DNA of 64,000 nucleotides from Marinomonas arctica (GTDB lineage: Bacteria; Pseudomonadota; Gammaproteobacteria; Pseudomonadales; Marinomonadaceae): assembly GCF_003259225.1 (NCBI RefSeq), contig NZ_QHJF01000009.1, forward strand, positions 124,001 to 188,000, read 5' to 3'. Below are positions 1 through 64,000 of the stretch, piece by piece. The stretch's first letter is position 1. Each line of letters opens with the position of its first letter. The notes beneath the pieces are model-generated. The model had not been told where the DNA came from, did no database searches, and was given only the letters and a program-made list of their open reading frames with translations. The translations under genes and the position numbers were made by a program.

Positions 1-363
1 AGGCAATAAGTCTTTGGCCAGTAAGACGCCGAGAATTTCATCCGAGTCCTCACCAACGACAGGGAATCTTGAATGTGAGGATTCTATAATTTTACGGATA
101 GACGTTTTAGGGTCATCTTCGGACTTGATAACCACCATTTGCGAAGGCGGAATCATAATGTCACGCGCTTGCACTTCCGACACCTCTAGCGCACCTTCAA
201 CAATAGTGAAGGCATCGCGATCAATAATGTCGGATTTTACAGCGGCTTCTAGAAGTTTAACGATATCGCCACGACTACGCGGTTCATCATTAAATGCTTG
301 GGTTAAGCGTTCAAACCAAGATTTTTGTTGATCGTTGGATAAGCTCGATCGGTCATCACTCAT
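1..363 (-). CDS. corC: CorC/HlyC-family CBS-domain protein, N-terminal part (cut by window edge)
   Basis: The reverse strand from 363 reads MSDDRSSLSNDQQKSWFERL and stays open to base 1, giving 121 residues. It carries the typical CorC start: a serine-rich head, the SWFERLTQAF segment, the acidic region ending in VQARDIMIPPSQM, and the start of the first CBS domain (SRFPVVGEDSDEILGVLLAKDL). Family members are cytoplasmic proteins with two CBS domains and a CorC_HlyC domain, linked to magnesium/cobalt efflux and ribosome-linked functions. It follows ybeY by 12 bases on the same strand, the usual miaB-phoH-ybeY-corC order, so it is probably the last or next-to-last gene of this operon. The C-terminal half lies outside the window. 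Confidence 0.9.
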   Translation of the reverse strand, partial: MSDDRSSLSNDQQKSWFERLTQAFNDEPRSRGDIVKLLEAAVKSDIIDRDAFTIVEGALEVSEVQARDIMIPPSQMVVIKSEDDPKTSIRKIIESSHSRFPVVGEDSDEILGVLLAKDLLP

Positions 364-375
364 TAGGGTATTAGC

Positions 376-840
376 TCACTCTTTAATCAAATAAGGGTCG
401 GAAATCGATAAGGAAGCCAGTAGCTTTGTTTCTATCGATTCCATTTCATCTGCTTCATCGTCATTTATATGATCATAGCCGCGTAAATGCAAGATCCCAT
501 GAATGGTCATATGTGCCCAATGATGCAGTAATTCTTTATTTTGTTCTTCTGCCTCTTTTGCCACAATTTGCGCGCAGATCACTAAATCGCCTAATAATGG
601 CAATTCAAGCCCTGGTGGCGCTTCGAATGGAAAGGACAATACATTGGTTGGTTTGTCCTTGCCACGATACTCGTGATTCAGTGCGTGACTTTCTTCTTCG
701 TCAACGATACGAATAGTCACTTCAAATTCTTCATCTGAGTCGGGTAGGGCTTTTTCAACCCACAACCTAAAATCCGCCTCGCTGGGTAAGTGGGCGGTGT
801 CTTCTGTGGCAATTTGCAGGTCAAGTTCTAAATACGCCAT
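376..840 (-). CDS. ybeY: Endoribonuclease YbeY (rRNA maturation factor)
   Basis: The protein has 154 residues, the usual length. The zinc-binding motif [11 protein letters not shown] at residues 114-124 supplies the three metal-binding histidines (114, 118, 124). The family is a single-strand endoribonuclease that acts in 16S rRNA 3'-end maturation and ribosome quality control in the cytoplasm. The start codon overlaps the phoH stop by one base (TAATG), so the two genes are translationally coupled. The conserved neighbour order with phoH, miaB and corC supports the call. Confidence 0.96.
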
Positions 841-1886
841 TATTTGCTACCTGCAGACTGTTCTGCTTGTGCGGTTAAACGAGCTTCAGAGCGGGCTTTT
901 TTTTCCGCTTCGACTTCTACATCAAATTTGTCATAGGCTTCGACAATACGCTGAACCAGCGGGTGACGAACCACGTCAGATGAGCTAAATAAAGTCATAC
1001 TGATGCCACTCACGTCTTTTAAAACGTGCATAGCTTGCGCTAATCCAGATGTGGTGCCGCGAGGCAAATCGACCTGTGTCGTGTCGCCAGTAATAACGGC
1101 CGTTGAGCCAAAGCCAATCCGCGTCAAAAACATTTTCATCTGCTCGCGTGTGGTGTTTTGGCTTTCATCCAGAATGATGAAGGCATTGTTTAAGGTACGG
1201 CCACGCATAAAGGCAAGCGGAGCAATTTCTATGACGTTTTTTTCGATCAGTTTATCAACCAGCTCAAAGCCAAGCATTTCGTACAAAGCATCATAAAGCG
1301 GGCGTAGGTAGGGGTCGATTTTCTGTGATAAATCACCCGGTAAAAAGCCCAGTTTTTCGCCAGCTTCTACCGCAGGGCGAACGAGCATGATGCGTTCAAC
1401 TCGATCCGCTTCTAATGCTTCAACGGCACAAGCAACGGCGAGATAGGTTTTACCCGTACCAGCAGGGCCGATGCCGAAATTGATATCGTGTTTACGGATT
1501 TGTTTGACGTAACCTTGCTGATTTTTACCCTTGGGCTTGATAAAAGCCTTGCGAGTTTTAATCACCAGCTGATCTGTATTCTCTCTTTTGCTATTAGTGA
1601 GTGACTCAATCGCCGACTCTTGCAGATAGAGGTGAATGGTTTCAGGCGTGATGTCATTACTCGCTAACGCTTCCCTGTAAAGGTTCTGAAGCAGCGTTTT
1701 AGTAGCCGCCACATGATCAGAATTGTCACCGGTAATGTCAAAGAGTTCGGCGCGATATTTAATAGTCACATCCAGTCTTTTTTCGATTAACTTGATGTTC
1801 TCGTCGAGTTGTCCACATAGCCCAACCAAAGCGTTGGCTTCGGCTGGGGCTAAACGGATTTGCTGAGTTGTCTGTGTGGTTTCCAA
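840..1886 (-). CDS. phoH: PhoH-family ATPase (YbeZ)
   Basis: The protein has 348 residues. A Walker A motif GPAGTGKT lies at 140-147 and a Walker B FIILDE at 236-241, followed by [18 protein letters not shown], typical of the PhoH/YbeZ NTPase. The N-terminal 100 residues are the KH-like/PhoH-associated region. YbeZ is a cytoplasmic nucleotide-binding protein thought to work with YbeY in rRNA processing. It sits 28 bases after miaB and overlaps ybeY by one base, so it is part of the same leftward operon. The C-terminal tail is charged and low in complexity ([18 protein letters not shown]). Confidence 0.95.
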
Positions 1887-1914
1887 GAGTTACCTTTGTT
1901 ATTGAAGTACGCTT

Positions 1915-3270
1915 TTATTGTAGTACAAAATCGGAGTCGAGTTCGGAGCTGACCAACTCACCTAATAGGGAGTTAGGGTAGGCATCCGTGATGACGACAT
2001 CAGCGAATTTACCAATCAGTTGTGGATCGAACGCACGGAAATTAACAATCCGATTGTTTTCTGTTCGACCTTGAAGTTGTCCAGGATCACGAGGTGAATA
2101 GCCGCTGATCAAAATGCGTTGTATCTCACCAACCATGGACAAACTAATGTCATAAGCCTGTTGACTAATGCGACGCTGTAAAATCGATAAGCGCTCTTTT
2201 TTCACGTCTTCCGGCGTGTCATCTTCTAGATTCGACGCAGGCGTACCAGGGCGTTGACTGTAAACAAAACTGAACGAGTGATCAAAACCGATCTCTTGAA
2301 TTAAATTCATCGTATCGACAAAGTCTTCATCCGTTTCACCAGGAAAGCCAATAATAAAGTCAGAGGACAAACTAATACCGGGTCGAGCTTCTTTTATGCG
2401 CTTAATCTTGTCAATGTAATATTGACGGTCATGGCCACGTTTCATTGCACTCAGTATGTTGTCGGCGCCACTTTGCACTGGTAGGTGTAAGTGGCTCACT
2501 AGTTTCCGTTCGTTACGGAAAGCTTCAATTAAGCTATCACTAAACTCCACTGGATGAGACGTTGTGAAGCGGATGCGTTCGATGCCATCAATTTGTGCTA
2601 CGGCATGAATGATGTCGGCAAGATCGGCTTCGTCCCCTTCGGCAGTATCTCCTCGATAGGCGTTAACGTTTTGCCCAAGTAAATGGATCTCACGTACGCC
2701 TTGTTCAGCAAGCTGCATTACTTCTTTCAATATGCTATCGAAAGGACGACTGACTTCTTCTCCGCGAGTGTAAGGTACCACACAGAAAGTGCAGTATTTA
2801 CTACAGCCTTCCATAATGGAAACAAACGCTTCTGCGCCATCAACACGAGGCGCGGGTAAGTGGTCAAACTTTTCGATTTCAGGGAAGGTAACATCCGTGA
2901 TTGGGATGTGTTTTCCTGCCGCATTGACCATCTCAGGTAATTTATGCAGCGTCTGAGGGCCAAAAATCATATCGACATGTTTGGCACGTTTTCGAATCGC
3001 ATCGCCTTCTTGGCTTGCGACACAACCACCAACACCGATGACAAGATTTGGGTTCTTTTGCTTGAGCTTTTTCCAACGTCCTAACTGGTGATAAACCTTG
3101 TCTTGGGCTTTTTCACGAATAGAACAGGTGTTAAGCAGCAAAACGTCTGCTTCTTCTGCATTGTCTGTGAGTTCCATATCATGGCTTTCGCCAAGTAAAT
3201 CTGCCATACGAGAAGAATCGTATTCGTTCATTTGACAGCCATGAGTTTGGATAAAGAGTTTTTTTGCCAT
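1915..3270 (-). CDS. miaB: tRNA-2-methylthio-N6-dimethylallyladenosine synthase MiaB
   Basis: The protein has 451 residues. The N-terminal UPF0004 domain has Cys12, Cys49 and Cys83, which bind the auxiliary iron-sulfur cluster. The radical-SAM CxxxCxxC motif is Cys156, Cys160 and Cys163 (CSKYCTFC). A TRAM domain closes the C-terminus. MiaB adds a methylthio group to i6A37 of tRNAs that read UNN codons. It is the first recognised gene of the leftward miaB-phoH-ybeY-corC operon. About 200 bases separate it from the divergent gene to the right, so its promoter probably lies in 3271-3475. Confidence 0.97.
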
Positions 3271-3475
3271 GTAACGTATTAACCTAAAATGTGTTCGTCT
3301 AATCGACTTTGGCTCTATTATATTGGGCTTTGCTCTCGAATCACAGGGGTGTTCTCAATTCCCTGTCATTTTAAGTGAAAAGTAACCCGAAATAGCCACA
3401 TCTTTTTCCTACTGGAGCTTTTGCTCAAGACCCGTCACAATAGTTCCATAATTTTAAATTTAGTAAGGATGTGTT

Positions 3476-4180
3476 TTGAACGTATTGTCTCGTTTTTTCC
3501 TTTCGTCTTTGCTCCTGAGTGGTGTTGTACAGGCAAAGGATACGGCACCCGATGCAGACAACGCCCCTAATTTTGTCTTTGGCTTGGGGTATGGACTTTT
3601 GAATCAAAAATCATTATTGAATATTGATTTTAAAGTGAATATTCCTATTAGTGAGCATTTTTCCACGCAAGTGCTATTGAACAGTAATTACTTAATTACA
3701 GGATCGTCGCAGGACAGTTTTGCCCAGTCTGAGCTTTCCTCTAACTGGTTCTTGCATAATGAGTACGGCCGCCTGGGCTTGGGAATTGGTGTTAGCGAGC
3801 TTGAGCCCATGGACGATGAGTTAGAGGGGCAGCGTGATGTTATTGGACAATTTATTGGAGAAGCGTTTATGGGCGCATTCTCTTTGACGACGAATTACAT
3901 ATCAACAGACACAACACTGAGTAATATCACCAGTTCTCGGATGGGGTTGAGCTACTATATTAACGAGGATCTACGAACGTCTTTATATCGAGAAAAATAC
4001 AATGTGGATGAAATTGGTTGGCGTTTTGAAACCCATTTTCAGCCTAAGAAATATCATCAAATGGTCAGCGTAGGTGTCATAGCAAGAACAGGGCAAGACT
4101 TCGATTATTTAGGTATGGTGGTGCAGTATTATTTCGATCATGCGGCCTCTTTGAAACAACGTGAGCGGGAGTTTCACTAA
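3476..4180 (+). CDS. Putative outer-membrane beta-barrel protein, function unknown
   Basis: The protein has 234 residues starting at TTG, with a ribosome-binding site (AAGGA) about seven bases upstream. The only nearby ATG is in another frame. Residues 1-20 form a signal peptide ending VQA. The mature part is rich in alternating polar and hydrophobic strands with aromatic residues (for example FVFGLGYGLL, RLGLGIGVSEL, MVSVGVIARTG) and ends near an aromatic strand LGMVVQYYFDH, as in small outer-membrane barrels. I do not recognise the family; a YfaZ-like barrel is one possibility. It is tail-to-tail with the OmpA-domain gene, 12 bases apart. Confidence 0.6.
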   Translation: MNVLSRFFLSSLLLSGVVQAKDTAPDADNAPNFVFGLGYGLLNQKSLLNIDFKVNIPISEHFSTQVLLNSNYLITGSSQDSFAQSELSSNWFLHNEYGRLGLGIGVSELEPMDDELEGQRDVIGQFIGEAFMGAFSLTTNYISTDTTLSNITSSRMGLSYYINEDLRTSLYREKYNVDEIGWRFETHFQPKKYHQMVSVGVIARTGQDFDYLGMVVQYYFDHAASLKQREREFH

Positions 4181-4192
4181 GGCGGATTCTAT

Positions 4193-5194
4193 TTATTGAG
4201 TTTGATCGACACTCCAGATAGTCCATTTAGGTAGCAAAATCTCAGTTGTTGCTTTGAACGGGGTAAGGATCTTAATGGTAACGCGACGATTTTTTTGCCT
4301 GCCCTCTAGTGTGTTGTTTGAGGCGATAGGATACACCTCTCCGTGGCCTAGGGTCTTTAGTCTTTCTTTTGAGATGGCATACTCAGTATGGAGAATGTCA
4401 GCCACTTTATTGGCTCGTACGGTTGATAATAGGGCGTTTTTGCCCTGATTTCCCATGTTGTCTGTATGCCCTTCGATAAGTGCTAGAGTGTCAGGATTGT
4501 CTCGCAGTTGTTCTCCTAAGTCCTTTAGCAATGAGCGATATTCTTTGGCTATGTTGACATGATTCACTCTAAAAAGAATGGTCGCTTCCAAATTCTTGCT
4601 TGGCAAAGGTTTGACAATTTCACCGCTGACTCGACGATTAAGTAATCGATCAGAGTCTGTGTCATTGGAGACAATGGGACGGTTTGGACCGTAGCCAAAG
4701 GTTCTAATACGCTCGGGTGAAATATCGAAAACGGAGATTAAGGTATTGGCAATCGCGTGGGCGCGTTTTTGAGAGAGGAGAATGTTGAATCGTTCCGTGC
4801 CAATGTTGTCCGTATGGCCTTCTAATAGCACCAGGGTTTCTGGGTTGTCTTGTAAGAGTGAAGCAAGACTATGAAGTGATGAGTGAAATTCGTCTTTAAA
4901 CTGATAGCGACCTATTTCAAATTGAGCGGCAAAGTTAAAGCGAACAAACTCCAGTTCAGTCAAGGGACAGCCATCGTTATTAACATCTGTCCCTTGTGGC
5001 GTATTTGGGCATAAATCTCTAGCCTCAATAACACCATCTTTGTCTGAGTCTCTTAATGACTCAATCACGGTTTGAGGCAATATCTGCCCAGTCACCAGAC
5101 TACTGCCTAAGGCAAAAAAAATAAGAGTGGTTTGCGCAATGGTTGAGGTCATTCTTATTGTGCTTGCTGCATCATGTATATTTCTTCCCATCAT
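4193..5194 (-). CDS. Secreted protein with two tandem OmpA-like peptidoglycan-binding domains
   Basis: The protein has 333 residues. A membrane/signal segment lies near residues 18-36, so translation may really start at Met15 (base 5152). A thrombospondin type-3-like calcium motif follows (DSDKDGVIEARDLCPNTPQG, 49-68). Two OmpA C-terminal domains come next, roughly 85-195 and 205-310. Each has the diagnostic EGHTDN (125-130 and 241-246) and NRRV (186-189 and 302-305) that bind diaminopimelate in peptidoglycan. There is no outer-membrane barrel. The likely role is envelope anchoring or cell-wall linkage. Most relatives carry one OmpA domain, so the duplication is unusual. Confidence 0.8.
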   Translation of the reverse strand: MMGRNIHDAASTIRMTSTIAQTTLIFFALGSSLVTGQILPQTVIESLRDSDKDGVIEARDLCPNTPQGTDVNNDGCPLTELEFVRFNFAAQFEIGRYQFKDEFHSSLHSLASLLQDNPETLVLLEGHTDNIGTERFNILLSQKRAHAIANTLISVFDISPERIRTFGYGPNRPIVSNDTDSDRLLNRRVSGEIVKPLPSKNLEATILFRVNHVNIAKEYRSLLKDLGEQLRDNPDTLALIEGHTDNMGNQGKNALLSTVRANKVADILHTEYAISKERLKTLGHGEVYPIASNNTLEGRQKNRRVTIKILTPFKATTEILLPKWTIWSVDQTQ

Positions 5195-5251
5195 ACATTA
5201 GAGGGCGGCTTATTGTTGCTAGTAAGTTGCTAACTGGCCGCCAATGAGAGT

Positions 5252-5710
5252 TTATTTTTTTAACAGGGTGACGATGTATTCCCATTCGCTTTCTGTGATT
5301 GGCATGACGGAAAGTCGGCTACCTTTCTTGGTTAATAACATATCGGCTAAGGCAGGACTTTGCTTTAATTCTGCTAATGTTAAAATAGTTGGCCATTTTT
5401 CAACAAACTCCACATCCACCATAAACCATCTTGGATTTGTTTCTGTGGACTTGCTGTCAAAGTAAGCACTGTTTGGATTCCAACTAGAATGATCTGGATA
5501 GGCCTCCTTGCAAATTTTGGCAATCCCAGCGATTCCCGGAGGGGAGCAGCTTGAGTGGTAAAAAAACACCAGATCGCCTTTCTTCATATCCTTCATGAAG
5601 TTTCGAGCTTGATAATTTCTAACACCATCCCAAGGAGATGTTTTTAAACGTTTTAGATCGTCGATTGAAAACGTATCAGGTTCTGATTTCATTAACCAGT
5701 AATTTGGCAT
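5252..5710 (-). CDS. EVE-domain protein (ASCH/PUA superfamily)
   Basis: Starting at the ATG at 5710 the protein has 152 residues and begins MPNYWLMKSEPDTFSIDDL, the typical start of the EVE family. A good ribosome-binding site (GAGGT) lies just upstream, so the longer reading to 5746 is rejected. Conserved pieces are WDGVRNYQARNFM, GDLVFFYHSS and GIAGIAKICKEAYPD. EVE domains bind modified nucleic-acid bases. The standalone bacterial protein (thymocyte nuclear protein 1-like) has no settled function. The gene stands alone between the OmpA-domain gene and the divergent HPt gene. Confidence 0.88.
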   Translation of the reverse strand: MPNYWLMKSEPDTFSIDDLKRLKTSPWDGVRNYQARNFMKDMKKGDLVFFYHSSCSPPGIAGIAKICKEAYPDHSSWNPNSAYFDSKSTETNPRWFMVDVEFVEKWPTILTLAELKQSPALADMLLTKKGSRLSVMPITESEWEYIVTLLKK

Positions 5711-5879
5711 GGTGACCTCAACAGTGCCATGGAAAATACTACACAAAGAAACACTCTATGTGTTCATGCTTACAATAAATCTATCTACAATGAGTAGAGT
5801 CATATCTGAGACTACCGAATGACGTAACAGGCCTCAATATTTTTTTAGGCTATATCGTTCCTTGTAATGGAAGAAAAGA

Positions 5880-6983
5880 ATGAGCCACTTTGCTTGTAAA
5901 GCGTTTTCAGCGTTAGAGAAAGAGCTCAAGGATGATTTATTAGAGTGCTATGTAGAGGCACAGCAAGAAATTGAAGAAACCATCAACAGTATTGAAGGGG
6001 ATGGCTTTTCATTTGATAAATTAGATAAGCTCTTTCGTTCGTTACACAGCATGAAGGGTAACTGTTCGGTATGTTTTCTTGACCCTTTAGTTGGGGTACT
6101 CCATAAACTAGAAGAAATCGTCGACGGTATGCGCGGTGGGTACATTCAATATCACCCCTATTTGGGGGAATTGATTATTGTCGTTATTGAAAAAGTGTAC
6201 GATTTATTGCAACAGATTTATCGTTCTCATGTGGCAGAGAGCGCTTTGCGCGACGAATTGCAGCTTGGTTTAGACAATATTTACGCTGAAGAAGATGACA
6301 GCAAACGACCAGAAATGGCGGCGGCATTACTGAATAAGAGTCATCAAATAGTCGAAGCCGCGAAAGAAGAGCCAGTCGTGGCGACGTCGGTGATAGTGAA
6401 AGTTGACTTCACAGAAGAACAAAAACATGACATAGAGCTCTTTATTGGATTTAGTCAAAAACTTAACCGTTTGTTGGGGTATTCTTCTGAGCGTAGTGAA
6501 CGTATTTTGAAGCTTTGCCAGTTAATTAATGTCGAATGTAAAAAGCCCGTCGATCGTGCACAACTGAGTGCGGCCGCTTATATGCATAACATGGGTATGG
6601 CGGTTATTCTAAACTGCAAGGACGACGAGGAAGCAAGACGTCAAGCAGAGCATAATCATCCCATGGTGGGCGCTAAGCTATTGGCCAAACATCAAGGATG
6701 GGAGGAGGCGGTTAACATGGTAAAAACCCACAAAGAGCGTTTTGATGGTACGGGATTTCCTGAAGGCTTGGTTGGTTCATTGATCCCGCAAGGGGCTTTT
6801 ATTTTGTCCATGGCGGTGATGTTTATTGACGCTGTTTGGGGGAAATCGGGCAGCGAATACAATAAAAGCGCTATGCGTGCTGTGCAGATGGTGAATTTTG
6901 AAAGTGGTAAAGGTTTTCCGCCACATCTTGTTGAGTCTTTTAATAGTGCGATTCGTAAAGTGCTTGTTGCCAAGAGCAAATAG
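5880..6983 (+). CDS. HPt domain plus degenerate HD-GYP-like protein
   Basis: The protein has 367 residues. The N-terminal 120 form a histidine phosphotransfer domain with LFRSLHSMKGNC, and His56 is the expected phospho-acceptor. After a linker of about 50 residues, 178-350 resemble an HD-GYP domain (HNHPMVGAKLL, KERFDGTGFPEGL), but the metal-binding HD is HN (236-237), the following GK is GM, and the HH before ERFDGTG is TH (283-284). A cyclic-di-GMP phosphodiesterase needs these residues, so this copy is probably a sensor or scaffold in a phosphorelay. A GGAAG ribosome-binding site precedes the ATG. Confidence 0.72.
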   Translation: MSHFACKAFSALEKELKDDLLECYVEAQQEIEETINSIEGDGFSFDKLDKLFRSLHSMKGNCSVCFLDPLVGVLHKLEEIVDGMRGGYIQYHPYLGELIIVVIEKVYDLLQQIYRSHVAESALRDELQLGLDNIYAEEDDSKRPEMAAALLNKSHQIVEAAKEEPVVATSVIVKVDFTEEQKHDIELFIGFSQKLNRLLGYSSERSERILKLCQLINVECKKPVDRAQLSAAAYMHNMGMAVILNCKDDEEARRQAEHNHPMVGAKLLAKHQGWEEAVNMVKTHKERFDGTGFPEGLVGSLIPQGAFILSMAVMFIDAVWGKSGSEYNKSAMRAVQMVNFESGKGFPPHLVESFNSAIRKVLVAKSK

Positions 6984-7057
6984 TAAAAGGAAGTAGCCTA
7001 ATATTAGCGACCCTTGCTAGCATAGAGACCTTTCCAGAATGTTAAGTTGTTTGTTTT

Positions 7058-7981
7058 ATGAAGGCCGCTTTGTTACCGCTTGTTTTCCATCCCCATTACA
7101 GCATTCCTTTTCCAGCAGGGCATCGTTTCCCAATGGCAAAGTTTGGCTTGCTTGCAGAGATGTTGAGAGCGCAGGGGATTTTAACGGACAGAAACGAGCA
7201 TACGCCCGCACCCTTGTCCCTTAACGTGCTTATGGCGGCCCATGACAAAGAATACGTACAGCGCTTTATTCGTGGGGAGCTGAGCAAGCAAGAAGAAAAA
7301 GAAATCGGTTTACCTTGGTCTGAATGGCTGGTTGAACGAACATTGCGCGCTGTCTCTGGCACCATACTCACCAGCGAACTCGCATTCCAACATGGCTTAG
7401 CTTGTCACCTTGCAGGTGGCACGCACCATGCCCATCCTTCTCATGGTTCGGGATTTTGCATCTTTAATGATTTGGCTGTCGCAGCGCTCGCGATGATAGC
7501 ATCGGGTCGAGCCAAGAAAATTCTTATCTTAGACTGCGACGTACACCAAGGCGACGGCACCATTGCTTTCTTCAAAGACAGATCTGACATTGTGCCCGTC
7601 TCGTGGCATTGCGAAGAAAACTACCCGCCAATCAAACAAACCGACGGCATTAATATTGCCATCCCCAAGGGCGCCAACGACGAGGAATACTTATCCATTC
7701 TGAAAAGCACCTTGCCTGCGATATTGGCGGAACATCAGCCTGACTTTGTCTTCTACGACGCGGGCGTCGATGTCCATCAAGACGACCGACTCGGCTACGT
7801 TAATCTCACTGATCAAGGTATTTTAGAGCGAGATAAATACGTCATCGAAACCTGTGTCGGTCTCAAACTCCCCACTGCTTGTGTCATTGGTGGCGGTTAC
7901 GACAGACAGGAAGAGAGAGTCGCATGGCGACATAGTTTGCTGCACCAAGCCGCGAATCAGGTCTGGCAGGAATATTTTTGA
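7058..7981 (+). CDS. Histone-deacetylase-family (acetylpolyamine/acetoin-type) hydrolase
   Basis: The protein has 307 residues. Motifs fit the arginase/deacetylase fold: the HH pair at 123-124 in GGTHHAHPSHGSGFC, zinc ligands Asp161 and His163 in LDCDVHQGDG, and a later Asp in YDAGVDVHQDDRLG. Bacterial members remove acetyl groups from small amines or proteins; the substrate here cannot be told. The family is usually about 300 residues, so it looks complete. It ends five bases before the stop of the opposite-strand GFA-like gene. Confidence 0.88.
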   Translation: MKAALLPLVFHPHYSIPFPAGHRFPMAKFGLLAEMLRAQGILTDRNEHTPAPLSLNVLMAAHDKEYVQRFIRGELSKQEEKEIGLPWSEWLVERTLRAVSGTILTSELAFQHGLACHLAGGTHHAHPSHGSGFCIFNDLAVAALAMIASGRAKKILILDCDVHQGDGTIAFFKDRSDIVPVSWHCEENYPPIKQTDGINIAIPKGANDEEYLSILKSTLPAILAEHQPDFVFYDAGVDVHQDDRLGYVNLTDQGILERDKYVIETCVGLKLPTACVIGGGYDRQEERVAWRHSLLHQAANQVWQEYF

Positions 7982-7986
7982 TAGGT

Positions 7987-8571
7987 TTATGTCTCCTCCC
8001 GCTTTTTCTCAAGGACATGAGGTGCGCAAATTGGCTCGCCAGCGTTATTGAAAAAGGCAGAAGGTTTGCTGAAACCTTTTAATTTCCATGCAAGGATTTT
8101 TGTCACCATTCGAAAGTTAATGTTGATAGGGGATGCTTTGAGATCCTCGGGAATGGACGATTTAGCAAACTGACTAAAAACATACCCTCTGCTTTTTCCC
8201 AAATCCACATCTTGTGTTTGTGAGTTGTCCATAAAGCTATGAATTACCCCAATAAATGGCCCACCGGCGCCAAAAGTATTGCCAATCGGTGTATTGCAAC
8301 AACTTGCATACCAGCGATGCAAACCTTTAGCACTAAGCCTTAGGCAAGCAATCTGCGACTTTCCTTCCGTGATCGTAAGAGACGACATAGGGGTTTGAAA
8401 AATATTTGTTCCACCGTACTGATCTAAAACACTCTCACCTTGTCCTAAATAATGAGCAAATGCTTGGCAGTCATGGCAACAACAAATAATCCGAGTGCCA
8501 ATCCTTGAACTGACGGAAGAGATCTTTCCTCTAACCGTTCCACACGCGCACTTTAAATTTACGTCAGACAT
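7987..8571 (-). CDS. GFA-like zinc-binding protein (DUF6151 type)
   Basis: The protein has 194 residues, with AGGAGG nine bases before the ATG. Cysteine motifs CACGTVRG (8-15), ICCCHDCQAF near residue 30 and YASCCNTPIGNTF match the glutathione-dependent formaldehyde-activating (GFA) superfamily, which binds zinc through such cysteines. The pattern RWYASCCNTPIGN fits the DUF6151 branch, whose activity is not known. It converges with the deacetylase-family gene. It is the last intact core gene before the accessory island. Confidence 0.75.
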   Translation of the reverse strand: MSDVNLKCACGTVRGKISSVSSRIGTRIICCCHDCQAFAHYLGQGESVLDQYGGTNIFQTPMSSLTITEGKSQIACLRLSAKGLHRWYASCCNTPIGNTFGAGGPFIGVIHSFMDNSQTQDVDLGKSRGYVFSQFAKSSIPEDLKASPININFRMVTKILAWKLKGFSKPSAFFNNAGEPICAPHVLEKKREET

Positions 8572-8715
8572 GGAGCAAAGCCTCCTTACTATGAAAAAGC
8601 ATCGTTCAGAGTGTAGCAGTGTTTTTGGATGTTAAAAGGGGGGGGCAGACTTCTTTAATTAGGTTTGAGCCCTTTAGCCTAACTAGACTAATTTTTGGGT
8701 AGTTTTGCATAGCAA

Positions 8716-8751
8716 TGCTGTGCGATATGATCTGTATATTAATGCACAGCA
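8716..8751. promoter_or_regulatory. Inverted repeat upstream of the decayed higBA module
   Basis: TGCTGTGC (8716-8723) and GCACAGCA (8744-8751) form a perfect eight-base inverted repeat, with a TATATT -10-like box (8735-8740) between the arms. AAGGA at 8751 then leads to an ATG at 8763. Toxin-antitoxin operons of this kind usually have such a palindromic operator that the antitoxin binds. Assigning it as the old higBA operator is inference. Confidence 0.4.
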
Positions 8752-8762
8752 AGGAAGTGCGA

Positions 8763-8808
8763 ATGTCATTAGAGTTTAAACACCTACCTTGATCCACACA
8801 AATATTGA
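8763..8808 (+). pseudogene. Possible HigB toxin remnant (stub)
   Basis: An ATG at 8763 has a well-spaced AAGGA ribosome-binding site but runs only MSLEFKHLP before a stop. HigB toxins commonly begin with a similar short segment (F-x-H near residues 5-8). In the next frame the last codons before the antitoxin read YLDPHKY and stop at 8806-8808, right before higA, as a toxin gene would. A higB gene internally deleted to about 46 bases explains this, but the match is short and the call is tentative. Confidence 0.3.
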
Positions 8809-8819
8809 GGTACCAACAA

Positions 8820-9137
8820 ATGCGTAAAACAAAACGCCGACCAGTTAGCGTTGGTGAAATGCTTAAAATTGAGTTTCTAGAACCGATGAACATTACCTCC
8901 AAAGCGTTGGCAGATGCCACGGGCGTGCATCGTAATACCGTCAGCAGCCTTATTAACGGTGGTGTGTTAACCGCACCAATCGCAATAAAACTGGCAGCCG
9001 TCTTTGGCAATACACCTGAATTTTAGTTAAACATACAGCACGCCGTCGATCTTTGGGATACATAAAGCCGCTACCAAGAAGAGGCGAAACGGGTAAAGCT
9101 TTTGGTGGTGGGTAAGAAAGAAGGATTGCATGCATAA
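8820..9137 (+). pseudogene. higA: HigA-family antitoxin, interrupted by two in-frame stops
   Basis: From the ATG at 8820 (GAGG nine bases upstream) the reading is MRKTKRRPVSVGEMLKIEFL with a helix-turn-helix (ITSKALADATGVHRNTVSSL), a clear HigA/XRE antitoxin. It ends after FGNTPEF at a TAG (9024-9026). The family continues F-W-L-N-x-Q, and the same frame here continues LNIQHAVDLWDT, then TAA (9063-9065), then SRYQEEAKRVKLLVVGKKEG to 9135. So TAG replaces the conserved tryptophan codon TGG, and a second stop follows. A truncated 68-residue protein with the DNA-binding domain could still be made from 8820-9026. Confidence 0.75.
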
Positions 9138-9623
9138 CAAGTTATACATGTATCCCTTATATCTAGTTTTTTAGCCCTTGATATGAAAAGTATGATTCGT
9201 TAATCCAGAAGGCCAGTCTAACGACTCAGTCTTCGTTTGTTTGCTGCCAACCGCTTTGATAACGGCTATATTAATAGGCTTACCTTCTCTACTTATCCTG
9301 CTGTTCAGTCAGAGTGATGGTTTTTTGATACATGCCCATAATGGCTGCTTCCAGTAAAGTAGGGTGTGGCAATATCAAACTGCTTGATAGACTTGAACCT
9401 AGATCAGTACAGTGATTGTTGTTGGGTGGGAATGTAACGCTTGCGTGAGTGATAAAGCCAATTCCTTGATTTTACTGGGTTATAGAGATGGGTGGCTTGT
9501 TAAGTGTGATGACTTGCTGACGTAAAGGTGTCATAACTAATCCTCCATTGTTGAGTGGAAGATTAAGTGTGGTTCTAAATGAGGGAATTGGGGAAACTGA
9601 GAAAAGACCCGCGAAGCGGCTTA
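9138..9623. other. Stretch without an intact gene; possible gene debris
   Basis: No convincing full gene is seen between the higA remnant and the first attC site. On the reverse strand 9339-9289 reads MGMYQKTITLTEQQDK and stops at TAG, with GGAAG upstream. This resembles the start of a ribbon-helix-helix (ParD-type) antitoxin, which usually continues with tryptophan at the point of the stop. A 45-residue open stretch downstream (9284 leftward to about 9170) has no match I recognise. Both look like decayed gene ends. Confidence 0.35.
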
Positions 9624-9742
9624 GTTCAACGCCTTTGTAACCGGACCGAATTGCGGAGCGGTTTTTTGTGTTAAAGTTGAGCGAAACGAAGCACACAAAA
9701 AGCGCGGAGCTTTGGGTGTCGGTGTGCAGAGCTTTGTTAGCT
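9624..9742 (-). repeat. Integron attC site (site A)
   Basis: Read on the reverse strand the site starts AGCTAAC (R'' box) followed by AAAGC, and ends AAGGCGTTGAAC, a perfect GCGTTRRRY R' box. The outer arms pair: the first arm TCTGCACACCG matches the complement of the last arm (TTTGTAACCG) with one unpaired base, the extrahelical base typical of attC. An inner stem (GGTTTTTTGTGT against ACACAAAAAGCG) fills the centre. Length is 119 bases, within the usual attC range. It begins 27 bases after the stop of the RloC-like gene on the same strand, as a cassette's own attC should. Confidence 0.75.
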
Positions 9743-9768
9743 TTTTATGTAGATTAGAATATCTTTAT

Positions 9769-12372
9769 TCACGCTTTTCGTGCCTGTGCAGTGGCCTTAC
9801 TTCTCTTCTCAATGGTCTCTCTCCAAGTATCTAATTCCGTGATGTCAGCAAGTAGTTCGTCGGGATCTGGAACAGCAATACCTCCTTGGAGGGCTTTATC
9901 ATGTGCGTAATTAGAACACTTGGTCATGCCTGCATATACTCGTGTGTAATCTCCATCTTCCACAACAACACCTACTAATCTCTGAGTCTCAATACCTTTT
10001 CGGAAACGCAGGATCACCTCGCGTAAAAGAACCTCTTCGACCGCTCTCTCCCACGCCATACGGAGCCTAAAATAAGCATCGACTGTTTGTCTTTGATGTT
10101 CTTGCTCTTCTCCATCCCTGTGCAGTTTAGCGATAGTTTGATGCTGGGCTCTCAAGGCCTTAATCCTCTTACCAGTGCTTTTTCCCTCGAAAGGTAGCTC
10201 TGGATCTGCAACTCCGAAACCTTCGGCACGTCGTGTCAGACTCTGCGTAATAATGGGTACAGCCGCTAGTTTAGCTTCCTCCGCAAGTAGGCAAAGAAAA
10301 TAGATATCATGTGTAAATACAATTACTTGACGTTGAGAAGCTTCGCTAGCTAATCGCTTTGCTACCCGTTCACGGCGGCGATGATCCAGAGAGGACACTG
10401 GATCATCAAATACGATGCCGCCTTTTCCACCACTCAACCCGACCTCGGCGAGAAAAGAACCAATTGCGATTGCCCGCTGCTCACCTTCACTAAGAACTTC
10501 AGCGGGATTTCGGCTTTGTGGCAACTCGAGTTTCAGCTTATGTAGCGCCTTACCCCTGTCCGAGCGGCTTTTCAGAGAAACATGGAGCGAGCCCACTCCT
10601 AACAATTTGAATTCACGATTAAGCGACTCAGCTAGTTCTTGTGAAACGACCTTTTCAGCAAGCTCTGAAGCCTTTCGAGAAATGGCAGTAGTGTTTACTG
10701 CCGACAGGCACTGTTTCAGTTTTGCCTGATGTTTAAGTTGGTCAATGGCCAAAAGTACTGCATCTTTGACTTGGTTTAGGCGCGCTCGCGCATCATATTC
10801 ATCAAACTGCTTTTGAACTGAGGCGCGCGCCTTTTCGTCGGATGCTTTTTCAAGAGTTTCGGCTTCAGCATTCAGTCTTTTAGCAAGAACTTCAAACCGC
10901 GGAGCAGGATTAGCGAAAGTTTGATTAGCGCCTTCCCATTCGTGAGAAATAACTGCCGCCTTAATAAATTCTTGGCGAGCCATCAATGATTGCTGAAAGG
11001 TTCTTAGATCACTCGCCAAATGTGGGTCAAGGCCCTCAATCTCACTGTAGGTCACATCGTCGATATTTAAATTCAAATTGCATTCTACGAATGGCTTATA
11101 CTCGGCGTATAAAGCAAGCCTTCGCTGCTGGGAAGTTTTCTCAGCATCCTCTTGAATAAAGGCCTCGAATCGTTGTAAACGGGAAGCTCCTTCCGCTAGA
11201 GGTTGTTGGCAAAGCGGGCAAGATGCGTCCACTCCCAAATCAGGAAAATTCTTATCAGGATGGGACTCTAAAACGAACTTTCGAGCCGCATCGAATAGCT
11301 CTCGCCAAGCTTCTCCTCCGGTTCCAGGTAGCAAACTTTCACCTTCCTCGAACTTCTTTGCCGCGAGTGCAGCTGCAGATTGCGCAGTGCGATAGCTATC
11401 CGCTAGTCTTCGAAATTTAGTTACTACTGCTTGATCAACTAACGCGCTCTTTTTGTTTGCGTTGTTTACGATGCTCGATACTCTTCGAGCTTGCAAACGA
11501 AGTTGAGCCGCCTTTTCTTTTGGATTGTTTTCTTTCAGGCTTTTATCCAAATCCGCATGCAGGGCTAATTCTTCCTGTGACAGTGCAGCCAATGCATTAA
11601 CTTGATCAGGCGTCGTTCTAGCCGAAAGTCCTGAAATCAGTCTGCCAACTGCGGTTTCACCGTGCAGAGGTATGAAGGCGGAAAGGTTCGGATCTGACTG
11701 GGCAGATTCAGTATCAATCTTTGATTTTAATTGCTTGCAGAGCTTAGCGAGCCCTTCGAACACATCTAGCCCATAGGGAACGTAAGAAAAATCATCTTCT
11801 CTATCTAAATATGCACGCGCACAGCGCGAGTCGAAGACAGAGAACGACGATAATACCTCCGGAGCAGCCTGCCCGTCGATCCATCGAAGCTCTTGCGGTT
11901 TGCCATCAATGTTAATCTCAAAAACAGCTTCAGCTTTCCCAGATTTTTCTTTAGGAAGGGCGGCATTCGGGTAAATAGTTTCAATCTGATCGCGTGCACG
12001 ACATGCACGCTTGAACACACGAGAGTAACCTGATTTTCCAGAACCATTGTCACCATAGATTACCGTCAATCCTGTTGAACCAAACGGCAGATGCTGGTTT
12101 TCGGCAATAGCGTTTACAAATCGCATATTTTTAATGGCAAGAAGTTCAACGTGTGTTGATGGCTTTACATGGGCTGGGATTTGATCAGCTACAAGTCGTT
12201 TGGGTTTACGATTCTTAAAGTCTGGAATGCCATGTGCAAGTTTAAGTAGAGAATATAGGTCTTCTTGATCTTCGACCGTTAAAGTTTGCTTAGCAAGTAA
12301 TCGAGCAACCGCGTCGCTTTGCCAATCAGGAAGGCTCTGCGACCAATTCAGAATTTCTTGTAGCAGCGACAT
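9769..12372 (-). CDS. RloC/PrrC-like ABC ATPase with zinc-hook motif, probable defence protein
   Basis: The protein has 867 residues and good start signals (AAGGAAA before the ATG). ABC-ATPase parts are Walker A GDNGSGKS (107-114), signature LSEGEQ (627-632), Walker B IVFDDP (653-658), D-loop SSLDH and H-loop FTHD (686-689). Between the ATPase halves are long coiled-coil stretches and CPLC (385-388), a zinc-hook-like CxxC. The C-terminal module (about 740-850) has R771-x3-E775 and later His824 (NYAHD), the residue types of the anticodon-nuclease triad of PrrC/RloC. Such proteins cut tRNA after phage attack. The nuclease assignment is inference; a generic SMC-like ATPase is the alternative. 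It lies between two attC sites, so it is probably integron cassette cargo. Confidence 0.68.
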   Translation of the reverse strand: MSLLQEILNWSQSLPDWQSDAVARLLAKQTLTVEDQEDLYSLLKLAHGIPDFKNRKPKRLVADQIPAHVKPSTHVELLAIKNMRFVNAIAENQHLPFGSTGLTVIYGDNGSGKSGYSRVFKRACRARDQIETIYPNAALPKEKSGKAEAVFEINIDGKPQELRWIDGQAAPEVLSSFSVFDSRCARAYLDREDDFSYVPYGLDVFEGLAKLCKQLKSKIDTESAQSDPNLSAFIPLHGETAVGRLISGLSARTTPDQVNALAALSQEELALHADLDKSLKENNPKEKAAQLRLQARRVSSIVNNANKKSALVDQAVVTKFRRLADSYRTAQSAAALAAKKFEEGESLLPGTGGEAWRELFDAARKFVLESHPDKNFPDLGVDASCPLCQQPLAEGASRLQRFEAFIQEDAEKTSQQRRLALYAEYKPFVECNLNLNIDDVTYSEIEGLDPHLASDLRTFQQSLMARQEFIKAAVISHEWEGANQTFANPAPRFEVLAKRLNAEAETLEKASDEKARASVQKQFDEYDARARLNQVKDAVLLAIDQLKHQAKLKQCLSAVNTTAISRKASELAEKVVSQELAESLNREFKLLGVGSLHVSLKSRSDRGKALHKLKLELPQSRNPAEVLSEGEQRAIAIGSFLAEVGLSGGKGGIVFDDPVSSLDHRRRERVAKRLASEASQRQVIVFTHDIYFLCLLAEEAKLAAVPIITQSLTRRAEGFGVADPELPFEGKSTGKRIKALRAQHQTIAKLHRDGEEQEHQRQTVDAYFRLRMAWERAVEEVLLREVILRFRKGIETQRLVGVVVEDGDYTRVYAGMTKCSNYAHDKALQGGIAVPDPDELLADITELDTWRETIEKRSKATAQARKA

Positions 12373-12412
12373 AGAAATTTCCTTATTTAAACTATTCGTG
12401 TACGACTTCGGA

Positions 12413-12487
12413 AGCTAACGCTTTGCACAGCGGCGCGAGGTACGAGCGTCCAGCGCCGTAGGCGCGAACTGATGCAACTTGTTAGGT
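12413..12487 (-). repeat. Integron attC site (site B)
   Basis: Read on the reverse strand the 75-base site begins ACCTAAC (perfect R'' box) and ends GCGTTAGCT (R' box, one mismatch to GTTRRRY). The left arm AACAAGTTGCATCAG matches the complement of the right arm, AACGCTTTGCACAG, with one extra base: the extrahelical base that directs integrase to the folded strand. The centre contains complementary CGGCGC/GCGCCG-rich pieces. It starts 15 bases after the GIY-YIG gene stop and ends 40 bases before the RloC-like start, which is standard cassette geometry. Confidence 0.82.
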
Positions 12488-12502
12488 TCATTTGTTCCCA
12501 TG

Positions 12503-13099
12503 TTAATCCCAGCAATTGCAATCTGCCCCGCACCCTCCAGGCATATAACAAGCAAAATCAACAGGAGGCGAGCTTAAATCATTTGCTTGGTACGGATTAC
12601 GGGGCGCTCCAGACAGCAATTGCTTGTTCTCCCATGAATATATGACACCAATATCCCTGTCGGAACAGTGGTAGCTGTACATTTCCCAGCTATATTTTTC
12701 ATAAAGAAAGTCATGCACCAACTCCCTCATTGCCAAAGGATTAACGTAAAACCACTCCGAAAGCCTGCCGGAGGTTCTATGACGTATTCGCTCGTAGTAC
12801 TGACACAGCAAAGCAATAACGCCACTCTCAATTTCACTAACCTTTAAAGGAGCCACTCCTTCTTTAATCTTGAAGGCGCAAAGCAAGGCATAAAAAGGAT
12901 TTTGGCTTCCACTTGCTCGTGTGCCTAGCTGCCCTGTTGTTAGTCCAATTTTAGCCATGTTGTCATAGCGGGTATCAAGGCCGACATATATCCATCCATT
13001 AATGGAATTCTCTTGCCGCAACCTTTCCCACTCACATGATGCCTCTTTATAGTCATCATAGTCGTCAAAATTGAAGTCGTCCTCCCAGTTTCTATTCAT
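12503..13099 (-). CDS. GIY-YIG-like (T5orf172/MUG113-type) protein
   Basis: The protein has 198 residues. An acidic head precedes a GIY-YIG-like core: GWIYVG (35-40), KIGLT (50-54), RASGSQNPF, Glu91 in SEIESG, and RLSEWFYV (112-119), the usual end of T5orf172-type domains. These domains are related to GIY-YIG nucleases and are common in phage and integron cassettes. The C-terminus is cysteine-rich (CYMPGGCGADCNCWD), which is unusual and may bind metal. GGAAGG lies upstream of the ATG. Its own attC (site B) follows directly, so it is probably a cassette gene. Its target is unknown. Confidence 0.68.
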   Translation of the reverse strand: MNRNWEDDFNFDDYDDYKEASCEWERLRQENSINGWIYVGLDTRYDNMAKIGLTTGQLGTRASGSQNPFYALLCAFKIKEGVAPLKVSEIESGVIALLCQYYERIRHRTSGRLSEWFYVNPLAMRELVHDFLYEKYSWEMYSYHCSDRDIGVIYSWENKQLLSGAPRNPYQANDLSSPPVDFACYMPGGCGADCNCWD

Positions 13100-13118
13100 G
13101 ACTTTGAACCTTCCGAGA

Positions 13119-13556
13119 GCCTAATATTTTAATAGTGCGCATGCTCGTTTAGACAATTTCAAAACTGTCCAAAAAACCTTATAAACAATTGAATAATAAA
13201 AGTTTTATAAAACTATTCACAAAAGTAAAAACTGGAAAAACGAGCATGCGCGTTATTCCCATTATTCACAGCGCGTTATTTCTGCTCTGTGAATCCTTAT
13301 TCATTGATATTAGAGAACTTTCTTTCTCCCTGCTAGTACAAAATGCGCACAACTGTTTTATTTAAAATGGCTAAACGCGCAAAATAGGGATCATTATAAA
13401 AATAAACTGTATATACAGTCATAATCAGCTGATTGTCGTCCTAAAGGTGCGACATGTGAAAGCTTCGCTTTCATCGTCAGATTACGCCTCGTTCCTCGTC
13501 TCATCAGACCTACGGTCTTTGGTTCACTATGCAGTCAGTTCGACGCGACGAGAATT
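13119..13556. repeat. Long intergenic repeat, copy 1
   Basis: This gene-free stretch aligns, imperfectly but in the same order, with 14277-14760. Shared blocks are the start CCTAAYATTTTAATAGTGCG (13120 and 14278), CACAGCG-GTTATTTC (13267 and 14388), ACTGTATATA (13406 and 14566), the hairpin TGAAAGCTTCGCTTTCA (13457-13473 and 14638-14654) and GTCAGTTCGACGCGACGA (13534-13551 and 14710-14727). It also holds a 14-base inverted repeat, GCGCATGCTCGTTT at 13137-13150 and its complement at 13238-13251. Its right edge fades after 13556. The element type is unknown; its ends look like attC boxes (GCCTAAT, ACCTAAC). Confidence 0.65.
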
Positions 13557-13603
13557 TTATCAGGACACACATGTTAAAAACCTTGTAAATACTGACTTTC
13601 TAA

Positions 13604-13688
13604 AGTGCGTGTCTTATGAACGGTTCTGTGCGGAGCCGCATGCAGGGTGTTGTGGGGGCTGGAGGTTAGAGACCTCCGGCTACCCGAT
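13604..13688 (+). other. Possible group II intron 3' end (domain V/VI-like) remnant
   Basis: The segment contains ACGGTTCTGTGCGGAGCCGC, then a stem GCTGGAGGT/ACCTCCGGC with a five-base loop, and ends CTACCCGAT. Bacterial group II introns end with a similar hairpin and a terminal AY dinucleotide, and GUGYG marks their 5' end. GTGCG occurs at 13135 in copy 1 of the long repeat. No reverse-transcriptase gene is present, and domain I was not recognised, so the call is weak. Confidence 0.35.
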
Positions 13689-13696
13689 TAGGTGAT

Positions 13697-14257
13697 TTAT
13701 TCACTGTAGATTATATTACCATCTAAATCATAAACCTCTTCATATTGGAGGAGGCTTGATACAAATTCATTAAAAGTATTTGCTACCACGAGGCTATTAC
13801 CATCATCAGTCTCTGTGACAATAACTTTGGGATCAGTTAGGGAATCGCTGTAGTCTAGAGCTAACCAAGTATGGCCATTACCTTCAAGCGGCACATATGT
13901 TTTTGGAAGCCCCCATTCCCTACCAGAACTCATAGAGCTAAATATGGAATTCTCGGCATTCGGATCAAGATTTGAAAAAGTACCAATTTCATAGAACCCT
14001 TCACCAAAATAATATTGCAAGGTTTCGTTATCACAAGGCGGTAACTTAACTACTTTAGTTTCTTCCGACTTAGATAAATTTACATATTCTTTAGGTAGCA
14101 AAAAACCGTACTTTTCTGCGAAGTAACTAAGAGCTTCTTCGGCTGAATAAACACGATAGTTTTCAACCCGACGAACATTTCCGCATTCAGGGCAAACAAA
14201 ATAAGCCGTTCCATCAACAATATCTGGATTAGAAAGTTCTTTTCGACAACATCTCAT
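13697..14257 (-). CDS. SUKH (SMI1/KNR4)-like protein with N-terminal zinc ribbon
   Basis: Starting at the ATG at 14257 (AAGG upstream) the protein has 186 residues. A longer GTG start at 14278 is possible. Cys3, Cys4, Cys22 and Cys25 (CPEC) form a probable zinc ribbon. The rest fits the SUKH fold: YGFLLPKEYVNL, EWGLPKTYVPLEGNGHTWLALDYSD and NTFNEFVSSLLQ. SUKH proteins are often immunity proteins against secreted toxins, but no toxin gene is beside it. It lies alone between copies 1 and 2 of the long repeat. TTAGGTG (13688-13694) and CACCTAA (14276-14282) flank it as inverted seven-base ends. Confidence 0.65.
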   Translation of the reverse strand: MRCCRKELSNPDIVDGTAYFVCPECGNVRRVENYRVYSAEEALSYFAEKYGFLLPKEYVNLSKSEETKVVKLPPCDNETLQYYFGEGFYEIGTFSNLDPNAENSIFSSMSSGREWGLPKTYVPLEGNGHTWLALDYSDSLTDPKVIVTETDDGNSLVVANTFNEFVSSLLQYEEVYDLDGNIIYSE

Positions 14258-14276
14258 GCTCTGATGCCTTCTTGTC

Positions 14277-14815
14277 ACCTAACATTTTAATAGTGCGCAT
14301 GCGTATCTACACTGTTTTTAATTTCCATTTAAACCCCTATAAAAAACTGATTCAATGGCACGTTTTAATCTTTCCCACAGGCTGGTTAGTTGGAAATCCG
14401 AGCTTGCTGCGGGTTACGTCTTTTATCCACAGCGGGTTATTTCCGCTGATGATAATCTTATTCTTTGATACTAAAAGACTTTCTGATTCTCTACCAGTGC
14501 AAACGGGCTAAATTATGATTATTATTTACACAAACCAAGCGAAAAATTGGTAACCGTAAAAATAGACTGTATATCTGTCTAGTTTCTTATTAGCTATTCA
14601 CAAGGCACAGCGACGTGTTGATGGATTCTGCGGATTATGAAAGCTTCGCTTTCAGCGGCGGATTGCGGTCGTACCTCCCTTATCACGCCCTACGAGTAGC
14701 TACGATGACGTCAGTTCGACGCGACGAAGTTGCGCGACTTTATGGCGTTTCAGAGTCATTCCAAAATATCCTTTCGCACATCAACAAAACCAATCTATGC
14801 TTCTCATCTGGTCTA
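14277..14815. repeat. Long intergenic repeat, copy 2
   Basis: This copy starts with ACCTAACATTTTAATAGTG and follows the block order of copy 1 up to the GTCAGTTCGACGCGACGA element. Beyond that it diverges from copy 1 but agrees with copy 3: 14710-14753 is an exact 44-base match to 15580-15623, and CAATCTATGC recurs after each. It begins 20 bases upstream of the SUKH start and ends just before the toxin gene stop, so it fills a whole inter-gene space. No gene in it is convincing. Confidence 0.7.
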
Positions 14816-14826
14816 CGGTATTGGAT

Positions 14827-15129
14827 TTAACCATTGGTAAGTCTATGTTCAATGCTTTTGGGATTCTGACGATTATCTAATACGGCTAAAATCAAGACTT
14901 GATCGTCTATAACTTGGTAGTAGATTGAAAAAGGAAAGCTGCGGGCAAGAACTCGGAATCTGCCATTAATGTTAGGATGAATACCTGCGAAAAATCGCAA
15001 CCGTTCAATATCTAACATCAAACTGTCAACACAATATTGACCAAGTGCCGCATTTATTTTTGCATAGAATTGCTTCGCATTGAGCAAATCTTTTTCGGCC
15101 GATGGCGTAAAGAAAATGTTAAATATCAC
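14827..15129 (-). CDS. RelE/ParE-superfamily toxin
   Basis: The protein has 100 residues starting at GTG, overlapping the antitoxin stop (GTGA). It reads FFTPSAEKDLLNAKQFYAKI, then RLRFFAGIHPNINGRFRVLA, FPFSIYYQVIDDQVLILAVLDNRQNP, a standard ParE-type plasmid-stabilisation toxin. Members poison gyrase or cut mRNA; which one applies is not decided by sequence alone. Gene order (antitoxin first) and the overlap support a functional pair. It lies between copies 2 and 3 of the long repeat. Confidence 0.88.
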   Translation of the reverse strand: MIFNIFFTPSAEKDLLNAKQFYAKINAALGQYCVDSLMLDIERLRFFAGIHPNINGRFRVLARSFPFSIYYQVIDDQVLILAVLDNRQNPKSIEHRLTNG

Positions 15130-15335
15130 GATTTAAGTCTTTCTCGTACCTCTTCAAAACTGCGCCATTTTTCAGTTTCATTAAGCTCATGCTTGCGCGT
15201 TTCTAATTCTTGCAGGTGCCATTTGGGTGAGTCAAATTCAGCTTGGTTCTGAGCCAATGCACTCATTACGGCTTCCATTAATTCAATTTGACCATCGAAT
15301 GGCAGTTCTGCAATTTTTTTCGTGTCAATCAACAT
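15126..15335 (-). CDS. Addiction-module antitoxin (Unstab_antitox family)
   Basis: The protein has 69 residues and a strong AAGGAG before the ATG. The C-terminal part SPKWHLQELETRKHELNETE followed by KWRSFEEVRERLKS is the family signature (P-x-W-H/x-R...W-x-E-V). It neutralises the downstream ParE-type toxin and probably represses the operon. It overlaps the toxin start by three bases, so the two are coupled. A TATACT -10-like box lies upstream on the reverse strand near 15366-15372. Confidence 0.88.
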   Translation of the reverse strand: MLIDTKKIAELPFDGQIELMEAVMSALAQNQAEFDSPKWHLQELETRKHELNETEKWRSFEEVRERLKS

Positions 15336-15579
15336 ACCAAGCTCCTTTGTTCGGTTTCTTGAAAATAAGTATACCTATATTAACAAAATAATCATTTCCT
15401 CTTTTTCACTCGCTTCTTTCAGCTAAAAGCCATTGAGAGGAAATAAAAACACTTGAAGACCCAAAGAGCACCCCATCCTCCGCCTTCCCCTTGGAAAAGA
15501 CAAAAGGGGAAGGGACTTGGTGATTAGTAGACGTTACCTTCTGTGCTTGTCCCTCAACATTATCGGCCTCTATGAAGAA
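15336..15579. other. Gene-free stretch upstream of the toxin-antitoxin pair
   Basis: Holds the likely toxin-antitoxin promoter at its left end. Otherwise there is no gene I can support. CCTTCCCCTTGGAAAAGAC and AAAAGGGGAAGGGACTTGG form an imperfect inverted repeat (CCTTCCCCTT / AAGGGGAAGG) near 15482-15514. Confidence 0.5.
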
Positions 15580-15694
15580 GTCAGTTCGACGCGACGAAGT
15601 TGCGCGACTTTATGGCGTTTCAGGGTCAGTTAAAAATAGGCTTTCTAAAAGCATCAAAAACAATCTATGCCTTACTGCCCTAGAGCGTCGGTAA
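15580..15694. repeat. Long intergenic repeat, copy 3 (3' part only)
   Basis: 15580-15623 is identical over 44 bases to 14710-14753, and similarity continues through CAATCTATGC. In the same frame both copies encode SVRRDEVARLYGVS followed by a related tail (N-x-LS...NLC). From an ATG at 15572 copy 3 gives a 40-residue peptide ending LERR. There is no ribosome-binding site, so a real gene is doubtful. The left part of the repeat is missing here. Confidence 0.6.
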
Positions 15695-15747
15695 AGCTAT
15701 TCTTCGATGACAAAAATCAGGCATTAAAGATCTTAAAGAGACCTTTT

Positions 15748-15779
15748 GGTTACTTTTGCGGATCTGGGCAAAAGTTACC
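15748..15779. repeat. Short hairpin repeat at the island edge
   Basis: GGTTACTTTTGC and GCAAAAGTTACC form a 12-base hairpin with one mismatch and an eight-base loop. This looks like a REP-type or otherwise dispersed palindrome. The rest of 15695-15920 holds no gene I can support. It marks the boundary between the accessory island and the rluA-rapA core block. Confidence 0.4.
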
Positions 15780-15920
15780 CGCTCAGCAGAGCGGAAAAAA
15801 GCTCCTTGCTCAAAGCATTTGAATGGAATGTGAATTCCGTGTCGGGCTAAAGCTGAGACCTACCGAGCTTGATTCCCGCTTTCGCGGGAAGGGCGTTGCT
15901 TGGATTATAGCGGGGGGGAT

Positions 15921-16571
15921 CTAGAAAGGACAGGCCGCGACAAACGCCACCCAGGCGTTTGTAAACGGGTGCCTAAATTCCAGCCGGTAGGCGTGGAGTA
16001 GCAGGCGAGGATCGCGCTGATATTCTGGGTCGTAGAATTCATCGCCAATTATCGAGTGTCCTAGGCTTTGCATGTGGACACGCAGTTGGTGAGAACGGCC
16101 AGTAAAGGGCACGAGTCGAACACGGGTGGTGTTGTTTTCGTAGGCCATTTTTTCCCAGTAGGTGACGGAATCTTTGCTCCACTCGTCGGTGCAGATGATT
16201 TGTCTGGGTCGGTTGGGCCAGTCGCAGCGCAGTGGTTTTCGCACTTCGCCTTTTTCACCCAAAAGATGACCGCGCAGTAGGGCGCGGTATTCTTTTTGGA
16301 CTTCTCGTTCACGAAAATGCGCGTACATGCGTTTTTGACATTCGTGGGTTTTCGCCACGAGGATTAAGCCTGAAGTGGCTTCGTCCAAGCGGTGAATCGC
16401 AAAGGCTTCGCCAAATAAGCATTCTGCTCGATGCAAGATAGAATCGAGCTTATCTGCGCCTCGACCGGGCACAGATAAGCAGTTAGCAGGTTTGTTTATC
16501 ACAGCAAACCATTCATCTTCGTACAATATCTCTAAGCGAGATAGCTCTAAACTCGGCACAACATCCTGCAC
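15921..16571 (-). CDS. rluA: RluA-type 23S rRNA/tRNA pseudouridine synthase
   Basis: The protein has 216 residues, close to E. coli RluA. The catalytic motif HRLDEATSG gives Asp63. DWPNRPRQ and PFTGRSHQLRVHMQSLGHSI are typical of RluA, which modifies U746 of 23S rRNA and U32 of some tRNAs. It has no S4 domain, as in RluA. It lies six bases after the rapA stop on the same strand, the order also found in E. coli, so the two are probably co-transcribed. Confidence 0.92.
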   Translation of the reverse strand: MQDVVPSLELSRLEILYEDEWFAVINKPANCLSVPGRGADKLDSILHRAECLFGEAFAIHRLDEATSGLILVAKTHECQKRMYAHFREREVQKEYRALLRGHLLGEKGEVRKPLRCDWPNRPRQIICTDEWSKDSVTYWEKMAYENNTTRVRLVPFTGRSHQLRVHMQSLGHSIIGDEFYDPEYQRDPRLLLHAYRLEFRHPFTNAWVAFVAACPF

Positions 16572-16577
16572 AGGGTG

Positions 16578-19406
16578 TTATTCCGGCTTAGTGGTTAAGA
16601 TGATACGAATCGCATCCAAGCGGATTTGGTGCTCGTCGATGCGCGTCAAACCTTCTTGCATGTTGATTTCAAGCCGTTCGATATCTTCATCGCGAATGGT
16701 GTCGTTGAAGGCTTTTAATTCCACTAACCGTTCGATTTCATTTTGGCAACGATGTTGGTAAGACGTTTTCGCGGCCTGAACGATAGGGCGTGCTTGATCT
16801 TGGGCTTTCAGTTGGTGAGCTTGCAGCACTTCGATCAAGGTTTTGCGCAAGGCGGCTACCCATTGTTCCGCGACGCGGTTTGGCACGCCTTTGAGTTTTT
16901 CCGCCCATTTGTCAGCGGTAAATTGCTGGTGGAGGAATTTGCCATTGGAGTCAGACAGTTGCCACATGGGAGTCATTGGCAGGGATTGCGCCAATTTCAA
17001 ACGTGGGTGGGCCGTCGCTTCGATGACGAACATACTTTCTACCAAGACGGTGCCTTCTGGTAATGCTGCGATAGGCAGAATAGCAGAGGTAAGTTTGCCA
17101 GAGTCAAAGCCTTGCACTTCGTCCATGAGCATGGTGATTAACGGGTGTTCCCAAGTGGCGAACGCCACGTCTTCACGTTGGCTGGCTTGACGGCGATCGA
17201 GCATAAGCATTTTGCCTTCTTCTTCGATGCCAGGAAGTGCTTCGAGCATCATGTCGGTAGAAGGGCGGATGAACCAAGCTGCGCGTTCTGGATCGTCGTT
17301 GATGCAGTCTGCGTAAATATTAAAGGCGTGAGTCACTTGCTCGATGTAGTGATGTAAGCCTTTTGTGGCTTGGTGGTTAATTTGATCGATTAACGCACGA
17401 GCTTGTTCTGGTCGGCACGAGCTCATTTCTAGTAAACGATTACGACCTTCTTCCATTTGTTTTAGCAGTGCTTCGTGGTAAACACGGGCTTCACTTAGCA
17501 AATCCGCATCGTCATCTTGGCCGTGCAAATAGGCGTGTAGGCTGTCACCAAAGGCTTCTTCGACCTTGTCGCCAGAGCCGGTGGTACGGCAAAATGCGTT
17601 TAACGCATGGTGATACCAGTTGAACAAGCGTTCTTGTACACTTTGTTTGATGTACGGTACGTGAATTTGCACGTCATTTAATTGCCCGAGACGATCAAGA
17701 CGGCCAATACGCTGTTCAAGTAAATCTGGGTGTTCTGGCAGATCGTACATGACGATGTGATGGCTGAACTGGAAGTTACGGCCTTCACTACCGATTTCAG
17801 AACACACTAAAATTTGTGCGCCGTCTTCGTCGGCGAAATAAGCCGCAGCACGGTCACGGTGAATCAGTGGCATTTGCTCGTGGAAATCGGCACTTTGGAA
17901 GCCGGCAAAAGTCAGTTGGTCGTTTAGCCATTGTGCCATGTCGGCAGTATGACAAATCACTAGTACTTTGTCGGCTTGGCATTCGAGGAACTCTTTTAAC
18001 CATACCCAGCGTGGATCTTTTTCCCATAAACCATCAGCGACTTCGGTTTCTGGTTGCACATGACGATTAGCCGATTCGAAGTGTTCGTTATTGTCCAATG
18101 GGTAAGAATGCAGATAACGATCCGGAAAGCCACCCACAGCTGCGCGTGTGTTACGGAACATTTCACGACCTGTGCCATGGCGGTCAATTAACCAGCTAAT
18201 GGCTTCTTTTGCTGCCTGTGTTTGCTCAGTCCCTGTTTTGGTAGTGAGTGTTTGGAACCATTCTTTGGCGTTCACTTCTTTTAAGTAAGGGCCGAAGGCA
18301 TTGTTCCAATCAAGCGCTTCTGGTGAGCTGTTTTCTTGGCTAAATGGTAGTAATGCTTCGGCCAATTCTGCCGCTTGTTTGAATGCTTGTTGCTGGGCTT
18401 GGTAGTGGTCGAAATCATGGTAATGATCCGCATCCAATAGCTGCAGGCGAGAGAAGTGTTCGCGCTCGCCCGTTTGTTCCGGCGTTGCACTGAGCAATAA
18501 GATCGATTCTGTTTTGGCGGCCAAACGTGCCACGACTTGGTAGCCAATGCTGGGTGTTTCTGGATGCCAGGCAAGGTGGTGGGCTTCGTCGACAATGACC
18601 ATATCCCATTCCGCATCCAACATGTGTTGAGTGGCTTTTGGGTGTTGGCTCGCCCAATCGATTGGTGAGATCACAAACGGTTGTTGTTCAAACGGGTTGT
18701 CGTCGCCTTCCATGAAGTCTTCGTACACGGATTCGTTGATCAGTGAGAATGGCTGGTGGAAGCGACGCAGCATTTCAACCAACCACTGATGTTGCAGGTT
18801 GGTTGGTGTCAGAATAAGTACGCGTTTGCACAGGCCATTTAGTAAGCGTTGATGCAAGATTAAGCCGGCTTCTAGGGTTTTACCCATACCCACTTCATCA
18901 CATAAAAGGGCGCGCGCTTTCGGACGGTTGGCGATGTCATGCGCCAGATAAATCTGGTGTGGCAGAAGTTCGGCTTTTAAGCCCATCAAACCGCGTACTG
19001 GTGATGCGGCATTGGCTGCTTGGTGTTCGAGGGTATGACGACGCAAGTCAAACCACATACGGCGAGCGGGCGACAATGCCAATAATGAATCGAGCTCGTT
19101 TTTGTCGTTGCGTGGAAATTGAATAACCGATTCTTCTAACCAATCGTCGTCTTCGCTGATGCGGTATTCGATCAGGTCGTTAATTTCTTCTACTTCCAAA
19201 ACGGTGAAGGTTTCATCTTGGAAGTGCAGTTGATCGCCGACGGTTAAGGTGCGTCGAACAAGACTGGTCTGGTCATTTGAGTATTGACGATCCGCTTCCG
19301 CATCTGGGAAGTGCAAGGTAAAAGACTTATTTTGTGTGTCTACTATCATGCCTACGCCGAGATCAGGCTCGTTGCGGCTACTCCATCTTTGTCCAGTTTG
19401 GTACAT
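16578..19406 (-). CDS. rapA: RNA polymerase-associated SWI2/SNF2 ATPase RapA
   Basis: The protein has 942 residues. The N-terminal Tudor-like/KOW region begins GQRWSSRNEPDLGVG. The helicase core has Walker A DEVGMGKT (170-177), DEAH (273-276), and later QILVCSEIGSEGRNFQFSHH and EQRIGRLDRLGQ. RapA recycles stalled RNA polymerase after transcription. Length is slightly below E. coli RapA (968). It lies two bases downstream of the yigZ stop... start junction (TAA-CT-ATG) and six bases before rluA, so yigZ-rapA-rluA is one operon. Confidence 0.96.
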   Translation of the reverse strand: MYQTGQRWSSRNEPDLGVGMIVDTQNKSFTLHFPDAEADRQYSNDQTSLVRRTLTVGDQLHFQDETFTVLEVEEINDLIEYRISEDDDWLEESVIQFPRNDKNELDSLLALSPARRMWFDLRRHTLEHQAANAASPVRGLMGLKAELLPHQIYLAHDIANRPKARALLCDEVGMGKTLEAGLILHQRLLNGLCKRVLILTPTNLQHQWLVEMLRRFHQPFSLINESVYEDFMEGDDNPFEQQPFVISPIDWASQHPKATQHMLDAEWDMVIVDEAHHLAWHPETPSIGYQVVARLAAKTESILLLSATPEQTGEREHFSRLQLLDADHYHDFDHYQAQQQAFKQAAELAEALLPFSQENSSPEALDWNNAFGPYLKEVNAKEWFQTLTTKTGTEQTQAAKEAISWLIDRHGTGREMFRNTRAAVGGFPDRYLHSYPLDNNEHFESANRHVQPETEVADGLWEKDPRWVWLKEFLECQADKVLVICHTADMAQWLNDQLTFAGFQSADFHEQMPLIHRDRAAAYFADEDGAQILVCSEIGSEGRNFQFSHHIVMYDLPEHPDLLEQRIGRLDRLGQLNDVQIHVPYIKQSVQERLFNWYHHALNAFCRTTGSGDKVEEAFGDSLHAYLHGQDDDADLLSEARVYHEALLKQMEEGRNRLLEMSSCRPEQARALIDQINHQATKGLHHYIEQVTHAFNIYADCINDDPERAAWFIRPSTDMMLEALPGIEEEGKMLMLDRRQASQREDVAFATWEHPLITMLMDEVQGFDSGKLTSAILPIAALPEGTVLVESMFVIEATAHPRLKLAQSLPMTPMWQLSDSNGKFLHQQFTADKWAEKLKGVPNRVAEQWVAALRKTLIEVLQAHQLKAQDQARPIVQAAKTSYQHRCQNEIERLVELKAFNDTIRDEDIERLEINMQEGLTRIDEHQIRLDAIRIILTTKPE

Positions 19407-19408
19407 AG

Positions 19409-20026
19409 TTATGCGTTGTCCGGTTCAATTAAAGTTAAACTGCCTTGGCATAAATCAGTCAATGTGACTTTATGCTCAGGCCAAGTACGTTCGATGACAG
19501 CAAGGTCAATCACAATGCTGTCACTGTAGGTTTTGTTGGTTATTTCTATATCGCTGTGTTCTAGCCAATATTCAACCTTGCCTAATAAAGGGTAGGCGAT
19601 TTTTAGCTGAACGGGGCAGCGTGGGTACACATTTTCATATTTGGTCTGCGAAAGTGCTTCTTGTACCGCTTGGCTATAGGCTCTGACCAAGCCGCCAGCC
19701 CCCAGTTTTACGCCACCAAAAAAGCGTGTTACGACCACGGTGGTTTCGCCAAAGTTCGAATGCTGTAACACATTTAACATGGGTTTCCCTGCGGTACCTT
19801 TTGGCTCGCCGTCGTCGCTTTGATCCCATAAATGGGCATTATGCGGCATGCCGGCAATAAACGCCCAACAGTGATGATTCGCATCAGGGTAACGCTGGCG
19901 TGTCTCTTCGATAAAAGCCTTGGCCGCATCACGGCCGTTGGTACGGCAAACGGTCGTAATAAACTGACTGTTTTTTATTTCTAGATCAAAGCGTTGCGTG
20001 TGTGTTGGGCTTAGGTAGTAATCCAT
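19409..20026 (-). CDS. yigZ: YigZ/IMPACT-family protein
   Basis: The protein has 205 residues, the family length. It has the IMPACT N-terminal pattern (SQFITTVCRTNGRDAAKAFI, ANHHCWAFI, DDGEPKGTAGKPML, VVVTRFFGGVKLGAGGLVRAY) and a short C-terminal DUF1949-like domain. The molecular role in bacteria is not settled; the eukaryotic homologue regulates the GCN2 kinase on ribosomes. It is the first gene of a probable yigZ-rapA-rluA operon and diverges from rmuC. Confidence 0.93.
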   Translation of the reverse strand: MDYYLSPTHTQRFDLEIKNSQFITTVCRTNGRDAAKAFIEETRQRYPDANHHCWAFIAGMPHNAHLWDQSDDGEPKGTAGKPMLNVLQHSNFGETTVVVTRFFGGVKLGAGGLVRAYSQAVQEALSQTKYENVYPRCPVQLKIAYPLLGKVEYWLEHSDIEITNKTYSDSIVIDLAVIERTWPEHKVTLTDLCQGSLTLIEPDNA

Positions 20027-20164
20027 GTAAACTTATCGAAACCTTAGCATGACCGCTGCGCGCGCCAATACAGTGTTAAAAATAGACTCGTTTTGTTTTT
20101 GTTCGCGACGTCATGTAAAGACCTCACTTTGTTTAAAACAGTTAAATAGCGAGTTTTAATTTAT

Positions 20165-21478
20165 ATGACAGATTGGCTTTCGCAATCAGTTTGGGTGTTA
20201 TCGGGCTTTTGTATCGGCGCGATTCTTCTCTCTGGTATTGCTGGCGCTATTGTACAGGCTATGCGCCGTCAGTGGCAGCACACACAAGAAAAAATGCAGC
20301 AACAAAATGAGGAATTACAGCGTCTTTTGCAGCAATCGAAAGATCAGATTCATTATTTGGAAAAAGAGTCCCTGACTTTAGAGCAACAATTTGCGGCAGC
20401 ACAAAGTGTTTGGCAAGAAAAGGAAGCTTTTTATCGGGAGCAAAAAAAGCAAAACGCCACTGAGTTTAAGCAAATAGCTCACGAGATTATGAGTCAGCAA
20501 GGTCAACAATTGGCCAAAGAAAACGAGCGTCAGTTGGGTTCGTTATTGACGCCGCTTGGTTCGCAAATTCAAAAGTTTCAAGAAAGTGTCGAGAAGAGTT
20601 ATCAAGAAGAAGCTCGTGAGCGTTTTTCTTTGGTAAAAGAAATCAAAGGTTTGCAGCTACTGAATCAGAAAATCAGCGACGATGCGGTGAGTCTGACCCA
20701 TGCTTTAAAGGGGCAAAATAAACTGCAGGGCGGTTGGGGTGAAGTGATTCTGGAGCGAATATTAGAACGCTCAGGACTAGAAAAGGGCCGTGAATATGAG
20801 ACGCAAGCCTCTTATCAAACCGCAGAAGGTCGACGCTTGCAGCCAGATGTAGTGATCCATTTGCCTGAAGGTAAACAAATCATTGTCGATTCCAAAATGG
20901 TGCTGATCAGCTATTTGGCCTACATGGAAGCAGAAACTGATGAAGATAGAAATCGTGCGCTGAAACAGCATCTAGACGCTGTACGTCGTCATATGAAGGA
21001 ATTGAGTGCCAAGTCTTATCACGATTTACCGGGTGTCACTTCGCTGGATTTTGTGTTGTTGTTTATCCCCATTGAAGCCGCTTTTGGTTTGGCACTTCAG
21101 GCTGACAATGGTTTGTTTAGCGAGGCGTTTGAGCACAATATTATTATCGTTGGGCCGTCTAATTTATTGGCGACCCTGCGCACCATTCAGAATATCTGGC
21201 GCAATGAAAAGCAAAGTCAAAATGCCATTGAAATTGCCCGTCAGGCTGGCGCTATGTACGACAAGTTTTCGAGCTTTGTTCAGGATATGGACGACATTGG
21301 CAGTAAATTAGACGCGGTGAGTCGAACGCACGATGCGGCCTTGAAAAAGCTCACGGCAGGACGTGGAAACTTGGTAGCAAGAGCGGAAAAACTCAAATTG
21401 ATGGGCGCGAAGACCAGTAAGGCGTTGCCAGTGGAGTATCTCAATGACGATACTCTCACTGACGAGTCTAGTGATTAG
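20165..21478 (+). CDS. rmuC: DNA recombination protein RmuC
   Basis: The protein has 437 residues. One membrane segment lies at about 12-33, followed by a long coiled coil (about 35-130, rich in Q, E and K) and the RmuC domain (about 165-420) with QGGWGEVILERILERSGL, LQPDVVIHLPEGKQIIVDSK and the IIVGPSNLLATLRTIQNIWR segment. RmuC limits recombination at inverted repeats and is a putative nuclease of the restriction-endonuclease-like fold. The gene stands alone and is divergent from yigZ. Confidence 0.94.
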   Translation: MTDWLSQSVWVLSGFCIGAILLSGIAGAIVQAMRRQWQHTQEKMQQQNEELQRLLQQSKDQIHYLEKESLTLEQQFAAAQSVWQEKEAFYREQKKQNATEFKQIAHEIMSQQGQQLAKENERQLGSLLTPLGSQIQKFQESVEKSYQEEARERFSLVKEIKGLQLLNQKISDDAVSLTHALKGQNKLQGGWGEVILERILERSGLEKGREYETQASYQTAEGRRLQPDVVIHLPEGKQIIVDSKMVLISYLAYMEAETDEDRNRALKQHLDAVRRHMKELSAKSYHDLPGVTSLDFVLLFIPIEAAFGLALQADNGLFSEAFEHNIIIVGPSNLLATLRTIQNIWRNEKQSQNAIEIARQAGAMYDKFSSFVQDMDDIGSKLDAVSRTHDAALKKLTAGRGNLVARAEKLKLMGAKTSKALPVEYLNDDTLTDESSD

Positions 21479-21498
21479 TTGAAACTAAAGTGTTTAAT

Positions 21499-21530
21499 GC
21501 CTGATTAGGTCGGTATGACCGTAATCAGGC
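21499..21530. terminator. Stem-loop between convergent rmuC and cation efflux gene
   Basis: GCCTGATTA and TAATCAGGC form a nine-base perfect stem, extended inside by GGTC/GACC. It lies between two convergent gene ends, where a shared terminator is expected, but neither side has a clear run of T. Call it a candidate terminator. Confidence 0.5.
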
Positions 21531-21563
21531 CTACAAAAGTCTTAGCTTATTAGTGATCTCTTA

Positions 21564-22730
21564 TTATTCTGGGAAAATCCAAAGCACAGTGGCCTTATTT
21601 ATGTAGTTGGTGGTTTGCAGTTCCTGAAGAATTCTAGTGGTCAGTTTTTGCAAGTCAGTGCCTTCTGGAATCTTGGCTGAATTGGCGATGATTTCCAAAT
21701 CAAGGCGATTGTCTAGGTAGTGCAGTCGAGTGTTGGGGATATCCACATAGGTCGTGTGTTGACGTAGTAAAAAGCCCAAGTCTGCCAGTATTTGATGGCG
21801 CGCAGGCAGTTTCAAATGCGGCGGTTTGCCGGATTCATGGAGGAAGCTTTCCGTTTGAATTTTGTCATCTGTATCGATATGCACCATCACGTCTTGCACT
21901 TGCGAATGGGCTTTCTTGATAGTGTAGGCGACTAAATCACCAAGGTAGTGCCCTTCGCTGACGCTGGCATGGCTTGGTACGTGGATGTGCATGTCTAGGT
22001 AAATTTTGCCTGCCATGGATCTTGCCCTGACATCATGAGGCGCCATGACATGTTTGAGGCTGTTAGCGGTTTCTTTGATTTGTGCAATGAGCTTTGGATC
22101 GGGTGCCGTGTCTACCAGTTCCGCCAAGTTTTCCCACACCATGCTGATGGCCATTTTACCAATCAGAAGGGCAACCACAATAGACGCCACCATATCTGCC
22201 CAGCCATAACCAAAGTAAACACCGATCAAGCCTATTAACACAGCTACTGAAGAAAGCGCATCACTACGGCTGTGCCACGCATTGGCAACCAACATTTTGC
22301 TGCCAATTTCATCGCCGGCTTTTTTTGTGTAATGGAAAATCGCTTCTTTAATGACAATGGTTGCAATCAATGCCGCGAGGCCATACCAAGTAAATTGTGC
22401 TTGTGATGCGGGTGCAGTAACCGACTCATAAGCAATACCGAGTGCGACAATGATAAGCACCATGCCAAGAAATACTGTGGTCAACGTTTCAAAGCGCAGG
22501 TGGCCATAAGGGTGATTTTCATCTGGCCCTTGACGGGAATTAGCCGAAGCAAAGTAGACGAAGACATCAGTGACCAAATCGGATAAAGAGTGGATACCAT
22601 CCGCGATTAGGGCCTGTGATTGAGAAAAATACCCCGCCACAATCTTTGCCAGACCAAGTAGGGCATCCCATACTGCGCCGACAAGGGTGACTCTTATTGC
22701 GATGTCTTGTTCTTGCTTCTGTTTTGTCAT
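21564..22730 (-). CDS. Cation diffusion facilitator (FieF/YiiP-type) metal efflux protein
   Basis: The protein has 388 residues. Six membrane segments fill the first 200. Metal-binding HxxxD motifs are HSLSD (47-51, second membrane segment) and HSRSD (153-157, fifth segment). The cytoplasmic domain has DVRARSMAGKIYLDMHIHVP and VMVHIDTDD. The family exports zinc, iron or other divalent metals by proton exchange. It is about 85 residues longer than YiiP because of an extra C-terminal domain (about 300-388) of unknown role. The gene stands alone. Confidence 0.88.
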   Translation of the reverse strand: MTKQKQEQDIAIRVTLVGAVWDALLGLAKIVAGYFSQSQALIADGIHSLSDLVTDVFVYFASANSRQGPDENHPYGHLRFETLTTVFLGMVLIIVALGIAYESVTAPASQAQFTWYGLAALIATIVIKEAIFHYTKKAGDEIGSKMLVANAWHSRSDALSSVAVLIGLIGVYFGYGWADMVASIVVALLIGKMAISMVWENLAELVDTAPDPKLIAQIKETANSLKHVMAPHDVRARSMAGKIYLDMHIHVPSHASVSEGHYLGDLVAYTIKKAHSQVQDVMVHIDTDDKIQTESFLHESGKPPHLKLPARHQILADLGFLLRQHTTYVDIPNTRLHYLDNRLDLEIIANSAKIPEGTDLQKLTTRILQELQTTNYINKATVLWIFPE

Positions 22731-23030
22731 TAGGCTTTTTTAACCTGTAGTGAATGTTTAAGGACGCAAATTAGTTAACACAATAGAGCTTACTTAATTT
22801 TGCTTAAATTTTTATTAAGCGCAGGAGAATTTAAGCCACACTAAATGGAAAGTGTATAGGTTTTTTTGTGCAATATTGCTTTACTAATAAGATGAATTAA
22901 TGTCTGTTTAAATTGGTGCATTTTGAGGCTTTATGGCAAGAGCGCCTTGTTGTCTAGCTTACCCGATGTTCTCCCCAACCTTATCCACGATATCTGTGGA
23001 AAAGGTTGGGGAGCTAAGAAAAGACGGGGT
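22731..23030. other. Intergenic region with a long stem-loop after rdgC
   Basis: Contains CTCCCCAACCTTATCCAC (22971) and its complement ending at 23013, with one mismatch pair and a seven-base loop. It lies 18 bases after the rdgC stop on the reverse strand and could end that transcript, though a T run is missing. The AT-rich rest holds the promoter region of the efflux gene and no further gene. Confidence 0.5.
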
Positions 23031-23927
23031 TTAATTGATTTCAAACCACAAGCAGTAAGAGCCGAAAAATTCTCTCATAGTCAATGACATTAGAGAGAAA
23101 TTGGCATCCATGTCAGATAATCCGCCACCTTGTGAATCATTAAAGGCGGCTTCTTTTAAGGCGTCGTCAAATTTAATTTTGCGTAATGTTAGATCATCGT
23201 GCAGAACGAAGCTTAATTTGTCTGTCCAGCGAAGACCAAGGTTTTTGACCGCCATGCCTTGTTGTAAGTGACGTGTCACGTCTTCAGATAACGGCTCGAG
23301 GGATTTAAAGCGGATCGTCGCTTTGTCTTCGGATGAATCTTGGATTTCACACTCGTCACCCGTTTCTAGGCTGGCTGGAACTTCATTTTTGACTAACCAA
23401 TCTGTCATCAATGAAGAAGGCGAAACTTGCGCCTGCAAAGGTGTCATGGGGAAGCTGCCAAGCGTAGTTTGTAAATGTTTAAAGAGCAGCTCTGTCATGC
23501 TGGCATTGGTGCTGTTGAGAACCAAAATTTTAGCTTGTAGATCAATGTATGCCCAAATATCGGTACGTTTCGAAAAGGCTTTTGGACGCAGGGTAAAAAC
23601 CAACTCATCTTTCATATCGGATTTTTCTTTACGACCCACTTTACGACCTTCGATCAATTCGATTTCGGCAACCTTGGCTTCCAGTTCTTCTCGCACCACA
23701 GCAGAAGGCAAGACTTTTTCTTCTTTGCCTGCACGGAACAATAAGCAGCGGTCGCTGGCTAGACTCCATTGTTCGCTGTTGCGGATAAGCGGCAGCCAGC
23801 CGAAAGAAAACTCTTCCTGAGAGCCGCATTCTTTTAATGGAAACTCAGGAATTTTATTGATCAATTCATTCGTATCTAGTGATTCGGTGTCTTTTAATTG
23901 GAAAATCTGGGCATTTTTGAACCACAT
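23031..23927 (-). CDS. rdgC: Recombination-associated protein RdgC
   Basis: The protein has 298 residues, beginning MWFKNAQIFQLKDTESLDTN, with FSFGWLPLIR, SFPMTPLQAQVSPSSLMTDW and LRWTDKLSFVLHDDLTLRKI as in the family. RdgC is a ring-shaped DNA-binding protein that limits RecA activity. It follows tdk with only two bases between the tdk stop and its start, suggesting co-transcription. Length and conserved blocks match the Pseudomonas and E. coli proteins. Confidence 0.96.
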   Translation of the reverse strand: MWFKNAQIFQLKDTESLDTNELINKIPEFPLKECGSQEEFSFGWLPLIRNSEQWSLASDRCLLFRAGKEEKVLPSAVVREELEAKVAEIELIEGRKVGRKEKSDMKDELVFTLRPKAFSKRTDIWAYIDLQAKILVLNSTNASMTELLFKHLQTTLGSFPMTPLQAQVSPSSLMTDWLVKNEVPASLETGDECEIQDSSEDKATIRFKSLEPLSEDVTRHLQQGMAVKNLGLRWTDKLSFVLHDDLTLRKIKFDDALKEAAFNDSQGGGLSDMDANFSLMSLTMREFFGSYCLWFEIN

Positions 23928-23929
23928 AA

Positions 23930-24508
23930 TTAGTCTCTCACGGCTTCTTTAAAGTGTTTTCGGCAAACGGACAAGTAGCGGTCGTTGCCGCCGATTTCTA
24001 CTTGTGCGCCTTCTTTAACTGGGATTCCTTGTGCATTGAGTCGAATGACCATGGTGGCTTTACTGCCACAATGACACACGGTTTTTAATTCAATCAGTTT
24101 GTCTGACCAAGCGAGTAATGCCTTACTGCCATCAAATAGTTCGCCTTGGAAATCGGTTCGAATACCAAACGCAAGAACAGGAATGTGTAGTTGATCGACG
24201 ATTTCAGAAAGGTCGTAAACCTGTTCTTTGGTTAAAAACTGTGCTTCATCGATTAGTATGCAGCTCAATGCCTTATTTTGATGTTCCTCTTTGACTAATG
24301 CGATGAGGTTGGTGTGGTTATCAAATAAGCTGGCGTTTGCTGAGATGCCAATGCGGGAAGCGATTTGCCCTGTTTCAAACCGGTCGTCTATTGATGCTGT
24401 AAGGAGTAAAACTCGCATGCCTCGCTCGCGATAATTATGAGCGGATTGCAATAGAACGGTGGATTTTCCTGCGTTCATCGCCGAGTAGTAGAAGTACAGT
24501 TTAGCCAT
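23930..24508 (-). CDS. tdk: Thymidine kinase
   Basis: From the ATG at 24508 the protein has 192 residues and begins [20 protein letters not shown], with the nucleotide-binding loop at 9-17. A longer TTG start at 24547 exists but adds residues that the family lacks. The DEAQFLT segment is the catalytic acid region. Zinc ligands are CHCG and a later Cys in LSVCRKH. The enzyme phosphorylates thymidine in the salvage pathway. It directly precedes rdgC on the same strand. Confidence 0.95.
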
Positions 24509-24605
24509 ATCAGGTCTGTTTATTTGTTCACTGGTGAATTTGGCCAATTAGTATAGCAAATCACTATTGTGAATGAGAGATCTTTGTAAGAAGAGTGCCG
24601 TTGTC

Positions 24606-24935
24606 TTATTTTGCGTTTGTCGGAGTGTCTATTGCTTTGGTGGCTTTTTTAGAGGGCCTTATGGTTTTTGACTTGGCGAGGCTTTTGGTTATTTGTAAGG
24701 TTAGCCATTCTGCGCGCTTGATGCCATTCAGTTCACATAACTCATCTAATTTATCAATTATGTCTTGTTCTACAATAAGCTCTAAACGTTTTAAGCCTTG
24801 AGCTTTTTCTTTTTCTCGCTGGGCACGCTTGTTCAGTTTTAGCTGATCTTTTCTGGTAAGCGGCTGCGTGCGAGGACGGCCAGGGGATTTGCCGAATAGA
24901 TCAATTGTATTCCGATCGGATGACGCTTTTGCCAT
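24606..24935 (-). CDS. ybfE: YbfE-like LexA-regulated family protein (ribbon-helix-helix)
   Basis: The protein has 109 residues. It starts MAKASSDRNTIDLFGKSPGR, then PRTQPLTRKDQLKLNKRAQR, close to E. coli YbfE and the Pseudomonas 'LexA regulated protein'. The C-terminal half (LKRLELIVEQDIIDKLDELC) fits a ribbon-helix-helix. The E. coli gene is in the SOS regulon, but no CTG-N10-CAG box is visible upstream here, so SOS control is not shown. Molecular function is unknown. The tail is lysine- and threonine-rich. Confidence 0.8.
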   Translation of the reverse strand: MAKASSDRNTIDLFGKSPGRPRTQPLTRKDQLKLNKRAQREKEKAQGLKRLELIVEQDIIDKLDELCELNGIKRAEWLTLQITKSLAKSKTIRPSKKATKAIDTPTNAK

Positions 24936-24977
24936 GATGCATGTAATTCGTATTAATGTGGAAGGGGGATTTTATAT

Positions 24978-25023
24978 AAAAAAAGCCAACAACAAAACGC
25001 GATTTGCGCATTTTGTTGTTGGC
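24978..25023 (-). terminator. Rho-independent terminator of prc
   Basis: On the reverse strand GCCAACAACAAAA pairs with TTTTGTTGTTGGC (13-base perfect stem), followed by seven T. It starts nine bases after the prc stop. Confidence 0.9.
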
Positions 25024-25031
25024 TTAGTGAC

Positions 25032-27080
25032 TTACTTTTGCGCGGTTTGTTTATCGGCCTGCTGTTGTGCGACTTGATTGGTAGCAATGAAGTCCAACAG
25101 TATTTCAGAAGCCTCTTTTGCATAGGTGTCTTCTTCGATTGGTACTATGTCTTCAACCGATGTTAGCCGTTCTAAGCCAAGGGCTTTGCGACGCGTATTT
25201 TCTCTCTCTAGCTCTCTTTTTTTGCCTTCTTCTCGTTGCTGTATTCGAGTGCTTTCCTGTAATGATACGGTCTTATAGCTTTCTGCCAGTGATTTAAATT
25301 CACTGATTTGATCGTTTATTGCCACAAAGTTAGGATCTTTGGCCATTCTGGCTTCATGACGCGGTTCTAAAATCGGCAAGTAAGCTGGTATGTTCCAATA
25401 CACAGGATAACGAGTCTCATGGATTTTGTCCCAAGGTAACGGATTATCGAGAGCACTTTCGCCTATGGTTTCTTTATCGATTAAAGAAGGGAAGGCAATA
25501 TCTGGCATCACCCCTTTATGTTGAGTGCTTTCGCCAGACACGCGATAAAACTTCGCTTGGGTGATTTTAAGCTGTCCTTTGTCTAACTCTTGTAATACCT
25601 GCACGGTGCCTTTACCAAACGTTTGGTCGCCAAGAATCAGCGCGCGCCCGTAGTCTTGCAGTGCGCCGGCCACGATTTCAGAGGCAGAGGCACTCATGCG
25701 GTTAACCAAAACCGCCATAGGGCCACTGTAAGCGATGGCGGTATCGGTATCGCCTAAAGGGGTAACGCGTCCACTTTGATCACGTATTTGTACCGTCGGG
25801 CCGGAGGGAATAAATAGCCCCGTTAAGGCATTAGCTTCTTGTAAAGAACCGCCTCCGTTGTTTCTTAGGTCGAGAATCAGGGCAGAAATACCTTCTTCGC
25901 GTAATTCATCAATTAACTGTTTGGTGTCTCTGGTTGAGCTTTTATAGTTTTTGTCGCCCGCTTGGATGGCGGCAAAGTCGGAATAAAAAGTGGGCAATGT
26001 AATAACGCCAACTTTGTATTTTTCACCATCACGCTCAATTTCAACCACTTCTTTTTTAGCCGATTGGTCTTCGAGTTTTACTTTTTTGCGAACAATGCTG
26101 ATGCGTTTGCTGGTTTGAGTGTCGCCTTTACTTGGGGTAACTTCCAATATCACGGTGGTGTCTCTTTCACCACGAATCATATCGACGACGTCGTCGAGAC
26201 GCATTCCCACGACATCAATCATGGGTTTGCCTTCTTGTCCTACGGCAATGATACGGTCATTAGGAGCTAGGTCGCTTTGTGTCGCGGCTGGGCCACCAGG
26301 TACAAGGCGAACGACTTTGGTGTAGTCATCGTCCATTTGCAGAACCGCACCAATTCCTTCTAGAGACAAACTCATACTGATGTTAAAGGTTTCTGAGGCG
26401 CGTGGGGCAAAGTAGTTGCTATGAGGATCAAGCGCTGCCGTGATCGAGTTGGCAAAAATTTGGAACACGTCGGTGGCATTGGTTTGGTCTACTTGCTTGA
26501 GCTGGTTTTTATAGCGACGCTCAATGGTCGAAATGATCTTTTCTTCACTTTCGCCATTTAGTTTTAATGTTAATGCACGGTTTTTAAGGCGTTTACGCCA
26601 GTAATCATCTAACTCGGCTTGAGTAGTTGCCCATTTTTGCGCGTCTGGGTCGACGTTGAGTGTTTCATCGACGTCATAATCAAAGCTTTTTACCATATCG
26701 GGCAAATGCTTTTGGATATGGTCGAGTCTGGTTTCCAAGCGTTTTAAATAGAGGTTATAAATTGTGAAGGCAACTTGTGTATTACCATTTCTGAGTGCAT
26801 CGTCAAAGCTACCGCGGTATTGTGATAATTCGTCGATGTCACTTTGTAAAAAGAAGCTTTTGCTCGGATCTAGAGCGTCAATATAGTAGTCAAACGCTTT
26901 GGCCGAAATGGCATCGTCAATGTGAGGTCTGTTATAATGTATGCCCTCTATCATCTCAACGAGCTCTTTGGAGACTTTGTCGTATTCATGAGGAGGTTGT
27001 AGCTCCTGATAAGCCGACGCCGATGTTGAGGTAAAGGTGTAGCCAATTAGAAGGCAAAGCAAAAGGCGTTTATAGTTCAT
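25032..27080 (-). CDS. prc: Tail-specific protease Prc (Tsp), S41A family
   Basis: From the ATG at 27080 the protein has 682 residues. A signal peptide (MNYKRLLLCLLIGYTFTSTS, cut after SASA) sends it to the periplasm. Order: N-terminal helical region, PDZ domain (about 230-315), S41 peptidase and C-terminal DUF3340. The catalytic set is Ser465 (in MSASASEI), Asp476 and Lys490 (TFGKGTVQ), at the same spacing as E. coli Prc S430/D441/K455. Prc degrades proteins with nonpolar C-termini and trims penicillin-binding protein 3. A longer start at 27137 is possible but would hide the signal peptide. Confidence 0.95.
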   Translation of the reverse strand: MNYKRLLLCLLIGYTFTSTSASAYQELQPPHEYDKVSKELVEMIEGIHYNRPHIDDAISAKAFDYYIDALDPSKSFFLQSDIDELSQYRGSFDDALRNGNTQVAFTIYNLYLKRLETRLDHIQKHLPDMVKSFDYDVDETLNVDPDAQKWATTQAELDDYWRKRLKNRALTLKLNGESEEKIISTIERRYKNQLKQVDQTNATDVFQIFANSITAALDPHSNYFAPRASETFNISMSLSLEGIGAVLQMDDDYTKVVRLVPGGPAATQSDLAPNDRIIAVGQEGKPMIDVVGMRLDDVVDMIRGERDTTVILEVTPSKGDTQTSKRISIVRKKVKLEDQSAKKEVVEIERDGEKYKVGVITLPTFYSDFAAIQAGDKNYKSSTRDTKQLIDELREEGISALILDLRNNGGGSLQEANALTGLFIPSGPTVQIRDQSGRVTPLGDTDTAIAYSGPMAVLVNRMSASASEIVAGALQDYGRALILGDQTFGKGTVQVLQELDKGQLKITQAKFYRVSGESTQHKGVMPDIAFPSLIDKETIGESALDNPLPWDKIHETRYPVYWNIPAYLPILEPRHEARMAKDPNFVAINDQISEFKSLAESYKTVSLQESTRIQQREEGKKRELERENTRRKALGLERLTSVEDIVPIEEDTYAKEASEILLDFIATNQVAQQQADKQTAQK

Positions 27081-27204
27081 CCGGTATGGGCTCTCTCTGT
27101 CTGTTTTATACGTCACTGGTAAAATCATATTAGACACTGGGCTGTAAGGCTAGCTTAAGTGTTAAAAAGTCACTTTTTTAAAGCAATTGTGCTTATAGGA
27201 CATT

Positions 27205-28503
27205 ATGGAATTTTCACATTTTAATGATGCTTTACTGTCATTTCTTCGTTCATCTCCCACTCCTTTTCATGCAACAGATAGTATGCGTAATGCCTTGCTT
27301 AAAGAAGGCTTTGTTGAGTTGTTGGAAGAGAATAATTGGGTCATCGAAGAGGGTGGGCGATACTTTGTAACACGCAATGAATCTTCTTTGATTGCTTTTA
27401 CAACGCCGCAGCTTAGTTTTAGTCAAAGTGGCTGGCGAATGATTGGGGCCCATACCGATAGCCCATGCTTAAAATTAAAACCCAATGCGCAGGTGGACCG
27501 TTTTGGTTACCATCAGTTGGGTGTTGAGGTGTATGGCGGCGTCTTGCTTCATACATGGTTGGATCGAGATTTGTCTATCGCCGGTCGTGTTACCTTAAAA
27601 ACGCAGTCTGGTGACATTGTGAGTCGTCTGGTGGACTTCAAAGACCCTATTGCGGTGGTTCCGAACTTGGCTATTCATTTGAATCGTCAGGCAAATGAAG
27701 GTTTTTCTGTTAATCCTCAAGAAGAGATCTTGCCGATTTTATGTGGCGCTGAAAACGATTTTGATTTGCATGCGTTATTAACCTCTCAGCTTCAAAAGCA
27801 ATATGCTGATTTGGATATTGAGATGATTTTGGATTTCGAGTTGAGCCTATACGATACTCAGCCAGCGGCTTTGGTGGGACTGCACAAAGAGTATATTTGC
27901 TCGGCCAGATTGGACAATTTGTTGAGTTGTTATGTTGGCTTGCAAGCGTTACTGAGTTCTGATTTGCAGCGTCCAAGTTTGCTGATTTGTACGGATCATG
28001 AAGAAATTGGGAGTTTATCGGCGTGTGGGGCAAATGGCCCGTTCTTAGACGATGTTTTACGTCGTTTAACACCTAATCCAGAGCTGTATGTGCAAGCCAT
28101 TCAGCGCTCCATGCTGGTGTCTGCCGATAATGCCCATGGCTTACATCCTAACTATGCTCATAAGCACGATAAAAATCATGCACCAGCGATTAATAAAGGG
28201 GCCGTGATTAAAGTCAATGCCAATCAGCGTTACGCGACCAACAGCGAAACCGCCAGTATCTATCGTGATATTGCAGCGGAAGAAAACTATCAAGTGCAGT
28301 GTTTTGTAGTGCGTAGTGATATGGCGTGCGGCAGTACTATTGGGCCAATTACCTCTGGTGAGATTGGCGTGCCAACGATTGATATTGGTTTACCGACGTT
28401 TGGTATGCACTCTATTCGTGAACTGGCCGGTAGTCGTGATGCTTACGGCTTGTATAAGGTATTGACCCGTTTTACTCAGCGAGAGAAGTTAATGACGCGT
28501 TAA
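27205..28503 (+). CDS. apeB: M18-family aminopeptidase
   Basis: The protein has 432 residues. The metal-binding blocks are IGAHTDSPCLKLKP, ARLDNLLSCYVGLQAL, CTDHEEIGS and the closing GLPTFGMHSIRELAGSRDAY. This is the M18 (aspartyl/'aminopeptidase 2') pattern of a dinuclear zinc enzyme. Length matches Pseudomonas ApeB. It is cytoplasmic and takes N-terminal residues off peptides. It diverges from prc and ends at a strong bidirectional terminator. Confidence 0.94.
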   Translation: MEFSHFNDALLSFLRSSPTPFHATDSMRNALLKEGFVELLEENNWVIEEGGRYFVTRNESSLIAFTTPQLSFSQSGWRMIGAHTDSPCLKLKPNAQVDRFGYHQLGVEVYGGVLLHTWLDRDLSIAGRVTLKTQSGDIVSRLVDFKDPIAVVPNLAIHLNRQANEGFSVNPQEEILPILCGAENDFDLHALLTSQLQKQYADLDIEMILDFELSLYDTQPAALVGLHKEYICSARLDNLLSCYVGLQALLSSDLQRPSLLICTDHEEIGSLSACGANGPFLDDVLRRLTPNPELYVQAIQRSMLVSADNAHGLHPNYAHKHDKNHAPAINKGAVIKVNANQRYATNSETASIYRDIAAEENYQVQCFVVRSDMACGSTIGPITSGEIGVPTIDIGLPTFGMHSIRELAGSRDAYGLYKVLTRFTQREKLMTR

Positions 28504-28521
28504 TTGGCATGGATCGGTCAA

Positions 28522-28560
28522 TAAAAAAGCCGCCAGTCATTTGATTGGCGGCTTTTTCTT
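28522..28560. terminator. Bidirectional terminator between apeB and tolC
   Basis: GCCGCCAGTC and GATTGGCGGC (28529-28552) form a ten-base stem with a four-base loop (one G-T pair). It is followed by TTTTTCTTTTTCT on the forward strand and preceded by AAAAAA, so it serves both convergent genes. Confidence 0.92.
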
Positions 28561-28577
28561 TTTCTATGAACGTAGTA

Positions 28578-29900
28578 TTAGTTTTTTGCGATTAACCACT
28601 TGTCTAACTCTTTGATCTTATCTTCGGTTAGATCCCCTGTCGCTTCCAACAAACTGAGTTTTTTCACGACAAAGTTATAGCGATATTGCTCGTAAGTATT
28701 TTGAGCATCGAACAGGTTTGATTGTGCGTCAAGCAATTCAACAAGGTTGCGTGTGCCAACATCATAGCCTGCTGTAGTCGCTTCAAGTGCACTGGCACGT
28801 GAGCGAATTAACTGTTGTTGCGCTTCGATTTGAGCGACAGCAGTTTGCAGGTCAAGATAAAGGCTACGAATATTCAGTTCAATGCTTTGTAATGAACTTG
28901 CTCTTTGCTCTGTGGCAGATTCTGCTTCGGCGACTGCTTGTCTAACAGAAGCATTAATAGCGCCACCGCTGTAAAGAGGAATGCTAACGCCTAGTCCAAT
29001 CGAAGAGGTGTTGGTAACGCCATCCTGATTTTGGTTTGCTGGGCTAGTGTCGCTATCTTTACGTGATAATTCCCCTGTGATCTTTACTGTTGGCGTGCGA
29101 CCATTGGCTTTTTGAATGTTGATGTTGTTTTCAGCACTGGCAACAGAGAGGTTCAAAATGCGCAGCTCTTTGTTGTCACGGTGGGCTTTTGCGATCAAAG
29201 AATCCACTGTCATAGCCGGGTCAAGACGAATAGGGTAATCTTTTGCCAGTTGAGGAATGCTTTGTATTTCTCGCCCAGTTCTTTGATAAAGTGCTTTTTG
29301 TGCATAAGATACATCAGAGCGAGCGCTTAGTTCTGTTACACGGACAGAGTCGTATTCCGCTTGAGCGTCTTGTAGGTCAGTAATGGATGCTAGACCCACT
29401 TCATATTGCTTTTTAGCTCGATCAAGTTGGCTTGCAGTACTTTTTACTAAAGCCTCGGTGGTTTGCAATGTAGATTGTGCAATCAATAGATTGAAATATT
29501 CAGTCAAGGTAGTTAATGCAAGGTCTTCTTCTGTATTGTCAAAGCTAATACCGGCGCTTTCATAGCTGAGCTCTACCGCATCTACCGCATAATTAAGCGC
29601 AGGAGAATAAATGGGATAATCTAATGAAATCGCCAAAGAATTCGAGTTGTTGTCGCTATTGCCTGTATCCGCATCGGTATTTGTGTAGCCTAAGTTTCCA
29701 CTGAAACTGATATTGGGATAAAGATTACCCTTGGTGACGGTGACACCTTCATTTTCAGCTCGATAAGTAGCGGCCGCCGCTCTTAAGCCTGGATCGTGTT
29801 GTTTAGCAAGCTTGTATACTTCGTAAATGCTTTCTGCGTGGGCAGTCGTACTACTTAGGACGGCTGCAGCGATAAGTGATGATATAATATGCTTTTTCAT
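28578..29900 (-). CDS. tolC: TolC-family outer-membrane efflux protein
   Basis: The protein has 440 residues with signal peptide MKKHIISSLIAAAVLSSTTAHA. Two repeated OEP domains follow (about 30-225 and 240-425), for example YKLAKQHDPGLRAAAATYRA and, in the second half, ELLDAQSNLFDAQNTYEQYR. TolC is the outer-membrane channel for type I secretion and drug efflux and works as a trimer. It lies alone, away from any pump genes, as TolC often does. Length is typical. Confidence 0.95.
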   Translation of the reverse strand: MKKHIISSLIAAAVLSSTTAHAESIYEVYKLAKQHDPGLRAAAATYRAENEGVTVTKGNLYPNISFSGNLGYTNTDADTGNSDNNSNSLAISLDYPIYSPALNYAVDAVELSYESAGISFDNTEEDLALTTLTEYFNLLIAQSTLQTTEALVKSTASQLDRAKKQYEVGLASITDLQDAQAEYDSVRVTELSARSDVSYAQKALYQRTGREIQSIPQLAKDYPIRLDPAMTVDSLIAKAHRDNKELRILNLSVASAENNINIQKANGRTPTVKITGELSRKDSDTSPANQNQDGVTNTSSIGLGVSIPLYSGGAINASVRQAVAEAESATEQRASSLQSIELNIRSLYLDLQTAVAQIEAQQQLIRSRASALEATTAGYDVGTRNLVELLDAQSNLFDAQNTYEQYRYNFVVKKLSLLEATGDLTEDKIKELDKWLIAKN

Positions 29901-30095
29901 AGATCTCTGTGGGCTCGTAGTATGAAATATAGTTATAATACTACCTCAAGTTTTTCACTTGTGGCAGTGCTATTCTCGCTATATCTATTATGACTATTGA
30001 CCATATCATAACGAAATATTTTAAATAGGCCTTTAATGTGGAAAATTAATGCAAGAGCCGAACGTTTTCGACTCAATGCAGAGGTTTTGTCCCAA

Positions 30096-31322
30096 CTAAT
30101 TTTTTAACTCAATTGTGTATGTGATGGTTTTTTTCGAATGGGCTTTGATTTTACCGTCTAGAGTTAGGCTATTGGCCGAGAGTTTTTTGGCCTCATTGCC
30201 TTTCAATGTGTCGATGATACCGTTGGTATTTTGTTCTATTGAATAATCTTGATCTTGGTTCGAGAGGTTTTCAATAGTGGCCTGCCAAGTTTGTGTGGCA
30301 GGTAATTTTTGAGAGGAGGCGTTAACTAAGGTTAGTGAGCCTGTTATATCTTGGCTTTTGTTTGCGACAACATTCGTTGGATAACCCGCGCGTACGGTCT
30401 TTAAGAAGACAGTATTGCTTGGGATCAGCAAATTACCTCGTTTTTGGAAGGTTCTGTATTCTCCTGGTAATCCATCTTTTTGGAAAGTGAAGCGGATGTT
30501 GTTGTAAAAACTCAGCTCCATTTTTCCTGAGCTGTTTTCATGGGTGTACAGTTGAGCGGTATGAGTTTGTTTTTCTACCTTGCTCGCACTACTTGGTAAA
30601 GGAATTAGGACATTAGAATAGGGTGCCATCTTAAGATCCTTGTTGCCAAGTGGGTAGCTGATTTCGTTATCCTGATAGTCTATTGACTGTTGGTCAGCAC
30701 TCATGGCTAGGCTACTTCGCTCTGCTTTAAACAGTCTAGTGGGTGAGTTGCTAGCATAGTGGAGCAGACTATTCTGTATGGTAACGGCGGTGTTAGAGCG
30801 GTTGTGTAAGAGGGCTTGCTGAGAGACGCTGACGTTGTCGCCTTCAAAAATGAGACTGAGTTGCGGTGTCCAGGACAGTTGATTGGTCTGGTAGCTCACC
30901 ATTAAATCTGTCTTTGGCGTGGTCGCAGTGCCCATTTTTTCTAACGGAATGAGATAAAAATCGTCTAATGGCAGGGTGGTTGGTCGCTCATCGATCGAGA
31001 CTAAAAACGTGCGGTTATCTTGCTCAATACTTGTCAGTGTCCCCGTATAATTTAAGTCTCTTTGCTTGTGTTCCACTCTCACTTTTTGGCCAATTTGATC
31101 GAACCATTGAGAGTCAAGGTTGTTTTGTAAGTGAGTAATGGGAGAGAAGCTTTCTTGTAACGGGAGTAATGTGCCTAGGTTTGGCTGAAAGCTTAGCTGT
31201 GCGCTGTTTTGTACGACCTGACTGTTGTTCAGGCCGATAACGGCATTAACGGGTGAGGCAAACGCTATAGGTGCGACTGTGCCTAAGAGAATACCAAAGC
31301 AGAAATAAGTTGAATTTTTCAT
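30096..31322 (-). CDS. Secreted DUF4139-like protein
   Basis: From the ATG at 31322 (GAAGGA seven bases upstream) the protein has 408 residues. A signal peptide runs to VAPIAFA. The parts SYQTNQLSWTPQLSLIFEGD and GEYRTFQKRGNLLIPSNTVF follow the pattern of DUF4139 proteins, a periplasmic or cell-surface family of unknown function. The family match is from memory of its pattern and is moderate. The gene stands alone, upstream of the divergent xni. Confidence 0.55.
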   Translation of the reverse strand: MKNSTYFCFGILLGTVAPIAFASPVNAVIGLNNSQVVQNSAQLSFQPNLGTLLPLQESFSPITHLQNNLDSQWFDQIGQKVRVEHKQRDLNYTGTLTSIEQDNRTFLVSIDERPTTLPLDDFYLIPLEKMGTATTPKTDLMVSYQTNQLSWTPQLSLIFEGDNVSVSQQALLHNRSNTAVTIQNSLLHYASNSPTRLFKAERSSLAMSADQQSIDYQDNEISYPLGNKDLKMAPYSNVLIPLPSSASKVEKQTHTAQLYTHENSSGKMELSFYNNIRFTFQKDGLPGEYRTFQKRGNLLIPSNTVFLKTVRAGYPTNVVANKSQDITGSLTLVNASSQKLPATQTWQATIENLSNQDQDYSIEQNTNGIIDTLKGNEAKKLSANSLTLDGKIKAHSKKTITYTIELKN

Positions 31323-31486
31323 AATAGCGTCCTTCTTGCTTGTTTGTTTATACAATACTATGTTCGCTGAAACCTTGTACTGTAAAGCAGTATAAAAGTC
31401 TCTAGTGGTCGTGATGAGTCTTGCTACATGATATCCTAACTAGACAATTTAACAGCAATGCAATGTAGTAAAAATAAGGGCTTAGA

Positions 31487-32278
31487 GTGGAGAAAAAATT
31501 ACTCATAATTGACGGTTTGAATTTAATTCGACGGCTTTATGCGGCCTTAGAGTCCGAACAAGACTCAGCACGAAGGGTCGAGCGTACTCAAAGCATTGCG
31601 GTTGAAGCGTTGGCGAAATTAACCAATCAGTTCTCTCCCTCCTATGCTGTGGTTGTGTTTGATTCAAATGGCAAAACGTGGCGTCACCAAGTGTACCCCG
31701 AATACAAATTGGGTCGTGTTCCTATGGATGATAATCTATTGGAGTCTTTGCCTGACTTTGCTCGTGTCTTTCGCTTTAACCACTTACCCTGTCTGAGAAT
31801 GAATGGCTGGGAGGCGGATGATTTAATTGCCACATTGGCTGCTAAGGCTGCGAGCAATAATGTGAAGTCGTTCATTGTGTCAACCGATAAAGGGTTTACT
31901 CAATTGTTGGGCGACGAACGCATTCTGCAGTACGATTATTTTGCTAAGTTAGGTTATGACAAAATTTGGGTACCAGGAAAATATGGTGTTGAGCCTCATC
32001 AATTAGTGGATTACTGGGCGTTGGTCGGCGATACCACAAATCGCATTCCCGGCGTTAAAGGAATCGGACCTAAAACGGCATTAACCATTATCAATGCTTT
32101 CCCGACAATAGAAGAAATTTACGCCAATGTATCGTCATTTTCAGAGCGTATTCAATCTTTGCTAGCGGGTGGTTACGAGCAATGTCTGCAATCTCGCTCT
32201 CTGGTTGCTTTAAAAACCGATGTGGATATTGGGGTGCGCCTTTCACAACTCCGATATAACCCACGTAAAGTTGAGTGA
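31487..32278 (+). CDS. xni: Flap endonuclease Xni (exonuclease IX-like)
   Basis: The protein has 263 residues from a GTG start and begins MEKKLLIIDGLNLIRRLYAA. 5'-3' exonuclease motifs are seen: Asp in IIDG, GWEADDLIATLA, and STDKGFTQLL. The helix-hairpin-helix IPGVKGIGPKTALTII follows. The short C-terminus lacks the third metal-binding acid pair, as in Xni relative to the Pol I nuclease domain. The role is flap/5' structure processing. It lies 102 bases before gltX. Confidence 0.92.
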   Translation: MEKKLLIIDGLNLIRRLYAALESEQDSARRVERTQSIAVEALAKLTNQFSPSYAVVVFDSNGKTWRHQVYPEYKLGRVPMDDNLLESLPDFARVFRFNHLPCLRMNGWEADDLIATLAAKAASNNVKSFIVSTDKGFTQLLGDERILQYDYFAKLGYDKIWVPGKYGVEPHQLVDYWALVGDTTNRIPGVKGIGPKTALTIINAFPTIEEIYANVSSFSERIQSLLAGGYEQCLQSRSLVALKTDVDIGVRLSQLRYNPRKVE

Positions 32279-32380
32279 ATATCAAACATCTAAACACAAA
32301 AGTTGACTTGAGCCTCTTACCCATGAGTGGCGAGAGGCTTATAATAACGGCATTTCAGGCAACGGATAAATGAGAGTTTT

Positions 32381-33862
32381 ATGTCAGAGGTAAGAACACG
32401 TATTGCGCCATCACCAACGGGTGACCCACATGTTGGGACCGCTTATATTGCACTGTTTAATATGGCCTTTGCCCGTAAAATGGGCGGTAAGTTTATTTTA
32501 CGTATTGAAGATACGGACCAGACGCGTAGTACACCAGAATCTGAAAAAATGATTTTGGATGCGTTGCGTTGGTTGGGTCTTGATTGGGCAGAAGGGCCAG
32601 ATGTCGGTGGACCATATGGTCCTTACCGTCAGAGTGAGCGTGGCCATATTTACGGTCAGTATGCTCAAGAATTGATTGATAAAGGGCATGCCTTTTATGC
32701 ATTTGAAACAACAGAAGAATTGGATCAAATGCGCATTGAGCAAAAAGAGCAAGGCTTGCCGCAAAAATACGACGGTCGTGCTTTGGCACTAACGCCTGAA
32801 GAAGTGCAAGCAAAACTAGATGCGGGTGTGCCTTATGTGATTCGCATGAAAGTACCTGAAGAGGGGACTTGTGTTGTACAAGATATGCTTCGCGGCGAAA
32901 TCGAAATTGATTGGGCGCAAGTGGATATGCAGGTGCTACTAAAAGCGGATGGTATGCCGACTTACCATTTGGCTAACGTGGTAGATGATCACCTGATGAA
33001 AATCACCCATGTTATTCGTGGCGAAGAATGGATTAACTCGGCACCTAAGCATATTTTGTTGTACCAATACTTTGGTTGGGACATGCCAACGTTATGTCAT
33101 ATGCCTTTGTTGCGTAATCCAGATAAATCCAAGTTATCAAAACGTAAAAACCCAACCAGTATCTTATATTATCAGCGCATGGGATACATGGCGGAAGCGG
33201 TGATCAATTATCTTGGTCGTATGGGCTGGTCCATGCCTGACGAGCGTGAAAAGTTCACATTAGATGAAATGGTTGAGCATTTTGATATTCAACGTGTTTC
33301 TTTGGGCGGTCCCGTTTTTGATGTTGAAAAACTGAGCTGGTTAAATGGTATGTGGATTCGTGAAAACTTAACCCCAGAAAGTTTTGCACAGAAATACGTT
33401 GAATGGGCACTTAATCCTCAATACTTGATGAAGATTTTACCTTTGGTAATACCGCGCGTTGAAACGTTTTCTGATGTAGCGGATGTGGCTGGCTTTTTCT
33501 TAAAAGGCTTGTTGCCCATTACTAAAGAAAACTTTGCCTCCATCAAGATGGAGGAAGAGACGCTTCGTAAGGCTATGCAATTTGCTTTATGGCGTTTGGA
33601 AGCATTGAGCAAATGGGAAAAAGACGACATATTTAATGAGATGAAAACTTTAGCGCAAGCGATGGAGATTAAGCCGAAAGACTTCTTTGCTCCGTTGTTT
33701 GTGGCGATTTCTGGTACCACAGCGTCGGTATCTGTGTTTGATTCGATGGCGATTCTAGGGTCGGATATTTCTCGAGCTCGTATGCGTACCGCGGTAAATG
33801 TATTAGGCGGGCCTTCTAAAAAAGAAGCTAAGCGTTGGGAAAAAGAATTCGCTGATCTATAA
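32381..33862 (+). CDS. gltX: Glutamyl-tRNA synthetase
   Basis: The protein has 493 residues. The class I signatures are HVGT (17-20, HIGH motif) and KLSKR (251-255, KMSKS motif). [13 protein letters not shown] and [12 protein letters not shown] are conserved. It charges tRNA-Glu in the cytoplasm. Length is typical. It ends at a strong bidirectional terminator before the convergent chemoreceptor. Confidence 0.97.
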
Positions 33863-33911
33863 AAGATCAGCGTTTCTGCGCTAAGCGTTCATAATTAAGC
33901 AAACGCTTAAC

Positions 33912-33942
33912 AAAAAAACCGGCTCTATGAGCCGGTTTTTTT
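33912..33942. terminator. Bidirectional terminator between gltX and the chemoreceptor
   Basis: AACCGGCTC and GAGCCGGTT (33917-33937) form a perfect nine-base stem with a three-base loop. Seven A lie before it and a T run after it. Confidence 0.93.
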
Positions 33943-33965
33943 ATAAGTTGCTTTTGCTTATTAAA

Positions 33966-35855
33966 TTAGCGAGTGGTAAACACGCTGGTTTTCTTATCTA
34001 AACTGCTTACTTGGTTGTGAATATCACGGGTATTGCCTTCAATGCTAATGATATAGCTATTGTCTCGTTGGAGTTGTTGGGCAATTTTGTCCATTTCTTC
34101 GCTCATGTGAACAGCTGTCTTGGCCACTTCTTGAATGGAGCGCGCCATATCAATGGAAGACGCTGAGCTTGTCTGAGCATTTCGCTCAATTTCGCGGATA
34201 GCCAATTCGGCTTTTTCACTAAACTCTTCAATTGAATGCAAGCTTTCTTGACCACTGTGCATGGTTTCAATAGCCGTTTGTGTTGACGATTGAATCGTGC
34301 TGACGATATCTGTTATTTTCGCTGTCGCATCAACGGTTTTTTCTGCAAGAGAGCGTACTTCATCTGCGACTACAGAGAAGCCACGACCAGCTTCACCTGC
34401 TCGTGCTGCTTCAATCGCTGCGTTCAGTGCAAGAAGGTTAGTTTGGTTTGCTAAGTCGTTGATCATTCCTATTACATTATCAATGTCTTTTGACAATTGA
34501 CCAAGTTCGTTTAATTGCTCACTGGTTTTATTGACCACATTGATCGTACTAGAGAGGTTGGATAGTGCCCCTTTAATGGTTTCAGCGCCTACTTTTGCCG
34601 ATTCGTAAGTGTTCTGTGATTGGCTGCTTAGGTCTTCTGTGGTGCTAGAAATACTTGAAATTGTGGTGGAAATTTCTTCTGTTGCAGCCGCGAGTGAGTT
34701 GGTTTGTTCACTGACGGAGCGGTTGCTTTGTGCGATGTTGCTAACAGAGATGTTTAGCTCTGAAACCATGTTATTTACGCCCTGGGTTGTGCTGACCACC
34801 TCGCCAATAACAGAGCCAAGCCCATTGGTCATTTCGTTTACTGAGCTACACAGCGAATCGAATTCATCATTACGCTTATTGTTTACATGTAAGCGAGCGG
34901 TTAAATCACCACTTTTCACTTTACCAAGGTCTTTAATGATCTGGTTAAGTGTTTTGTTAACACTGCTGCCTATGCCCATCATCATAAGTGCAGCAATAAT
35001 AGCCACCACAATACTCACAATAATTAAACTAATGCTGGCTTGTTGAGAGCTGGCAGAGGCTTGTTGGCGGGCTTCTATTACCGCATTTTGCATGTAATCT
35101 ACAGCGGCTAAGCGAGCCTGGCTAAAGTTCTCTTTGCTTGCGATAAACTGTGATTGTAAGTTTCTAAGCTGCTGGTTTTCTTTATCGAAGTTTTCGACAG
35201 CGGAGAAGTACTGATTAATGACCTCACCAAAGCGCTCTTCTAAACCAAAATTGGTAACGCGCTTATAGAATTTGTCGTAGCGATCCATAAAGGCCGCTTT
35301 GTTATCAGGAACGGGTTCAAAAATAAAATTCTTTTCTGCTTCTCGTACAGGCAGAAACTCTTGCTTTACTAGACTAAGAAAAGAGATCTCTTCGGTGACT
35401 TTTTCGCCTAACTGAGAAATTTCACCTTTTAGGCCTGAAGAACCGTTAAAACCCACTTTTTGTCTTTGATTAACGAGCAGCTTTAACGCGGCATTGTAGT
35501 TGGTTAAAGACTCTGTGATATTGCTTAAATTCTTTTGCGCTTCAGGGTCTTCTTTCAGAAGCTCTGTGTCTTCACTGAGAGTCGCCATGAAGTTTTCATT
35601 GTTGGTGTTAAGCTGCTCAAGAAAGGCGGCATAGGTACTGTTATCAATACCTGATAAAGACTCATATTCATCCATTAAGGTAATGATAAGAGAGGATAGG
35701 TCTTTGTCTACTTTTGTGAGGCGCTCAAATTTTGCAGAAGAGGTTTCTTGGACATTCAATCCTTGTAAAGCAACAGCAGTTACAACAACGAATCCAAGAA
35801 TAGCTGCGATGAGCAAAGAGAGTAACTTGGTACGAAAACTAAGATTTGCCAACAT
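33966..35855 (-). CDS. Methyl-accepting chemotaxis protein with HBM-type sensor
   Basis: The protein has 629 residues. Membrane segments lie at about 10-30 and 275-296. The periplasmic part of about 240 residues is all-helical with paired helices ([19 protein letters not shown]), as in helical bimodular (HBM) sensors. A HAMP domain follows (about 297-350), then the signalling domain with the conserved tip [20 protein letters not shown] and [16 protein letters not shown]. It signals to CheA in the inner membrane. The ligand is unknown; HBM receptors in Pseudomonas sense organic acids. There is no CheR-tether pentapeptide at the C-terminus. Confidence 0.9.
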
Positions 35856-36124
35856 ATTATATCCTGCATTTTTTTATTATAAATTGAACCGATAGGCATT
35901 CGGTCACGAATCAGTAAGCATTTATTTTTTTATGACCTAGCCTAACTAAAGCGTTACAAATATTTACGTAAGCATTCTATTTCTACTATGGTCTTATTTG
36001 CAATTAAATGACACAAAAATATGGCACTTATCTATATCATTGCAGCGAATTGATAGATCTGCAAGTTAGGCTTTGTTAAGAAAGGTATTATTGGACTGTT
36101 TTTACTTCGCTTGGTCTGTTTTTT

Positions 36125-36439
36125 CTAAAAATCATGAGGGCTGAGCCAAATGTCTAGCTGTTGATTTCCAAGGTAGGTCACCTTCCCTTGGTAACGTGCT
36201 ATGCCACTGGAGCTGAATTCAAATTTGTAGCTCCTTCTTATTTTAATTTGACCTTGAGACCATATGGGTCGCCATTCCGCTCCGGCTACACTGTCGTCGA
36301 GCAATTGCAAGTTTAACGATTCACAGTGTTTTTTTGCGCTAATCAATGCTTGTTCTCGAATGGACGTATTACGCCACCATGAGTAAACGCCGGCGGCAAG
36401 CATAAGGATAATAACAATATCAGAAAGTTGTAGGTTCAT
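36125..36439 (-). CDS. DUF3301-family small membrane protein
   Basis: From the ATG at 36439 the protein has 104 residues. One N-terminal membrane segment (MNLQLSDIVIILMLAAGVYS) is followed by WWRNTSIREQALISAKKHCE, LQLLDDSVAGAEW and RRSYKFEFSSSGIARYQGKV, the DUF3301 pattern. The function is unknown. The ORF can extend upstream to a TTG at 36463, but the ATG gives the usual family start. Confidence 0.85.
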   Translation of the reverse strand: MNLQLSDIVIILMLAAGVYSWWRNTSIREQALISAKKHCESLNLQLLDDSVAGAEWRPIWSQGQIKIRRSYKFEFSSSGIARYQGKVTYLGNQQLDIWLSPHDF

Positions 36440-36490
36440 AGGTGCCAATGCTAAATCAATCAAAGTGATAGCATCATAACGAATTGTGGT

Positions 36491-36547
36491 TAAGAAAAGA
36501 AATACGTGGCTACCTCCAAGCAGGAGAGAAAGGAGAGGTAGCCACGT
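36491..36547 (-). terminator. Terminator after the flavodoxin gene
   Basis: ACGTGGCTACCTC (36504-36516) and its complement (36535-36547) form a perfect 13-base stem with an 18-base loop. On the reverse strand it is followed by the T-rich tract TATTTCTTTTCTT. It lies about 135 bases after the flavodoxin stop. Confidence 0.75.
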
Positions 36548-36681
36548 TCTTCACGCAATATTGAGCAAGTCCCATAATTATCGCATTGAAAATAAGTTAA
36601 ATTTGGGCATTCGGGGCAGCGAATGTGTGGGAACCAAATTTGAGTCGTTTACTTAAGTCCAATGGCCAGTCAGGTGATAAT

Positions 36682-37218
36682 TTATGCGGCTTCTACTGCT
36701 CTTTCTGCGTAAAGTTGAATAACCCACTGTTCAATACGTTGATCAGTAAGTTCAAACTGTTGATCTTCATCGATTGCTAGCCCGATGAAATGTTCTTTGT
36801 TATGAACACAAGCTCTGGAAGCCTCAAATTCATAGCCTTCTGTTGACCACTGACCAATAAAGGTTGCGCCTGTTGGCAGTAGTTTTTCGTATAACCATCC
36901 CATGGCGTCGACAAAATAGTCGCCGTAACCAAACTGATCACCTAATCCATACAAGGCAATAACAGTATCCTCTAACGTCAAATTGGCTAGGTCGTCTCCA
37001 ATATCTTCCCAATCGGACTGAATGCCACCGAAGTCCCAAGTCGGTATGCCCAGAATAAGCATAGAATATTGTTCAAGTTGGCCCAGCTCTATGTCTTTAA
37101 TGTTAAATAAATCAACTTGTTCGCCAAGCTCTTCCCATTGTTTGGCTATTTTATGGCCAACTTCTTCGGTGTTATTTGTGTCTGTGCCGTAAATAAGGGC
37201 TATGGATGAATTCGCCAT
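36682..37218 (-). CDS. fldB: Long-chain flavodoxin (FldB-like)
   Basis: From the ATG at 37218 the protein has 178 residues and begins MANSSIALIYGTDTNNTEEV, with the FMN phosphate loop GTDTNNT, then ILGIPTWDFGGIQSDWEDIG and ALYGLGDQFGYGDYFVDAMG around the isoalloxazine ring. The loop splitting the last strand marks a long-chain flavodoxin. Flavodoxins replace ferredoxin when iron is short. A longer reading to 37434 would overlap the regulator and is rejected. It starts 13 bases after the regulator stop, so both are one operon. Confidence 0.93.
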   Translation of the reverse strand: MANSSIALIYGTDTNNTEEVGHKIAKQWEELGEQVDLFNIKDIELGQLEQYSMLILGIPTWDFGGIQSDWEDIGDDLANLTLEDTVIALYGLGDQFGYGDYFVDAMGWLYEKLLPTGATFIGQWSTEGYEFEASRACVHNKEHFIGLAIDEDQQFELTDQRIEQWVIQLYAERAVEAA

Positions 37219-37231
37219 GGTTTTCCTATTA

Positions 37232-38119
37232 CTAATGGATTTGTCCGTATTGGTGACTACTGACACCAAAGTGTTGTATGAATGCCGCTTCAAATTGGTC
37301 TTCGGAAAAACCGCTTTGCGCAACAATAGAGGGTTTTGCCGCAGGGTCTTGCCTGAGTTTAGCGGCAGCCGATTTAATACGACTGCGAGTGCAATAGCTC
37401 TCAATAGATTGTCCAACAATGAGATTGAAACCAATGGCCAAGGCTTCTATGTTGAGTCCAACTTGTTGGGCTAGATGTTGAATATTCAGTGCGTCGTGTT
37501 GCGGCGTTTCTATGAGATTTTGCGCATGAAACAGTTTTCTCTGGCAGTCTTCACATTGCGATAGATGACTGAGTATTTGTAATTGTTCAATGAGCGTGAA
37601 TATGAGTGAATATAGATGCCCTGCAAGACTTATTGAATGCCCCTTATGAGCGAGGATAGGCTCAAGAGCATTCAGTGTTTTTTCGGTCACGGGTAGCTGA
37701 ATGACGGCATTGTCGTTACCAAGTTTGTCTCGCATGGTCACAAAATGCTGAATGATTTGATCTTCTGTTTCACCCAAGATTGCCGCCAAATGTGCAGGAC
37801 TGATACGGGCTTGTAAAAGGCTGTATTGTTCGTCCTTCGCGACAAAAAAATGACCGCTAATATTTTTCGGCTGGTAAGCAATTTGCACAGAGTGTATGTC
37901 TTGTGCCGATTTGATTGGCCCGTTTCCTAAAAAAGAAAAATACAAACCTGATGGTGCTTCTTCCTGTATGGATAGATCCGTATTGCTACTTAAATGTTGG
38001 TTTAACCAGTACAGGTTTGGGAGAAGGGCAAGCAGTTGCTTATGACCGGATAGCCATGGTGCGACTGCCTCTTTGATTCTTCCGGTATTGTCATACACAT
38101 CGCGCATGCTTATTTGCAT
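37232..38119 (-). CDS. AraC-family (PchR-like) transcriptional regulator
   Basis: The protein has 295 residues. The C-terminal 100 hold two helix-turn-helix units (LNIQHLAQQVGLNIEALAIG and KPSIVAQSGFSEDQFEAAFI). SQCEDCQRKLFHAQNLIETP precedes them, as in PchR-type iron-siderophore regulators. It sits upstream of a flavodoxin gene and behind a Fur-box-like site, so it is probably an iron-responsive activator. The ligand is not known, and no siderophore receptor lies nearby. Confidence 0.75.
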   Translation of the reverse strand: MQISMRDVYDNTGRIKEAVAPWLSGHKQLLALLPNLYWLNQHLSSNTDLSIQEEAPSGLYFSFLGNGPIKSAQDIHSVQIAYQPKNISGHFFVAKDEQYSLLQARISPAHLAAILGETEDQIIQHFVTMRDKLGNDNAVIQLPVTEKTLNALEPILAHKGHSISLAGHLYSLIFTLIEQLQILSHLSQCEDCQRKLFHAQNLIETPQHDALNIQHLAQQVGLNIEALAIGFNLIVGQSIESYCTRSRIKSAAAKLRQDPAAKPSIVAQSGFSEDQFEAAFIQHFGVSSHQYGQIH

Positions 38120-38138
38120 CGTATGTCGCCTCTAATCT

Positions 38139-38157
38139 GATAATGGTTATCATTAAA
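38139..38157. promoter_or_regulatory. Fur-box-like site upstream of the PchR-like regulator
   Basis: GATAATGGTTATCATTAAA matches 16 of 19 positions of the consensus GATAATGATAATCATTATC. It lies 20 bases before the regulator start codon, where bound Fur would block transcription when iron is plentiful. Confidence 0.7.
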
Positions 38158-38178
38158 GAGTTTTTTGCCATTCAATGC

Positions 38179-38216
38179 AAGTGATTCTCATTAAATATTT
38201 TATATGAGAATCACTT
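38179..38216. promoter_or_regulatory. Perfect 13-base inverted repeat, possible second Fur-type operator
   Basis: AAGTGATTCTCAT (38179-38191) and ATGAGAATCACTT (38204-38216) are perfect complements with a 12-base AT-rich spacer. The arms resemble Fur half-sites (TGAGAATCA). It may be a second operator of the regulator-flavodoxin operon, or a hairpin after dctD, which lacks another terminator. Confidence 0.5.
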
Positions 38217-38281
38217 TTTTGATATTTTTCTCTGATGCCTTGTGGTGAGAAGGTGTTAATTCAGTGCGGAGACAGTAAAGA

Positions 38282-39655
38282 TTAGTCTAAATAGTCTGCT
38301 CGGTTAAGGCCGTACTTCTGCATTTTTTGGTTTAAAGTACGGCGCGGCAGTTGAAGTTGTTCTAAGACTAACTGAATATTGCCTTTTTGCTGTCGTATGC
38401 TTGCTTCAATTAGGCTGCGTTCGAATTCTTGAACTTTTACACTAAGTGGCAGCGGGGTGATGGTGTCGATGTCGTCTTGTGCTTGATAGCCTGCTAATAT
38501 TTTTGCCACGCTGGTATTCGGTTCTAGTGCATAACGCAGTGCGACGTTTCTTAATTCGCGTACATTGCCAGGCCAACCATAAAGGGTAAGTGTCTCGTGG
38601 TCTATTGGGCTGAGTTGCTTAAAGTCTTTGCCGCGCTCTTTGACCGCTATACGGCAAAAATGCTCGAATAGTAGTGGAATATCCGATCCTCGGTGGCGTA
38701 AATCGGGCAAATGTATTTGTGAGACGTTTAAGCGAAAAAATAAGTCTTGTCGAAAATCCGCCAAAGTTTGTAAGTCGTTTTTAGCGGCTGCAACGACACG
38801 CAAATCAATGTGAATGGTGTTATTGCTGCCAATTCGCTCTAATTGGTTTTCTTGTAGAACACGCAATAATTTTATTTGCATGGCGAGTGGCATGCTTTCT
38901 ATTTCATCCAGAAATAAGGTGCCACCACTGGCGTGCTCAAGTTTGCCGATACGTTGTTTGTTGGCGCTGGTAAATGCGCCTGCTTCATGGCCGAACAGTT
39001 CACTTTCAAATAAATCCGCCGGAATGGCTGCGCAGTTGATGGCGACAAAGGGATGGCTGCTTCTTGGGCTGCAATCATGCAGCGCTTTTGCCACCAACTC
39101 TTTGCCACAGCCTGTTTTACCATACACGATCACATGGGTGTCCATACTGGCAAAGGTTCGAATTTGCTGTCTGACCCGAATGATCTGTTCATTTTGTCCG
39201 ATGATGGTTTCCTCTAGGCCGTGTAAATCCCCTAGATACTGAGATTGATTGGCACGTTGGCGTTGAACTTTTCTGAGCTGAATGGCTTTTTCGACGGTTT
39301 TGAGTAGTCGATTGGGGTCAAACGGTTTTTCGAGGAAGTCAAAAGCCCCATCACGCAGAGCATTAACGGCAGTGTCTACATCGCCATGGCCTGTTATCAG
39401 GATAAACGGGATCTCTGGCTCTTTTGTCAGACAGTCCGCCATGAGTGTTAAGCCATCAATAGGTGCCATGCGAATGTCACTGACAATGATGCAGGGTAAG
39501 CCGATACTGAATGTGTTAATGAGCTCCTGAGCGTGGTGAAATTCTTTTACGACATAATCGGATAAGCGCAGCCATTGTGCGGTGGTTGAGCGAACGATGT
39601 CGTCATCGTCAAGTAACCAGATTTCAACCTGTTGGTCAGTATTACGGTTTTCCAT
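38282..39655 (-). CDS. dctD: DctD-type sigma-54-dependent response regulator
   Basis: The protein has 457 residues. Receiver domain: acidic DDDD near 16-19, phospho-acceptor Asp60, Lys110. AAA+ domain: Walker A GKTGCGKE (179-186), the sigma-54 contact loop reads GAFTSA (226-231) instead of GAFTGA, and Walker B GGTLFLDEIES. A Fis-type helix-turn-helix ends the protein (QLVLEQLQLPRRTLNQKMQK). It would activate C4-dicarboxylate or related transport genes; none is in the window. It starts one base after the dctB stop. Confidence 0.88.
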   Translation of the reverse strand: MENRNTDQQVEIWLLDDDDIVRSTTAQWLRLSDYVVKEFHHAQELINTFSIGLPCIIVSDIRMAPIDGLTLMADCLTKEPEIPFILITGHGDVDTAVNALRDGAFDFLEKPFDPNRLLKTVEKAIQLRKVQRQRANQSQYLGDLHGLEETIIGQNEQIIRVRQQIRTFASMDTHVIVYGKTGCGKELVAKALHDCSPRSSHPFVAINCAAIPADLFESELFGHEAGAFTSANKQRIGKLEHASGGTLFLDEIESMPLAMQIKLLRVLQENQLERIGSNNTIHIDLRVVAAAKNDLQTLADFRQDLFFRLNVSQIHLPDLRHRGSDIPLLFEHFCRIAVKERGKDFKQLSPIDHETLTLYGWPGNVRELRNVALRYALEPNTSVAKILAGYQAQDDIDTITPLPLSVKVQEFERSLIEASIRQQKGNIQLVLEQLQLPRRTLNQKMQKYGLNRADYLD

Positions 39656-39656
39656 A

Positions 39657-41735
39657 TTAGGCCTTTAACAGTGTTAAGTGGAAGACCAGCTGCGAGTCTC
39701 CGTTATAGTTCGCGGTTAGTGTCCCGTTCATATCTTTTGCTAAATTTGCGCTGATAGCAAGCCCAAGCCCCAAGCCTTTGCCAATAGGTTTAGTGGTGAA
39801 AAAAGGCTCAAAAATATGAGTCAATTTGCTTTTTTCGATGCCTGGTCCATTGTCTTGATAGCAAATGGTTATTGTGTCGTGTTGCGCCTGAATAGCGATG
39901 CGAATTTTAGGAAGGATTTTATGCTCAGTGCAGGCTTGTACTGAGTTGCTAATCAGGTTTGAAAAGATTCTTTCGAGCCGAGTGGGTTCGGCCATCACTT
40001 TGTCCATATCACTGAGTGTTATTTGCTACTCTATGTCTTGTGCATCTTCGCCAAGGCTCTCTATTGCCTTATGTACAGAATGCTTGATGGATGTTGACGT
40101 CAGTTGTTCTGGTCTGCGGTAGGCCAGCACTTTTAATTCACTGGTAAGCTTTTGCATTCTGACTACCAAGGATTCTAAGTCAATGAGTGTTTTTAGCGCT
40201 TGCTCCGCATCTTGGCGTTTTAATAAAAGCTCGGCGGTGTAAGCCAATGTCCTGATTCCGGTGAGAGGCTGATTGAGTTCATGGGCAATGGCCGTTGACA
40301 TCTGTCCGATGGCGGCCAGCTTTTCGGTTCTTAACAGTTCTTTTTGCGCGACCTCTAGGGCTTGGGTTCTTTCCAATACTCGTTCTTCTAAGCGAGTATT
40401 CGCTTCTAATAAATTCAGCTCTGCTTTTTTACGCTTGCTGATGTCGAGTAGCGTGACGAGATAGCCTTGTGAACCGCTCCACTTTAAAGAGGAGACCGAT
40501 AGCAGGGCAGGGAAAACTTGACCATTGTCTTTTTGTAAGACGACTTCTTGTTCAAGTAAATTGCGTGTTTGAGCATTGTCTAGTGTCTGCATTTGTAACG
40601 ATTTTATAAAAGACAAAGCGGTTTGGTTTTCTGGACAGTCAGGCAAAAATTCATAGAGATAATGCGTATTGAGTTGTGCTCTTTGGCCGAAATAGCGTAT
40701 TCCCATTGGATTAACAAAGGAAATTTCACCGTATTTCGTCAGTTGCAGCAATCCTACATGCGTGTTTTCAATGAGCACACGCTGTTGCTGGGCACTGTTC
40801 GCTATCAGTATTTCGTTTTCTCGTTTCGAGGCAATTTTTAAGGCTCGTTCACGACGGTAGAGCCAGAAGAGAAACAGTAAGGCAAATATCCCCAAGCTGA
40901 TAAAGGCAATATTTTGTGCTTTTTTTTGAATGCCTTTCAAATTAGACAGATAGTGAATTTGCCATTTAAGGTCGTCTAGAGTGACATTTTGTAACAGGTA
41001 GTTTTCGTCTTTTAGGTGATAAATTTTAGAACGAGTATTGTTGAGAAATTCAATGTCTGTGTGGTTGTCTAACCAGTTGCTGACTAACAGGCCGTTTAAT
41101 TTACTGGCTAAAAACAGCAGGCTGTTTTGGTCTGTCATCACCACAAGATCCTCTAAAAGATTCCAGCGTTCTATTAAGTTGCTGACATTAATTCGAACGG
41201 CGACAGCCCCCGCCAATCCTGCTGAAGTATATACAGGTGCCAGTACAAGGTGGGCTGATTTGGACTGCACAGGATTGTAGCCAGAGATCAGCATGTATTC
41301 ACCTTGTTGTTCTTTTAGTACATTGCTTAGATTTTGTTTGCTGAAATAGTCGTCTAACTCAAAGTTGGGAGATTGTTCACTTGAAACAAGCAGGTCGCCT
41401 TGAGCCGAGAGAATAAACCAATCTTGGGTCTTAGATACGTGGGTCAAATCTTCCAGTTGACGCTGCAATAGCTGCGTTAGCTTGTTGTCGTCTGGATTGT
41501 TCATAAAGTTCAGCAGGGTAGGGTTGTCTGCTAATGCGTAAGGCAGTATATGATAATTTTTTAATTCATTGCGCAGTTCAATAACATAACTGAGCAGTTG
41601 ATCTTGTCCCTCCGAGTGTTTGTCGATAATCAGTGCTTGATAAGCAATGCTGTTAACAGCAAAAAATAAAGCCGTCAGTATGGTGCAGCCAGTTGATAGG
41701 AAAAATAGACGATGTTTACGGAATTGTGAAATCAA
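39657..41735 (-). pseudogene. dctB: DctB-type sensor histidine kinase, cut by an in-frame amber codon
   Basis: The reading 41735-40026 gives 569 residues: membrane segments at about 12-32 and 275-293 around a periplasmic dCache-like sensor, a PAS domain (about 320-435) and a HisKA domain with His485 (AIAHELNQP). It stops at TAG (40026-40028). The same frame continues QITLSD and then MDKVMAEPTRLERIFSNLIS to 39657, with the N box and G boxes (DNGPGI, GKGLGLGLAI) of the ATPase domain. So one nonsense change splits an otherwise full 692-residue kinase, unless it is a sequencing error or is read through. The second part has an ATG at 40007 but no good ribosome-binding site. Confidence 0.85.
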
Positions 41736-41817
41736 AAAAATCTCGCAGGCTTTTATTATCGTTGTTGTTTTTCACATAATAATAGTAAAGCCATGGCTTT
41801 GTAACGCACTTAGTCAA

Positions 41818-42774
41818 TCAGATGAGATTAAAGGTACGTAATAAAGTCACCCCGATGCTGGTGGTTAGCAAGGATGCGATGGTGGTAATAACAATGATGT
41901 TTGCAGCCAGTACTGAGTTCCCCTTCATTGCGCGAACCATGATGTAACTGGCAGACGCCGTCGGGGCGGATGACATTAAAAAAAGTACGCCAAGTTCCAC
42001 GCCTCGATAACCGAGCAAATAGCCGCCAAGTGTTAGCGCAAAAGGGATAAAGATAAGCTTACCAACGGAAGCAACAATGGCTCCTAGCATACCATTTTTT
42101 AAGGAACTGAAGCTCAAAGAAGCGCCCGCGCAAAGTAGTGCTAATGGTAGCGTCATTTGTGCGAAATAATCCCCTGCTTTATATAGTGTAGACGGCAGAG
42201 AAAGGCCGGTGAAAGAGGTAATAAAAGCCGCTGAAATGGCAATGATGAGCGGGTTTTTGGCGATTCCCTTTAAAATGCTAATTAGGTTGGCATTGGCGCC
42301 CAAAGCGCGACTTAAGCCAATCACGGACAAAATATTAAACAGTATGGTGACACCGCCTAGATAGACAGATGCGACAGCAAAAACGTCATTACCATAAGCG
42401 TTTACGCAATACGCTAAACCGATGATGCCCATGTTAGAGCGAAAAGCACCTTGTACTAAAACAGCACGTTCGGCTTTGTTTGAAAACCAGATAGGCAGTA
42501 GGAGCTCGAGTGCAATATAGGTGACGGTAACCGCAATCATCGCGTAGAGCACTAAAGAAAAATCGGTGTTACGGGTTAAATCTGTCTTCGATATGCTAAT
42601 AAAAAGCAGTGCAGGAAGGGTGACGTTGAACACCAGCTTAGAGGCAATATCAATGAAATTATCATTAATAATTCTTACTCGGTAAAGGACGACCCCTAAT
42701 GCCAATATTAAGAATATTGGCATAGTAATGGAGAAGGAAAATACCAGTACGTCTAAAAAGTTGTTCAACGCCAT
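41818..42774 (-). CDS. AEC-family (auxin efflux carrier-like) transporter
   Basis: The protein has 318 residues with about ten membrane segments. Family features include FRSNMGIIGLAYCVNAYGND and LPLALLCAGASLSF, then a C-terminal half ending GLMSSAPTASASYIMVRAMK-like (LMSSAPTASASYIM). Bacterial AEC members move malate, malonate or similar acids. It starts 16 bases after the baeR-like stop on the same strand, so it is probably in the baeSR operon, and dctB follows 82 bases on. Confidence 0.85.
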   Translation of the reverse strand: MALNNFLDVLVFSFSITMPIFLILALGVVLYRVRIINDNFIDIASKLVFNVTLPALLFISISKTDLTRNTDFSLVLYAMIAVTVTYIALELLLPIWFSNKAERAVLVQGAFRSNMGIIGLAYCVNAYGNDVFAVASVYLGGVTILFNILSVIGLSRALGANANLISILKGIAKNPLIIAISAAFITSFTGLSLPSTLYKAGDYFAQMTLPLALLCAGASLSFSSLKNGMLGAIVASVGKLIFIPFALTLGGYLLGYRGVELGVLFLMSSAPTASASYIMVRAMKGNSVLAANIIVITTIASLLTTSIGVTLLRTFNLI

Positions 42775-42790
42775 TCCTTACGAAAAAATA

Positions 42791-43468
42791 TTAATCGTTG
42801 TTTTCGAAGCGGTAGCCTGCGCCGTAAACAGAGTGAATAACATTTAATTCAGGTGCCACGGCAGAGATTTTTTTACGCAGTTTTTTGATATGGCTATCAA
42901 TAGTGCGGTCGCTGACGACACGACTGTCGGCATAAATACTCTTCATTATCAGATCTCGACCAAATACACGGCCAGGTTCTTTGATCAGTAGCTGAAGTAG
43001 CTGGAATTCAACGGTCGTTAAGTCGATCAAATCACCTTTGTAGGTTGCGCGTAGACGATCAACGTCTAGATCAAAGCCATCTGTTCTGGGTGATTCAGCT
43101 TGATCCAATTCAACGCGACGCAAGTTGGCTTTGACACGCGCTACGATTTCACGTGGGCTGAAAGGTTTGCATACATAGTCGTCGGCGCCCATTTCTAAGC
43201 CAATTAAACGATCGATTTCTTCCGCTTTTGCGGTCACCATAATGATAGGAACACCGCTAAATTGACGAACTTGTTTGCATATTTCTACGCCGTCCAAGCC
43301 AGGAAGCATCAAATCCAACAAAATAATATCAACTTGGTTGTTTTTGATGTAATTAACGGCGATGTCTCCACGATCAAGATGATGGTGCTCGTAACCCGCT
43401 TGATCTAAATAGGCTGCCATTAATTCCGCTAGTTTTGGTTCATCTTCAATAATCAGTACTTTGCTCAT
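42791..43468 (-). CDS. baeR: BaeR-like OmpR-family response regulator
   Basis: The protein has 225 residues. The receiver has Asp52 as phospho-acceptor and Lys101. EEIDRLIGLEMGADDYVCKP and RVVSDRTIDSHIKKLRKKIS are very close to BaeR. A winged helix binds DNA. BaeR controls envelope-stress and efflux genes in enteric bacteria; the regulon here may differ. It follows the kinase by 31 bases, the baeS-baeR order. Confidence 0.88.
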   Translation of the reverse strand: MSKVLIIEDEPKLAELMAAYLDQAGYEHHHLDRGDIAVNYIKNNQVDIILLDLMLPGLDGVEICKQVRQFSGVPIIMVTAKAEEIDRLIGLEMGADDYVCKPFSPREIVARVKANLRRVELDQAESPRTDGFDLDVDRLRATYKGDLIDLTTVEFQLLQLLIKEPGRVFGRDLIMKSIYADSRVVSDRTIDSHIKKLRKKISAVAPELNVIHSVYGAGYRFENND

Positions 43469-43499
43469 AATCTTATTCGTTCCTATTCATTTTAAGGGA

Positions 43500-44906
43500 C
43501 TAGTTTAAAGGGAATTCTATTCTTATTCCTAAGCCACCGTCTGGGGAGTGATAAGCACTGATCGTACCCTGATGCCCATCGACAATATTAGAGCAAATAG
43601 CAAGGCCCAAACCTCTGCCTCCTGTTGCTCTGTTTCTGGAGTTTTCGACACGGAAAAACTGTTCAAAAATCTTGTCTTTATCATTATCATCAACGCCTGG
43701 AGCGGTATCTTCAAAAAGGATAATGGCTTTTTTATTCTTTTTGGATAGCTTAATAGTAAGCTTCCCTGGTGCGTTGGTGTATTTTAATGAGTTATTCATC
43801 AAATTCGCAAAAAGCTGATGCAATCGGTCCGAATCACCATTCATAACAATAGGGCTTTTTTGCGAATATTCAAACGCTAATTCTAAACCTGCCTCATTAA
43901 AGGGTAACGTCATAGATTGAACGGTTTGTTCAATAATCTCATTTAACGACGTGTCTTCCATTTGGTAACTTAAATTCCCCATATCATGCATGGATAACTG
44001 GTTTAAGTCATCAATTAGGCGCGCGATGTGAAGTGTTTCTTGTTGCAATGAAGCAAGACTTTCCGGTGTGACTTTTATAATGCCATCCTGCATCGCTTCT
44101 ATTTCACCACGAAGAATCGCCACTGGGGTTCTTAGTTCGTGGGCCGTATCAGCTACCCAGCGCTTACGGGCTTCGCGGGTATGCTCAAGAGTGCAAGCCA
44201 AGTTATTAAAGTCACAACTTAGCTTTGCCAGCTCATCAGAGCCTTTTACCGCAATTCGCGTTTCAAATTTTCCTGCGGCCAATTTTTTTGTCGCTTGTTG
44301 CATAGACGTAATAGGACGACTTAACCATTGCGCCAAAGGCCAAGTAAGTAGGGCCGCAATAGCGAGCATAAACGCAGAGATCAGTAAAAATGCTTCACCT
44401 TGTTGACGCACGAATCGTAGTGTTTGATCTTGTACAAGCTCTCTAATAGAGCGTAGTCCAACATAGCCCACTATTTTTTTATTTACTTTTACGGCATGCG
44501 TTTCAGCATCGGTGAAACGCACCTTGCCAATGATAGGCTTTTGTTGGCTATCATAGAGCAGGAAACGCTGACGATAGTATTGTGATGGATAAATCAAATC
44601 CAAATTCGGTGTGCTAGGTGGTGGTATAAGATCGCGTAAATTGTCCAGCTTGGCTTGATGCCATTCGCTTTCCATGCGGCTTTCTTGAACCAGAAAATAC
44701 CAATCATCGTAATAGATGTATAGGTTGGCCGTTCTGTTGGCCATTTGTTCTAAAAAGTCACGGTCGCGTTCTGTTGCATAGGATACAAATCCTCTGTCAA
44801 AGCTCCATTGAAAGACTTGCCACATGGAAACAATAAGCAAAATATTACTCAAAACAAATACAGCGAATAGTTTATGACGAATCTTTAACCCTTTGGTAAT
44901 GGTCAT
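43500..44906 (-). CDS. baeS: BaeS-like sensor histidine kinase
   Basis: The protein has 468 residues. Membrane segments lie at about 12-33 and 171-192, with a periplasmic CHASE4-like sensor (TANLYIYYDDWYFLVQES) between them. A HAMP domain, HisKA with His256 (DTAHELRTPVAILRGEIEAM) and the ATPase domain (NSLKYT, VDDNDK, GRGLGLAI) follow. It partners the adjacent BaeR-like regulator. The sensor differs in length from E. coli BaeS, so the signal is unknown. Confidence 0.85.
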   Translation of the reverse strand: MTITKGLKIRHKLFAVFVLSNILLIVSMWQVFQWSFDRGFVSYATERDRDFLEQMANRTANLYIYYDDWYFLVQESRMESEWHQAKLDNLRDLIPPPSTPNLDLIYPSQYYRQRFLLYDSQQKPIIGKVRFTDAETHAVKVNKKIVGYVGLRSIRELVQDQTLRFVRQQGEAFLLISAFMLAIAALLTWPLAQWLSRPITSMQQATKKLAAGKFETRIAVKGSDELAKLSCDFNNLACTLEHTREARKRWVADTAHELRTPVAILRGEIEAMQDGIIKVTPESLASLQQETLHIARLIDDLNQLSMHDMGNLSYQMEDTSLNEIIEQTVQSMTLPFNEAGLELAFEYSQKSPIVMNGDSDRLHQLFANLMNNSLKYTNAPGKLTIKLSKKNKKAIILFEDTAPGVDDNDKDKIFEQFFRVENSRNRATGGRGLGLAICSNIVDGHQGTISAYHSPDGGLGIRIEFPLN

Positions 44907-45071
44907 GGCTGGGGCTGAAATCCTATTGTGTCCTGTTGAGGTGTCGCAGACAGGGAATGAAAAAAATCGATAAACAATTGCTCACCCAAAGTAGATTTGT
45001 GAGCAATTCTACTCGTCTGTTTACTATACAGTTTTTGAATGAAAGCTGGCTACTTGCTTGGAGTGTAAATA

Positions 45072-46040
45072 ATGAGGATTTCCAATCAAGCGCTTCCTTT
45101 AGTATTATGCGTCAATTTTGTATTTTTAGGTCTATTTATGGCTGTTTTTACCGTGTTCAAAGGGTCGGTTTCGTTTGCGTTGATTGTTTTAAACACTCTG
45201 GTTTGTTTTGTGCCAGTTATGTTTCTGGCCCTGCTGAAATGTGTTTTGCCATTGGCATCCGCACGCGCGTTGTTAAATAGGGTGTTGGATAACATTGCCA
45301 CGTTCTGGATAGGGGTAAATAATATTAACCAGCGTTACCTTGGTCGTTCGGTTATTGATGTGTCTGGGGTCAATGAGTTTGTGTTGAATGATTGGTATAT
45401 GGTAACGGCGAATCACCAATCTTGGGTGGACATTCTTGTTTTACAGCGCCTTTTTAATCGTCGTATTCCTTTTCTTAAGTTTTTTTTGAAGCGTGAACTG
45501 ATTTGGGTACCTTTTATTGGCTTAGCCTGGTGGGCATTAGAATTTCCGTTTATGAAGCGCTACCATCCTGAATTGCTAAAAAAGCGGCCTGACTTGAAAG
45601 GGAAAGACATTGAAGTAACAAAAAAAGCGTGTCAAAAATTCCAACATTTTCCGGTATCAATCATGAATTTTTTAGAAGGGACACGCATAACGGCTGATAA
45701 GCACAGTCAGCAATCCAATCAGTATAAACATCTTCTTATGCCCAAGGCGGGAGGTTTGTCCTTTGCCTTAAACGCTATGGATGGAAAACTGCATAAGTTG
45801 ATTGATGTGACCATTGTTTATCCCAATGGCATTCCGAGCTTTTTTGATTACCTTTGTGGCAAGGTGTCCTTAATAAGGGTACACGTCAGAATTATGCCGA
45901 TTGAGAGTGCTTTGCTGGGTGATTATCAAAATGATGCAGAATATCGGTCATATTTTCAGCAGTGGGTTAATGATCTTTGGCAGCAAAAAGATCAACAGTT
46001 TGAGCGTCTAATGCAAGATGAAGCGAAAGCTCCTAAGTAA
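45072..46040 (+). CDS. YihG-like membrane acyltransferase
   Basis: The protein has 322 residues, with GGAG before the ATG. Two or three membrane segments lie in the first 60 residues. The acyltransferase motifs are NHQSWVD (114-120, HX4D) and FLEGTR (200-205). Relatives such as E. coli YihG and YcfZ-type proteins add the sn-2 acyl chain in phospholipid synthesis. It is divergent from the baeS-like gene. Confidence 0.85.
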   Translation: MRISNQALPLVLCVNFVFLGLFMAVFTVFKGSVSFALIVLNTLVCFVPVMFLALLKCVLPLASARALLNRVLDNIATFWIGVNNINQRYLGRSVIDVSGVNEFVLNDWYMVTANHQSWVDILVLQRLFNRRIPFLKFFLKRELIWVPFIGLAWWALEFPFMKRYHPELLKKRPDLKGKDIEVTKKACQKFQHFPVSIMNFLEGTRITADKHSQQSNQYKHLLMPKAGGLSFALNAMDGKLHKLIDVTIVYPNGIPSFFDYLCGKVSLIRVHVRIMPIESALLGDYQNDAEYRSYFQQWVNDLWQQKDQQFERLMQDEAKAPK

Positions 46041-46152
46041 TAAATAACATATTTTTCTTCTGTATCCTTCAATCAACTGAGAATTGTATCTTTTCTATTT
46101 TATTGAAATGTCTGACCCTGTTTCTTACTCTTAATTTATCGAGGCGTTTGAT

Positions 46153-47319
46153 ATGGACATTTCTCATTTATTGACTCCACACTCACGAAACATGGAGGCT
46201 TCTTTGGTCCGTGAGTTGCTGCATTATAGTCAACAGCCAGACGTTCTATCTTTGGCTGGTGGTTTGCCAGATGAAAGCTTGATGCCAGCTTATCCAGAAT
46301 TGAAGCCACTAACCGACAGTCGACAATATGGACCGAGCGAAGGCGAAAAAGACCTGCGCGAATGTATTGTGTCGATTGTGGCGGATCGAGGCATTGAGAC
46401 ATTTACTGATAATGTGTTGGTAACCAACGGTTCGCAGCAAGGTTTGGATATTGTTAGTCGTTTAATTTTAGATGACAGTTCGACCATTTTAACCGAGCAG
46501 CCAACATATCTTGCTGCTTGTCAGGTATTTAAATTGCAGGGAGCAAAGGTTCAAGATGTCTTGTCGGATGCAGAAGGTATGTCTGTTTCAGCTTTGCGCG
46601 ATGCAATTGAAAAATATCGTCCGAAAGCAGTTTATTTGATTCCTAATTTTCAGAATCCAGCAGGGCATTGTTATAGTTTGCTGCGTCGACGCGAGATAGC
46701 TGCTTTGCTTGACGAGCAAAATATATTGCTTATTGAAGATGATCCGTATCGTGACCTTTGTTATGACAGTGTCGACCTTACGCCTATTTCAACTTTGATA
46801 AAACAAGCGCCTTGGTTGTACATGGGAAGTTTTTCTAAGGTTTTGTGGCCGGGGTTGCGAACTGGCTATATTGTTTCCTGCGACGCATTTTCTCCGTACT
46901 TGGTGAAAGTAAAGCAAGCGGTGGATCTTCATACCAACCGTCTTGCTCAGAACATGATTACCCATTTTTTCAAGTCTGGACAGTATCCAGATCATGTTAC
47001 TAAGCTCCAAAAAGCTTATAAGGAAAAACGTGATGTGATGGCTGACGCATTGAATGTAGAGCTTGGAGATCTCATTGAGTTTTCGCTTCCCGCTGGTGGT
47101 ATGTTCTTTTGGGTGAAACTACCCGAAGGTGTTTCATCGCAATTAGTACTAACTGAAGCATTAAAGGATAAGGTGTTGGTGCTTCCTGGAACGCCATTTT
47201 TCCCCTGTGAGAGTTCACTTGAAGATGCGTTTCTAAGATTGAGTTTTGCACGTGTTTCACCAACTCAGATCCTTAAAGCGATTAAGGTGCTCGCAAAAGT
47301 TATTCGACAGCTAGCCTAG
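46153..47319 (+). CDS. PLP-dependent aminotransferase, MocR/LysN (2-aminoadipate) type
   Basis: The protein has 388 residues of fold type I. Lys229 in MGSFSKVLWPGLRTGYI carries PLP; PNFQNPAGH and IEDDPYRDLCYD (Asp197) hold the cofactor. SLAGGLPDESLMP and YGPSEGEKDLRE are typical of the 2-aminoadipate/aromatic aminotransferase group. It lacks the GntR-type DNA-binding head. Substrate unknown. GAGG lies before the ATG. Confidence 0.85.
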   Translation: MDISHLLTPHSRNMEASLVRELLHYSQQPDVLSLAGGLPDESLMPAYPELKPLTDSRQYGPSEGEKDLRECIVSIVADRGIETFTDNVLVTNGSQQGLDIVSRLILDDSSTILTEQPTYLAACQVFKLQGAKVQDVLSDAEGMSVSALRDAIEKYRPKAVYLIPNFQNPAGHCYSLLRRREIAALLDEQNILLIEDDPYRDLCYDSVDLTPISTLIKQAPWLYMGSFSKVLWPGLRTGYIVSCDAFSPYLVKVKQAVDLHTNRLAQNMITHFFKSGQYPDHVTKLQKAYKEKRDVMADALNVELGDLIEFSLPAGGMFFWVKLPEGVSSQLVLTEALKDKVLVLPGTPFFPCESSLEDAFLRLSFARVSPTQILKAIKVLAKVIRQLA

Positions 47320-47498
47320 TTATTGGACACTTGAGTACTGTGGGCTGTATGTCAATATCGATTCAGTTTTTTGCTTTGGTGCAATTTTGTGAGGGCTGGG
47401 CTGGCTTTTTATTGTATTTATGCTTGGCTAGCAGTTCCTTCTTTTTGGGCGACACGTTAGAATCTTACTTTTAAGACTTTATAAAATAGGAATATGTA
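47320..47498. other. Intergenic gap before yeeN
   Basis: No gene seen. A good AGGA site lies before the yeeN ATG. A promoter is expected here but none is clear enough to place. Confidence 0.4.
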
Positions 47499-48215
47499 AT
47501 GGGCAGAGCCTTTCAAAACCGCAAAGAGTCCATGGCAAAAACGTCTGACCAAAAAGCCAAGGTTTACAGTAAGTACGGCCGTGAGATTTATGTATGTGCA
47601 AAATCCGGTGGTATTGATCCTAATGGTAATTTGGCGTTGCGTTCACTGATCGACCGTGCGAAAAAAGATCAGGTGCCAACTCACGTTATCGACAAAGCGA
47701 TTGATAAGGCGAAAGGTGGTGGTGGCGAAGATTTCGACACGGCTCGCTATGAAGGTTTTGGTCCTGGTAATACTATGGTTATCGTGGATTGCTTGTCTGA
47801 TAACCCAAACCGTACTTTTGGTGACGTGCGCACGTGCTTTAACAAAGTGAAGTGCAAAATTGGCAGCCAAGGCAGTGTGAGTCATATGTTTGACCATAGC
47901 GCCATTTTTGTTTTTGCGGGTAAAGATGAAGAGGCTGTTTTAGAAGCCTTAATGTTAGCTGATGTGGATGTGACGGACATTGAGCTAGAAGACGGCAAAG
48001 TGACAGTTTTTGCCCCTCATACTGATTACAGTAAAGCAAAAACGGCGTTGACCGATGCGTTTGGCGATATCGAATTTGAGGTCGATGAAATTCAGTTCGT
48101 CGCGCAAAATACAACAGAAATTCAAGGTGAAGAAGTTGAGCAGTTTGATCGCTTCTTGGATCTTTTGAACGACTTGGACGATGTTCAGCGCGTTTATCAT
48201 AACGCTGAATATTAG
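47499..48215 (+). CDS. yeeN: YebC/PmpR-family protein, YeeN branch
   Basis: The protein has 238 residues, beginning [20 protein letters not shown], with [20 protein letters not shown] and [18 protein letters not shown] and the end DDVQRVYHN, as in E. coli YeeN. YebC-family proteins act at the ribosome on hard-to-translate proline stretches, or as regulators; the YeeN branch is less studied. It ends at a strong terminator. Confidence 0.92.
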
Positions 48216-48220
48216 CATCA

Positions 48221-48260
48221 AAGGCCTTGGTGAAGTTTCTCCAAGGCCTTTTATCTTTTT
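48221..48260 (+). terminator. Rho-independent terminator of yeeN
   Basis: AAGGCCTTGG and CCAAGGCCTT form a perfect ten-base stem with a ten-base loop, followed by TTATCTTTTT. Confidence 0.88.
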
Positions 48261-48275
48261 GTATGTTGGTAAAAA

Positions 48276-48470
48276 ATGACCAAGCCTAAGCCTCAGCTTA
48301 AATCCCCTTGTGTGAATGTGTGTCTTTTGAATGATGAAGATGTCTGTGTTGGTTGTTATCGAACCGGCAAGGAAATCAGTCAATGGGGAAGCCTGAATAA
48401 AGCCTCCCAGCAGGCGGTGATGAAAAAAGTGCGCGAGCGGGAAGCTAAGAGTCATTTTGTCTCTGATTAG
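48276..48470 (+). CDS. DUF1289-family small protein
   Basis: The protein has 64 residues. SPCVNVCLLNDEDVCVGCYR with four cysteines and WGSLNKASQQAVMKKVRERE are the DUF1289 pattern. The cysteines suggest a metal or iron-sulfur site. Function unknown. It is cytoplasmic and probably a short single gene after yeeN. Confidence 0.88.
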   Translation: MTKPKPQLKSPCVNVCLLNDEDVCVGCYRTGKEISQWGSLNKASQQAVMKKVREREAKSHFVSD

Positions 48471-48491
48471 CGCCTTTCGGAATTAGCCTTC

Positions 48492-49721
48492 TTATTTTTC
48501 ATTTTTGTTTTTGAGTTCTATCCATTGCGACATATATTGTGTGCTTTTAAGGCTATGGTGTCGCAGCATTAATCCCAAGAAGTGTTTCTTTCTCAAGCTT
48601 TCCTTTAGCTGAAATTGCAGTTTCAATCGATTGATTAATGTCGGTTCCCATTCTTCTGCTTGATAGCGAGCTTGTAGGATTCTATTGCCATTTTGTTGCA
48701 TCAGTAGCCAGCTTTCTTTGTCTTGATAGAGTGAGACGGCGGCATCGACAAAGGTCTCCATGTCATCGGTGATGACACCATTCCAAGGCAATCCCCCGTG
48801 CATCGACTCGGCGCCAATCGTTGTGGTAATGCTTGGTGTGCCCATTTGCATGGCTTCGACTAATTTCCCCTTAATCCCAGCGCCAAAACGTAATGGGGCT
48901 AAGCAAAGTTTGGCTTGTTTCATGACGGTCTGAGCATCTTCGGCCCAACCTTTTACTAAAAAACCTTCTTTTGTGTTGTGTAACTGCGTGGCTTTGGGCG
49001 GAGGGTAAGCGCCGTAAATATGCATTTCTGCTTTTGGCAGACGTTTGCGAATCTTTGGCCAAATTTCCGTTTTTAACTGCAAAACGGCATCCCAATTGGG
49101 GGCGTGGCGAAAGTTGCCAATGCTAATAAAGTGTTGGCGCTCTTCGAAGCAGGGTAAAGAATCGATGTCTTGTGGCTTCGGCAGCATAAATGGCAGATGA
49201 AATACGTGAGTGTCTGGTACGTGAAATTCATCGATTAACAATTTTGTCTCGACTTCGGAAATCATCAAGGTCAAGTCGCAACGGTGGATAGCGGCTATTT
49301 CACGAATACCATGGTCGCTGAAAAGGTCTTCTGACGCAAATGGCCTATTTTGTTTAATCGCATCATGCCTGGCTTGCCGTAACGAGTGAAGGTCTTCCGT
49401 GTTTAGTACGCGTAATGAGTCTGGGCTAAACTTTTCTACTCGCCAGCCAAATTGCTCCTCCATCATAAAGCGGTCAAATATTACAATGTCTGCTTTTTTG
49501 TCTGCAATGTAGGCGTCAAATGAGGCATTGTTGAGCTCAATGTGTTCGGCTTTTATGCCTAATTTGGAGAGGTCTGTCATGTGCTCGGTTTGCTGGGCAG
49601 GGCTCGCAAAGGATATTTGCCATTGCTGTTTATAAAAGCACTGCAGTAGTTGCAGCATTCTACTGCCTGCGGCAGAAGAGTTGGGTTCAGGCCAGACGTA
49701 GCCGATGATAAGTAGGTGCAC
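48492..49721 (-). CDS. GT4-family glycosyltransferase
   Basis: The protein has 409 residues. The N-terminal Rossmann half begins MHLLIIGYVWPEPNSSAAGS. The C-terminal half has FISIGNFRHAPNWDAV and LRFGAGIKGKLVEAMQMGTP, the GT4/Glycos_transf_1 nucleotide-sugar site. Sugar donor and acceptor cannot be told; no other polysaccharide genes are nearby. It converges with the DUF1289 gene. Confidence 0.82.
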   Translation of the reverse strand: MHLLIIGYVWPEPNSSAAGSRMLQLLQCFYKQQWQISFASPAQQTEHMTDLSKLGIKAEHIELNNASFDAYIADKKADIVIFDRFMMEEQFGWRVEKFSPDSLRVLNTEDLHSLRQARHDAIKQNRPFASEDLFSDHGIREIAAIHRCDLTLMISEVETKLLIDEFHVPDTHVFHLPFMLPKPQDIDSLPCFEERQHFISIGNFRHAPNWDAVLQLKTEIWPKIRKRLPKAEMHIYGAYPPPKATQLHNTKEGFLVKGWAEDAQTVMKQAKLCLAPLRFGAGIKGKLVEAMQMGTPSITTTIGAESMHGGLPWNGVITDDMETFVDAAVSLYQDKESWLLMQQNGNRILQARYQAEEWEPTLINRLKLQFQLKESLRKKHFLGLMLRHHSLKSTQYMSQWIELKNKNEK

Positions 49722-49885
49722 GGTGATTTTTCTTGGCCTCTGTGAGCTTTTGGTTCTGTATTTTAACGAGAATCAGGACATATTCATCTGGCTATTGTAT
49801 CATGACCCACAGATTTGTCTTGCCTACCTCATTTGACGGGATAGTCAGGCAAGACGTAAGCAAAACATGACGTTGAGAAGATATT

Positions 49886-51088
49886 ATGATCATAAAACCA
49901 AAGATTCGCGGATTTATTTGTACAACAACACACCCAGTAGGTTGTGAGCAAAATGTAAGAGATCAAATTGCTTTTACTAAAAGCAAAGGGGCGATTGAAA
50001 ATGGCCCTAAAAAAGTACTCGTAATCGGTGCATCAAGTGGTTATGGCTTGTCTTCTCGTATCGCAGCGGCATTTGGTTCTGGTGCGGCAACCATTGGCGT
50101 TTTCTTTGAAAAACCAGGCACAGATAAAAAGCCGGGGACAGCGGGTTGGTACAACTCTGCAGCATTCGATAAAGTGGCGAAAGAAGAAGGCTTGTACGCT
50201 AAAAGCATTAATGGCGATGCTTTCTCAAATGAAGCGCGTGATACCGTGATTGACTTGATTAAACAAGATCTTGGTCAAGTGGATATGGTGGTTTACTCTT
50301 TGGCTTCTCCGGTTCGCAAAATGCCTGAGACAGGCGAAGTTATCCGTTCTGTTCTTAAACCTATTGGTCAGCCATACCGCTCTACTGCGATTGATACGAA
50401 CAAAGATGTGATCATCGAAGCGGAAATTGAGCCAGCCACTGAAGAAGAGATTGCTGCAACAACGACGGTAATGGGTGGTCAAGATTGGGAGCTTTGGATG
50501 TCGGCTTTGCAAGAAGCGGGCGTGTTGGCGCAAGGGGCTCGCACAGTGGCTTACTCTTACATTGGTTCTGATATTACTTGGCCGATTTACTGGCATGGTG
50601 CGCTTGGCAAGGCAAAAGAAGATTTAGATCGTGCTTCTGCGGCTATCGATGCTCAATTGGCTAAGATTGGTGGTGGCGCGAATGTGGCGGTATTGAAGTC
50701 AGTGGTGACGCAAGCGTCTTCCGCTATTCCTGTTATGCCTTTGTACTTGGCGATGGTGTTCAAGGTGATGCGTGAAAAAGGCCTTCATGAAGGCTGTATG
50801 GATCAGATTTATCGCATGTTCTCAGAGCGTTTGTACAACAACCACAATCCAGCAGAATTGACCGATGATAAAAACCGTCTTCGTCTGGATGATTGGGAAT
50901 TACGTGAAGATGTTCAGCAAGCGTGTCGTGATCTTTGGCCGCAGGTAAATGACGCTAATCTGTTTGCCGAAACCGATTACCAACTTTACAAAGACGAGTT
51001 TTTGAAGTTGTTTGGTTTTGGCTTGAATGGCGTTGATTATGATGCCGATGTCAATCCAGAAGTTGACTTTGATGTTGTTACACTTTAA
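49886..51088 (+). CDS. fabV: Trans-2-enoyl-ACP/CoA reductase FabV
   Basis: The protein has 400 residues and begins [20 protein letters not shown]. The NADH-binding loop is [17 protein letters not shown] (48-64). The catalytic pair is Tyr235 and Lys244 (Y-x8-K), the FabV spacing. It performs the last step of fatty-acid elongation and is naturally resistant to triclosan. Length is typical. A terminator follows. Confidence 0.97.
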
Positions 51089-51116
51089 GTGTTGTGAGTT
51101 TTAGATAGTAAAGACT

Positions 51117-51142
51117 AAAAGGAGCTTTAAGCTCCTTTTTTT
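51117..51142 (+). terminator. Rho-independent terminator of fabV
   Basis: AAGGAGCTT and AAGCTCCTT form an almost continuous palindrome followed by seven T, 29 bases after the fabV stop. Confidence 0.85.
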
Positions 51143-51190
51143 ATGGCTTGTTATCTCCTATAGTGAAGGGGGTTAGGCTTTGGAGTGTAT

Positions 51191-51769
51191 ATGAGATATT
51201 CAATGGTGTTGTTCTGTGCTGTTTCTATGTTTGCGAATGCTCAGACAATTGAGCGTCAACCAGTGGATATTATTTATGGTAATCAGGTAATCCGCACTCA
51301 ACATCAAGTTGTCGTGAGCTCAAAAGACGAAGTGGCCGTTATTCCGGCAGAAAAGGTAAGAGATGGTTTGGGGCCAAATATTGTCATAACGGCGGATGGT
51401 CAGGGATTGTCTTATTTGGAAGAAAACGCGATCGCTGATCGCGAGCAAGCTATTTACGATGAAGTAAATAAGCGAACCGAAGAGGCGCCTTTTACGGTTT
51501 TGTTTACTGGCAATATTCCCGAAGAGATTCAAGAGAAGCGTCTTCGGATGATGCCTGAAATTGGGATTTTTGGTGACCAAGTTGAACCTAAAAAAGAGCC
51601 TGTAGATGGCTCTGCCCCCAATGTTGGTGATTTCTCTCCTATCGGTAAAGGTGTCTCTTCTGGCCAATCTAGCGGGTCAGTTCCGTCTGGAGGGTCAGAT
51701 CAGCCTAATGGGGCAAAAAGTGCACCCGCTACGGATAAAGAGAGGCTTGAGCAGTTAATCGGTGGTTAA
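51191..51769 (+). CDS. Small secreted protein of unknown function
   Basis: From the ATG at 51191 (GGAG five bases upstream; a GTG at 51185 is less likely) the protein has 192 residues. A signal peptide ends after SMFANA. The body is charged (YGNQVIRTQHQVVVSSKDEV), and the C-terminal third is rich in glycine, serine and proline. Two or three DE-rich helices look like a linker. I do not recognise the family. Its last 15 bases overlap the stop of the convergent protease gene. Confidence 0.6.
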   Translation: MRYSMVLFCAVSMFANAQTIERQPVDIIYGNQVIRTQHQVVVSSKDEVAVIPAEKVRDGLGPNIVITADGQGLSYLEENAIADREQAIYDEVNKRTEEAPFTVLFTGNIPEEIQEKRLRMMPEIGIFGDQVEPKKEPVDGSAPNVGDFSPIGKGVSSGQSSGSVPSGGSDQPNGAKSAPATDKERLEQLIGG

Positions 51770-54700
51770 TTTATCCGGAGAGGTTTCTATCCAGCCTTGT
51801 GACGTTAATTCGGCTGGAAAGGCTTTGTTGTGAATGATGATGTTGCTGATACTCTCTGATCGCAGTTTGTTTTCTAAAAAGTCAATGAAGTCTGTTTTGT
51901 CTATGGCTTGGACATTCTCTATCCATTCTTTCTTGGTGTGAAAATCAGGAATAGGTTTGGCTATTTGATGCCATTCTTCTAAGGCGTTGTCGCTTAGGTT
52001 TTTGGCGGTCATATTGAGTTCGTCTAGCAGTGCAATTTTTGTGTTGTCAAATTCATCCTTGGTTAAGGCGAGAAGTCGTTTTTCCTCTTCTTTTAAAAAG
52101 TCTTCAATGGCACTGATGACGGTTGCCATGTCTTGGTTTGGTGATTGTACCAGTAGCCCTAGAATAGGGGTGTTTCGAACGCTTAGATCTTGTGTTCCAA
52201 CGATGTAGCCCAGTTGTTTTTGGGTTCTAAGCTCTTGGTAAAATCGGCTGTTGATGAGCTTTCTTAGCATGGCGAAGTACGCTTTTTCAGTGATGGCCTT
52301 GCTCGATGTTTCTGGGCTTGTGTCTATCAAGGTATACAGCATCACATTGTCGCTGCTAGTTGATGCAAATGAATAATGCATTTTTTGATTTGCTGGGATG
52401 GGTTTGGTTTGTATTTCGATTGGTTTTTTGGGGATCAGTCGTCCAATAAAGCGCTGATGCAAGGAGTGAGCGAGGGCCTGAGTTTGCTCTTTGGTGACGT
52501 TGCCGGTGCTGTAGCCAACCAGATCAAAGTTTGCGCGAGCCGCTTTTATATACTGTTGTAAGTCTTCAAATGACAGTGGTGTCAGGGCGTTTTCTAGCTG
52601 CTCTATGGTGAAGCTGTCTTTTGTAATGAGAGTGCTAAGGGCGCTATAGGCATTAGTGTAGGCCTGTCTACTTTTTTGATTGGCAAAGTCTTTGGCTAAT
52701 TGGGTTTTTATTTGAGCAAAGCGTTCGGCGCTTGGACGGAATAAAAACGCTTGGTCTATTAGCCAAGTGGTATAGGTGTTTTGCTTATCTGAGTAGCCGC
52801 TTGTGCGTAACGTGATGCCGTTGGCATGTGGGTAAAATTGGTAGCCTAATCCAGCGATATAGGGTGAATAGGTTAATTCGCTTATGCTGTCGTTATAGAG
52901 TCGGCTCCATAGTTGATTTAGTAGGGCATTTTGGGGGGAGTCGGCTGCATGGTTAAAACGTATTGCAATAAAATTCATTGCTGTAGGTTTGCCAAAGCTT
53001 GGGTCGGATTTGTGCCAGAAGGTGAAGTCTTGCTGATCAAAGACAATCTTTGGTGTGAAGTCTTTTTCGGTGATTAGGCCTAGGTGTTCTGGAATGAAGC
53101 GATTTTTTTCTGGAAGGCTAACATGGGTATTTTTTACAGATAGATTGATGAGATCCAAAAATGCAGGACTGAACTCATTGTTGCTATAGGTGCTTTGGTA
53201 CCAAGGTTCAGTCTGCCATGTTGGTTTTTGTTTTGCCCAGTGTTCAGGGAAGGTTTTGTTGGTAGCAACTTGCACTAATAGATGCTTTGTATCGAGTTGT
53301 TTTAGGAGTTGACGAACCTGTTGATTGTCGGCGGCTTTTTCGATACGAAAGCTGCTTAGTATATCAGCAGCCGGAATTTTAAGCAGTTTTGCTGAGAGTG
53401 TGCGGGCAAGGTTTTGCGGGGCGGTGTAGTTTTGATTGTTGTACATAAGTTGGCTAAGTTGCACCCCTTCTAATTGATACATGGGGTTGATTGGCGTTGA
53501 TTGTAATAGGCCTATTGTGGCGAAAATGCGTTTCGCGACCGTATCTATATTTGTTAATCCGCTGTTTGTTAGGTGTGCCGTAACGGTGAAAAAAGCATTG
53601 TTTCCATAGTCTGGACTAACGCCCGCAGAGAGGCTGTTGATCAGTCCATCTGCTTTGAGTGAGGCGTACAGAGAACCCTCATTTTCGTTGCCTAAAATAT
53701 ACGATAAGTAGCGAGTGGGTCGGGTTTTGTAATGATTTTCTTGGGCGTCAATTTGGTATTGAAAAGACAGTGTGTTGCTGTCTATTAGGGATTCAATAAA
53801 TTGTAGCTGTGGTTGGTTTGCTTTAATTAGTGTTGGGTAATGTTGTTTTGTTGGTGTCTGTTTGTTGGGGATATCAGAAAAATATTGCTTAGCGAGGGTG
53901 GCCATGTCTTGATGGGATAGATTGGTAACGAGTACAAGGGCCATATTTTCACTGAAATAATGCTCGTTATAGAGTGCTAGGAGTTGCTTTCTTAGGGGGT
54001 TCTCGGGTCTATCTTTTAGTGTTTCAAGGTTGCCAACGGTAAATCGGCTGTACGGGTGTTCGGGATTGAGTAATGTTTTAAAGGCTTGATTGTTACGGCG
54101 ACTTTCATCTTTCAGTTTTGCTTTATACTCAGAGTCAACAGCGTTTTTCTCTCTTTGTGTTAAAGATTCGCTAAACAGGGGGGCGGTGAAAAACTGTGCA
54201 AATCTATCCAGTGCTCCTTCGTATGCTAAAGGTTTAATGTCGAAATAATAGTTTGTAGTGTCTGTGCTGGTGTAGGCGTTATTTGAGCCACCGTGATGGT
54301 TTACGTAGGATTGGTAGTCGCCCGGTTCTGGGTATTTTTCGGTGCCAAGAAACAGCATGTGTTCTAAAAAGTGTGCCAAACCTTGTTGTTTGTCTGGGTC
54401 CTGAAAGCTGCCAACATTGACGGCTAACGAGGCTGAGAAGCGCTCTGCTTGAGGGTCGTTGACCAGTAATACTTTGAGGTGATTAGGCAGCGTTATAAGG
54501 CGATAGTCATTTTTGTCTGTTAGGCTTTTATTGGGGATCTCTAGCATGTTCATGCCCGTTGGAGGAGTGGAGAGATCATCGCCTTTTGCTCTGTTTATTT
54601 CGTTGCTGATTTGTGTTGTACGGGCTAGTGTGGTGCTTGTCATGATGGCGTTGCTTATAGTTGGCTGAAGGTGGGTTTCTGTTGAGATAGAATCGCTTGC

Positions 54701-54775
54701 TTGAATCGAAAGACAGGCAAGTGCGAGAGTGATTGCAAACAAATAGGGGATGATTTTACTAATAGTGTTTATCAT
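51755..54775 (-). CDS. Pitrilysin/insulinase-family (M16) periplasmic protease
   Basis: The protein has 1006 residues. A signal peptide (ISKIIPYLFAITLALACLSI) comes first. The inverted zinc motif HFLEH (135-139) and Glu216 (NAVDSEYK) form the M16 site. The order is active N-terminal half plus inactive C-terminal half in one chain, as in E. coli PtrA, with the usual length of about 1000. It degrades short peptides in the periplasm. The 3' end overlaps the neighbour by 15 bases. Confidence 0.93.
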   Translation of the reverse strand: MINTISKIIPYLFAITLALACLSIQASDSISTETHLQPTISNAIMTSTTLARTTQISNEINRAKGDDLSTPPTGMNMLEIPNKSLTDKNDYRLITLPNHLKVLLVNDPQAERFSASLAVNVGSFQDPDKQQGLAHFLEHMLFLGTEKYPEPGDYQSYVNHHGGSNNAYTSTDTTNYYFDIKPLAYEGALDRFAQFFTAPLFSESLTQREKNAVDSEYKAKLKDESRRNNQAFKTLLNPEHPYSRFTVGNLETLKDRPENPLRKQLLALYNEHYFSENMALVLVTNLSHQDMATLAKQYFSDIPNKQTPTKQHYPTLIKANQPQLQFIESLIDSNTLSFQYQIDAQENHYKTRPTRYLSYILGNENEGSLYASLKADGLINSLSAGVSPDYGNNAFFTVTAHLTNSGLTNIDTVAKRIFATIGLLQSTPINPMYQLEGVQLSQLMYNNQNYTAPQNLARTLSAKLLKIPAADILSSFRIEKAADNQQVRQLLKQLDTKHLLVQVATNKTFPEHWAKQKPTWQTEPWYQSTYSNNEFSPAFLDLINLSVKNTHVSLPEKNRFIPEHLGLITEKDFTPKIVFDQQDFTFWHKSDPSFGKPTAMNFIAIRFNHAADSPQNALLNQLWSRLYNDSISELTYSPYIAGLGYQFYPHANGITLRTSGYSDKQNTYTTWLIDQAFLFRPSAERFAQIKTQLAKDFANQKSRQAYTNAYSALSTLITKDSFTIEQLENALTPLSFEDLQQYIKAARANFDLVGYSTGNVTKEQTQALAHSLHQRFIGRLIPKKPIEIQTKPIPANQKMHYSFASTSSDNVMLYTLIDTSPETSSKAITEKAYFAMLRKLINSRFYQELRTQKQLGYIVGTQDLSVRNTPILGLLVQSPNQDMATVISAIEDFLKEEEKRLLALTKDEFDNTKIALLDELNMTAKNLSDNALEEWHQIAKPIPDFHTKKEWIENVQAIDKTDFIDFLENKLRSESISNIIIHNKAFPAELTSQGWIETSPDKLTTD

Positions 54776-54848
54776 GGCTTCAGATTACTTAAGCCTGTGA
54801 TGAGATGCAATGGACAAGTTTTTGTCCATTGCTAAAAATAGATCAACT

Positions 54849-55592
54849 CTATTGAGCGTCTAGAGATTGTCCGTTTACATTGAGGCTGTCGTCGCCCATT
54901 AAATAAAGATAAAGTGGCATAATATCTTCCGCTTCAGGCAGCGTTGTTGGGTCCTCGTCAGGGTAGGCGCTTGCCCTCATGTTGGTTCTTGTGGCGCCAG
55001 GGTTTATGGCATTTGCTCGAACATTTGGTGAAAGACTTTGTAGCTCACTAGACAGCAGTTGCATCATTGCTTCCGTGGCGAATTTAGAGATGGCATAGGC
55101 TCCCCAGTTGGCTTTGGCTTTTCTCCCTACGCCTGAGGAGGTAAAAATAATAGATGCGTTATCCGCTTTCTGCATAAGAGGGAGTAGGGCTTGGTTTAGC
55201 AGTAATTGGCTGGTGACGTTAACGCGCATTACCTGCTCAAACAATACTGGGTCATAGTTTGCAAGATTAGTGCGTTCACCGAGTAGGCTAGCATTATGAA
55301 GAATACCATCAAGGTGGCCAAACTCACTTTCGATGGTATTGGCAAGCTCTAGGTAGTCGTGTCCTGCGGCACCATCCAAGTTTAGTGGGACAATGGCAGC
55401 CTGCGGATATTGCTGCTTTTCTATATAGTCGTAAACCGCTTCAAGTTTCTTGGTGGTTCGTCCTAACAGAATGACGGTTGCTCCGTGCTTTGCATAAGTA
55501 ATGGCGGCCGCTCTTCCTATGCCATCGCCTGCGCCTGTAACAAGGATTGCTTTGTCTTTGAGTAGTTGACTCGGGGCTTTATAATCAAACAT
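54849..55592 (-). CDS. yciK: YciK-family short-chain dehydrogenase
   Basis: The protein has 247 residues. The NAD(P) loop is VTGAGDGIGRAAA (19-31), and the catalytic tetrad is in SSGVGRKAKANWGAYAISK (Tyr-x3-Lys). It is close to E. coli YciK. The substrate is unknown. It follows ubiG by 20 bases on the same strand; in Pseudomonas mupP lies between these two genes but it is absent here. Confidence 0.92.
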   Translation of the reverse strand: MFDYKAPSQLLKDKAILVTGAGDGIGRAAAITYAKHGATVILLGRTTKKLEAVYDYIEKQQYPQAAIVPLNLDGAAGHDYLELANTIESEFGHLDGILHNASLLGERTNLANYDPVLFEQVMRVNVTSQLLLNQALLPLMQKADNASIIFTSSGVGRKAKANWGAYAISKFATEAMMQLLSSELQSLSPNVRANAINPGATRTNMRASAYPDEDPTTLPEAEDIMPLYLYLMGDDSLNVNGQSLDAQ

Positions 55593-55612
55593 ATCTCCTC
55601 CTTGTGTCTTTG

Positions 55613-56335
55613 TCAGACTTTGGTTTTTTGAGTATGCATTAGGTAATTGACTGACACATCTTTGTCATTCAATTTGTATACTTTGCTCAGGGGGTTGTAA
55701 GTCATTCCGGTCATATGGATGACGTCGAGTCCCGCTTGTCTTGCGTAATTATTGAGTTCAGCCGGTTGGATGAATTTTGCATAATCGTGGGTGCCTTTAG
55801 GCAGCATTTTGAGTATGTATTCAGCCCCGATGATCGCGAATAGGTAGGCTTTAGGATTTCGGTTTATGGTAGAAAAAAATACGTGACCACCCGGTTTCAC
55901 TAACGCCATGCAGGCATTTATCACCGAGGAAGGGTCTGGTACGTGTTCTAGCATTTCTAGGCAAGTGACGACATCGTACTGACCAGCTTCCCGTTGTGCG
56001 ATTTCTTCGGCGGTGATTTTCTCATAATCAATATTGAGCTTGGATTCTGTCAGATGTAGTTTGGCAACAGCTAGAGGAGCTTCACCCATATCGATGCCTT
56101 TGACATCGGCACCTAGCTTTGCCATTGCCTCGGATAAAATGCCGCCGCCACAACCTATGTCGATGACTTTTTTGCCCTGTAAGCCTTCTGAGCGTTCATT
56201 TATATAGTTGGTACGCAAAGGGTTAATGTCATGCAGCGGCTTGAATTCATTCTCTGTATCCCACCAACGGCTCGCGAGCGCTTCAAACTTGGCAACTTCA
56301 TCTAGATCTACATTGTTTTGCTGAGGATTTGTCAT
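55613..56335 (-). CDS. ubiG: Ubiquinone biosynthesis O-methyltransferase UbiG
   Basis: The protein has 240 residues, beginning near [20 protein letters not shown], with the SAM loop [20 protein letters not shown] and [14 protein letters not shown]. UbiG performs both O-methylations of ubiquinone synthesis. Length and sequence are typical. It is divergent from gyrA, as in Pseudomonas. Confidence 0.96.
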
Positions 56336-56657
56336 TTGTTTGGCTTCCGTTTTTCAGTGTTGCTGAGGTTGGAGTAAAGTGATGTTGTATATGGATAAAG
56401 TTCATTTTTACAGTATAGCGCCAACCCCGCAGGTGACCAATAGTAAACTTCTTTTGTCTTAATAGTATAACCACTTCGCGCGCTTGGGTGAAATGGAAGG
56501 CGTTGAATTGAGATTGGGAAGAGCATAATTGTTAGATTGAGCCACAAAACATGCTCCTCAAAGGGGTGTTATTTATTTCCTTATGTTACAATGCGGCGCT
56601 TATAAAAAGATATTAGGGAGTCTTTTTGACTCCAAGGCATAAGGATCGATTGTATCT
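56336..56657. other. Divergent ubiG / gyrA control region
   Basis: No gene is supported. A TACAAT -10-like box (56587-56592) lies 66 bases before the gyrA start, but no good -35 box is at the right distance, so the promoter is not certain. Confidence 0.4.
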
Positions 56658-59369
56658 ATGGGTGAATTAGCCAAAGAAATTATTCCCGTCAGTATCGAAA
56701 ATGAACTTAAGGGATCTTACCTAGATTACGCAATGAGCGTTATTGTCGGTCGAGCATTACCTGATGTACGAGATGGGTTAAAGCCTGTTCACCGTCGCGT
56801 TCTATTTGCGATGAATGAACTTAAAAATGATTGGAATAAACCGTACAAAAAGTCGGCGCGTATCGTCGGTGATGTAATCGGTAAATATCACCCGCATGGT
56901 GATTCCGCTGTATACGATACGATTGTTCGTATGGCGCAGCCTTTCTCAATGCGTTACACCTTGGTTGATGGTCAAGGTAACTTCGGTTCTGTCGACGGTG
57001 ACAGTGCTGCAGCAATGCGTTACACCGAAATTCGAATGGCGAAAATTGCGCATCATCTTTTGATGGATCTTGAGAAAGAAACCGTTGATTTCGTGCCCAA
57101 CTACGATGGCACGGAGTTTATGCCAGAAGTACTGCCTGCGCGTGTTCCTGGACTGTTAGTGAACGGTTCGGCGGGTATTGCGGTAGGCATGGCGACTAAT
57201 ATCCCTCCTCATAATTTGAGTGAAATTATTGATGGTTGTTTGGCGATTATCGACAACGCTGATATCACCATTGATGAGCTGATTGATCATATACCAGGTC
57301 CAGACTTCCCAACAGGGGCGTTTATTAATGGCCGTGCCGGTATTATTGAAGCTTACAAAACGGGTCGTGGTCGTATTTATATGCGTGCCCGCCACCATTT
57401 TGAAGACATGGAAAAGGGCAATCGCCAATCCATCGTTTTCACAGAGATTCCCTATCAGTTAAATAAAGCGAAAGTGATCGAAAAAATCGCCGAACTGGTA
57501 AAAGAGAAAAAACTAGAAGGCATCAGTGAGCTGCGTGATGAGTCTGATAAAGACGGTATGCGTATCGTTATTGAACTGCGTCGTGGGGAAAATCCTGATG
57601 TCGTCGTCAATAATATCTTTACGCAAACCCAGTTGCAGTCAGTGTTTGGTATTAATATGGTGGCCTTGGTTGATGGCCGTCCACAACTGCTCAATCTGAA
57701 ACAGATTCTAGAATGCTTCGTCAAACACCGTCGTGAAGTGGTGACTCGTCGTACTATTTTTGAATTGCGTAAGGCGCGCGAGCGCGGCCACATTCTTGAA
57801 GGTTTGGCTGTTTCTTTAGCGAATATTGATCGTGTTATTGAATTGATTCGCACGTCGCCAACTTCGGCTGAAGCAAAAGAGAAGTTGGTGAATGAGTCTT
57901 GGCAACCAGGCAATGTCATGGCCATGCTTGAGCGTGCTGGTGCGGATGCCTGTCGTCCAGATGATTTAGATGCCGCTTATGGCTTTGTTGATGGTGCTTA
58001 TCACTTATCACCAGATCAGGCGCAAGCGATTTTGGATTTACGTTTACACCGTTTGACTGGTCTAGAGCATGACAAGTTACTTGGTGAGTACAAAGCGCTT
58101 ATTGAGACCATTGGTGAATTGCTGAATATTTTGTCTAATCCTGATCGTTTGATGGAAGTCATCCGCGAAGAATTAGAAGAAGTTAGAGACACGTTTGGTG
58201 ATGCACGTCGTACTGAGATCTTAACGTCTCGTCAGGATTTGACCATCGCAGATTTGATCGATGAAGCCCCTATGGTGGTGACTATTTCGAACACAGGTTA
58301 TGCGAAATCTCAACCGTTGGTTGAGTATCAAGCGCAGCGTCGTGGTGGTCGTGGTAAATCTTCGGCGAGCATGAAAGACGAAGATCATATTGAACATTTA
58401 TTGGTCACCAGTAGTCATGACACCATCATGCTGTTCAGTAATTTTGGCAAAGTGTATTGGTTGCGTGTGTTTGAGATTCCGGTCGCGAGTCGCAGTGCGA
58501 AAGGGCGTCCTATCATCAACTTGCTGCCTTTGAGAGAAGGTGAGTCTATTTCGGCTTTATTGCCTTTGCCTGTAGTGGAAGCGGTTGAGGCAGATTCGGA
58601 TGCGGACGATGAGGTTGCTGACGATGCTATTGTTGAGGCAAGTAGCTACATCTTCATGGCGACAGCGAATGGCACCGTGAAGAAAACGGCGATGCAGCAT
58701 TTTGCTCGTCCTCGCTCGACGGGATTGATTGCACTTAGCTTGGATGAAACCGATGAGTTGGTTGGTGTGTCTGTGACCAATGGTGAAAACGACATTATGT
58801 TGGTTTCTTCTTCTGGTAAGACCATTCGCTTCAAAGAGTCTGATGTTCGCGCCATGGGGCGGACTGCAGCAGGCGTTCGTGGTATTCGTTTGGGTGAGGA
58901 TGCTAAAGTAGTGTCGCTTATTGTCCCTCAAGACGGTTCAGCTGTATTGATGGCCTGTGAAAATGGTTACGGCAAACGTACTTTGGTAGAAGATTTCCCA
59001 GTGTATGGTCGTGGCGGTCAAGGTGTTATCGGTATTCAAGTGTCTGAACGCAACGGTCCCGTTATCGGTGCTGCTCAGGTCGACGAGACAGATGAAATTA
59101 TTTTGATTACCGATCAAGGTACTTTGGTTCGTACTCGTGTGACGGAAGTGTCATGTCAGGGTCGAAATACTCAGGGTGTTACCTTGATTCGTTTGACCAA
59201 TGATGAGCATCTGGTTGGTATTGAGCGTGTTGTTGAGCACGATGAAGGTGATGTTGAGATAGGTGAGACGGGCGATGTTGAGATAGATGAGACAGACGAT
59301 GTTGTCATCGATCAATCGCCGAATGATGGCGAAGAGTCACCCGATAATCTAGATTCCGATACGGAATAG
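56658..59369 (+). CDS. gyrA: DNA gyrase subunit A
   Basis: The protein has 903 residues. The quinolone-resistance region is wild type at Ser83 and Asp87 ([11 protein letters not shown]). Catalytic Tyr122 lies in [10 protein letters not shown]. The GyrA box is QRRGGRGKS. The C-terminal beta-pinwheel contains an acidic insert ([18 protein letters not shown]). The acidic tail holds three eight-residue repeats ([24 protein letters not shown]). Cytoplasmic; introduces negative supercoils with GyrB. Confidence 0.98.
59250..59321 (+). repeat. 24-base tandem repeat in the gyrA tail
   Basis: Three units of 24 bases (59250, 59274, 59298), the first two nearly identical and the third diverged, keep the reading frame and encode the acidic octapeptide repeats at the GyrA C-terminus. 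Confidence 0.8.
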
Positions 59370-59375
59370 AAAATA

Positions 59376-59407
59376 AAGCGACGCACCTAGGTGCGTCGCT
59401 TTTGTTG
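59376..59407 (+). terminator. Rho-independent terminator of gyrA
   Basis: AGCGACGCACCTAGGTGCG and its mirror form a 12-base perfect palindrome (AGCGACGCACCT / AGGTGCGTCGCT) followed by TTTGTTG, eight bases after the gyrA stop. Confidence 0.85.
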
Positions 59408-59444
59408 TAGATAGGTCCTGAAAATACTAGAGGTAATAAGCAGG

Positions 59445-60524
59445 ATGAGCCGAGTATATAATTTTTGTTCTGGTCCAGCAGCGCTTCCAGAAGCGGTTTT
59501 GAAAAAAGCACAGGCTGAAATGTTAGATTGGCATGGTGCGGGTGTTTCTGTGATGGAAATGAGTCACCGCAGTGCTGAGTTTATGTCTATTCTGGCGTCG
59601 GCTAAAGCACGGTTGTCGCGTTTAATGAATATCAGTGACGACTATGAAATCTTGTTTGTTCAAGGTGGTGCGTCTACTTTATTTGCTCAAATTCCTGCAA
59701 ACCTAGTAAACGGATTTGATTCTGCTTGCTTTTTAGACACGGGTGCGTGGTCTTCAAAAGCCATTAAAGAGGCAAAAAGATACACGAACGTTAATGTGGT
59801 TGGCTCATCAAAGGAGCAGAACTATCTTACTGTTCCTGACTTTTCCACTCTATCATTGGATGAAAGTGCCGCATATTTACATCTTTGTCCTAACGAAACC
59901 ATTGGCGGTTTAGAGTTTTCTGATCTGCCAGAGACCAATCTTCCTATCGTTGCGGACTTGTCTTCTACTATTTTGTCTCGAAAAATCGATGTCAGTAAAT
60001 ACGGTCTGATTTACGCTGGTGCGCAAAAGAACGTCGGTCCAGCGGGCGTGGTTATCTGTATCATCCGTAAAGACTTACTGGCGCGCAGCAGTGATGAGTT
60101 GCCATCTATCTGGAACTTTGCCAATTTAGCGGCAAATGATTCCATGATTAATACACCGCCAACGTTTGCGATTTATTTGGCGGATTTGGTGTTTGAGTGG
60201 TTGGAAGCTCAGGGTGGTGTTGAGGCGATCGAGGCCATTAACATTCGTAAGGCGCAAGCTTTATATGACTTCATTGATTCAAGTGATTTTTATTCAAACC
60301 CTGTTGATCCTGCTTACAGATCCCGTATGAATGTGCCGTTCATCTTGGCGGATGAGTCATTAGAGTCTCTTTTCTTACAAGAGTCTGAGGCGGCAGGCCT
60401 GCGCACCTTGGCTGGACATCGTTCAGTTGGTGGCATGCGAGCCAGTATCTATAACGCTATGCCGATGGAAGGGATTGAAGCTTTGATTGACTTTATGCGT
60501 GCCTTTGAGAAGCGTCACGGATAA
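59445..60524 (+). CDS. serC: Phosphoserine aminotransferase
   Basis: The protein has 359 residues, beginning MSRVYNFCSGPAALPEAVLK. PLP-binding Lys is in IYAGAQKNVGPAG. VMEMSHRSAEF and AGHRSVGGMRASIYNAM are typical. It makes phosphoserine, and phosphohydroxythreonine in the pyridoxal pathway. The gyrA-serC-pheA order is as in Pseudomonas. Confidence 0.97.
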   Translation: MSRVYNFCSGPAALPEAVLKKAQAEMLDWHGAGVSVMEMSHRSAEFMSILASAKARLSRLMNISDDYEILFVQGGASTLFAQIPANLVNGFDSACFLDTGAWSSKAIKEAKRYTNVNVVGSSKEQNYLTVPDFSTLSLDESAAYLHLCPNETIGGLEFSDLPETNLPIVADLSSTILSRKIDVSKYGLIYAGAQKNVGPAGVVICIIRKDLLARSSDELPSIWNFANLAANDSMINTPPTFAIYLADLVFEWLEAQGGVEAIEAINIRKAQALYDFIDSSDFYSNPVDPAYRSRMNVPFILADESLESLFLQESEAAGLRTLAGHRSVGGMRASIYNAMPMEGIEALIDFMRAFEKRHG

Positions 60525-60566
60525 TAGATACCTAATAGGCAATAAGAACCACGGATAACTAATAGC

Positions 60567-61688
60567 ATGTCAAACTCTAAGCAAGCAGTACCCGATACGC
60601 TGCCTTTATTGCGTGATCGTATCGATTCTATTGATTCGCAAATACAAATGCTGATCAATGAGCGCGCTAGATGCGCTCAAAAAGTGGCGGAAGTAAAGCT
60701 GGCTGAACAGGGCGGGGAAGCGGTTGTCTTTTATCGCCCAGAGCGCGAAGCGCAAGTGTTGCGCAGAGTGATGGAGCGTAACGAAGGGCCTTTAGGCAAT
60801 GAAGAAATGGCGAAGATCTTTCGTCAGGTGATGTCCTCTTGTTTGGCGCTTGAGAAGCCAATGCGCATTGCATTTTTGGGGCCTGAGGGAACGTTTACAC
60901 AGCAGGCTGCATTAAAACACTTTGGTAAGTCTATTATCAGTGCTCCTATGGCGGCCATTGATGAAGTGTTTCGTGAAGTTGAGTCTGGTGCAGCCAACTA
61001 TGGTGTTGTGCCTGTTGAGAACTCTACCGAGGGCGTGGTTAACCATACCTTGGATAGTTTTCGAGATTCACGTTTAAAGATTTGTGGTGAAGTAGAAGAG
61101 CGCATTCATCACCATCTTTTGGTGAGCCCAAATATTAATGCGGATGATGTGACGCACATTTATTCCCATCAGCAGTCTTTGGCGCAATGTCGCGCGTGGT
61201 TAGATCGTTACTGGCCACACGTTGAGCGTGTTGCGGTGAGTTCGAATGCTGAGGCGGCTCGCCTTGCGGCTGACGCGGGGCGAAGTGGCCGAGCGATTGC
61301 GGCTATTGCAGGTGAAGTGGCTTGTGAATTATATGGCTTATCAAAAGTATCCTCTAATATTGAAGATCGCCCTGATAATACGACGCGCTTTTTGATTGTC
61401 GGTAATCAGGATGTGCCGCCCAGCGGTAAGGACAAAACGTCGCTGCTCATTAGTGCTAAAAATGAGCCAGGCGCTTTGTATCGATTGCTTGAAGCCTTTG
61501 AGCGTCACGGTGTTGATATGACACGTTTGGAGACTCGTCCTTCTTTAATGAGTCGATGGGGTTATATTTTTTATATTGACTTCGTGGGTCATTATTTGGA
61601 CGACGACTGTCGTGCTGTGATTGATGATTTACGTGAACGAGCTTCGGAAGTGAAAGTGTTGGGTTCCTATCCAGTAGCTGTGCTTTAG
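60567..61688 (+). CDS. pheA: Chorismate mutase / prephenate dehydratase (P-protein)
   Basis: The protein has 373 residues. The chorismate mutase domain (about 10-95) has LRDRIDSIDSQIQMLINERA. The prephenate dehydratase domain (about 105-280) has FLGPEGTFTQQAALKHFG and VPVENSTEGVVNHTLD. A C-terminal ACT domain has LETRPS for phenylalanine feedback. It lies 42 bases after serC and is probably co-transcribed with it. Confidence 0.97.
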   Translation: MSNSKQAVPDTLPLLRDRIDSIDSQIQMLINERARCAQKVAEVKLAEQGGEAVVFYRPEREAQVLRRVMERNEGPLGNEEMAKIFRQVMSSCLALEKPMRIAFLGPEGTFTQQAALKHFGKSIISAPMAAIDEVFREVESGAANYGVVPVENSTEGVVNHTLDSFRDSRLKICGEVEERIHHHLLVSPNINADDVTHIYSHQQSLAQCRAWLDRYWPHVERVAVSSNAEAARLAADAGRSGRAIAAIAGEVACELYGLSKVSSNIEDRPDNTTRFLIVGNQDVPPSGKDKTSLLISAKNEPGALYRLLEAFERHGVDMTRLETRPSLMSRWGYIFYIDFVGHYLDDDCRAVIDDLRERASEVKVLGSYPVAVL

Positions 61689-61711
61689 CAATTATTTAAG
61701 AGTGTTATGCT

Positions 61712-63958
61712 TTGATTGGTGAAAGTGATTTTCAGGCGTCCGTTGATATGACGTTTCAGGAAAAAAAGAAGTTTGGCAATGTCATGATCATCGGTCTTGG
61801 CATGATAGGTGGTTCGTTCGCTAAGGCGTTGAAAGAGCGCGGCTTAGCGACCCTATATGCGGTGGATCGTCGTGACGGCGAGCTGGCTTTGGGTGTGTCG
61901 ACAGGGGTGATTGATTATCCTGCCGAATTGTCTGCTGAGTTTGTCTCAAGAATGGACGTTATTGTTCTGGCAACGCCTGTTAGAGCAATGGAGTCTGTTT
62001 TGGCCGATCTCAAGCCTTTTTTGTCTGAGCAGACGCTAGTGACGGATGTGGGGTCGACAAAAGGTAGCGTGGTTGAGGCTGTGCGTCGTGTCTTTGGGCA
62101 TGTTCCTGCTAATTTTATTCCTGGTCACCCTATTGCCGGCGCCGAGAAAAGTGGTGTGTTGGCCTCTAATTCACGGCTTTTCGAAAAACACATGGCGATA
62201 GTGACCCCTTTAGCGGATAGCAATCCTGTATTACTGGATCGCTTGCATCGTCTTTGGCGTGCGGTTGGTGCTGATGTGGTGAGCATGGATGTTAATCACC
62301 ATGATCATGTGCTCGCCTCCTCAAGTCATTTGCCTCACTTGCTGGCCTATACTTTGGTTGATGCGCTGGCCAATGGGGAGCGTAGTCAGGATATCTTTCG
62401 GTTTGCGGCGGGTGGCTTTCGTGACTTTACTCGCATCGCTTCCAGTGACCCGGTTATGTGGCGAGATGTTTTTTTAGCCAACAAAGACGCAACGTTAGCG
62501 ACCCTAGATCACTTTACTGATCGGCTGGCCGATATGCGAGCCGCCATAGAGCAGGGTGATGGCGCTAGTATGTTTGGTGTGTTTACTCGAGCAAAATCTG
62601 CGCGAGATCATTTTCTTCGCTTGTTAGAGCAGCGTACAATAGGCTCCACCAAGGAAGTTCGTCCGGTTTCTGTTTCCGTTTTGCCTGCTTCTGCGATTAA
62701 AGGTGAGGTGTCTTTGTTGGGTGACAAATCTTTGTCACATAAAGCGATTACCATAGCCGCGCTGTCAGAAGGTGTGAGTGAAATAAGGAATATTGATTTA
62801 ACGGGTGATGTGCGCATTACCATGCAAGCCTTCCGAGATATGGGGGTTGTCATAGAAGAAGCCTCGGTGGATCATTTGCGTGTTCATGGTGTGGGGGTTA
62901 GAGGGTTAAAAGCACCGATTGCCCCTATTAATGTTCATCAATCCAGAGAGAGCTTGTATTTATTGTTACCAGTTTTGGCTGGGCAGTCGTTCCCCGTTTC
63001 TGTTATTGCCGAAGGCAAGCTGCTCAATCAGTCAATGGCGGATTTATTTTCTTTGGTGCGCCAAATGGGTGGGAGTGTCCTATCTGAAATGGCGGATTGT
63101 TTGCCTGTTAATCTGTTGCCAGGTAAGCCTTTGGATGTGTCGGTTAATTTAAAGACTGGCTCTGAGCGACTGCGTATGTCTGCTTTTTTGGCTGCCTTGT
63201 ATTCGCCTGTTGAGGGTGTCGTGACAACATTGTCTAAAGAGTTGTCTCATTGTGAAGTGTTGTTGCGTCATTTTGGTGTGACAATATTGGATCATGTCGA
63301 AGGATTTAAGGTTGTTCCTGCTCCATTGGTCGGTGCAGACATAGTGCTGTCGGGTGATGAATACGAATTGACTTGGCTCGTGTTGTTGTCCAGTCTTTTG
63401 CCAGGTTCGGATTTGTCGATCGAAAATGCGGGTTTGGATTCAGTGTCTTTTGCGTTATTGGCTTTTTTGCAGTCAATTGGTGCTGATGTGACTATTCCAG
63501 CACAAAGTGGCTCTGGGTTATTTAAAGGTAAAGTGCAAGTCGGTTTTGCTGAGCTTCGCGCGTTTCATTTGTCGCCTGAGCAAAGCTATCGTTTTAGAGA
63601 TCAGCTGCCTTTGTTGTGTGTTGTGGCGGCATACGCGAGAGGCGAAAGTTTTATTCAGGGTGTCGGTTCTTTGCCTTATTATCATGAAGACAGAGTATTA
63701 GCTTTTGTTGACGCGCTTGAGTATATGAAAATAACGTGTGTGTATGAGAATGGTGATTTGCTCATCAAGGGTGGGCTTCCGCAGGGTGGTGAGCTGGATT
63801 GTGCGGGTGATGATAAATTGGCGCTTGCTATGTTGGCGCTTGGTGCACGCAGTCAATCCATAACAAAAGTCCATGATTGCCAAAGATTATTAGAAGAATT
63901 TAACGAGTTGGAGAGTGTTACGGTGCAATTAGGTTTTCATTGTTCGGTGACGCAGTAG
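61712..63958 (+). CDS. Prephenate dehydrogenase fused to a degenerate EPSP-synthase domain
   Basis: The protein has 748 residues from a TTG start (an ATG at 61748 is an alternative). Residues 22-310 form a complete TyrA domain: IIGLGMIGGSFAKAL, TDVGSTKGSV, GHPIAGAEKSG and HHDHVLASSSHLPH. Residues 325-748 align along the whole length with EPSP synthase (AroA), as in the Pseudomonas TyrA-AroA fusion. The AroA catalytic motifs are changed: SISHR to SLSHK, NSGT to QSRE (410-413), RPM to NQSM, SAQVKS to SERLRM (484-489), RDHTER lost, KESDR to HEDR (658-661), DHRIAM to DDKLAL (700-705). Prephenate dehydrogenase activity is likely, but EPSP-synthase activity is doubtful. Confidence 0.88.
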   Translation: MIGESDFQASVDMTFQEKKKFGNVMIIGLGMIGGSFAKALKERGLATLYAVDRRDGELALGVSTGVIDYPAELSAEFVSRMDVIVLATPVRAMESVLADLKPFLSEQTLVTDVGSTKGSVVEAVRRVFGHVPANFIPGHPIAGAEKSGVLASNSRLFEKHMAIVTPLADSNPVLLDRLHRLWRAVGADVVSMDVNHHDHVLASSSHLPHLLAYTLVDALANGERSQDIFRFAAGGFRDFTRIASSDPVMWRDVFLANKDATLATLDHFTDRLADMRAAIEQGDGASMFGVFTRAKSARDHFLRLLEQRTIGSTKEVRPVSVSVLPASAIKGEVSLLGDKSLSHKAITIAALSEGVSEIRNIDLTGDVRITMQAFRDMGVVIEEASVDHLRVHGVGVRGLKAPIAPINVHQSRESLYLLLPVLAGQSFPVSVIAEGKLLNQSMADLFSLVRQMGGSVLSEMADCLPVNLLPGKPLDVSVNLKTGSERLRMSAFLAALYSPVEGVVTTLSKELSHCEVLLRHFGVTILDHVEGFKVVPAPLVGADIVLSGDEYELTWLVLLSSLLPGSDLSIENAGLDSVSFALLAFLQSIGADVTIPAQSGSGLFKGKVQVGFAELRAFHLSPEQSYRFRDQLPLLCVVAAYARGESFIQGVGSLPYYHEDRVLAFVDALEYMKITCVYENGDLLIKGGLPQGGELDCAGDDKLALAMLALGARSQSITKVHDCQRLLEEFNELESVTVQLGFHCSVTQ

Positions 63959-63977
63959 TTTTTTAAGAGGAATAGTT

Positions 63978-64000
63978 ATGATCAACCAAGGCCCAGTTAT
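63978..64000 (+). CDS. cmk: Cytidylate kinase, first codons (cut by window edge)
   Basis: An ATG at 63978 with AAGAGG upstream reads MINQGPV(I), matching the start of cytidylate kinase (…PVITIDGPSGSGKGT). It follows the aroA-type gene 19 bases on, the tyrA/aroA-cmk-rpsA order known from Pseudomonas. Only seven full codons are visible, so the call relies mainly on this order. Confidence 0.7.

Follow-up and report, generated by a model that had tools for sequence, protein, structure and literature searches.

The EPSP-synthase half of the TyrA-AroA fusion protein of Marinomonas, here called AroA', has almost certainly ceased to work as an EPSP synthase, as judged from the residues that it has lost and from the presence of another aroA copy in the genome. 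The domain is kept by purifying selection and is not drifting freely. We consider it probable that the separate aroA took over the catalytic task of the domain, and that Marinomonas has since kept AroA' to support or stabilise the structure of TyrA. Together with related lineages in which the fused domain is intact, mildly changed, dead but kept, or absent, the genus forms a replicated series showing the fate of a fused half once another gene takes its job, and the entrenched and regulatory fates of dead domains thereby become directly testable. Dead or discarded domains of fused enzymes have precedents in Pseudomonas syringae and in Candida Aro1. Searches of one literature library for Marinomonas and EPSP synthase found no paper on the Marinomonas case.

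The fusion gene lies near the end of the window, the 64,000-nucleotide stretch of Marinomonas arctica DNA analysed here, and its features are collected in the table. Translation could begin at TTG 61712 or at ATG 61748. The 748-residue product aligns with practically the whole TyrA-AroA fusion model NF011381 (model positions 2-732 of 733) and scores 921.7 bits, against a cut-off of 902. It is preceded by frames that we take to be pheA-, serC- and gyrA-like, and followed after 20 bases (window position 63978) by a presumed cmk-like frame and, beyond the window, by one that is presumably rpsA-like; all of these labels come from sequence and gene order. At least 51% identity to the fusion was found in 37 public loci, 36 titled Marinomonas and one Maribrevibacterium, the closest being that of M. 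rhodophyticola (96%). In the TyrA half, Pfam PDH_N and PDH_C both score above their cut-offs, many motif columns are invariant among 66 aligned sequences, alignments were obtained to 4wji and 3ggg, and the nucleotide-binding and catalytic-domain motifs of a TyrA dehydrogenase are conserved. Domain order and length are the same as in the Pseudomonas TyrA-AroA protein (TyrA-AroF, NF011381/PRK14806), but the AroA half of the window protein lacks most of the active-site residues.

Features of the tyrA-aroA' fusion and of the genes upstream of it, in window coordinates
Feature	Position	Strand	Remarks
serC-like gene, upstream	59445..60524	+	presumed identity
pheA-like gene, directly upstream of the fusion	60567..61688	+	presumed identity
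tyrA-aroA' fusion gene	61712..63958	+	single stop-free frame, 748 aa
TyrA (prephenate/cyclohexadienyl dehydrogenase) domain	61769..62641	+	residues 20-310
Linker	62642..62668	+	residues 311-319; 311-315 at pLDDT <50 in the model
Part of AroA' best conserved within Marinomonas	62651..63010	+	residues 314-433
Degenerate EPSP-synthase domain AroA'	62669..63955	+	residues 320-748; EPSP-synthase fold predicted with high confidence

Pfam EPSP_synthase matches AroA' over residues 326-726 at 128 bits. By comparison, whole fused or class II domains in other-family genomes score 373-413 bits, except that two of these genomes show just fragments or a weaker, incomplete match. Here and below we assume the naming of AroA proteins as class I and class II. 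Against the aroA model TIGR01356 (cut-off 287.25), the fusion protein scores 143.9 bits and the AroA' domain alone 146.3, both below the cut-off. AroA' has the predicted fold of an EPSP synthase but lacks most of the conserved substrate-binding and catalytic residues of an active one, as well as a passing TIGR01356 score. Because NF011381 accepts the protein, annotation would credit it with EPSP-synthase activity; the standard model calls the protein bifunctional, with an activity that it should lack given the residues missing from its AroA half.

Residue loss was assessed on the alignment of 66 sequences (A1), which includes 18 of the 25 loci L070-L094 and 10 of the 11 loci L184-L194, by comparing 26 positions that are conserved among intact class II AroA proteins. 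Alignment columns were computed, and residue labels follow what we take to be E. coli numbering. The domain in the window keeps nine of these positions (K22, S23, S169, the His of RDHTER, D242, D313, D343, R344 and D384) and has replaced the other 17. Across 38 Marinomonas-type sequences, namely the window and 37 named loci whose species overlap with the genome set described below, 6 to 14 of the 26 positions are kept, compared to 24 to 26 in 18 intact pseudomonad-type fusions. K340, E341 and H385 are each kept in 0 of the 38, and R124 (4), Q171 (5), R386 (9), D313 (10) and R27 (11) are mostly lost; mostly kept are K22 (37), S23 (33), S169 (35), D242 (38), D343 (36), R344 (37) and D384 (30). 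The preliminary description of this DNA, made by reading the sequence, had claimed that the EPSP-synthase half lost its catalytic motifs, and the alignment bears this out: RPM, NPTR, ELRVKES and HRIAM are gone or changed. Its statement that only GDKS and one Asp remain was slightly too strong in view of the nine positions kept. The loss is seen genus-wide and so does not stem from faulty sequencing of a single genome.

The divergence of AroA' is general and not aimed at catalysis, because catalytic and other conserved positions were lost alike. Against a reference of 33 intact sequences, for which a motif filter kept 15 of 22 broad AroA loci, the retention of conserved positions was 0.36 for the catalytic list of 26 and 0.40 for 139 other positions (permutation p = 0.35). 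A narrower intact set gave 0.36 and 0.35, and loss confined to the active site was therefore not supported. Fifty-two AroA' positions are fixed (in at least 34 of 38 sequences) to a residue unlike the intact majority. Mean entropy is 0.70-0.94 in residues 314-433, 1.42-2.39 in residues 434-686 and 1.06-1.07 in residues 687-748.

An AlphaFold model of the fusion has a mean pLDDT of 89.6, an AroA' block mean of 94 and a pTM of 0.65, at which the relative placement of the two domains in the model is not reliable. When the model was searched with Foldseek, ranks 1-20 were all EPSP synthases, with TM by target of 0.82-0.92, ranks 21-22 were two chains of a designed hydrolase, and prephenate and cyclohexadienyl dehydrogenases, matching the TyrA half, followed from rank 23.

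A separate true aroA elsewhere in the genome, as predicted from the sequence of the fusion, was found by genome search. The source genome has three EPSP_synthase matches: the separate aroA (477 bits), a murA-like gene (414 bits) and the fused domain (130 bits). The separate AroA passes TIGR01356 (469.4 bits against the cut-off of 287.25), has the expected motifs in reading order, and matches 3nvs of Vibrio cholerae at 622 bits and 3fjx of E. coli at 605 bits. For TyrA, one full match is present in the genome. Another match to PF02153 was considered as a second TyrA and rejected; it is proC (TIGR00112, 263.3 bits against a cut-off of 196.75), and it matches PF02153 at 26.1-26.6 bits over 68 of 154 positions, 0.1 bit over the cut-off when summed with its neighbours.

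The same arrangement was found throughout the genus. A low-scoring fused EPSP-synthase domain is present in all 39 same-genus genomes scanned (35 and 4 more), with a best piece of 61 to 200 bits and, in G015, in two pieces. The fused frames are open in all 39, encode 731 to 772 residues and contain no internal stop. Every one of the 39 also has a separate aroA, which is frame-split in one of them (G011). In that genome the class I aroA (L237, G011:C45:83900-85500) lies over two frames and the fused domain is degenerate too; the split is either a sequencing error or a recent break. Another genome, G031 (99% complete), has two EPSP_synthase matches instead of three, with no murA-like match reported, possibly due to masked or missing sequence.

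Codon models and trees were computed from 31 of the 35 genomes; G011 is without an open separate aroA, G015 is divergent, and G010 and G021 missed the linker motif. Amino-acid tree length was 3.28 for TyrA, 12.46 for AroA' and 2.38 for AroA, so that AroA' evolves 5.2 times faster than AroA. Under MG+F3X4, omega was 0.031 for TyrA, 0.102 for AroA' and 0.031 for AroA. Values of 0.035, 0.117 and 0.036, respectively, were obtained under MG2K+F3X4, a fit in which kappa is extreme (above 40) for TyrA and AroA, and GY2K gave 0.095 for AroA'. For AroA', lnL was -29233 with free parameters compared to -31850 with omega = 1 and kappa = 2 fixed, a cost of about 2617 log units. Pairwise YN00 estimates, which lacked values for at least one gene in 10 of 17 close pairs, gave omega of 0.087 to 0.190 for AroA', 0.002 to 0.036 for TyrA and 0.022 to 0.085 for AroA in six close pairs with AroA' dS below 1.

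Assuming equal rates to all bases and the YN00 dS values, neutral evolution over these six independent pairs would be expected to produce 202 stops within AroA' and another 9.5 within the 15-codon linker. The stop count in the pair set is zero by construction, since the longest stop-free frames were chosen; independent evidence comes from the scans of the 39 genomes. The idea, put forward in the preliminary description, that the domain is under selection agrees with these results: omega for AroA' (0.095-0.117, compared to 0.031-0.036 for TyrA and AroA) came from the dN/dS comparison across related genomes that had been proposed as a check, omega = 1 fits far worse, and the 39 fusions are free of stops. 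Purifying selection after the loss of catalytic residues is one feature expected of a pseudoenzyme domain retained for a non-catalytic role, and AroA' shows it. A sequencing error or pseudogene was rejected on the basis of the open frame in all 39 genomes and an omega well below 1.

Across the order, class I AroA, called at 54% or higher identity to a reference locus (L001) with six weaker matches (32-38%) left uncounted, occurs in 60 of 293 sampled genomes. Four of the 60 have an intact fusion beside it (26 of 26 sites in G041, G090 and G134, and 25 in G206), 24 have a substituted fused domain, and in 32, some of them fragmented assemblies, none was found. The substituted domains belong to 13 same-genus genomes, five f6g46 genomes (22-24 sites kept), four f37g37 genomes (19-20), G247 (11) and G254 (9). 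Some of the 233 genomes that lack class I AroA were scanned with PF00275, and the matches listed are high-scoring fusions. Related families with a similar aroA thus form a series from intact fusion through mild and strong decay to no fused domain.

In a TyrA tree, for which a motif filter removed 6 of 18 candidates and 9 same-genus genomes were used as a subset, the unfused proteins of G106 and G185 nest with fused G247 (support 99/93), and those of G192, G214 and G235 join fused G041 (100/100). These unfused proteins are most simply explained by deletion of the domain. In the AroA tree, Marinomonas and family f37 are joined with support 94/97. The class I AroA proteins of the compared families are about 66-72% identical to that of Marinomonas, which fits an old gain of class I aroA and does not prove a single gain. 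Because intact fusions occur in f37 next to a class I AroA, decay seems to have followed the gain and to have proceeded independently in f37 and in Marinomonas.

The history that we favor would begin with a TyrA-AroA fusion whose EPSP synthase, of class II, was active. The separate class I aroA, whose presence is observed and whose transfer long ago we infer, would have made the EPSP-synthase activity of the fusion unnecessary. In Marinomonas, as the sequences show, the fused domain has lost most of its catalytic residues and yet stays under purifying selection, and TyrA may by now need the folded domain in order to be stable, soluble or correctly assembled. A clean deletion would no longer be tolerated in Marinomonas, though it seemingly is in related lineages. 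With retention genus-wide and the old pocket variable, the data are most simply met by a role in structure or stability; dependence of TyrA on the folded domain is the most likely cause of retention, at about even odds.

Several findings count against this history. Purifying selection could reflect only the avoidance of misfolding, and the fast evolution of AroA', its general divergence and the absence of a firm inter-domain arrangement in the model weigh on the same side. Unfused TyrA is present in related genomes, so the domain is no general requirement of TyrA, and PMC1173090 notes that the P. stutzeri TyrA core has been studied in a form engineered free of the fusion, indicating that TyrA works without the domain. 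One alternative, which we regard as rather unlikely, is that AroA' is a passive remnant with no positive role, retained because changes that unfold it or cut it part-way damage the TyrA joined to it, while clean deletions seldom arise. The fast and general divergence, the variability of the old pocket between species and the decay or absence of the fused domain in other lineages agree with a passive remnant. However, stops in the linker would amount to clean deletions, and none is reported in the 39 fusions, although about 9.5 would be expected neutrally over the six close pairs; the 52 positions fixed to a new residue in Marinomonas-type sequences also speak for more than passive persistence.

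Alternatively, AroA' could be a putative allosteric module that binds a small anion, such as shikimate 3-phosphate or phosphoenolpyruvate, and tunes TyrA. The polar residues still present leave room for ligand control: K22, S23, S169, D242, R344 and D384 are mostly kept though most of the pocket has changed, and keeping them is not automatic, since the four f37g37 genomes have lost R344 and D384. Song et al. 2005 (PMC1173090) proposed a fate of this kind for the P. syringae remnant. On the other hand, the old ligands are unlikely to be bound tightly, given how rarely R27, R124, Q171, K340 and H385 are kept (11, 4, 5, 0 and 0 of 38), and some of the retained residues may be structural. We therefore view an allosteric module as distinctly unlikely, and hold in similarly low regard the idea of a true sensor in which a shikimate-pathway anion, bound in the remainder of the old cleft by these six residues, would control TyrA; if the latter were correct, an enzyme of the pathway would have become an allosteric domain that acts on a later step. 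It is highly improbable that AroA' retains EPSP-synthase activity, or has become a different enzyme, by means of other residues. The conserved fold and a few remaining polar residues speak for it, but there is no constant replacement set, since the 38 sequences mostly carry Y (20), H (8) or C (6) in place of E341 and have E (15), D (10), N (6) or other residues at D313, and a separate aroA is present.

Known systems resemble the Marinomonas fusion in part. Fungal AROM-derived regulators such as QUTA reuse EPSP-synthase-like parts without catalysis; these are transcription regulators and, unlike the Marinomonas fusion, are not attached to TyrA. In P. syringae, as described by Song et al. 2005 (PMC1173090), TyrA-AroF lost about 200 residues of its EPSP-synthase half, a loss coupled with a separate aroF that is thought to have been transferred, and a regulatory-domain fate was proposed for the remnant. 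The fused EPSP-synthase half was thus given up alongside a separate gene in both cases, although the P. syringae remnant is shortened by deletion whereas the Marinomonas domain is full length, predicted to be folded, present genus-wide and, by measurement, under purifying selection. According to PMC9074039, Candida albicans Aro1 has an inactive DHQase domain that is compensated by Dqd1 and mediates the Aro1 homodimer; replacing this dead domain with a short linker caused no detected growth defect, which indicates that a dead domain can be dispensable. It is likewise a dead domain in a shikimate-pathway multi-enzyme whose step moved to a separate enzyme, but the domain, the organism and the fusion differ, and the inactivity was measured there and is deduced from residues in Marinomonas.

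Two minor observations were made in the wider sample. A Gly96 to Ala change is common to the mildly changed fusions L185-L192 (eight of nine from f6g46 and f37g37, the exception being L184) and is also present in the otherwise intact fusion of G206 (L236); this change is termed glyphosate-insensitive in the title of PDB entry 1mi4. In G424, the class I AroA match (L208) lies inside an open frame of 703 residues, which is perhaps another fusion.
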